Assembly: GCF_040436345.1 (NCBI RefSeq)
Contig: NC_133215.1
Coordinates: 35,772,306-35,836,305, forward strand
Direction of reading: 5' to 3'
From: Pagrus major
Lineage: Eukaryota > Chordata > Actinopteri > Spariformes > Sparidae
DNA: 64,000 nucleotides
A program made the translations under genes and the position numbers. The notes under the pieces were generated by a model. That model was given only the letters and a program-made list of their open reading frames with translations. It searched no databases and was not told the DNA's origin. Below are positions 1-64,000 of the stretch, piece after piece; position 1 is the stretch's first letter; each line of letters starts with the position of its first letter.

Positions 1-640
1 CCGATGGGGGAGGGTGGTGGTGTGGCGGGGGTGTCCATTGGGTGCGTATGGGTCTTCCCCCTGCCCCCCTCCTCTTCGGGGGGGCCTGGGGGCCGGCCTG
101 GGCGCCCCGGCGGTACCCGACTTCATCTGGTCTGGGTCCTCTGCTAGACTGTGGTCCTGGGTCCCCCCAGGTGCTTTTGGATCCTACGGCCTGACTAATC
201 TGGCGACCGGGGTGGGAGGCTGACCCGCCTGGCTGATCGGACCCAAGTGGTAACAAGTGCACCGGTAGTAGTCTTGTTAGATAAACTAAACCAACACGGT
301 GGCAACCCTTTGTGACCCAAGCTTTACTAATGATTGTGGCCACTTAGCGTTGCGTCACCAACAACATCACATCGCGGTGTTTTGACGATAGGAGAAAATG
401 GTTTCACTCTCTATCTGAACACTTCCATTCTTGCTTCTCTTCTCTCTTTTTCTATTTCCCTGCCCTCTGTATGTTTTTCTGTATTTTTATACGTATAGGT
501 GTACATATGGCGTATTCTACTGTCTCCCACTCACGGTGGTGTCTTAAGCCCTCTTACACAGAATGTTATTAGTTGTCAATAAAAGATAGGCCGATGAACT
601 AAGAGGGTTGGTGGTAGTTGCATGCACATCACAAGCACTT
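1..640. repeat. Unclassified GC-rich repeat-like block, possibly a retroelement 3' end
   Basis: The first 240 bases are very G/C-rich with G and C runs, unlike the AT-rich DNA that follows. The block then becomes pyrimidine-rich (about 415-480), carries AATAAA at about 580, and is followed by an A-run at 644-661. This order could be a retroelement 3' end, but I find no protein domain and cannot name a family. The short reading frame at 14-223 looks compositional, not genic. Confidence 0.3.
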
Positions 641-742
641 ACACACAAAAAAAAAAAAAAAATACTGCAAGAACAAAACTGCATTCATATATTACAGTTT
701 GTGACAAATATGACACAAACCAGAAATATATCCATATGCAGA

Positions 743-776
<34 letters not shown>

Positions 777-3119
777 TAAACAATTTTAACTGTTGTTGTC
801 TAACAACACATCTTGTCATCTGATTTGGAGGCATTTCTGCCAGAAACCCCCACCAAAAAACAGAAATGTAAGACGGGAAAAGATAGAAAACTCTGATATA
901 ATATGTCAATCATTATATGAATTTTGATACATTAAGTCAAAAGTTATGAAACGGTCAGACTTAGAATTCTTCAACTCCAACTGCCTCCCGTCTCAAAATG
1001 ACTCACTTAGTCAAAGTCAAAATGATGACACAAATTATTACAAAATTATTTCTTATTTATTTTGTAATAATTTTGAATGATCCACTTTATCAACCACTTC
1101 ATTGTTGTTTATTTTTGTTTGTTTGTAGCTTTATTCCTCGTGGTAATACAGTAAGCCTCCACACACAGGTGATGTCTTTACATAATTGGAACAATATTAT
1201 TTATGAAATGTGAGTAAGAAATTTACTTCAGCTGAAGTGGAAAATAGCTGAAGATTTCCCACCTGTTTGTATGTAGCAGAGAAATCTCTGCTATTTACTT
1301 TGGAGTGACATCATCCTGTGTTACTCATCAGGAGGCTGTGTTGATTTTGGATGAATGAGCTCATCACCTGTACATTCATGGATTTGACAAAGAAGGTTGG
1401 TTGTTGTAGATGTTTTTGTTGTCGATGCATGTACTAAGGTGGAGAAATACACTAAAAATCGTTAAATCTGATATCATAAGAGTAAAATCCAACAGCACAT
1501 AGTTATCAGTAAAAGGAATAAAAGAATCCTTTTGATTCAAACAGCATCTGTAAATACTTTTTTCATTTTAGATCTGATTTTTGATCTTTTCTGTGTGCAC
1601 TTGTGACTGAACGATTATATCCATCTCCATGCTTGTGTTTATATAAATTGCAGGTGACATAAATATTTACTTTATTTCTTGTTGCTTTCTGTTTCTAAAA
1701 ATGTCCATTATTTTAATCATGGATCCTGAGTTTCAGTCACCTGTCACTTCTAAGTTATTATGTTCATAAAAGTGTAACTCCATGATGCTCTCATCATGAT
1801 CAGCATTATGGCATATATACAAAGTGAGGTCATAAAAATGGGGATGTATTGCTCCTCCAGATGAAACCAAACTATGACATCATCCTCACAGTCAAACAAC
1901 AGTGACCTCACGTTTAACCCTTGACTATTTTTTACAGAAAAAATAAAATAGTTTATTGGGATTATTTGAATTGTGGTATTTTCCTCTGATATCACTGCAC
2001 TGTATCAAACATATTCGATATATTTCATATGCTAAAGCTAGATGAGAATAATCATTTATCTGATTGTGCTGCAGCATTGTTCCATTGTTCAAAGAGAAGC
2101 TTTGCTACATCCATGCCTCACTCATGTTGTGTTGCTGCAGTGCATGCAGTGCTGTCCTGTGGGCCTGTGCACAGTTCCCTCATCACTTCCTCCAACGTGA
2201 ACAGGAAAACCATGTCAGTAGCACACAGCAGGAGGAGGAAGAGGAGTGGGAGGAGGTGGAATACTCATTTCTCTTTCTATTTTCTTTTGAAATTATTTTG
2301 AAATCTATTTTTTGTTATTGCTATCATAACAGTGCTTTATTATTATTATTATTATTATTATGATCATGTTTTTTTAAAATAGAATTCTTGTCTCATTAAT
2401 GTATTTTTGGATCAAAATGTATGTCATTGTCAATGCTCGACTTCCGGCCCAGCAGCAGGTCTCGGATCGTTTTTAGTTGTAAATCTCTTGTCTGTCAACA
2501 CTGCGGTTAGACGGAAACAACTGATCCCAGATCAGCTGTCAGGGTTCGACTCTGCCTTCTCATCTGCTCCAATCACAGCCGCCCAGTCGGTCCTGGTGTA
2601 TGTGTGCCAAGTGTCAATTGGTCTAAGTGAGACAACAAAACACAGGAAGTTCGGCTTGTCTTCGAAATAAGAGTCTTTTGGTGTCCGATAAATGAAAACG
2701 ATGCTAAACCAGCCACTCCCAATAATCTGAAACGAAAAATCCATTACAAAGAAAAAAAACACCTTATTTTTCTGAGAAGTGTTTTTACAGCATGATAGAA
2801 TTGACCGATATTAGTGTCCTTGTTCATAACATACTTGTTCATATTACAAAGTGTGTTTTGGTGCAGTAGTAGATGATTAAAAACAGCATTGTTGCTTTAC
2901 ACAATTAACCACACTTGTAACTATTAACATTTTATATGTTGCAAATTGAAATTTCAAATAGCCATAATCCGATTTGGCAAATAAAATAATAAAATGAAAT
3001 AAAACACAATGAAATAAAATAATAATTCTGACTTGCACAAACGCTTTTTCCTCAGATTTCTTGTATGCGTTTGTGGATTGAGTGGATTTTTGTAATGTGG
3101 ATCATCTTTACATTGACTT
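641..3119. other. Intergenic AT-rich DNA upstream of tesk1
   Basis: No gene is supported here. The interval contains pure A-runs (644-661 and about 743-774), a (TTA)n microsatellite at about 2338-2362, and otherwise AT-rich unique-looking sequence. Short reading frames (for example 2029-2363) have no recognisable domain and are not framed by convincing splice sites. Confidence 0.6.
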
Positions 3120-3343
3120 TTATTTAGACATTTCTAACAGGAAGTCGTGTGTGTCCCTGCCGCTAGCTTCACTCCGGGCTCTTTCATTATGGTAGTCTGA
3201 ACGAGCGGCTCGTGAAGCAGGAATCCAGACAGGATTATCAGCCGCAGACACCGCCGAGCTGCACAGCGATATTTCTGGCTCCAGTTCACCTCCAACTCTC
3301 GGACCGCACCGACATTTCCATCCGGACCGACGGGCGGGGGAAG
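3120..3343 (+). promoter_or_regulatory. tesk1: tesk1 CpG-rich promoter and untranslated first exon
   Basis: CpG density rises sharply at about 3150 in otherwise AT-rich DNA. The stretch ends in a strong 5' splice site, GGAAG|GTAAGC, at 3343/3344. It lies 1.1 kb upstream of the first coding exon and has no in-frame start leading into it, so it is best read as the transcription start region and untranslated exon 1. The exact start site and the acceptor used before the coding exon are not resolved; candidates lie near 4200, 4231 and 4375. Confidence 0.6.
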
Positions 3344-4454
3344 GTAAGCCGTCGTCTCCTCCTCTCCTGCCGCTTGTCACTGACAGCTCCCGTTAACAGC
3401 AGCTATGATTCTTTACTGGCCAGGAGACATATTCTCTGCTTTATTTAGCGTCGGCTCAATTCATTTTTACATTACGCAGTTGTGAAAAAATAAATAAAAT
3501 ACGGTTGAGGGGCCTGTCATTATCTGTGAGCCCAACAGTCCGGCTGAGCTGTGCAGGTCGTGTTATCCAGTGGACGTTATGGCTTATCGCCCCTGCGGCT
3601 ACTAGCCCCATGGCTACCGTAGTGTCCCCAGCCTGCAGGCGGACCGGGCTGCCTGCGGACGGGCCGGGCTGCCTGCGGACGGGCAGGGCTGTGTGTCACG
3701 GTATTGCACAGTGTGCTATAAGATGAGATGTATGACCACACTGCTTCTGTGTGTCCTCTGTAGCACTCTCTGGACACTTCCACAGGGACCTGTACATGTA
3801 GCTGACGGCTCGGCCCTCCTCCCGCTCCTGGTGCCGTGCAGCTGCAGCATCCATCACATTAACGGGATGACGGAGGGAACCGAGCCTCCTCACGTACCGG
3901 CACGGTGAGGCGACGTTCACGGGCTGCAGGAATTCTTACAACCCCTGTGGCAGCGTCTTGGAAATTTACAGTGACTTCCCTTTTCATCAGTGAGAGCTCT
4001 CCATCTGTGCTGGGACGTCAGAGCTCAGGCTGAACCACAAAGAAACACACCTGGAGCAGGTGGGGGCGAGTCTTTGGAAGCAGGGATGAATGAATGTGCT
4101 GCACTCTACAGCTCACATGAGTTAATGAGAGGATGCTGAACTCATGACAAATGCGGCTCACTTAAGTAGCAGGCGTATATAGATTTGATGTTTTCTGTAG
4201 TAACCCGAGGTCGACTGCAGCCTTCACACAGGTGGAGCCGGGAAAGCAGATTAAGTCAGAGTTGCAGTGTTCTGTTAAACACATTTATCATCAGGTGCTC
4301 CATATAACCCACAGCAGAGGCTCTGATCATTATGACACCATGATGGTGGGAGCCACCATCACCTCGTGCCTCAGGACTATTGTGGTCTAACAGACGGTTT
4401 GGTTCCCCTGTGGGAGAGAACGGAGCCTCTATAGCGTGGTGGTCCACTAGCACC
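3344..4454 (+). other. tesk1 intron 1 and 5' untranslated part of exon 2
   Basis: The first 600 bases continue the CpG-rich island. A GC-rich tandem repeat of about 20 bp (core CGGGCTGCCTGCGGACGGGC) is present twice or more between about 3636 and 3692. The rest is ordinary unique-looking sequence leading to the coding exon. Confidence 0.55.
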
Positions 4455-23439
<18,985 letters not shown>

Positions 23440-24478
23440 GCTGGCTCAGAGGGGATTTGGTTTTGAACTTGTGATATCCACCAGCACTAAATGTCAGCAG
23501 ACAAACACAGCAACACTAGATGTTGCTTTGCTAATACTGAGAACCCAACACTGACCCCAGCATCTGAGATGTGTTGTTAATTCTAGTAACAGCAAACTGT
23601 AGTAGTTAGTGATTAGAGCGCCACCTGGTGGGCTGGAGGATTAATCACAACAAATCACCGTGACAGTGAAGACATGGTGGTCTAACATAGGACAGGCAGA
23701 AGACAGCTGAAACAGACAGGCTTCAGACAAAGCGGGCTGAGCTGGGCTATAAACTTAACACTGAACAGTCAGGGTCAACCTCACATTACTGCCGCTGGAA
23801 TGGTGCTGATCCACACAGAGCAGCTAGTCTGACTTACACTGATGCATGCTCCATCCATACTCCAAACCAAATCAAACTGAACTCAGTCTGCACTCATCTG
23901 TGCTGCCTTCATGTCTGGAGGCTCTTATGGTATAAAAAGTGTGTGGCTGCCTAAACAAGCTAAGTATACTTGGAATTTATTATCATAGTTATGGCCATCA
24001 TTTCTATCAGTGATAATAACATTGTACTCAATTAACCCTCAAATTAATTGCTGGAATGTGTGAACACGGAGACATGATTCAAAAGTAGTCTGATGTGGCA
24101 AACATCCATCACAGTTTACAGACAGACCTCCTGCTTCAATTTCAACACTCTTCTTCTGTTTTGCATAGCAGCCCTGGCACTGCACTGCACTGTTAAGGCC
24201 AGGTCCCATATGGAGTGAAAATGACGGATGTGAATGGGGTTTACTACAGCCAGCCCGGTGTGGCTGCAGGTACATAAACGTATGATAAAACACTGTTTTT
24301 GATTCTGTTTACTGATTAACAGTAGCTAAACCCTGGGAATATTTATAAAATTAATAAAGATGATTTACTTTGTACATTTTTATCGCAGTTGCCCTCAGTA
24401 TGTGTGTGTGTATGTATGTGTGTGTGTGTGTGAGTGTGAGTGAGAGAGAGAGAGATACAGACTGATATCTGTTGCTAA
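23440..24478 (+). other. tesk1: tesk1 3' untranslated region and poly(A) signal
   Basis: No coding sequence. AATAAA at 24353-24358 with a T/GT-rich stretch after it is the first good polyadenylation site, giving a 3' UTR of about 0.9 kb. A second AATAAA lies at 24936-24941 inside the duplicated block that follows, with a TGGTTGTG...CTGTGTGCTG downstream element. Which site is used is unknown. (GT)n and (GA)n tracts at 24402-24460 sit at the edge of the duplication. Confidence 0.55.
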
Positions 24479-26556
24479 AGGAAGGAACTTCCTCCGCTCG
24501 TCATGTAAATTCTTTATTTTTGCACACAGTTTGGAGCACCTTACAGTAAGACACCAGGCTTTTACTAGACGGTGCTTTATTTAAATATGTGTTACTGCTG
24601 TTTTATGTGTGTGTGCTTCTGGCCCAACGAACTACAGAGCTCTCACCCTTTGACATCTACTCCCCCTCACATGTATCTTGTGTATTTACATATACATTTT
24701 GATTACACTGTTGTTGTAACTTAAAAAGTGGCATGTGAAACAGGTATGAATATTTATTGTACAGATCATTCCACACACTGTGTGTGTACAGTATGTGCTG
24801 CGAAAGGTAGAGTGATGGATACTAACAGGATACATTTTATCCTATCATTTCTGATGTTAAACCATGGTTCTTGCTTCATTTCTATTTTTGTTCTGTTCTT
24901 CCATACAGCTAGAAACCTGCGTGCAATAATCTGGTAATAAAAAACATGGTTGTGCATAACCCTGTGTGCTGTTTTTTATTTCTTCTTTTTAAATTGGCTG
25001 AAAGTGAAAAAGTAAGGTTTAATTGAAAAAGAGCAAGTTTAAAGTTGCGAACATTACAATTAAAATGATTCACTAAATACTTCTGCAGATGAAGCAAGGA
25101 AAAATTCCAATGATATCAACCACAGTAAACACTGCTCAAAATGTTTAATCATTTCAACGTAATACAAGGAGTTTATAACTGCTCATGAATCAGTCTCAAT
25201 TTAAAACTGATAGTGACTGTAGTCCAGTGGTACAGCACAAACCCTGTTTACTGTGTTTCACCATTGTCATATCTATGATATATTTGTATTACATAGCCAC
25301 AAATAGATTCATTATGTCGTCGGCATGCATCCTGTAAACAGCTGTGTTTAAAAAAGAGAAGAAGCCGAGTATAAAAAATGTGTGTTGTTCTTTAATTTGC
25401 TTTCTAAACAAATGCAATGCATTTGTGCATACAATGGTGTATGAGAGGTGGATAGTGATCAATCCAATATATAGACATATACATAGATTTACATAATTTC
25501 ATGTGAATAAAATATAATTGAACTTATGATATAAAACTACTTTCAGTTTTGTGAATAGATATATCTTTTGTGTTTAAACTCCTACATTCAGCTTACTATG
25601 TTACTCCCCTCACTACAGAATTCCAAACAAATGTATTCTCACTTTCACTCTGTGGAGGGAGCAGTGTGCAGTACTTTCTGCAGTTTGAAAGAACTGCTGC
25701 CATTTCTTGTAAATGGTGGAGGGAGGGGTGAGCAGCAGTCGCAGTGTGGAGGCATGAATAATCCTGACCTGAATATTAACTGTTGCCTGAACAAGAGTTC
25801 ACTACACAACTGAACTTAGTGTTCCATTATAATAATACAATAATTAATATTTGGGTATGTTTAAATGGAGCTGTACTTTCAAGTGGATAAACAGAAACAT
25901 AGTTATTTACAGGACACTTCCCAGGAAGTGATGAGGAAGTCATTTTAAATTGTGTAAATTAATGTGCATTACGACTAAAACAAGCTGGATAAGATGACTT
26001 TAAACCCTGGCTGCTCAGGTTTGGATGGTCAAAAGTTGCTGTGGGCAGTGATCGTTTCAAAGTCTGCTGCTTTTCATCCAAAACCCACACTTTCTTCTCC
26101 AATACTGATGAATGTGTTTCTGCCATTGGAAATACTTGTTTCAGCAACAAAGAACAACAATAAACAGTTTAAAAAAAGAAGAAGAAGCAAATGTAAATGC
26201 CAGTGGGCTAATTTTATGACAAGTCCTGCTTTAAAAGTATATTTTTTTCTTTCTTTCTTGAAAATGTTAATGCACCATAGTGCCTTATATTACAATGTAT
26301 ACATTTCTGTCACACATTCCGTTGTTGGGATTTGTGCAGACATTAACGATACATTATGTACAGTGCTTTTGAAATGACTGTAAAGCAATTTCATAGCAAT
26401 CCTTGCTGATTTACCCATAAAAAATATTAGAGCTAGCCTTAGCTCACATGGCTATTGTTCACCTGGACACCCTAGCCAGACTAATCTATGATAAAAACTT
26501 AGAGCCAACCAACCAAATAATATTTTCATTATTTTTGGCAAGTTTAATTTATTAAT
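24479..26556. repeat. Tandem duplication, copy 1 (about 2,078 bp)
   Basis: Every landmark in this block recurs 2,076 bases later with only scattered substitutions and one 2-base indel (CACACAGTTT against CACAGTTT), so the duplication is recent. The block contains a poly(A) signal at 24936, AT-rich sequence, an IRF-like site at 25638-25651, and a GAACTGCTGCCATTTCTTG core near 25690. Short open frames (for example 25994-26377, 127 codons) are duplicated along with it and have no recognisable domain. Confidence 0.95.
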
Positions 26557-28634
26557 AGGAAGGAACTTCCTCCGCTCGTCATGTAAATTCTTTATTTTTG
26601 CACAGTTTGGAGCACCTTACAGTAAGACACCAGGCTTTTACTAGACGGTGCTTTATTTAAATATGTGTTACTGCTGTTTTATGTGTGTGTGCTTCTGGCC
26701 CAACGAACTACAGAGCTCTCACCCTTTGACATCTACTCCCCCTCACATGTATCTTGTGTATTTACATATACATTTTGATTACACTGTTGTTGTAACTTAA
26801 AAAGTGGCATGTGAAACAGGTATGAATATTTATTGTACAGATCATTCCACACACTGTGTGTGTACAGTATGTGCTGCGAAAGGTAGAGTGATGGATACTA
26901 ACAGGATACATTTTATCCTATCATTTCTGATGTTAAACCATGGTTCTTGCTTCATTTCTATTTTTGTTCTGTTCTTCCATACAGCTAGAAACCTGCGTGC
27001 AATAATCTGGTAATAAAAAACATGGTTGTGCATAACCCTGTGTGCTGTTTTTTATTTCTTCTTTATAAATTGGCTGAAAGTGAAAAAGTAAGGTTTAATT
27101 GAAAAAGAGCAAGTTTAAAGTTGCGAACATTACAATTAAAATGATTCATTAAATACTTCTGCAGATGAAGCAAGAAAAAATTCCAATGATATCAACCACA
27201 GTAAACACTGCTCAAAATGTTTAATCATTTCAACGTAATACAAGGAGTTTATAACTGCTCATGAATCAGTCTCAATTTAAAACTGATAGTGACTGTAGTC
27301 CAGTGGTACGGCACAAACCCTGTTTACTGTGTTTCACCATTGTCATATCTATGATATATTTGTATTACATAGCCACAAATAGATTCATTATGTCGTCAGC
27401 ATGCATCCTGTAAACAGCTGTGTTTAAAAAAGAGAAGAAGCCGAGTATTAAAAATGTGTGTTGTTCTTTAATTTGCTTTCTAAACAAATGCAATGCATTT
27501 GTGCATACAATGGTGTATGAGAGGTGGATAGTGATCAATCCAATATATAGACATATACATAGATTTACATAATTTCATGTGAATAAAATAGAATTGAACT
27601 TATGATATAAAACTACTTTCAGTTTTGTGAATAGATATATCTTTTGTGTTTAAACTCCTACATTCAGCTTACTATGTTACTCCCCTCACTACAGAATTCC
27701 AAACAAATGTATTCTCACTTTCACTCTGTGGAGGGAGCAGTGTGCAGTACTTTCTGCAGTTTGAAAGAACTGCTGCCATTTCTTGTAAATGGTGGAGGGA
27801 GGGGTGAGCAGCAGTCGCAGTGTGGAGGCATGAATAATCCTGACCTGAATATTAACTGTTGCCTGAACAAGAGTTCACTACACAACTGAACTTAGTGTTC
27901 CATTATAATAATACAATAATTAATATTTGGGTATGTTTAAATGGAGCTGTACTTTCAAGTGGATAAACAGAAACATAATTATTTACAGGACACTTCCCAG
28001 GAAGTGATGAGGAAGTCATTTTAAATTGTGTAAATTAATGTGCATTACGACTAAAACAAGCTGGATAAGATGACTTTAAACCCTGGCTGCTCAGGTTTGG
28101 ATGGTCAAAAGTTGCTGTGGGCAGTGATTGTTTCAAAGTCTGCTGCTTTTCATCCAAAACCCACACTTTCTTCTCCAATACTGATGAATGTGTTTCTGCC
28201 ATTGGAAATACTTGTTTCAGCAACAAAGAACAACAATAAACAGTTTAAAAAAAGAAGAAGAAGCAAATGTAAATGCCAGTGGGCTAATTTTATGACAAGT
28301 CCTGCTTTAAAAGTATATTTTTTTCTTTCTTTCTTGAAAATGTTAATGCACCATAGTGCCTTATATTACAATGTATACATTTCTGTCACACATTCCGTTG
28401 TTGGGATTTGTGCAGACATTAACGATACATTATGTACAGTGCTTTTGAAATGACTGTAAAGCAATTTCATAGCAATCCTTGCTGATTTACCCATAAAAAA
28501 TATTAGAGCTAGCCTTAGCTCACATGGCTATTGTTCACCTGGACACCCTAGCCAGACTAATCTATGATAAAAACTTAGAGCCAACCAACCAAATAATATT
28601 TTCATTATTTTTGGCAAGTTTAATTTATTAATAG
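26557..28634. repeat. Tandem duplication, copy 2
   Basis: Head-to-tail copy of the preceding block. The junction is at AATAG|GAAGG (about 26556-26560), and the right end AATTTATTAATAG at 28634 repeats the end of copy 1. The two short shared bases at the break suggest non-homologous joining or replication slippage. The poly(A) signal recurs at about 27012. Confidence 0.95.
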
Positions 28635-29200
28635 AATCTGTATACACATTACAAATAATAAAATGTTTTCAAAACAGAAAAAACAACTTTGTTACAGTAT
28701 CAGTTAGTGTAAATGTGATTCATTACTTATACCCCATGTGTAAGAAAGCTCTATAGGTCAGGGTCCGAAACCCCCCTCCTGGTACAAGGACAACTGACGC
28801 GTCAGGACACGCCCAGTCACACTGGCAAGCAGCACATTACTCAGTGAGCAGATATGTGAGGCTGCATGGACGTTCTGTGTTTCGCTAATGACGTGTGCAT
28901 TCTTGAGGAGAAAGTCCAACAACCTCATTAAAGGAGTGAAATCAGATCTCTCTCTCCAAGTGCCTTGATTCTCTGACCGGAATCACAGTCCATGATCTGC
29001 CCCCTCAACCAGCTATCTGTTTAAAGAGGTGTGCCCTCAAACACCCTGGGTGTTACCATGACAACTTTCACCAACGTTCTGACAAACACTGACACTTTGG
29101 GTTTCCCAACCCGTCAAAAACTGACGCATTTGGGTGGTGGCCGGCCCGACCAACAATCCCGGTGTGTCAGTATTTGACGAGCTGGGAATGAGACTCAAAA
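28635..29200. other. Spacer with GC-richer repeat-like insert
   Basis: No gene. About 28760-29190 is richer in CpG and contains ACTGACGCGTCAGGAC (with the palindrome TGACGCGTCA), then GTCAAAAACTGACGCATTTG and GGTGTGTCAGTATTTGACGA. These recurring TGACGC/GTCA elements suggest a small DNA transposon relic, but I cannot show its ends. Confidence 0.35.
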
Positions 29201-29795
29201 ATCAACTGTTCTTACAAATAGGACCTTTAACCTTCACCTTATTCATGAACTTATAGACCATACATATTAATAATCATAATAATCATTAGCTCTGCAGCAA
29301 CTGTAATTCCTACTGTCAGGGAGTCAGGGACTCTGGAGGGAGCAGTGTCCAGTACTTCCTGCAGTTTGAAAGAACTGCTGCCATTTCTTGTAAATGGTGG
29401 AGGGAGGGGTGAGCAGCAGCTGCAGTGTGGAGATCAGAAGTACCTGAATATTAACTGTTGCCTGAACAAGAGTTCACTACACAGCTGAACACACAATTGT
29501 GAACTTTACAGGCAAGTGTTGAACCCACATATGAAAAATAAGGTTTTGGATTATAATATAGAAATAATTAATGCGTAAGTATATTAATGTTTACATGGAG
29601 CTATACTGAATAGTGAATTCCTGTTTTCCTTAAAAGTATTACTAAATGACATAGCTACATTACAGGACACTTCCCAGGAAAGTAGGTTATTTCATAGAAG
29701 TTATTTCAAATTGTGTAAATTAATGTGCATTGCAACAAAATGTTCAATATTTTTTGATTTCTTAAAAATACACCTATATGATTTAGTTCATGAAT
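29201..29795. repeat. Older duplicated block, internally deleted copy
   Basis: Begins with CAAAAATCAACTGTTCTTAC and AATAGGACCTTTAACC, which recur exactly 600 bases later. From 29331 (CTCTGGAGGGAGCAGTG) it matches 25650-25950 and the copy at 30283. Relative to the next copy about 350 bases between the two parts are missing (offset changes from 600 to 952). Confidence 0.85.
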
Positions 29796-30742
29796 CAAAA
29801 ATCAACTGTTCTTACAAATAGGACCTTTAACCTTCACCTTATTCATGAACTTATAGACAATACATATTAATAATCATAATAATCATTAGCTCTGCAGCAA
29901 CCGTAATTTCTACTGTCATAGGGGCAGATATCACATACACCTTTTTCTCAGACATGACCTGTCAGTGATCTCTTCTAACCTCAGCTAACACCAGCTCTGC
30001 AACAAGATGATGTATTTCTTTGTGCACTGCAACTCCCACAGGAAACTGAAAGTAGTGTAGATCTGGCACCCGCATTAATCTTGTCCCCATTTGAAATAGA
30101 TCTAACAGAAGTTAGGATGAACCCCACTCTAGTCAAGGGCCCATTCATGAACCCAAATCAATATGTAGCACTAAGGCTGGTCACACTCAGCAGCTGACTG
30201 TCTGGACATAACACTGTCACTTAACAGTACGTTCTGTTTATAGTACTACAGAACATTTCAAACAAATGTATTTTCACTTTCACTCTGGAGGGAGCAGTGC
30301 CCAGTACTTCCTGCAGTTTGAAAGAATTGCTGCCATTTCTTGTAAATGGTGGAGGGAGGGGTGAGCAGCAGCTGCAGTGTGGAGATCAGAAGTACCTGAA
30401 TATTAACTGTTGCCTGAACAAGAGTTCACTACACAGCTGAACACACAATTGTGAACTTTACAGGCAAGTGTTGAACCTACATATGAAAAATAAGTTTTTG
30501 GATTATAATATAGAAATAATTAATGCGTAAGTATGTTTAAATGGAGCTATACTGAATAGTGAATTCCTGTTTTCCTTAAAAGTATTACTAAATGACATAG
30601 CTACATTACAGGACACTTCCCAGGAAATTAGGTTATTTCATAGAAGTTATTTCAAATTGTGTAAATTAATGTGCATTACAACAAAATGTTCAATATTTTT
30701 TGATTTCTTAAAAATATACCCATATAATTTAGTTCATGAATT
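29796..30742. repeat. Older duplicated block, full-length copy with IRF-like site
   Basis: Full version of the previous unit. At 30271-30284 it carries TTTTCACTTTCACT, whose reverse strand reads GAAAGTGAAAA, an IRF-element match. Both copies of the younger 2-kb duplication have one substitution in it (TCTCACTTTCAC). ACTTCCCAGGAA near 30615 offers an ETS-like site and a TTCN4GAA site. No open frame of note. Confidence 0.85.
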
Positions 30743-31499
30743 GCTGATTATTTTCTCATTAACTTGTTCATTAATTCATTTCTACAGTGTTTGTCTTTAT
30801 ATTTTGAAAATTATGTTGAATTAGTTCATGCTGATCAACATCTCAGTGTTTTGTTTTTATGTTTAGTTGACTGATTATATAACTTCATAGACGTTATAAA
30901 TTCTGGTCATAAAAAATGTAATCCTGGTAATGGAAAAATCACAAATCAACATTTATCTTTTTTTTTTTCTTTCTCCATTCTACCTTTTTTCATTCGTGTA
31001 CTTATCTGCTTCTGAACAAGTCAGATTGTGTCCTCCATACAGTTAAAGTACAGTGAGGCAGGAACCCACCCAGCACATTCTAGGAAACCGCTTATGGACC
31101 AAAAACCTAAACAGGAAATTCTCATTGTATGATGTTATCATCCTCCACTGCAGTTAAAAATAACACAACAGACAGAGCAAATGCTCACTGAACTGTGACT
31201 GCCATTGCAGGTAACAGTATTACATTTGTTAGTATAAAAATCCCTGTGTGTGTATGTTTGTACCTATATGAATATTTGTCTAAATTCAGTTTTGGGTATT
31301 GTATGACTGATGACGGTAATATGTTAATTATAGCTGAACTGTTGTCTCTGAGGCAATGAAATATAGAAAACAGTTGTAGTTCAAAGTCTGTTCCAAAGTC
31401 ATCACAGATGACAGATGGAGATAAATTGTGAAAATGGCTATACATGTCTGCACATTCCTATTTAGACTCTAAGAAACCCTGCTTGAACTGAACCAGCCA
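30743..31499. other. Intergenic spacer upstream of GIMAP-like gene 1
   Basis: AT-rich sequence with a T-run at about 30958-30970. I see no gene, RNA or mobile element. Confidence 0.5.
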
Positions 31500-31513
31500 A
31501 GTTTCAGTTTCAC
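31500..31513. promoter_or_regulatory. Interferon-stimulated response element upstream of GIMAP-like gene 1
   Basis: AGTTTCAGTTTCAC is an exact match to the ISRE consensus AGTTTCNNTTTCNC. It ends 108 bases before the start codon of the first coding exon, the usual promoter-proximal distance. This suggests control by ISGF3/IRF factors, in keeping with the immune role of the family. No clear TATA box is seen. Confidence 0.65.
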
Positions 31514-31621
31514 AGCTTAAGTAGTTCTAGGTGTGGTTTGCTGAATGGGGCCATCTGATGAAGAGGACAAGCAGCAGAAAGACTCTGAACTGTGAACTGC
31601 ACCTGCTCTCTGTCAGCCAAC

Positions 31622-31640
31622 ATGACCAGCAAATACTACG
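31622..31640 (+). CDS. GIMAP-like gene 1, first coding exon
   Basis: Nineteen coding bases (MTSKYY plus the first base of a Gly codon) with donor GTAAGT. The ATG is preceded by CCAAC, a fair Kozak context. It is unrelated in sequence to the first exon of gene 2. Confidence 0.8.
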
Positions 31641-34600
31641 GTAAGTCATAATGATATGTGCTCATGCTGTTAGTTACACTCTAATGTGTTATACATAGTA
31701 TCCTTCAGCAACCCTAAAACCTCTCAGCTCACTGTAACAATGTTCATGAATTGTATAAAGCCAGTCACAAGCATGACAGTGAATGTTGAAAGAAAATGTA
31801 CTAAAAACATAAATTTCTGTTTTTTATGGCATTCAATCAGAACTATTTCAACGATGACAGTCTGGAGTGAAAGCAGATGGTTACCTTTATTTGAAAGCTA
31901 AAGTTCAAGTTTAAAAGTTGTAAAGATAACATTAGAAGAGTGTCAGTGGATAAAGTATGGATAAGAAAGAAACCAACAGTTAACATGTAACATATTGCTC
32001 ACTGCCACACAAGGTAAATGCAACCTCATCGCTAGAATAAATGTTGGCAATGCAACTTTCTGCAAACTAATGATATGTTGAACCTTTACATTTATGTAGG
32101 TTTAATTTAAATGTTATGGTGTGACCACAATGAGCCCGGTCTGGTTAGGTTTAGGCAACAAAAAATGGTTAGTATAGGTTTGGAAAATGTCATGTTTTTC
32201 TTTCTTAAAATGCCTGTTTTCGTCTAAATTGTCCAGATTGTCTCCTGAAAATATAAAAATAAAAATATCCAGTGGTGTCACACTTACAAATGTTGGAGCT
32301 CAGGCTCGCTCTGCCATAAATATATAATGTGAACATTATATGACATGTATTGTAGGAATGTCAATATGGTACATATGACACAAATGTAAACACATCAGTC
32401 ATTTACAGAATGTCAGGTTAAATGTCAGCATTTTATTCTGGTGACTGAGCTGTAGTACAACTATTGGTTTTTGTGCAATAGGAAATGAACCATTGTTTAA
32501 GTTGAGTTTAGTTAACTTAACTAATTGTTCCAATTCTAATAGCAGGTTGCTGTAGTGGATTTGGATAGTGAACCACAAGGATATGTGTCACTTTTTCTGA
32601 GAGGCCAATTTAAGAAATTGAGACTGCATTGAGTCAAAGACGCTATAAAAATTGGCATAATGATTTTGTATTTCTATACAAACGAGCTATAGTTTATAGT
32701 TTTTGTGACTAACCATCAAGATATTCCTTTTCTACACAGAAAAATAAAACTGTATGTCGTCTGAATTTAAGTTTCTCTTTCACACTTCATTCAAACTGGA
32801 CAGAAACTAAATTAAAGTCACCACAACAGTGTTGATTTGTCTTTCTACAACCACCTCTCATTTGGTCCAAATAAATCCTCAGTTCACAGAGTAAGATATG
32901 AAAATTGACCAGCTGGAGGCACCATGGACACAAGCAACCCAGCACAGCTACTGACAGTCCTATCTTTCTACATGGAGTTTGCCTTTGATAGTGATCAATA
33001 ATCAGTAAAGATGGTGTTAACAAACTCTGTTTGACTGTTTATGAGCAAAATGCTCTGTTTAACTGGAGGAGGAGGAGCGCTGCGGGGTGTCTCTATGTGC
33101 TTAATGTGGTCCGTGGATCTCTGTCCTCTGATCGGACAGGACAGGTCATAAGAACTATTATTCTGATCAATGGGGGATGAGGTGTGGCTGGATGTAATAC
33201 TTCATCTTTAATGAGGAACATATTAATAACATAACCTGCAGCCATCCTCCAGCATCAGGGCCCATCTGTTTGCTGGCTGAAATGGTGCACAGCGCAGCGC
33301 AAGTGTCGTTGGTCTTAAAATGAGGTGAGATCAGGTGCTTTGCTGGCGCATCTTGGAGCAGCAGAGAGTGTTTGCGGTAATAAGATGGGCCCTTGAACTA
33401 AAGTCAATGTCGCAGTGATTTACCTGCTATATAGAGGGCAGCAAAACTAAAATCTGTAGGTATAAACAGGACAGTACAGAGGATACTCTCCGGAGGAAAC
33501 AGCAGCGATGGCGCTCAGGAGTCGGGAGATTTCAATGATCAATGAAGTTAAACTCTGTCGTGTGTGTAAACACGCGCATCGTTTCTCTTACGGGGGCTGG
33601 AGTCCATTGCAGGTTATGTTATTAATATGTTCCTCATTAAGGATGAATTATTTCACACACCCACACCCAATCCCCTATTCTTCAGAACAACACTATCCCT
33701 GAGCATTTCTGTAAGCGTCTATGTTTTACCCTGTTTCTGTAATGCAAAATCAGTCCTAGACTGACTGAGTCATCATCTTTCTGGGGACACCCCAGTGTTT
33801 GTGTCAGTGTTTTGTTATCAGATATGGGATTTCATTAGTTTTTTATTTGTTACATTTTCAGATACATTTTCAACACATGAATAGAAAATCATTAGAACCA
33901 TATTACATTAAACATGAGTTTACCACTACAGTTTGTCAGAACTCACAAATTTTATCAGGGAGCCACTGAATTTACTGGCACCCACTCAAATGACCAGCTG
34001 TGGGTCCCTGGTACTCACTATATCAAAAACCTATCAATATCACTGAGCCCCAAAAAGCTGATCAGAACTTTTCTAATAGCCCTAAGCTGTAAATTAGCTG
34101 TAAAATATTTCACTATAGCTCCATGATGAATCATAGACCTAAAGTCTTGACTACAGTTCTACACAGACTGTAAACGCTTGCATGATGTTGATGCAGTTGA
34201 ATCCAGATCCAGTCTTATCTAATGGTATTTATTCTCCCATACAGGAGTAAATCATGTGGAGCTGAGGATGGTGATGGTGGGGAAGACAGGAATTGGGAAG
34301 AGTGCCACTGGAAACACCATTCTGGGACGACAGTGCTTTGAAGCCAAGTTGAGTGCAGTGTCTATGACTGTGAACTGTTCTAAGGGCAATGCTACGGTGG
34401 ATGGGCAACAGGTTGCTGTGATTGACACCCCGGGCCTGTTTGACACCAGGTTTGGCATGGACAAAACAGCTAAAGATATATGCCAGTGCATCTCTTATGC
34501 CCTTCCTGGACCCCATGTATTCCTGGTGGTCATCAGGCTGGGCAGATACACTGATGAAGAAAAGCAGACGGTGCAAAGGATTCAAGAAATCTTTGGCCAG

Positions 34601-35254
34601 GCAGCAGACAAATACAGCATGGTTCTCTTTACTGGTGGGGACCTTCTGGAAGTCACTATCGAGGAGTTCTTGAATGAAAGCCCAGACCTGCAGCAACTTG
34701 TGTCCAGATGTAACGGCCAGTACCATGTCTTCAATAATAAGATAAAGGATCGCTCTCAGGTCAGTGAGCTGCTCCAAAAGATTAGAAATATAGTCCAGAG
34801 GAACGGAGGAAGCCACTACACCAACGAGATGTTCCAAGAGGCCGAGAGGGCAATCGAAGAGGAGAAACAACGCATCCTGAAAGAGAAAGAAGATCAAATA
34901 CGGAGAGAAAGAGAGGAACTGGAGAGGAAACTTCAGAAAAAATATGACAAGGAGATGAACAAAATTCAAGAGCAACTCCAGGCTGAGAGAGAGAGGGAGA
35001 AAAGAAGAAGAGAGGAGGAAATGAGGAGGGAAAGGAGAAGGAGGGAGATGGAGAGGGAGATGGAAAGGATTAGGGAGAGGGAGGAAAGAGAAGCAGAGAG
35101 GAAGAGAGAGGAAGAGGAAAGACAAAGAATGATGGCAGATATGAGGAGACGTCGAGAGGAACAACGTGAAAGAGAACTAGAAGAGGAAAGAGAACAGTTG
35201 AGAAGGCAAGCACAACGACAGGCTGAGAGTGATGATGACTGTACGATTCTCTGA
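31622..35254 (+). CDS. GIMAP-like (AIG1-type) GTPase, gene 1, 342 aa, CaaX-like end
   Basis: Two coding exons: 31622-31640 (MTSKYY plus one base) and 34245-35254. The donor is ACG|GTAAGT, the acceptor CCATACAG, and the frame is kept (GGA across the junction). GIMAP proteins are septin/dynamin-related GTPases that assemble on intracellular membranes and affect lymphocyte survival and pathogen control; fish have expanded sets. P-loop GKTGIGKS (19-26), G3 DTPG (67-70), the AIG1 conserved box LVVIRLGRYTDEEK, G4-like TGGD (136-139) and G5-like YHVFNN are present. About residues 205-330 are a Glu/Arg-rich coiled coil. The last residues, DDDCTIL, form a CaaX-like box with Leu last, expected to favour geranylgeranylation. 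A poly(A) signal lies at 35734. The GTPase region is almost identical to that of the gene at 37911. The exact family member number is not assignable. Confidence 0.93.
31641..34244 (+). other. Intron of GIMAP-like gene 1
   Basis: A 2.6 kb intron. About 33060-33500 is a repeat fragment that shares GTTGGTCTTAAA.TGAGGTG with 49178-49205 and, in the inverted sense, GAGGAGGAGGAGCGCTG with 49760-49780. The rest, including the reading frames at 33508-33702 and 33914-34126, has no recognisable content. Confidence 0.5.
33060..33500. repeat. Dispersed repeat, deleted copy
   Basis: Related to the longer copy at about 49140-50115. Shared words include GAGGAGGAGGAGCGCTG (inverted relative to the other copy), CTTTAATGAGGA, and TTGGTCTTAAAATGAGGTG. 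Mixed orientations suggest a foldback or MITE-type structure. Confidence 0.45.
34245..35254 (+). CDS. GIMAP-like gene 1, GTPase and coiled-coil exon
   Basis: Single exon carrying the whole AIG1 domain and tail, as is usual for GIMAP genes. Compared with gene 2 it lacks one codon after GGDLLE and diverges completely after the coiled coil at about 35010. Stop TGA at 35252-35254. Confidence 0.95.
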
Positions 35255-36539
35255 TTTGGTTTTCCTGTCTTTTCTCTGTGTGCCACTGTTCTGAAGTGTA
35301 GTAACCTAACTAGTGAATGTATGAGAGGAAGAAACATTAAGTACATGTACACTATGGCTACCATTGATAAGTTGACAAATGACTATGATTCACAGATATT
35401 AGATTAGTCATGAAACTTCAGACTAACACAGAAGGAATTTGTTCAACATGATAAACTTTGGTGCTAGGGACTACAGAATTTGGGGGAAAAGGTGCAGTAT
35501 TTTAAGATGCATACATGAAATTATTAAATGATATTTCCTATAAAAGCAGAATATATGAAATGTTTGTCTACTAGGAAAAGCCTGGTATCATCAGACTTAT
35601 TTGCATATGCAAATGAATCTGGCTACACCAGGAACTATAGAACTTTTATGTCATGAATTATTACTGTCACAACAATCAATCTGGATTTGTAATCTGTCTT
35701 ATTGATTTTACTGATTGTGTTATTGACTATATTAATAAAATCTCTGTTCATGTCAAAATGTGTATATCTGACCACACAATGCAGTGAATAATATGTAGTA
35801 TTTTGTATTCTTCAAGTGGACAAATATTGTGATGCATCGTTGGATGGTTGTGGTGCAATGTCTTGAAGGGAAAAGAGCCAATTCACCAAATCAGTCTCAG
35901 ATAAAGGTGCTAAACCGTCGGTTTGTCATTAATAATTAACTTAATAACTACAACCAAAATTACCATAACAGCTAGTAACGGTTGAAGGATTTTGGAGTTC
36001 TTGACAGAGTCGAGGTTGGCAACAGTCACTCTTGTACAATATTAAATAGACAGCATGAAGGTTCAAAAGCCTTTTATTTAACACAAAGATGAAAACACAC
36101 TAACTAACATGTACTATATACAAGTGTCTGTATGTGTGTGTCTGGAGGAACCAACTAAAATGGTGGCTAGCGTTCAAGCTGAGTTCAGTTCAGAGTCCAT
36201 TTTGAAATCCACAATGAACGACTTCATCTGTGGATCGAACACATATATTTATTATGATTATAAAAATAATCACTATTTAGGTTTTCTTTTACATTAATAA
36301 TAATATCATAATGATAGCTTTATGTAGCACCTATCTTGTGAGAACATAGCTGCAAGTAGAAGCAATCGCCCATAATTGTCTTGGAAACTTTTGGGGGAAG
36401 TTTCCTGGCATATTATCATTAGGTTTTTCGCCCGTACTTGCACTGACAATTTGGTTGGGGGTCAAGTGAACCCCAAAGGGGGGATTATATCATATGAGAA
36501 CATAGCTGGAGCAACATTTACATGAAGATCTGAATTTGG

Positions 36540-36870
36540 TGATCTCAGAAGTCGTAAAGATGGAAGAGGAGAACTACAAACAACCTGGGTGGCTGTGATC
36601 AATAGGGCCGTTACGTGGGCAGATATGTGGAGGATGACCTAAGCAGGGCTAAGCTTCCTGATCAGGGCCACATATGACACCCTTTCCAGTCCCCAAAGCC
36701 TGCACCTGTGGTATGGCTCAGAGGAAACATTTAAACTCTGCAAATCTCAAAACCTGAGCCTGCAGCACATACTCTCTGGCTGCAAGGCAGCGTTGATGCA
36801 GGGTTGATATGGATTGCACAAAGACCAAGTCCTGCACAAGCTAACAGAAAAACTTCTGAAATATTTCATA
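36540..36870 (+). mobile_element. LINE-type retrotransposon fragment (C-terminal zinc-binding region)
   Basis: One frame from 36664 reads RATYDTLSSPQSLHLWYG, then SEETFKLCKSQNLSLQHILSGC. This resembles the zinc-binding segment (Cys..His..Cys) at the C-terminus of reverse transcriptases of non-LTR elements. The first zinc cysteine appears replaced by Phe, and stops and frameshifts surround the segment, so it is a dead fragment. Confidence 0.6.
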
Positions 36871-37227
36871 ATTTCTAATAATGTTATATATCTAATTCTG
36901 TTTACTCAAATACAATCATTTATTTCATGTCAGATTTATTTATCAAATTTTTGCTCTTTTTAAGTTCCATATGATTCTCTGAGGATAAAAAACATCAGGT
37001 TTTATCTTATCAGTCAAAAGAAATTTTCATGTTCCAAAAATGACATTTCTGTATTCTATAGAAATGGGCTCTTACATGCTCATTTAAGCAAATTATTATG
37101 ATTGATAAGTAATTGGTTAACATGTGTGACTTTTATCTTGGTGGATTACATTCAAATATATGAGCTAACCATCTTATAAATGAAACTGCATAAAACTGGA
37201 TGAGTACCCTGAAAACTTTCAACGACG

Positions 37228-37440
37228 CATTTTAAGATTAAGATTAAGATTAAGATTAAGATTGTCTTTATTTATCCCACAACGGGGAAATTCACATGTT
37301 ACAACAGCTCGAGGTGCAACAGTACAAGTAGAATCAGAAAAATATGCATAGAAATATTAAATAGAAAATAAATAGAAAAACACAAGATATTTACAAAAAA
37401 ACAATAAGATAGTTACAAAAGCAAACAGGTGGGTGGAAAG
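37228..37440 (-). mobile_element. LINE 3' tail with (TTAAGA)n
   Basis: Five copies of TTAAGA precede TTGTCTTTATTTATCCCAC and ACGGGGAAATTCACATG. This is the reverse-strand form of a common fish LINE 3' end with its microsatellite tail. No coding part remains. Confidence 0.5.
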
Positions 37441-37469
37441 TGACAACGCCCTTCCGTCTTTATTTGATA

Positions 37470-37910
37470 GGAGAGCAGTGCACAGTCGAGTGCAGAACTT
37501 AAAAGAACTGCTGCCATTTCTCGGAAATACTAAGGGTAGGAACAAGAAGGGCAGGCTTATGTAGCTGCTTTGTGCAGCAGTGTCTGCTGTGCGGTTTCCT
37601 GTAAATGGTGAGAGAGCTGAGAGCAAGGGTTGAGTTTTAGCTGTTAAAAACAGTGGACACAGAAGATAAACTTCAGATAACAATGATCATAACTATAACT
37701 GTATGCACAGTTAATTATTGAGTTCTTGTCAGCTGTAATTACAGTTATACGTCATCTAATAAAAAGTCATTATGTAAGTGAAACAACTGTGATTGGTGGA
37801 GCCAGTTGTGGGTGGGGTTTGTTGCATAGGCTCATGTTAAAAGAGCTGCAGCAGACACACTCTAAACTCTCACTTCAGCTGCTGTGTCAACTCTGTACTC
37901 AGACCCAAAC
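37470..37910 (+). promoter_or_regulatory. Upstream region of GIMAP-like gene 2, related to the duplicated block
   Basis: 37480-37530 (GAGCAGTGCACAGT..., AAGAACTGCTGCCATTTCT) and 37598-37616 (CCTGTAAATGGTGAGAGAG) match the core of the blocks at 25660, 27736, 29360 and 30310. Nearer the gene are GTGAAAC at about 37779, a CCAAT box on the minus strand (ATTGG, 37792-37796) and a GT-rich box. These suggest the promoter; the start site is not defined. Confidence 0.5.
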
Positions 37911-38079
37911 ATGGAAGGCAACTTCAACAACCCGAACATGCCCGGCAACTTTTACAACCCGAACATGCCTGGCAACCCGAATATGCCCGGCAACTTTTAC
38001 AACCCGAACATGCCTGGCAACTTTTACAACCCGACCATGCCTGGCAACTTTTACAACCCGAATATGGCAAGCAATTTAG
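37911..38079 (+). CDS. GIMAP-like gene 2, repeat-encoding first exon
   Basis: ATG GAA is followed by five 27-base units and one 18-base unit (37917-38069), then AGCAATTTAG before the donor. The DNA units are nearly identical (GGCAACTTTTACAACCCGAA core), so the array is young and could vary in number. The ATG has the context CAAACATGG. Confidence 0.88.
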
Positions 38080-39980
38080 GTAAGTTTTTATTCATATTTT
38101 AAAGTACAATTATTTACTTAGTATAACAGTGATCACTGCTGAATCTAATTTTATTTGGCACGACTGTACCGCTGTACCTGTGTATAGACCTGTGCTGAGT
38201 AGAACTGCAAAGACATACTTATTATTTTGCAATTCTAACCTAACCTTTCATTCATAAAATGACATTACATTCTGGATTACTTTAGTATATTCACCAGATT
38301 TTTCAGGTAAATGTCAAGATTTGTTGGTCACTAGGAACAAGATATGGCACTTTTAAGTCAGATAAATGCCATTTTGTTCTAAAGAATCTGAGCCCTCTTT
38401 AGGTGTTAGGTTCAGAAAATGTGCTTTGAAATTGAGCTCAACCTTTTCACATTTGCTGGTCTACTGAGTGGTGTCACATAGACAAACAGTTACATTATTG
38501 TTAATTATTATGACTCTATTGTTTTCCTAAGGAGAAGGCAACTTAAAAACTAAGAAATCTCCAGTTTAAAAGGACTGCAGCCATGTCCCACTATTGGTGA
38601 TCTGAGCAGTATACTGAATGGATATCTGATCATGGAAAGAAAACAGTGCATGAATAAATCAGTTTGTCCCAAGTGACGTGTCTGAAAGAGAAATATAGTA
38701 CATTTCCTTAGTCCAGTTTTTACAAAACTTTGAACCCCTGACAAACTCCCTTTTTGGCTCTCTCAAAACAGCTGAATAGGCGTTTCTTTTCTCCCATGTT
38801 TGTAGACATTGCATTGAGTAGAATGTACCTGATGTAGATTTGTTGTCACTCATTCTTCTACACAGGATATAGCCGCACAAATAATGTGGAGCTGAGGATG
38901 GTGATGGTGGGGAAGACAGGAATTGGGAAGAGTGCCACTGGAAACACCATTCTGGGACGACCGTGCTTTGAATCCAAGTTCAGTGCAGCGTCTATGACTG
39001 TGGACTGTTCTAAGGGCAAAGCTACGGTGGATGGGCAACAGGTTGCTGTGATTGACACCCCGGGCCTGTTTGACACCAGGTTTGGCATGGACAAAACAGC
39101 TAAAGATATATGCCAGTGCATCTCTTATGTTGCGCCTGGACCCCATGTATTCCTGGTGGTCATCAGGCTGGGCAGATACACTGATGAAGAAAAGCAGACG
39201 GTGCAAAGGATTCAAGAAATCTTTGGCCAGGCAGCAGACAAATACAGCATGGTTCTCTTTACTGGTGGGGACCTTCTGGAAGGCACCACTATCGAGGAGT
39301 TCTTGAATGAAAGCACAGACATGCAGCAACTTGTGTCCAGATGTAACGGCCAGTACCATGTCTTCAATAATAAGATAAAGGATCGCTCTCAGGTCAGTGA
39401 GCTGCTCCAAAAGATTAGAAATATAGTCCAGAGGAACGGAGGAAGCCACTACACCAACGAGATGTTCCAAGAGGCCGAGAGGGCAATCGAAGAGGAGAAA
39501 CAACGCATCCTGAAAGAGAAAGAAGAACAAATACGGAGAGAAAGAGAGGAACTGGAGAGGCAACTTCAGAAAAAATATGACAAGGAGATGAACAAAATTC
39601 AAGAGCAACTCCAGGCTGAGAGAGAGAGGGAGAGGAAGGAGAGAGAGGAGGAGAGGAAGAGGGAGAAGGAGGAGATGAATGAGGAGAAAAGAAGGGAGAG
39701 GGAAGAGAGAGAAGCAGAGAGAAAGAGAGAGAGAGAGGAGAAAGAAAGGCAGATGACAGACATGATGAATAGAATACAGGAACAGCATGAGCGAGAACTG
39801 AAAGAAGAAAGGACAAAGTTACAGTCCAGGTATGAGGGTGAGGCCAGAGAGGAAGCTGAGGGGTTTAATCCATTATATCCTCTGGTACAAGCAGGTGAAC
39901 TAGCACTTGACGCTGGCAGAAAAGTACTTGCAGGAGTTAAACAACTGGGAAGGGCAATTGGGAGCTGGTTCAAATTTTGA
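37911..39980 (+). CDS. GIMAP-like (AIG1-type) GTPase, gene 2, 427 aa, with N-terminal Asn/Pro repeats
   Basis: Two coding exons, 37911-38079 and 38866-39980, joined in frame (donor TTAG|GTAAGT, acceptor CTACACAG). Residues 3-53 are six tandem units of the GNFYNPNMP type, one lacking FYN. Then come the AIG1 GTPase domain with GKTGIGKS (72-79), DTPGLFDT, RLGRYTDEEK and TGGDLLE, and a long Glu/Arg coiled coil. After that comes a unique tail, FNPLYPLVQAGELALDAGRK and on to GRAIGSWFKF. The tail has an aliphatic/basic pattern like an amphipathic membrane-binding helix, and there is no CaaX box. The GTPase part differs from gene 1 by only a few codons, pointing to recent duplication or gene conversion. 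Poly(A) signal AATAAA at 40425-40430. A membrane GTPase role is inferred from the family. The function of the repeats is unknown. Confidence 0.93.
38866..39980 (+). CDS. GIMAP-like gene 2, GTPase, coiled-coil and C-terminal helix exon
   Basis: Begins GYSRTNNVELRMVMVGKTGI. The nucleotide sequence from about 38885 to about 39635 is nearly identical to 34255-35005 of gene 1; the 3' part is unrelated. Stop TGA at 39978-39980. The intron before it (38080-38865) holds nothing recognisable. Confidence 0.95.
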
Positions 39981-41084
39981 GTGGCCATGGCAGTTTAACC
40001 ACAGAAGAAGGTTCCAGAGGCTTTGGCACACAGGAACATATGAAATACAAAGAAAATGTAATTCATCCACACAACTATTTTTTTCATCAGAGTCAATGAT
40101 GAAGCTAATTTTATTTGTTGAGGCCCTCCTACAGGAGGTTAGTAAGGCTAAGTCACTTGTATCATGGACCCACATTTTCATCTAAGTGTCTTTTCCCTGG
40201 ATTTGTCTCTTTCCTGAATATTGCAGAGGATATATTTAGTGTGTACGTTTTATTTTTGACAGTATGAGATGTTGCATATCATAAACATGTTAAGATCATA
40301 TCATTACTCAATGAAATTATTCTTTTAATATTGCTTAGCTTTTCATTTAACCACTGCTCTTTGATTTTGCTTTATTGATGATGCTGATTAATGATGATGT
40401 TCTTGTGTGCTGAACTGAACTTGAAATAAAGATGTGATGTTAAGACTAATCCTTTGTCAAAGTGATAATTAACTGTCAAAGGTCACAGGCCAACACTCTC
40501 TCAGGAACTTAGAGTCATACACTAAAGTAGTTGTAGATAACACTGTTATTCATTTCACATTTTGAAATGATAACCCATCAATATCAAACATATTTAATAA
40601 AATGCAGCTTTTTTTTTTTTACAAATTACCTGGAATAAGGCCTGGAATGGCATCACCCCTCCCTCTCCACCCACACTAGTTTGACACACTACTACACAAC
40701 ATCATTTAAGAAGCTATACAATTATTTTGGAATTTATTTAGAGCGATAAAAGGCCCAGACTATCAACAATATTACTTAGGCCCACTGGATGGTGGTCTGG
40801 GTTCTCTAAAATGTAAAGATAAATAGGCAGCTAAAGCTGATGTGCTGGCATACTGGCATCATGAACCACTCAATTCTGCCCCCTCTGGCTCCAGTTTGAG
40901 CCAGAGGGGGCAGAATTGAGTTAAGGACTTTACAACTATATGCCTCAGTGTCCAGCCTACAAATCCTTCATCCGCACTAAATCAGTAAGTCGTAGTTTTT
41001 TTTTGTCAGAAATTCACAGAAGAAAAAAAGGTCCCTAATATTTCAATAAACACCACTTTGCCATAACTATGCCTTTATCCTGGC

Positions 41085-41118
<34 letters not shown>

Positions 41119-41480
41119 CAAACAATCAAAATAATGTGTGTAAGGACAAGACATAGTGTTATTCTGCACCCTTCTACAAGCTCAGTGGATTTACTATTTT
41201 AACAAATGATTTGACTACATGGAAACACTGGTAATGGTGTTAATCACCTCTCACAGATCATGGTTCCATTAGGACAAGTCACTTGTTTTATCTCAAAAAT
41301 GCCGGAATTCCCCTTTAACAGATGAGGTGTGGAGGACAGGGTGGAAGGAAAAACACTTCTGACTGTCGAACTGTCAAAGTTTGATTTTCAAAAAAAGGTC
41401 AATTTGACAATAACAGCAGACACAGCTGCCTCTCTGACCTCTGCTGTGGACGCTTCTTCATTTAGGACATTCGTGCTTTC
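39981..41480. other. 3' region of GIMAP-like gene 2 and intergenic DNA
   Basis: Contains the AATAAA at 40425, a T-run (40609-40620), a long perfect hairpin (40868-40921), a (CAAT)n microsatellite (about 41089-41120), and a MITE terminus fragment near 41295-41316 (GCCGGAATTCCCCTTTAAC) like the one at 56861. No gene is supported. Confidence 0.6.
40868..40921. repeat. Perfect 24-bp inverted repeat with 6-base loop
   Basis: Left arm 40868-40891 and right arm 40898-40921 are exact reverse complements, with CAGTTT as loop. The arms contain CTGCCCCCTCTGG and its complement. It lies about 440 bases past the poly(A) signal of GIMAP-like gene 2. Confidence 0.95.
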
Positions 41481-41529
41481 CTCTCAGAGACTGGACAGTC
41501 AAACAAGTGTCCTGAGTCTCCTCCTTCAT

Positions 41530-41894
41530 GGTGTCCCCCTGTCCTCCACACACACACACACAGACACAGACACAGACACACACACACACACAGACACACA
41601 GACACACATACACACAGACACACATACACACAGACACACACACACACACACACACATCAGCTGCTGGTTGGAGCGACGACGCGCGTGTCTGCTGTGAAGG
41701 CGCGTGCCCGCGCGCATGAAGCACGAGGATGAGTGAGCGTCCTGTGTGTCTGCGCAGCGTCACAGCGTCACAGCGTCCTGCTGGCAGCCTCCCAGGGACA
41801 GATGCAAGGGACTCTGCCCACAAGTGAACGACGACGTGTCTCCACTGGTGTCGGCTCAGAAAGACTGACAGCGTGCAGCACATCCACACGAGCG
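41530..41894 (+). promoter_or_regulatory. adissp: adissp CpG-rich promoter and probable untranslated exon 1
   Basis: CpG-dense sequence (41670-41895), preceded by a (CA)n/(CAGA)n tract at 41551-41658, ends in a good donor AGCG|GTACGT at 41894/41895. It precedes the adissp coding exons with no competing gene between, so it is the likely transcription start and first exon. The intron to the next exon would be 3.5 kb. Confidence 0.5.
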
Positions 41895-44800
41895 GTACGT
41901 AGCCTGTGCGACTGATTCCCTGCTGATGGGCTCCAGTGGCTGCAGGCAGGAGGGCTGCTGTGCTGTGGCAGGCTGGACAGATGGGTGTGTGTCTGTGTTG
42001 TGTCCGGTCCGGTGTGACAGTCCGCCCCTGCCTTCAGTGCTGTGGTAGAAGGTGATGTGTACAGTAGACAGGTGAATGTGGTCGGTCCAGTTCTGTTCGT
42101 ACAGTGGAGAGACAGGTGCTGATCCACTGAAGGCAGGGGTGTTGCCTCTCTCTCAGTTCACTCCACAGATGAGACATCATCCTCACCGAACTCAAAACAG
42201 CAAACTGTCTGTGGGCCCCTACTGTAACCGAAGTAAATCCAAAGTGCTGTAATCAGCATTGTCTTCAAAAATACAGCTTACAGGGAAACATGTCTCTCTG
42301 TGTTCCTCTCTGTATTGACGGAGTGCAGACATCTGTACTGTATAATGTTGCATCTCAGTATTTCGGACAGGGTCACTGTAAGAAAATAAAACTAAAGGCA
42401 CTACTTTAAAGATTCTGTCAGGTAGCTATATATCCAAAAACTGTACTCACAAAGAAAACTGAAACAGTTTTCCCATGTGGTATTTTCAAACTGTGAGGAA
42501 GCTTGTCTGTCTTATTACAGTGCAGTCACTTTCCTTCTGACTTCAGCCAGGAGGCTCCGGATACACTGAAGGGTAAAAGAGTAAAATGCACACAGTATAG
42601 GACAAAAAGGGCTTTTCAAGCGTTAGAAAAATAAGAGTGTAATGCAACTGTTTCTGCACATTACAATGTATCCTGTTTGATTTTAATATTTTCTGAGCAA
42701 AAAAATAATGTCTTTACCACAATTTACTAGTGACACCTGCTAAAATGTCATTCAGTGTAACAACAAGCTTTGAATCCTTTGCCAGTATCTAACCGAGGTT
42801 TCACCCACACGTCAGCAAGATGTTTTTATAAGGAAGTAAATGTAATTTAAAAAACAATTAAATTAAGTTGGTTCACATATTATTTTATATATTGTATAAA
42901 GTACAGGTATTATTGTATATTGTTTCATTTTTACATAAACATATCTGTTACACTGAATGTTTTGTTCCCTTTATTGCAATGATTCTAGTATTTTAGTTTG
43001 GATCCATAAATTATTTTAGAAGTAGCAGGTTTGAAAACAAATGTTGTTGTTTTTTTTTATTTAAAAATACAAAAATCCATTCAAATAGTAAAATATATCA
43101 AACAGTGATCTTTACACAATAATGGTATTTACAGTTATTCATAACATATATTTATTTTTCTAAAAATCTAACAATGAAAATATTTTGGAATATGTCACTG
43201 AATGAAATGCAAATATCTAACATAAGTCCCATTCACACTGCATTTTTCAGGTGGGAATATTGCACCAATATTCCGGCTCACTGGGGGGGACAGTTTCGTT
43301 CCGCCTCTGATCCGCTACCGGAGGTAGTGACATAGAGGCGAGACAACGTCTGTGTGTAAGGGTGAACCGGTAGCAGGGGACAGGAGTGTGACGGTCTGAT
43401 GGCGTGCACAGCCTGAAAGTGTGGGAAACATCCAACACTTCAACGAACAAAACAAAGTTACGAGACCAAACAACAGTAATGTGGTAGCAGATAGTGTCTT
43501 CGGCAACTTATATGAGGTAATAATTACAGAATTTATACGTGGAAGAGTCGCTGTCATCCTGTCTGTCCTACCGGCTTTTTGTCATTTCCCTACCTCAGCA
43601 GTGAGAGCGAGGCAGCTCCTGTGGTTTACTGATGGCGATAATGTCATGTCATTTATAGCAAAAACCTCTCTTTGTCACTTTCCACGATGCATGGTGGGTC
43701 AGGATGTCAATCACAACACTTTATAACAGTATAGGTATGATTACAAGCAGTTTGCTGAGATTTTTAGCTTAAAATATGACAGAAGTTAATGATGCGTACC
43801 ATCACGCCTCTTTTGGATCCACAAAGAAACGATTCACTCGAGTTAACGCTAACGCAACTCTGTGTTATGTTTCCAAAATATTAGTCCATTAGTCCATAAC
43901 AATAAGTCTCAAAAAGATATTTTCGAGCACTGTGTCAAAAAAGTGCAACATTACATTGTAAGATTTAGGATTTACTGAAAAGTCTACTGTCACTAATCCA
44001 GAGGACAGTACAGAGTAAGCAATCATTTGTCAGTGTGTACAGTGGAAAAGAGTGGAGAGTTACCCTATAGGCCAAAACAGTGTCAATCTACATAGTATTT
44101 ATCTGCTGATCATTCAATATTGCAGGGGAATATATCAAAATAGAAATACATAGTTAAGGCCTCAGTATGCCTCAAACAAAAGAGATAGTCTGATGTGCCA
44201 TCCAACCACTTATTCATTTCATAATCATAAATTATATCTGTTCCAAAGGGACAGGTCTTTAAACCTGCTGTCACCTCCTGAACGCACCCACCAAACCACC
44301 CCAACATTTTTCTTCAAAATGTCTCTGTCTTGAATGGCTTTGCCATCTTCACTCCACAAATTGTCCAAATGGTGCATACTTTAGGAAAGTCTTTAGTTTT
44401 TTTTTCGAGAACCCAACCGATATACTGGTTAGCCGGTGTTGGCTAATCACAGATATATCCTGTCCGGGTCTATGTTGTCTGATACACACTGGGATGAAAC
44501 CTTATTAATTTTAACATATAATGTGGAAAAAGATGTTTGAGGTCATTTATGATTAGTCCATTTCAAGGGATGTTTACTGTTGGTGCACTGATATCATTTT
44601 ATACAATACATTTTATCCATTTATCTGTAAAATCCTGCCTCTATTTTGAAATCTTTGTTAAAAGATAACCTCATTTATATAACCACATAACCACATTTGA
44701 CAGGTCATTGCAAAGAAATTGTTTATGGGGCGCTTGTTAGCTCAGTTGGTAGAGTGCGTGTCCCATGTACAGAGGCTTTGTCCTCGCTGCAGCGGCCCAG

Positions 44801-45383
44801 GGTTTGAGTCTGACCTGCGGCCCTGTGCTGTGTGTCGTCCCCCCACTCTCTCATCCCATTTCTTGTCCCCTCTCTCAGCTGCCCTGTCAATAAAGGCCAA
44901 AAAATGTGTTTATATCTGCTGATAACTTGTTATCAGAATTTTTTTTCCTCCCTAATATCAGTAATGGCATCGGCTCAAAAATTGAGTATTTGTCAGGCTG
45001 TGATTAATTGTACGTTTTCATCAGGAGTGTTTGTGATGGAGGGGCAAGTGCTGCTTTTTTACTTACCTTACCAAGATGTATCCTGTCAGTCTGGGCACTG
45101 ACAACCTTCTAGTTGCTAACTGGCTTCTCTAACAAAGCTGATCCTCAGCATCTTTTTCTTTATGGATAGAATAGACTAGACAGCAAAGTGTAGGACAGAG
45201 AAAGACATGTGCTCTGTACCTTTATGTCCTATAAATCCCAGGACAGAAGAAACATCTCAAACGTGAAGACTGTTTTTATTTAAGAATTTATGCAACACAA
45301 AGCAGACATTGTCAGACCTAACAAGTTTGAACATATAACACAGTGCTGTCTCTGTTTCCCTCTGTGTCATTGTCTGTCCTCAG
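41895..45383 (+). other. Putative adissp intron 1 with SINE
   Basis: No gene is supported. It holds AT-rich unique sequence, a second CpG-richer patch at 43260-43420, and a tRNA-derived SINE at 44727-44908. Confidence 0.5.
44727..44908 (+). mobile_element. tRNA-derived SINE
   Basis: A-box-like TAGCTCAGTTGGTAGAGTG (44738-44756), B-box-like GGGTTTGAGTCTG (about 44800), then a body ending GCCCTGTCAATAAAGGCC and A-rich tail. Same family as the minus-strand copy at 16172-16340, with a more worn B-box. Not a working tRNA. Confidence 0.85.
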
Positions 45384-45449
45384 GAGGTCAGTGATGACAT
45401 CAAGACTTCCTAGGTCCTAACCACATTACCATGGCAACAGGGAGAAAAG
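45384..45449 (+). CDS. adissp: adissp exon with start codon
   Basis: A 66-base exon after a pyrimidine-rich acceptor. The ATG at 45431 sits in TTACCATGG, a strong context, and only MATGRK plus one base is encoded before the donor AAAG|GTATGT. Confidence 0.82.
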
Positions 45450-48400
45450 GTATGTTTGGCAGTTGATGTGTGTGTTGTGTGTGCATGTGTTTGCATGTGC
45501 ATGTGTGTGTGTGTGAGTAGGTGCTACTGTTGACTGGCTGTATTTTGGCCTTCATACAGTTAAGTCTGGCTGTTATCACCAGGGGGCAGTGTGTATCCAG
45601 AAGTCTGGTAAACTGGAGAAATGCTTCCAAAATGGGTCAGTGACAATACACAGGGGAGTACAGTGTAAAACAACATATAAGATATTCTCACTTTTCTGAC
45701 AGCTCCCCTCCTTTGTAGTTTAGACATTGTCATAGCCATGCACTGACAATGAACATTTGTATGAGATATGATTCAGTTTTTATCACCTGGGTCTTATTTG
45801 TGTTTTAACTTTGTCATTACTTGAGGCTTTGTGTTGACCAATAACACCACTAGAGTGTCAGAGGGCACACTGTACTTTGTCCTCAGAGCACTGTGCGTTT
45901 GATGATGTAGCACTCCCCCTATATTGGACTTCCACCACTGGGCAACAGCTGCTTTAAAAATGTTCTAATGCTGTTTGAGCGCCCAATATTTCTACAACCT
46001 TACAAAACGTTTTCAGCTCACTTATTACCTTTAGAAATTCAACAGTTTCCAGTGAAAATTCAAAGATTCATGACCTGCAGGACCTAATAAAACCACGGAA
46101 TGTGTTTTTAATGTCCAACTCATCTGCCTTCATCACTACATTACATGTGAATGTGAATCTCCTACTTCAGCACTCAGTCGGTTGCAATCACTTTAGATGT
46201 TTGTTACATTAGACCTGTTACAGTTGTGTTGTCCAAAAGGCATAGTGTCAACTTATCAAGATGTTTCTGTTGACTCACATCTGATCTTTCCAATCTTTGT
46301 TTGCATCTTCAGTGTATTGCTTTACAGGAATAAATTCAAGATATAATATGTATAATATGTTTCTGCATTAAACAGTAAAAAAACAACAACTAAGTGTTTG
46401 TTCTGTATGTTGTTGAGTTGTGTACTTACATCATCCCAAATGTTTCCAACAATGTTTAAACAAAAGAAAAATAAAGGACAGACTTTTTGGGCAGGACGAC
46501 CTTCTTCAGTGTGTATTCTAGCAAAATCACAGTAAAATGACACAGGTGTGCTAATTAAAGGTTATCCGAAACTGCACAACAGGTATACCCCAATAGGGGG
46601 AGCTGTATCCTTTTGAAGGAGAGCAAAGGAGCACGCAGGGTCTCATACAAACAAAACAACATCTCACAACAGAAGAGCACCTAACTGTATCACAGAAACA
46701 GCAGGACCAGAGAATCCACCAGTTTACTCAAGGTAACGTTTCAAGACTAAACCTAACGTGACTACAAATCAGCAAGTGTGACTGTTTAATGGTGTGTTCA
46801 CCTCCAGCCATGCATATTTGCACAAGTTTGACTACATGGCATCATTTGTGATTGTTAACCACTCCTGAGAGTGTCTATTCACCCCAAACAGTCAGACTAC
46901 TTTACTACTTTTAATCCCAAAAGTAAAACAGTAATCTCTGAGCTCCTTTCACGTCTGCAAACAGCTCTGGATCAGAGTTTATTCCTCCAGAAGGTCTGGC
47001 TCTGCAGCCGACTCTCTTTTCCAGAGCTTGTATTAAAAACATTCTGTTCTGTTTTTGCTTTGTTGCAGCTTTGGTCATATACACACATTTTTACATTTAA
47101 CCATCATAGTTCACCATATTTCCATTATTGTTACTGATACCTTGATTGCTAGATGATTTAAAACCTGTGTTTGTCTGTTACCAGGCTCCACCTCCAAGGC
47201 AGGTGGGGTGCATTTCCCTGACGACGATCAGCCCCCCGGCTCTCCAACGCGGAGAGACGACCATTCAAACCTCTCTACTCTCATTGCTATCCTAGAAAAG
47301 GATGGCAGCTACTTGGTCAAGGTGTGTGTGTGTGGATGGACAAAGAACCCAGGGGGCTGTTCATGGCACGTCACATGCATGTCCTCATTTGTGTGTGAAT
47401 GAATTAGTCACATTATTACAAACCCGATGACAGGCCAGATGGGTGACAAGAATGATCCGGGATCAGCAAGAACTGTAGCAGTGTGAATATTCACAGCAAA
47501 TCTCACAGCACCCTGACCTGTAGATGTTAAATGTACTGGTGTTGACCACAGTGGTGGACAAACAGCTCAGCCAATATCAGCACACTTAAAGCAGATATAA
47601 TCTATATTTTCATAGTAACAATGAGTGGATTGACAATGTGAAATGGGTCGCAGTGATCTGCAGTTCCTTGAGTTCTGTTAGAATGAGCTTCAAATTACAA
47701 CTCATTTTTTTTGTTTTTGTTTAAAGAGTTCTGCTCAGCACTATTCTCAGTCACAATTGGACAAAAATAAATAAATGAAAGGAAAGCTTATCAAAAGTAT
47801 TTGTTAATATGTGTGAACTTGTCGTCTCATTACTGAACGCTCAGAACACTGAACCCGAACCCTGAAACATTGATTGAAGCTACATTGCAGAGAATGGGCA
47901 TGAGCATTACAAGTGAGAATGCTGTGCAGTGCCAGACCAGTTCTGATGGCCACTTCCCGAACGGGGAGTATTTAACCCTTGCCAGACCCATGAGACTTAC
48001 TAAGTGTCCAATAAGGTTACTCTTATTACTCATCTATACATATGAGAGGATTCTATTGGGTATTTGTCTAAGTCACCTTTTGTGGTCTTCAGGTCACATT
48101 TAATACAATCTAACAGGAGACTGGAGACAGGCAATGCCATCAGGACAGCTGCCCTAACCAGGCATCTGCAGGAAACACAGAGCTTAAATGGCCCTCAAGC
48201 TTTACCTTTAACCACTGTGTCACTTCTCTGCATTGGTATCAGCACTGATGAAAGGAGCCTTCAGATATTTTACTAAAATAGAAGTAGCAACATCACAGTG
48301 TTGAAATACTCTTTAACAAGCATTAAAAAATCAGTTGGGTAAAAGTACAAAAGTATCAGCATCAAAAAATATTTAAATACTAAAAGAAGAAGTACTTATT

Positions 48401-51400
48401 ATGCAGAACGGCCCATTTCAGAATGGTATATATACATATACATTACTGTATTATAATTATTCTTTATTGTTGCAGCTGGATAGCTGATAATAGATCATAA
48501 TTTACTGAATGATTTATATTTGGTTAATAATTTAAATCTGTAAAGTTACTAATAATTATGTTATTCTTCTTCTTCTTCTTCTTCTTCTTCTTGTTCTTGT
48601 TGTTCTTGTTCTTCTTCTTGTTCTTCTTGTTCTTGTTCTTGTTCTTGTTCTTGTTCTTGTTCTTCTTGTTCTTGTTCTTGTTGTTGTTGTTGTTGTTCTT
48701 CTTCTTGTTCTTCTTGTTCTTGTTCTTGTTCTTGTTCTTCTTCTTCTTCTTCACCACCAGACAACCATAAAAATGTAACAACAGCTACACCCCCTCTTCA
48801 TTCCCCTCCTTGTTTTCCCGACTTTGTCAGTTACTCTTTGTCTCTACTCTGTCGTTCCTCTCTTCAGGCTGGTTTCCTGAAGAGCCACCACTGTTATGAA
48901 ATTGTCTTCACTGTCCCTGATGTCCCCACACTGGGCAAAGAGCTCTCCTGTCTTCCTTCCTCTTCTCCAACCAGGAGGTCCTCCAGCCTCCGGGTCCATC
49001 GTATTAACTCCACAATGGAGGGTAAGTTCAAACAATGCAAACAAACAAGTGCATTTCCATAAGTATAACTATTGGTCTCTTACTTCATTATTGAAACAGA
49101 CCGACACAGTTGTCATTTTCACGCCCAGCGCCCACGTTGTGTAAATAACAAATGTACTTGCTCCCACCTGTGCACCCCTGGGCGGGTTGGTCTTAAAGTG
49201 AGGTGTGGTCAGGCGCACTGATGATGGATTGCTGTGTTGAAGCAGTGGAAAGTGACAGCACCATAGACCAACAAAAAAGCTGGTCTGAAGTTAAAAGTCT
49301 GTTAACAGTCTGTTTCCTGATATTTAAAGGACACATTAGAGGCTCCTACACAGGCGGGTTCACACCGTTCATACACTCTGATTTTATGATTTGAGAGGCT
49401 GCTTTCAGTTATTTTAAACATTTCCATTCACAGTCATGTCGCTGTAATAAATATCGTGGCACATTTAATCAGTGAAACCAAAAGCTGTAGTTTTAAACTC
49501 TCCAAAGGAAACAAAATTAAACATTTATCTTCTAAAATAAATATGAATCTCAGGATTTATCAGGATAGCTGCTTAACTGTGTGTGACCTGTCCATGTGTA
49601 GAAGAACACAGAACATTAATTAACATGAAATACTAACCGATCCTGTCTGGAGATTTAAATTATCAGTCATTAATATTTTCCTCATTAAAGACGTATTTCA
49701 CATGAACGTAGAAGCCTGATCCAGGGAATGAGATCCACGCACACGCAGAGGGATGCGCACCAGCGCTCCTCCTCCTCAGTATAATATCAGTTTATTTTTT
49801 CATATGCAGTCAAACAGAGTTGTTGATGGGACAGGTGATTGTGAGGATCCAGCAGCAGAGGATCACATCCCTGTCCCTAAGTAGAGACCAGTGTCAAGCC
49901 CTGGCGCACCTGGCTCTCAAAGGGAATAGGAGATGACACTCTGATGGGTTAAATTTATGTTATGTCCAAAACACACCCATGACTATTTCAGAGTATAAAT
50001 ACAACCCCTTGCACTGCACTTTACCAGATTATCTGCTGTTTAACTAGCAAAATGGACTTGGACCTATACGCACTTGCGCCATGCGCTTAAGACAAAGTGC
50101 CATAGACACTTTGAATTTCAAACATCCTGTGTATATTATAGTGCCACCTTAGTGTGTGTTTCTTTCATCATTCTATCATTAGCAACATTATATCCCATGG
50201 ATCTTTCTTTCTAGTACAACAGCAGTTATCTATTTCAGTCTCTCAGGAAGATGAAGGAATGTCTGTATGAGACAACCCTTTTGCATTACGGAGGATAGTG
50301 GAGCAGAGCTGAGGTGGGACTTTAACTCTCTGGCCATTGTTCCAAAGATGCTTAATGAAGCCTTCAAATCAAGTATGTACCATGCAGCTCAGGGACTGAC
50401 ACTGCTTTGATTGATACAGCTGAGTGAGCAAATTCCAGCACAGCAAAATCATGTTTCAAAGTGCATTTGAAGCACAAGTACAAAATAGACTGCACTGTCA
50501 GTGTCAGCACTGTGTGTGTCTGATGATTATCCACAGTGAATGAAGAAAGCAACTGTCTCTTTCTCATCCTACAGTATCTCTTCTTATTTATCTGTCTGTA
50601 GGTACAAAAGTAACTGTACATATTGTTTCTTTTTTTTTAAATGTAATATCGTAATTATTATTAGCATGATGAGGCTTCAAACAGCCATCCCCTTTATACC
50701 TTGATCACTTCCCTTGCTCCTCTCCCTCGACATCAAAACAAAGTTATTGGCTTGATAAGACTCATGCAACTGAATTTATGAGATAGTGTAAATAAATACA
50801 CCGATCAGCATAACATTATGACCACCTGCCTAATATTGTGAAGGTTCCCCTTGTGCAGCCAAAACAGCTCTGACCTGTCAAGACGTGGACTTAAAGGAAT
50901 AGTTCACTTTAGAACGAAATTCAGTCATTATCGACTCACCCTCATGCTGATGAGAAGTCCGGTGTAGTTTCTTATTCCTCAAAGTGCAGCTGGAGACCCG
51001 CAGGGGTACCGTCCTGCAGCAAAAATCCATATAACGGGCGTCAATGGTGTCTGACAAGAAAAGGTCCATAAAACTACACAAAAACTTTGTAATATTCCTC
51101 CATACTGATCGTCCGCTGCAATCCAAGTGTCCTGAAGTGGCAACATCCAGAGTTTACTCGAAACAACAGCCATTTACTAACATTTTACAGCCTAAAAGGT
51201 TACTATGCTATATCTGCCTGGAGGCACGCTCCCGCGTGCACGTGAGTCTCCCTCGTGCCCCGCTCGACCTCTGAGGGTGTCCTGTGGTGTCTGGCACCAG
51301 GGCGTTTCATAGTGGATCCTCTGGGTCCTGTATGTTGGGGGGTGGGGCCTCCATGGATCAGACCTGCTCCAGCACGTCTTACAGATGCTCGATCAGATGG

Positions 51401-51888
51401 GTTCTGGGGAATTTGGAGGCCCGGTCAACACCTTGGGCCCTTTATTGTGTTCCTCGAGCTGTTCCTGAGCAGTGTTTGTGTGTGTCAGGGCACATTGTCC
51501 TGCTGGGGAGCCACTGCCATCGGGTAGTGTTGTTGTGATGAAGGGGTGTTCTTGGTCCACAACAGTGTTTGGATGGGTGGTGCGTGTCAAGTGGCATTCA
51601 CATGAATGCCAGCAGCCAAGGTTTCCCAGCAGAACATCGCATTGTGATGAGATGATCAATGTTACTCACGTCACCTGTCAGTGGTTTTAATGTTGTGGCT
51701 GATCGGTGTATATATGTAGAGATTGACGAACCCTCTCCCTCCCCCTCTTTAGGAGGAGTAAAAGTAACATGTGAGTACAGGACTCACCAGGAGGGGGTGC
51801 TGCAGGAGGAGATCACTCTGATAACCAGAGGGAGGAAAGACAGTGGTCTGAAGATCAGACTGCAGGCCAGGGTCATTGGTATGTGCTA

Positions 51889-51956
<68 letters not shown>

Positions 51957-53810
51957 AATTTGTTACTATTCAGAGTAAGTTGTTAGTACAGTGTGTCGTG
52001 TGTTCACCAGTCAAACTGCAACTTCTGAATGCCACTGCCAGATTAACTTCACAAACATTGTTTTTTCCAAAGATATGTTTGTGATTTTTATTTTGTGAGA
52101 TCTTTCTGAAGCTGTTTCACCACCAACCACAATTCAGTCAGAGACACTTCAAGGAAATGATCATTTATAGCAAATGGTTCTGCAGTTTGTTTTTGTGAAT
52201 TAGATGAAGCTCTCAAAGAATCAAAGCTGCTCTGAGGATTCTGGTGAAAGAACTAATCTGCCCTAATAAACACATTCTGTAAATGAAAATGAAGTCTTAA
52301 AATAGTCTGACTCACCGGATGTAGACTGTTGGTATAAAGCCTGTCATAGGCCACCTATTTCAGGCTGCAATCCCTCTTCCTGCCACTATCTGTGTGTTAC
52401 TAGCTTTTTTGCTACATGAAACAAGAACGAGCAGGCCAGCAGGGTTACACTAACACTAACCTGGTCGCTAACATTACAAACCTAAACAAGCTAGCAGCTC
52501 TTTACTTTTCTTTTGTGGGGTTTTTGCCATATTAATGCCATGGTTCACCTCCACACATGCAAAACAAGTTTCCCCCTACACTATTCTGCAGGCAGGGATA
52601 CTGTCGATGCATCCTGGGTATAAAGCCGCCCAAGATGATTGTGATTAGTCTAAAGATTTGAATACATGACAAAGCATTTTTCCTGGCAGAATGATAATTG
52701 GTGCAGCCAGACCTTTGTCTCCAGCCCTGACAGAGTAAAACACCAAGTGTGTGAGGTGGAGCTTGGGGTGGCGATGGAAGCAGAATGATGGATCATTTTC
52801 ACAGAAGACATGATGACATGTCAAAGTAGAAATAGCACAGGTGTAAATGATAAAATGATTGATGAATTCCCTTTAGCTGCGTCAGTTTCAGGCTCCTTGT
52901 GCCTGATGGCTCACTGTCACACCGTTATTGCCACTCCCTCTTACAAACAGGCTGGACGTGGAGAGCCTTGCAAATTTGCATGTTAAATTTCAATCTGATT
53001 GAAATTTGCATTAATGAATCATTAATTTACATTAATGAATCAGTAATGAATCTATGCTCTATTTGATTAAACAATTTCCTGTTTAATTAAATAGAGCTCC
53101 TGTGTGTCCTTTAAGCATTGCATTGTGTTACAGATGTACCGAGCAACATTACACTCAAAACTCACACATATGCAGCACACACTACACACTTAAAACCTGA
53201 CTAGAATTTGTATTTGGTATGGAATGGGACACAGGTACTGCTGAAATGCAATGCACAAATAATAGCTCCTCCTAACTGTAAATAAAAGTAAAACAGTTCA
53301 AGTAAGATCTCAGAAAAATCAACTAGAGACCATCATGTGATGGGATCATACAGATAAAAAACACTTTTTTCTTCTGTCAATGCTGATAATCACTGTAGGA
53401 CTGGCATGCTAAATTAAAATCCTCCTTTTGTGAAGATAAGACCAGCAGATCAGTGGCATATGAGAATGGGTCAGTCACAGGGCACATCCTGGTTGTTAAC
53501 TGTTATTTTTTAATCCATCGATGCAGACGAACAATAACTCATAGGACCCGCATTTTGATCACAAAATTCAGCTGCGATGGATGATTCTATGAGAATGAGC
53601 CTGACACCTGAGAAGTGCAATGCCAGGAGTGAACAGCAAACTGATGAACAATAATCTGTCTGCACTTCTCTATCCCTCTCACACTCGTCCCCTCCCTCCC
53701 TCTGCCCAGACCCACATCACGGGACGCCCATGCTGCATGAGGGGGTGAGATGCCTGGGTGCTCAGAAAGATGCCCACACAAAGCACAGCAGTGACCGTAA
53801 GAGGATATGA
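45384..53810 (+). CDS. adissp: Adipose-secreted signalling protein homologue (C20orf27/UPF0687), 178 aa
   Basis: Coding exons: 45431-45449 (start codon; exon begins at 45384 after GTCCTCAG), 47185-47321, 48868-49021, 51753-51878 and 53710-53810. All are GT/AG and the phases agree (537 nt). The product starts MATGRKGSTSKAGGVHFPDD and contains EKDGSYLVKAGFLKSHHCYE, EIVFTVPDVP, VTCEYRTHQEGVLQEEI and HHGTPMLHEGVRCLGA. These align with human C20orf27 (VHFDE, SSFLVKVGFLK, YEITFTLPP, VKCEYSAHKEGVLKEEI, HHGTPMLLDGVKCVGA), a 174-residue protein described as an adipose-secreted signalling factor that lacks a classical signal peptide; none is seen here. The last 17 residues (QKDAHTKHSSDRKRI region) do not follow the acidic end of the human protein. 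Orthologue versus a diverged paralogue is not settled. Confidence 0.92.
45450..47184 (+). other. adissp intron 2
   Basis: No gene or clear element. About 45840-45960 has wording of a dispersed fish repeat. 46660-46735 ends in ACTCAAG|GTAACG and could be an alternative 5' exon, but nothing else supports it. Confidence 0.4.
47185..47321 (+). CDS. adissp: adissp coding exon 2
   Basis: Encodes residues 7-52, GSTSKAGGVHFPDDDQPPGS to DGSYLVK. Acceptor TTACCAG, donor AAG|GTGTGT, phase 1 in and phase 0 out. VHF and SYLVK are the conserved family blocks. Confidence 0.92.
47322..48867 (+). other. adissp intron 3
   Basis: Contains a worn dispersed repeat at about 48320-48430 (AAGTACAAAAGTATCAGCAT wording, shared in style with 13880-14010) and the long TTC/TTG tract at 48562-48755. 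Otherwise nothing. Confidence 0.45.
48562..48755. repeat. Imperfect (TTC/TTG)n trinucleotide tract
   Basis: About 190 bases made only of TTC and TTG triplets in an irregular order, 113 bases upstream of the adissp coding exon 3 acceptor. The minus strand is purine-rich GAA/CAA. Long Lys/Asn, Gln/Glu or Phe/Leu frames through it are artefacts of the repeat. Confidence 0.95.
48868..49021 (+). CDS. adissp: adissp coding exon 3
   Basis: Encodes residues 53-103, starting AGFLKSHHCYEIVFTVPDVP and ending RINSTMEG. The first half is strongly conserved with C20orf27, while the middle Ser/Arg-rich part is variable. Acceptor CTCTTCAG, donor GAGG|GTAAGT, phase 1 out. Confidence 0.93.
49140..50115. repeat. 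Dispersed repeat, longer copy
   Basis: Contains GGTTGGTCTTAAAGTGAGG, CTGGCGCACCTGGCTCTC and ACGCACTTGCGCCATGCGC, phrases I associate with a repeat common in percomorph genomes. The 33060-33500 fragment matches it in both orientations at different points. The family and ends are not established. Confidence 0.45.
50797..51712 (-). mobile_element. Internally deleted Tc1-like element with nested repeat
   Basis: Termini ACACCGATCAGCATAACATT on the left and, in reverse complement, ACACCGATCAGCCACAACAT on the right, each next to TA, the Tc1/mariner target. Inner sequence such as GGGGAATTTGGAGGCCCGGTC and CATTGTCCTGCTGGG matches antisense Tc1-like transposase DNA near its catalytic centre, with most of the gene missing. 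A block at about 50893-51265, starting TTAAAGGAATAGTTCACTTT, is a different fish repeat inserted within it. Confidence 0.75.
51753..51878 (+). CDS. adissp: adissp coding exon 4
   Basis: Encodes GVKVTCEYRTHQEGVLQEEI to LQARVIG (residues 104-145). Acceptor CTCTTTAG, donor ATTG|GTATGT. A (CA)n tract begins 11 bases into the intron (51890-51955). Confidence 0.94.
51890..51955. repeat. (CA)n microsatellite next to an adissp donor
   Basis: About 33 CA dinucleotides starting 11 bases downstream of the coding exon 4 splice donor, in the same relation to a donor as the (CA)n at 18624 in tesk1. Confidence 0.95.
51956..53709 (+). other. adissp intron 5
   Basis: Mostly unique AT-rich DNA. It contains two small hairpins, 52988-53008 (AATTTCAATC/GATTGAAATT) and the longer 53056-53097. 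No gene or clear element. Confidence 0.5.
53056..53097. repeat. 18-bp inverted repeat in adissp intron 5
   Basis: Arms 53056-53073 and 53080-53097 pair over 18 positions with a single G-T wobble and a 6-base loop. Confidence 0.85.
53710..53810 (+). CDS. adissp: adissp last coding exon
   Basis: Acceptor CTGCCCAG. Encodes DPHHGTPMLHEGVRCLGAQK and on to SSDRKRI, stop TGA. The first half is conserved; the basic end differs from the acidic, Trp-containing end of the mammalian protein. Confidence 0.88.
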
Positions 53811-53977
53811 TAAAAAGATACACACAAATAATGTGTATCTGCACAACAGTGCTGTTCACTGACTGGGTCAGGGCCCAGAGTGGTAGTATGAAAACACCAG
53901 ATTGTGTTTCATCCAAAACTGCTTTATTTGACTGGAGTCAGTGATACTATGGTTTGCTAGTGTTATATTCCAATATA
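53811..53977 (+). other. adissp: adissp 3' untranslated region, proximal part
   Basis: Follows the stop codon. No canonical AATAAA is present before the Tc1-like element at 53978. Candidate signals further on include AATAAA at about 55529 and at about 58198-58203 (followed by GTATTATCTC). Which one ends the transcript is not known. Confidence 0.35.
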
Positions 53978-55492
53978 CACTACCAGTCAAAAGTTTGGAC
54001 ACACCTTCTCATTAAATGTTTTTTCTTTATTTGTATTATTTTCTACATTGTAGATCAATACTGAAGACATCCAAACTATGAAGGAACACATGGAATTATG
54101 TAGTAAACAAAAAAGTGTTGAACAAACCAGAATATGTTTTATATTTTATATTCTTCAGAGTAGCCACCTTTTGCTTTGATGACAGCTTTGCACACTTCTG
54201 CCATTCTCTCAGTCAGATTCATGAGGTTGTCACCTGGAATGGTTTTCCAGTCTTGAAGGAGTTCCCAGAGGTGCTGAGCACTTGTTGGCTGCTTTGCCTT
54301 CACTCTGCGGTCCAACTCATCCCAAACCATCTCAATTGGGTTTAGGTTGGGTGATTGTGGAGGCCAGGTCATCTGATGCAGCACTCCATCACTCTCCTTC
54401 TTGGTCAGATGGTCATTACAAAGCCTGGAGGTGTGTTTGGGGTCATTGTCCTGTAGAAAAACAAATGATGGTCCCACTAAGCGCAAACCAGAAGGGATGG
54501 CATGTCACTGCAGAATGCTGTGGTAGCCATGCTGGTTAACTGTGCCTTGAATTTTGAATAAATCACTATCAATGTCATCAGCAAAGCATCACACCTCCTC
54601 CTCCATGATTCATGGTGGGAACCACACGTGTAGAAACATCTGCTCACCTTTTCTGCGTCCCACAAAGACACAGTGGATGGAACCAAAAATCTCAAATTTG
54701 GACTCATCAGACCAAAGTACAGATTTCCACTGGTCTAATGTCCAATCCTTGTGTTTCTGGCCCAAGCTATTGTCTTCTTCTTCTTGTTCTTCCTCAGTAG
54801 TGGCTTCTTTGCAGTAATTCGACCATGAAGGCCTGATTCACGCAGTCTCTTCTGAACAGTTGATGTTGAGATGGGTCTGCTACTTGAACTCTGTGAAGCA
54901 TTTATGTGGGCTGTAATCTGAGCTGCTGTTGATTTGTGGTTTCTGAGTCTGGTAACTCTACTGAACTTATCCTCTGCAGCAGAGGTAACTCTTGGTCTTC
55001 CTTTCCTGGGGCGGTCCTCATGAGAGCCAGTTTCATCATGTGTTTGATGGTTTTTACGACTGAACTTGAGGATACATTCAAAGTTCTGGATATTTTCTGG
55101 ATTGACTGACCTTCGTGTCTTAAAGTAATGATGGACTGTCGTTTCTCTTTAGTCGAATAGCGCTATTCACTGTATTGAACTATGTACCAACCCTACACAA
55201 TTACACAAATTAACTCTTGACAAGGCGCAGCTGTTAATTAAAACCATTCCGGGTGACTACCTCATGAATCTGACTGAGAGAATGCCATCAAAGCAAAAGG
55301 TGGCTACTTTGCAGAATATAAAATATAAAACATATTCTGGTTTGTTCAACACTTTTTTGTTTACTACATAATTCCATATGTGTTCCTTCATAGTTTGGAT
55401 GTCTTCAGTATTGATCTACAATGTAGAAAATAATACAAGTAAAGAAAAAACATTGAATAAGAAGGTGTGTCCAAACTTTTGACTGGTAGTTT
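53978..55492 (-). mobile_element. Full-length but dead Tc1-like transposon with about 210-bp inverted repeats
   Basis: Ends ACTACCAGTCAAAAGTTTGG on both strands, with TA beside them. The terminal inverted repeats run about 53978-54185 and 55286-55492 and include GTAGATCAATACTGAAGACA. Minus-strand coding remains: SKFEIFG-like (about 54700), FLQDNDPKHTSR (catalytic Asp, about 54450), PPQSPNLNPIEMVWDELDRR (catalytic Glu, about 54350). Frameshifts split these pieces between frames, so no active transposase is encoded. Confidence 0.88.
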
Positions 55493-55729
55493 ATATGTTG
55501 GAAAATTACAGGTCAGTCAAATAATGAAATAAAAATGGATGCTTTTTCACAAGAGTCAAAAGTCTAGAGCCATATATAGTTGCTAACAAGACAGCTTGAA
55601 AACCACCAGCTTGCAGCTGTGGATGGCAACTGCTGTTTAATTTAGATAGCCACGAAGCCTCCGTTGATGGAGTACAGTAAACCAGCACTCAACGTTTATA
55701 CCAGCTCACACACGCGCGTGCTCGCGCGT

Positions 55730-55805
<76 letters not shown>

Positions 55806-56988
55806 CCACACACAAAGCCACTGCTTGCTATGATCAGCAACAAACATGTAGTAATGAACTTTAAAGTCACAGCAGCAAACCAAGGAAAGTTTTTGACTTT
55901 TGACTCATACTGTCCTGTTGCTTTACCATGTCCACCACCTACCATAAAGAACACTGTTCAAAACACAGTACAGTGAATTGTTTGTGGTTCACATTAAAAT
56001 AAAGTAGACTTGCATAATGGCAATTGTAATAATTAATGTCATTCCTCTGTTAACTTTAAAGGCATCAAAAACAGAACCAGCTGGAGTATCTTACATGTTT
56101 TAGCTCTTCTCTTAATTTGACTGCATATCTCAATATAGAATTAGATTAACTGATCAGGATTTGTGCAGGATTACACACATTTACTGCTGTCCTTGTAGTT
56201 TTACTTTGGCAGCGTTGGCACTGTTTGCAGCTTTCTGAACGGACACACTTTACTGTAGGAGCTGGACTAGTCCTGTATTTCCTGTAGCCATAAATATAAA
56301 AAGATGACATTATGAGGATTTCCCATATAACCACACTGTTGTATTTTTAACTGTAGCCAGCAATTAAAACTGCATTGTGTTGCAAGTATTATATGGCACG
56401 ATACTATTAGAATATGTTTAAATATGTTGGCATCCTAAAAAGCAGAATTGTTGTGCAACACATCCTTAATGGAAAATTCTGGTATTTTTAAACCTGGGCC
56501 CTATATTCACACGTTCTGGTGTGTAAATTATTCATAATTACCAAACGTTTTGGAATCGGTCCAGTAGATTGCCTCAGCTGAAAGGCTGCAAAGTAATCCT
56601 TTGGGCCGTATCCAGGCGTCAAGTGTTTTTTTCACCGAAGGCTGTGGTTGTTATTCAACACTACAGAAATGATTCCCACGGACATAGAGCTTTTTGTTGA
56701 AGTGGCAAAAACAAGCACTTTCTGTGAGTTGCCCCAAAGGATTATGTTACAGCCATTGCAGCCAGCTGAGGCAATCTACGGGACCAATTTCAAACTTTTG
56801 GGAAGTACGAATCATTTTACGCACCAAAGCCTGTAAATACCTATATTTATTATAGGATTAAAAATACTGGAATTCCCCTTTAGGACCATGAAGTCTGTTT
56901 TTTTTTTTTTTTTACTGTTTGTGGTGCAGAACACAATCTGAACTGAAAAAAAACTGTCTTTGATTGAACAAGAAATGCTGTTCTTCTT

Positions 56989-57019
<31 letters not shown>

Positions 57020-58402
57020 TTTTTATTATTATCATTATTATTATTATTATTATCCATGTTATTATGAATCATTTCTCTGCAGACCTTTTATTATAACTAA
57101 GGAGTACGTATCATTGTCTGTTTTGGAAATTTTATCTGCCTTAAGCATGTTCTCTGTTGACATCAGTGTAGCCTTCTTCATGTGTATTATGAGACTTTAC
57201 ATTAGCAAATGATACGTCATTGAATTGCTGTAAACGTACTGGTAATGCTGAAACAAAAAGAGATTGGGGAGTTTTTCTCTTCTATTTGCATGATTGATAC
57301 TGTATCTCATGAAATGTAACCAAATTGACTGTCTTGGCCAAATAATTCCAGGTGAATGACAGACCTGTGTGACAGCAGAAATGTGTCAAATCTTTGTTTG
57401 TTTGTTACCATACTGTATTTATTGACTTTAGTAAAAGGAAGCTGCAGCCTCACTTGTTACAGTTACTTATTACAGGAATAGCACGTTTTTGATAAATTGT
57501 CTGATTTGAACTAAGATAATCAGGGTATTCTTGGTAGATTATCAGCTCCATTCATTATGTAATTGAGTCTATGCTAACCCTTTAGCACACAGTACATTAA
57601 AGTGATAGTTGGGTCTTGTATAGATGTTGTACGGTTGAGGGATTGTAGTGCCAAAGGAACAGGCTGTCTGACAGCAATGTAAAAATAACAAAAATGCTCA
57701 AGAGCGTACACTTCAACAACTATACATATTTTTTAGGTTACTAGATCACATTTCACAGTTTTACTGGAAATACTTAGTAGTTCCGTAGGTGTCCATTTAT
57801 CAGAATTAATTGACACCCTGCAGCTAAACAGAATTGAGTGTTCACTCAGACCATGGTGTAAAAATAATACCATCACCTTTGAACGTCAGTGATTTTGAAA
57901 AACATTGCTTAGTTGAGGCTAGCAGGCCTCAGTAACACTTCCTCATACCAGTGACCTATCACTCAACATGACTATTAGTGTTGGAATGGCCTGTGATCTA
58001 CCAAAGGCTCACTAATGACCAAACATGTTGATTCTGAATTTATTTTCTGTTCATTAAAACTTTGTTGATCGTGGATGTGTGACCTGCAGTGTGTGTTCAT
58101 ATGTGGAGCTTCATTGTCTGAATTGTGACCTGCCAACACAGTGTGTGTTCTTACGCGCTTCTGTCCATCAGGACTGTACCGTTTTCAGCTGAATGTAAAT
58201 AAAGTATTATCTCACATGTACGCTGTACAAGGTAATGCACTTTTCTGTTTATTTGAATTTATACTACATAGGTGTCTCTCTGATCCTCCCTGTGAATGTT
58301 TTGGACATGATATATGGGTAAAAAAAAAAGTACATTGACTGCTTTACATTCAGCGCTGCCCTTTAAGTCCGTTTGTTTCAGCTTATGATCACATAGACTC
58401 TG
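55493..58402. other. Intergenic DNA downstream of adissp
   Basis: Contains (CA)n at 55732-55803, a MITE at 56466-56882, a T-run at 56898-56913, (CTT)n/(ATT)n at about 56981-57053, and otherwise AT-rich sequence with AATAAA at about 58198. No gene is supported. Confidence 0.55.
56466..56882. mobile_element. MITE with about 22-bp imperfect inverted termini
   Basis: Left end TTAATGGAAAATTCTGGTAT and right end, read in reverse, TAAAGGGGAATTCCAGTAT. It is about 417 bp with no coding capacity; a 62-codon frame inside is incidental. A lone terminus of the same kind lies at 41295-41316. Confidence 0.6.
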
Positions 58403-59430
58403 ATGTTGATGAAGGTTCTCAGTCATCCAGGTCATGGTAAATCTAGGTGCTGTATTGTAAGCAACTGGACTTGTTTCGGTTTCTTAAAGACGTTTCCATT
58501 CTCATCCAAGAGGCTTCTTCAGTTCTAACTAACTGGAGGGGAGTTGCAGGCTTTTAAACTCTGTGTGGGAGTGTCCTTACAGAGTCGTTAAGGACACATG
58601 AGAGCTCTGAGTTTCAGAGTCTTTAGGGCCACTTGTGGGTCGTTGACCCAACTGGTCTTAATGTGGGATGTTAGGGCTAGGTGAGCCCAGGTGTGAATGG
58701 TTGTTAAGCTGTCTGGGGAGAGAACTCAGTACTGTATTGTAGGTGGTTGATAGGTAATGTCTTAGGCCACCTCCTCTGTTCAAAGACGGTCGTTCCAGTT
58801 TGACATAGATGGATTCTGTTACTCCTCTTTCAAACCATCTGTCTTCTCTGGACAAGATGTTTACATTGTTGTCCTCAAAGCAATGATTTGTCCCCTTCAG
58901 ATGTAAGTGGACAGCAGAGTCTTGACCTGAGGAGTTGGTCCTCCTGTGTTGTGCCATTCGTTTATGTAGAGGTTGTTTTGTCTCCCCAGTGTACAAATCT
59001 GTGCAGTCCTGGCTGCATTGAACAGCATAAACTCCATTACTCTGTTTATGCCTGGGTGATTTGTCCTTAGGATGGACAAGTTTCTGCCTCAGTGTGTTGG
59101 TGGGTTTGAAGTGAACTGGGATATGATGTTAAATGAAGATCCTCCTGAGTGTCTCAGATGTTCCAGCGACATAAGGAATGATGATGTTACGTTTTCTCGT
59201 CTCCTCTCTGTCTGCTCTGGATCTTTTAGAGGTTTTGACAAAGGTCCAGTTTGGGTAATCACAGGTTATTAAGTGCTCCCCTGATGTGCTTTTGTTCCTT
59301 CTCCTTCCCCTTCTACTCCATTCCAGTTAGTTAGAACTCAAGAAGCCTCTTGGATGAGAGGTGAAACGTCTTCAAGAACCTGAAACAAGTCCAGTTGCCT
59401 ACGATATACAGTACTTAGATAGACCCCGAT
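58403..59430 (-). mobile_element. Penelope-like retroelement 3' part with GIY-YIG endonuclease domain
   Basis: On the minus strand, from about 59250 down to 58658, the frame reads IPYVAGTSETLRRIF, HFKPTNTLRQKLVHPKDK, SNGVYAVQCSQDCTDLYTGE, TKQPLHKRMAQHRR, EDRWFERGVTESIYVKLERP, SLNRGGGLRHYLS. The GVY...YTGE pair, the arginine in HKRMAQHRR and the RWFERGV.E glutamate fit the GIY-YIG nuclease of Penelope-like elements. One stop (TAA) interrupts it before HHIPVHF. The reverse transcriptase core is missing. The element is flanked by inverted copies of a terminal sequence (58403-58525 and 59332-59425) that includes AAGCCTCTTGGATGAGA. Confidence 0.82.
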
Positions 59431-61442
59431 GTTAGCTTTGTTAGCTGACATTAGTTAACGTCAGAACTTGTTCCAGCAGGACTGCCAGACCAGTAACAGA
59501 AAGTTGAAATTGAAAACCAGTGACACTGAAAAATTGGAAGATTGTCATTGATAGACACATTAAAATTTAAAAAAATGTCCAAATATAATTAAATAAGTTT
59601 GAATGTCTGTGTTTTCAGTGCTAATACAACTTTATTTAAATTTCCTTTGTTAGTTCTGTTTTTGGAAGCAAAGGTGAGCTGTGCCACTGTATCCAGTTCT
59701 AAAAAGTAGATATATGGTATATATGGCATCGTTAACTGTCGCAGGAGTTAACAACACTCACCTTCACGTTCAAATGGATACATAGTTCACCAGTTGATGG
59801 AAAAATCTTGTGTATGTAAAGATTTAAATCTGAAGTAATCACATTCAGTGGCTGCTAGTCCTGCCAACTAGTGAGGAAGAAGAATGGCAAGAACCTGAAT
59901 GCCTTTACAACAATAAATTGAGGATCTACCATTCTTTGGCCTTTTCATCAAAATTTGCACTGCATAACATAACAGTTCAAGCTGCTGGTTGCCATTTGTT
60001 TGTGTTGGCAGAGGAACACAGTTGATGTTGGCTCTGGAGTAATTCTGGCAGTGTTTGACCTTGCAAATCCAGTCATTACTGACTTGGCTCAGTGTGTGGT
60101 CTAGTGTATTTACTCAGTTGTATGGTTTATGGTCCTTCCTGACTGTCATGGAACAAAATGTATACAGATTGGTGGAAATACTCTTTATGTGCAAGAGGGT
60201 TGAAAACGCAACATCATATTCATCATTTGAATGTCCCTGTTTGCACTTGACAACCAAATACAAATGCTATACCACAACCAACGATTTGAATAATGACAAC
60301 CTGCTCATATGCAAGAAAAGGCTGACAAACCTCATAGGAAAATATATTAATAATACACCAGCAGTCAGCAAGCACTAGGAGTAATTACTGTCTGCTAGTA
60401 TGGCTCCCATGAGCAAGAAATTGTAAGACAAAGACAGCTTCTCCTGCTACAACTCAGCCAGGTCGAAGGTAATTACAACAAAATCATTTCATATTTCTCT
60501 CCCTAACTGCCAATGAGGCTCCTGGACCTGGTTGTGTGAGACAGTTTATATTCATGATGTCAAAATGTTTGTCCATGCAGCTTTTTCTCTGTCTATTGCA
60601 CAAGTAAGTGAGTAGAAGACAATACTACTATGGACATTAGTGACCGTGCAACCAATCATTCTCATTGCTGCCCTCAGTGTGGTTTTCAAAATGACATTTG
60701 TCTCCCATTTTTCCCCATGCCATGAAGTAACAAAAAAACTTGGGGTTCCCTGGTCTCTCATGAAGGGTATACTTAATAAAAGACCAGGGAGACCCAACTA
60801 TTGCCAATTTTATAGAAACAGCTTATAATTTAGAATGTAAAATGAAGGATTACATGAAACAGATGTTGGAAACTGTATTAGATTGCATAATATCACAATG
60901 TACCGAATCGTCCTGTATTAACAATGTATCCTGCCTGAATCGTATCAGAGCCCCTGTATCTATATATGTATCAGATCGTCTTATAAAGGAGAGATGCACA
61001 CCCCTAGTGAAAACATAACCTTTTTGTTGAGGGTGATAAATAAATAGTAATCTGTTCCTAACAGTAAACAAACATCTTCAAAATGAAGAGGTCTGTCTGC
61101 CTATAATAGAAATAACACACAAAGTGAAATTATATTCAAGTCCAAACACAGAATTTAAGATCACCAACCACTTCCAAAGAAGAGAGTACCTACCGATAAC
61201 ATGGTAGAAAACACAAGCACGAGGTTGTAGCCAGGGCTTAATTTGGAACAGGAGCTGGGACTGGCACCTATTTGATAGGATCCTGCACCTCCTTGGTCAC
61301 TATCAAATAAATCCTATCCTGTCCTTTTATTTCCCACTGAAGTATCTCAAAAATCACTTGTTTGTCTATTTTGCAGGCATTTTAAATCTGATTTTTAAAA
61401 GAGATAGAGGGAACGGTCACGTCACGCAGTGAAACCAAAAGC
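59431..61442. other. Intergenic AT-rich DNA
   Basis: No gene. About 60880-61015 (AATCGTCCTG, GATGCACACCCCTAGTG) looks like one end of a common hAT-type non-autonomous fish repeat. The frame at 60055-60378 has no recognisable domain. Confidence 0.45.
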
Positions 61443-61826
61443 ATAATTAGTTGTTAGGGCCACTTGTGGGTCATTGGTCCAACCAGCCTTCATGTGGGTT
61501 GCTAGGGCTAGGTGAGCCCAGGTGTGAATGGTTGTTAAGCTGTCTGGGGAGAGAACTTAGTACAGCATTGTAGGTGGGTGATAAGTAATGTCTTAGGCCA
61601 CCTCCTCTGTTCAAAGACGGCCATTCCAGTTTGACATAGATGGATTCCGTTACTCCTCTTTCAAACCATCTTAAAAGCCTGCCAACTCCCCTCCTGTTAG
61701 TTAGAGCTCAAGAAGCCTCTTGGATGAGAGGTGAAACGTCTTCAAGAAACTGAAACGAGTCCAGTTGCCTACGATACAGCACCTAAACTTACCATGACCT
61801 GGATGACTGAGAACCTTCATCAACAT
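61443..61826 (-). mobile_element. Second, truncated Penelope-like fragment
   Basis: 61445-61670 repeats 58624-58850 (the 3' coding end and untranslated part) with minor changes. It is then joined directly to CTCAAGAAGCCTCTTGGATG and a terminal copy running to ACCTTCATCAACAT at 61826. The GIY-YIG coding part is largely deleted. Confidence 0.75.
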
Positions 61827-64000
61827 AAAGCTTTGAGTTTTGAGCATGAAATGTCAGCTGAGCTGGCATGTGATTTATGCTTCTTAGTGTCTGAATATTT
61901 GGCATATGATGTAAACCCCACAAGTAAGTGGGCGTTGGTGTTATGATATGATAAAATGAGTAGGTGCAAATCTGCTACGCTGTCCACAGTTCAACCGATC
62001 AAACAGACAGAGAGACAGACAGAATATGTCAGTTTGGTTTCTTAGCCTGCTCCTTTTTGCAGTTGGTAGTTGATCATCGCCCCTAATTCCATTCCCCCCC
62101 AATCTAGCTGTCCACAAACAGAGAGGGGGAGAGTCAACAGGGAGGTGAAGGGACAGCCAAGGAGATAGAGAGAAAAAGAGGGAGCGAGCGTCTGCAAACA
62201 GTAATGCTCATCAGCTGTTACTGAGCTCCTCTCCCTGCTGATTTTGAGAGATTAATGTGAATGCTCTGATTAAAAAATGTAAATAAATAATGCTCAGTTT
62301 GTAACGACAGTTTCAGTTTTGTTAACTGCTAGCCCCCAGGCGTAGAATGTGCTGCAGATTTTGATGTGTTCCCTGACTTTTTTTGAGCAACATGACTGCG
62401 CCCTCTGCTGTTCAAACAACAGTACAATGACAAGGTGACAGGAGAATGCATTCACACTGATTTCCCTTGTTACATCCATGAACTTCAGGAGCAAAAATAA
62501 CCATGTTACAGGTTGGTATAGATATAGTCATAGTCCCCCGACGGCATAACAAAATTCGGTATATCATTACATCTCTAGTATCTTGCTTAACCCTTACATC
62601 ACGGCCCACTTCGTAGATTTTTCTGTAGCTTTCATTGTAGTTTATCAATGACTTTGATCTCTTCCCAGTCGATGCTGTGACTGACTTTGCTCGGGTGTTC
62701 ACAGACATTCCCAGTCTGGCTGCTCCAATGTGAGAGTTATGGTAGGAATAGGGGAATGGAATTCATGATTTGGTGAGAAAGAGTGGGTCTTGAGACATAC
62801 CTTGAACATTACGTGGAAGTACTTGGTCAGCAGCTCATGTGTCTAGACTGAAAATATAGGTGGCTAATGAAGCTCAGCTGGTTGGTTTTTACTTCTCTGA
62901 AGATTGGATATTAGAGAATCAGGAGTAAGAGTGGTTTTGTCAGAAAGACTGGGATGAAAAAAAGGGTTACAGGAAGGTGAAGTTTGGGTGAATTCTGAGG
63001 TCCCGAGTAAGTTGAAATAAGGCAGCAAGAACATGGATTCCAGAGTTCAGTCAATCGTGGTTGATCCCAAACCTGAACGTAGTAGCCTGTCTCCTTTGCT
63101 GTCTCCTGCATTTGGGTCCCCTGTTCAGCTCTCTTTGTGAACAACCATTTTTTGTCTTTGCCTTCTTTATTTTGCTTTACCGTTTATTGTCAAGTTTGCC
63201 TCTTCAACTTAGTGTTCTGTTCAGCAGCTAACATGGCTTCTATTGCCCACATGCTGGAGTATATCATATTGAGGAATACAGTTGAGAGAAATTGTGGTAT
63301 GTTAACCCTGATTTGAAGCCAATTTAAACTACTACAAACTACATTAGAAGGTTAGAAGCCAGAAACTGTTTTGTTATTTTGCTTTTTGTGGAACTTAATA
63401 TTACGACACAAGCTATAGATATATATGCTCCATGATAAATGGACTATTCTACCTACACTGTATAATACCCCTGGTGTTACTCTTGAGAATTAATCACATT
63501 ACATTTACTAATTAACCTACATTAACAGGCAGACCCTTAGCTCATTTTTATCCCAGTTTGGATCCAATAAACACATTTGTTTAATAATTTCTGAAGATAT
63601 GTTTCCTCACATTGCAGATAGAATGAAAAGAAGCAGAATCATGGGTTGAGTAGACTATCCCTTTTGTTTTTGCAATACTGTGATATAAATTTTAGCTTGC
63701 CACCCCCTTCCCAAGACATCTGTATGTGTTGTTGAGATAGAGTGAAGGGAATGTTTAGAAGATTGGACAGGAATGTATATTATATTATATGCATGTCATA
63801 ACTGAGTCAGCCAAGAAAGGCTAGTTAGCTGGAGTTTAGTGCATCTGTCTGCTCGGAGATAGTTTGATATAAGCAGAGTAATGTGCTGTATTTTCTCTGT
63901 GGGCAGTCCAGTGATGCCTGAGAACTCTATGGAGGTGGAACACCTAAAGGTTTTCTTTTTTTTGAAAGAGGAACATGAGTTTAAATAAGTGTGAGAGTAG
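61827..64000. other. Intergenic AT-rich DNA at the window end
   Basis: I find no gene, RNA or complete element. Around 62520-62580 the phrase CGGTATATCATTACATCTCTAG resembles the end of a dispersed repeat. No splice-framed coding segment is visible to the window edge. Confidence 0.45.

Follow-up and report, generated by a model that had tools for sequence, protein, structure and literature searches.

Six tandem repeat units precede the GTPase of a red seabream GIMAP gene, probably through repeated copying across its own start codon

The first exon of one of two adjacent GIMAP genes (gene 1 and gene 2) in the red seabream (Pagrus major) genome (786 Mb) carries six M-P-G-N-F-Y-N-P-N units (27 bp, one of 18 bp), followed by a stub (MASNL), a GT donor and, in the same frame, an AIG1/GIMAP GTPase. 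Both genes lie in the window, that is, the whole stretch of 64,000 nucleotides that was analysed (C1:35772306-35836305; Table 1). As far as sequence allows a judgement, the array in gene 2 is real, looks translated and sits in a GIMAP gene; related fish commonly have the same unit, in fewer copies. The arm appears to be the translated first exon (as predicted), and it probably grew by repeated tandem copying of approximately 27 nt across its own start codon.

Table 1. Positions of predicted gene features and other sequence features within the window
Feature	Position	Strand	Description
Open frame	14689..15084		kinase-like HRDL stretch; presumably a kinase exon, perhaps TESK-type
Open frame	20736..21646	-	presumably a broken Tc1-type transposase
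Direct tandem duplication	24476..26558 / 26553..28634		2.08 kb, 99.4% identical
Gene 1 predicted exon 1, coding part	31622..31640	+	no unit; MTSKYY + 1 nt
Gene 1 exon 2	34245..35254	+	AIG1 GTPase nearly identical to that of gene 2; coiled coil; CaaX-like end DDDCTIL
Gene 2 predicted 5' leader	37850..37910	+	5' end nominal; ends GACCCAAAC before ATG; in-frame S-D-P-N
Gene 2 exon 1 (repeat array + stub)	37911..38079	+	predicted coding exon
Unit 1	37911..37937	+	MEGNFNNPN; predicted start codon at 37911
Unit 2	37938..37964	+	MPGNFYNPN
Unit 3 (short)	37965..37982	+	MPGNPN; 18 bp, 9-nt in-frame deletion
Unit 4	37983..38009	+	MPGNFYNPN; DNA identical to unit 2
Unit 5	38010..38036	+	MPGNFYNPT
Unit 6	38037..38063	+	MPGNFYNPN
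Stub	38064..38079	+	ATGGCAAGCAATTTAG (MASNL + 1 nt); 16 nt; matches whole exon 1 coding part of 0-unit paralogues (ATGGCCACCAACTTAG)
Gene 2 intron 1	38080..38865	+	phase 1; GTAAGT ... ACACAG; junction common to Sparus P0002
Gene 2 exon 2, coding part	38866..39980	+	AIG1 GTPase followed by a long predicted coiled coil and an amphipathic helix at the C-terminus; TGA 39978-39980
Gene 2 candidate poly(A) signal	40425..40430	+	AATAAA
Open frame	54139..55148	-	presumably a broken Tc1-type transposase

The fusion itself is as the first-pass annotation had described it, since sequence and translation at 37911-38079 give six units in frame with the GTPase. Tandem Repeats Finder (TRF) places the array at 37903-38066 (period 27, 6.4 copies, score 188), and the unit core occurs six times within it and nowhere else in the window (shuffle mean 0.27). 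When exon 1 is cut at its ATGs, it falls into five 27-nt pieces, one 18-nt piece and the 16-nt stub, and an in-frame ATG opens all seven. Any two of units 2-6 agree at 25-27 of 27 nt (16-18 of 18 where unit 3, the short one, is compared), and unit 1 shares 21-22 of 27 or 14 of 18 nt with the others. Because units 2 and 4 do not differ in DNA, and units 3 and 6 are identical across the 18 nt common to both, the array is young, as had been proposed. The composition is also as claimed: in the 57 residues of the arm there is no Lys or Arg and a single Glu. The predicted start is the first ATG downstream of a TATA-like stretch, and an in-frame stop lies upstream in the leader, so that initiation in this frame would begin within the array.

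The GTPase is of the GIMAP type, as the first-pass annotation had it. Pfam analysis of the spliced gene 2 protein yields AIG1 (PF04548; E 1.8e-66, 223.9 bits, curated cut-off 27) and otherwise only weaker GTPase families, and the frame of exon 2 contains the GIMAP motifs G1 (P-loop GxxxxGKS, here GKTGIGKS) and G3 (DTPG, here DTPGLFD), which are invariant in an alignment of 23 chosen proteins (A1). The GTPase exons of genes 1 and 2 (34245-35254 and 38866-39980) are 92.7% identical over 947 bp, whereas their introns and first exons cannot be aligned beyond a weak promoter match; gene conversion between the GTPase exons is likely on this comparison. The C-termini differ, as gene 1 ends in the CaaX-like prenylation sequence DDDCTIL and gene 2 in an amphipathic helix. 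A CaaX-like end, found by a simple pattern, occurs in 31 of the 141 database proteins described below.

At least 150 AIG1 matches are present in the red seabream genome, and paralogues were sampled from the clusters closest to gene 2 (C11, C10 and C23). Together with genes 1 and 2, these contain 16 homologous copies of the leader and first exon: eight in C11 (for seven GTPase exons), five in C10 and one in C23. All eight C11 copies, the C23 copy and gene 1 have no unit, each of the five C10 copies has one, and gene 2 has six; thus, sister genes with the same promoter-leader-exon 1 layout have 0 or 1 unit. No second six-unit array was found in the genome, in which a protein search with the arm matched gene 2 only (E<=1); this search missed the five 1-unit C10 exons found by local scans and therefore lacks the sensitivity to count single units. 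Two leader/first-exon copies in C11 (C11:13782046 and C11:13784509; L015) precede one GTPase exon, and the excess of first exons over GTPase exons in this cluster makes alternative first exons possible. Most of the promoters also contain TTTCA[CG]TTTC, which we take to be an interferon-element-like motif, at 120-153 nt upstream of the start; gene 1 (31502-31511), C23, all C11 and four C10 copies have it. It lies within 400 nt in 14 of the 16 homologous promoters, which are not independent copies, compared with 95 of 534 background bins; the strict pattern is absent from the gene 2 promoter and from that of one C10 gene.

In other fish, the unit was sought among 141 database proteins (the best 120 of each of two protein searches, plus an arm-only search). 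Forty-nine of these were picked by hand for a tree, and 44 single-GTPase proteins were scored by eye, five being left unscored. The 92 that were set aside are multi-domain, truncated at the start, near-duplicates or provided with another first exon, and include the 0-unit proteins P0084 and P0128, the unit-bearing P0054 and the degenerate P0011. Between one and four units were found in 18 of the 44 scored proteins (12 clear, 6 degenerate), and 26 have none. A unit peculiar to gene 2 is thus ruled out, and the protein search of teleost GIMAPs that the first-pass annotation had proposed as a check does recover the unit; its view that GIMAPs do not normally begin with repeats is not borne out in this clade, in which one or two units are common. 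Sparus aurata P0002 has two units, MNSNFYNPNMPGNSYNPNMESNLG, preceded by an annotated leader-like stretch; Scatophagus (P0032) begins with MDSNFYNPNMPGSFYNPNMKGNFG, Thunnus (P0046) with MDGNYYNPNMASNYYNPNMASNLG, Dicentrarchus with MDGNCYNPNMAGNLG and Anoplopoma with MDTHFYNPNMASNLG, and Salarias P0052 has four units, of which one reads AGNLFNPAM. Six is the highest number among the proteins scored, and the expected variation between relatives is evident (six in gene 2, two in Sparus aurata, 0-4 in other fish). Gene 2 has the arrangement that marks fish GIMAPs with this start unit, in which exon 1 carries the unit or units and the stub M-x-x-N immediately ahead of the phase-1 junction. In 0-unit proteins, the stub MASNxG comes first, and the first Met of the stub does not vary in alignment A1; at a few unit boundaries in other fish (Salarias, with L, Siganus and Channa), M is missing. 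A tree of the GTPase only, with 57 labelled rows, joins gene 2 to gene 1 and the Sparus protein in one group (100/99). Copy number changes at least 17 times on this tree and presence or absence at least 13 times, counts that rest on labels given by eye and an unsettled bootstrap and are blind to gain versus loss. Two rows of the tree, C10_a and C23_a, carried no score and later proved to have 1 and 0 units. In Dicentrarchus labrax, P0034, P0054 and P0120 share one 1-unit first exon and a near-identical GTPase and differ at their ends (amphipathic tail or CTIL); it is possible, judging from these proteins, that one first exon is spliced to two neighbouring GTPase exons.

The first-pass annotation had overlooked that the array is in register with ATG, and with it the probable origin of the unit. 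The C11 leader ends CTCTTTAACCCAAAC before ATGGCCACCAACTTAG and would read L-F-N-P-N in frame, and the second half of the unit, TTTTACAACCCGAAC, encodes F-Y-N-P-N; likewise, TTTAACCCAAAC, the sequence before the ATG of sister genes, is similar to the final four codons of a unit, TACAACCCGAAC (Y-N-P-N). As an ATG opens each unit and its NPN(M) end resembles the leader of the sister genes, duplication of the translation start is suggested. Indeed, copying 27 nt in silico from 12 or 15 nt before the ATG of a 0-unit gene produces MATNLFNPNMATNLG, which is close to the 1-unit proteins that exist, MDTHFYNPNMASNLG or MASESYNPNMTNNLG, and the unit AGNLFNPAM of Salarias is a literal reading of such a leader. 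Leaders in C10 and C11 align without gaps up to the first ATG; the difference between them is therefore one whole unit inside the coding part. When comparisons were anchored at the ATG, the C11 leader matched the C10 unit at 10 of 12 positions (equalled by 3 of 7857 background ATGs) and gene 2 unit 2 at 9 of 12 (9 of 7857), and the C10 leader matched its own unit at 9 of 12 (4 of 7857). The leader of gene 2 matches its own units at 6-8 of 12 only (31 to 532 of 7857), with a gapped alignment score reached by 31 of 5000 shuffles, and the gene 1 leader gives no match (4 of 12; 2697 of 7857). In addition, when the C11 0-unit exon was aligned to the C10 1-unit exon, the score was 27 as it stands and 59 after tandem duplication in silico. 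The best duplications among lengths of 6-60 nt were 25-27 nt long and began 9-19 nt before the ATG, and random 27-mers from the C11 region, when inserted, reached 59 in 0 of 2000 trials. For the fifth C10 gene, the best duplication scored 37 compared with 18 without it, and the 27-nt score of 35 was equalled by 2 of 2000 random insertions. These anchored and in-silico tests were used because an unanchored scan of the C11 region was indecisive and did not single out leaders as the source of the unit: for the gene 2 unit, an unrelated site on the minus strand gave 24, compared with 19 for the leaders, and the C10 internal site scored 24 in a tie among all eight leaders and two other sites.

It is reasonable to assume that the process would have begun with a single duplication that reached from approximately 15 nt upstream of the ATG to approximately 12 nt downstream into coding sequence. 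The original start codon would thereby be preceded by a new one, in a favourable context, and translation of the former leader would yield F-N-P-N. Subsequently, slippage or unequal exchange between units could alter their number by whole units, and such changes stay in frame since 27 is divisible by 3. Units could equally well be lost through these processes, so that in any one gene the direction may be either. More tentatively, gene 2 might exemplify a general mode of growth in which each 27-nt duplication of leader, ATG and first codons shifts initiation upstream and converts leader into a disordered unit, the boundary between leader and protein moving by whole units and leaving a fast-changing arm with a ladder of starts; we put the likelihood of this scheme somewhat below even. 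A literature search revealed nothing on fish GIMAP repeats or start-codon duplication, a weak negative given its thin coverage of subscription journals.

Other origins have to be weighed against copying across the start codon. The array might be an ordinary coding tandem repeat, in which slippage expanded a 27-bp stretch of the first exon. Its likeness to the leader would then be convergent, since AAAC stands before the ATG in any good start context of fish. The leader match is indeed short, and much of it consists of Kozak-like bases; without these four, the C11 leader agrees with the C10 unit at 6 of 8 positions (48 of 7857 background ATGs) and the C10 leader with its own unit at 5 of 8 (243 of 7857), and the non-specific unanchored scan and the missing motif in the gene 1 leader point in the same direction. 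However, convergence does not lead one to expect an array in ATG register that ends in a partial unit equivalent to the full coding exon of 0-unit paralogues, a best fit for breakpoints that straddle the ATG over all lengths and starts, the failure of random insertions or the Salarias unit, and we regard it as somewhat unlikely. The same kinship could have run in the opposite direction, with a longer ancestral arm losing its upstream start codons and its coding units decaying into leader. The C11, C10 and C23 leaders have ATC, one base off ATG, 27 nt before the start, and the unrooted count lets copy number go both ways; nevertheless, a triplet that differs from ATG by one base often occurs by chance, the three codons that follow it in the leader (TAC TCG GTA) are unlike those of the unit, and the gap-free C10 and C11 leaders confine the difference to the coding part, all of which makes decay improbable. 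Finally, the array could be an artefact of the gene model, either untranslated or replaced by another first exon in transcripts. Models in this family are fallible, as the Pagrus major database protein P0133, a 100% match to a C11 gene over all 371 residues, takes its first exon from an intron. Nonetheless, support for the join 38079/38866 comes from gilthead seabream P0002, whose sequence over the same junction is SNLGYSRTNNVELR, and a homologous leader and first exon ending in the donor G|GTAAG recur in 16 of 16 copies in the red seabream genome, so that an artefact is highly improbable.

With regard to the protein, the AlphaFold model of the Sparus relative, a weak one (mean pLDDT 61.6, pTM 0.43), gives arm residues 1-40 a pLDDT of about 30, in agreement with the disorder proposed earlier, and places helices 239-308 and 314-374 and a tail helix 379-409 alongside the GTPase. 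The tail of gene 2 has a helical moment of 0.67, which is typical of membrane-binding amphipathic helices. The GTPase would sit on membranes through this helix and the coiled coil, and it would dimerise on GTP like mammalian GIMAPs; GTP-induced dimers of GIMAP2 and proposed membrane scaffolds are described in a review (PMC8201404). Most likely, the arm would act as an uncharged, Asn/Pro/aromatic-rich, unstructured tether that adjusts spacing or weak self-contact within the GTPase assembly. Its absence from many relatives argues against an essential role.

A serious rival to the tether is an arm that has no role of its own and is merely tolerated as a by-product of an unstable start region, selection acting only on a good start codon; this could well be correct, although its chance falls below even. 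The majority of scored proteins that lack the unit and the frequent changes of presence and absence on the tree are in keeping with it, as is the unit of the fifth C10 gene, with three amino-acid changes and zero silent ones. On the other hand, most pairs among array units 2-6 show silent differences, and in 27 eight-residue unit copies (three gene 2 types included) P8 is kept in 25, N7 in 23 and Y/F at position 6 in 23; these are small numbers with shared ancestry, and such conservation in sequence hints at some constraint. The extra ATGs might instead serve translation, as back-up starts or by altering output and giving a ladder of N-terminal lengths. There are seven of them in frame, six with A at -3 and a copied context, and the family offers a precedent in CAST/Ei mouse Gimap3, which has 58 extra N-terminal residues and is reported to be a functional null through poor translation (PMC8201404). 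However, the context of the first ATG (AAAC ATG G) is the best of the seven and +4 is C at five of the six internal ones, so downstream starts should be little used, and a translational role is unlikely.

If copying across the start codon is correct, untranslated sequence became protein by a concrete route of a few small steps, with a start codon copied together with its favourable context and a unit length that keeps the frame. States 0, 1 and 6 coexist in one family in one genome, and related fish supply 2, 3 and 4. It would then be testable how disordered N-terminal tails arise and whether the fast-changing arms of immune GTPases are selected or tolerated, and the array would be a ready length-polymorphic marker in a farmed fish.

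The arms of galectin-3 and of annexins A7 and A11 are Pro/Gly/aromatic-rich, uncharged and disordered in style. The comparison that the first-pass annotation had drawn with them stands as regards composition, a general likeness, and fails for the repeat motif and the core domain, since PG-Y repeats before a lectin or annexin core are absent in gene 2, where the unit is MPGNFYNPN and Pfam gives no such core. Within the GIMAP family, CAST/Ei Gimap3 resembles gene 2 in that an N-terminal extension derives from the first-exon/leader region, but in mouse this is reported to result from a splice-site change without repeats (PMC8201404). With the vertebrate GIMAP/IAN proteins in general (AIG1; GIMAP4/7/9-like; solved structures GIMAP7 3zjc, GIMAP4 3lxx and GIMAP2 2xtp), gene 2 shares the AIG1 domain, GIMAP7 being matched by the Sparus relative at E 1.9e-50, and may share the coiled-coil region predicted after the G domain; it differs from them in its N-terminal repeat arm and in a predicted amphipathic C-terminal helix that replaces the transmembrane segment. 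Also close are the percomorph GIMAP4/9-like proteins (among them Sparus P0002, Scatophagus P0032, Thunnus P0046, Plectropomus P0068 and Salarias P0052), in which the unit M-x-[GS]-N-[FY]-[YF]-N-P-N occupies the same place before the same junction, with one to four copies compared with the six of gene 2.
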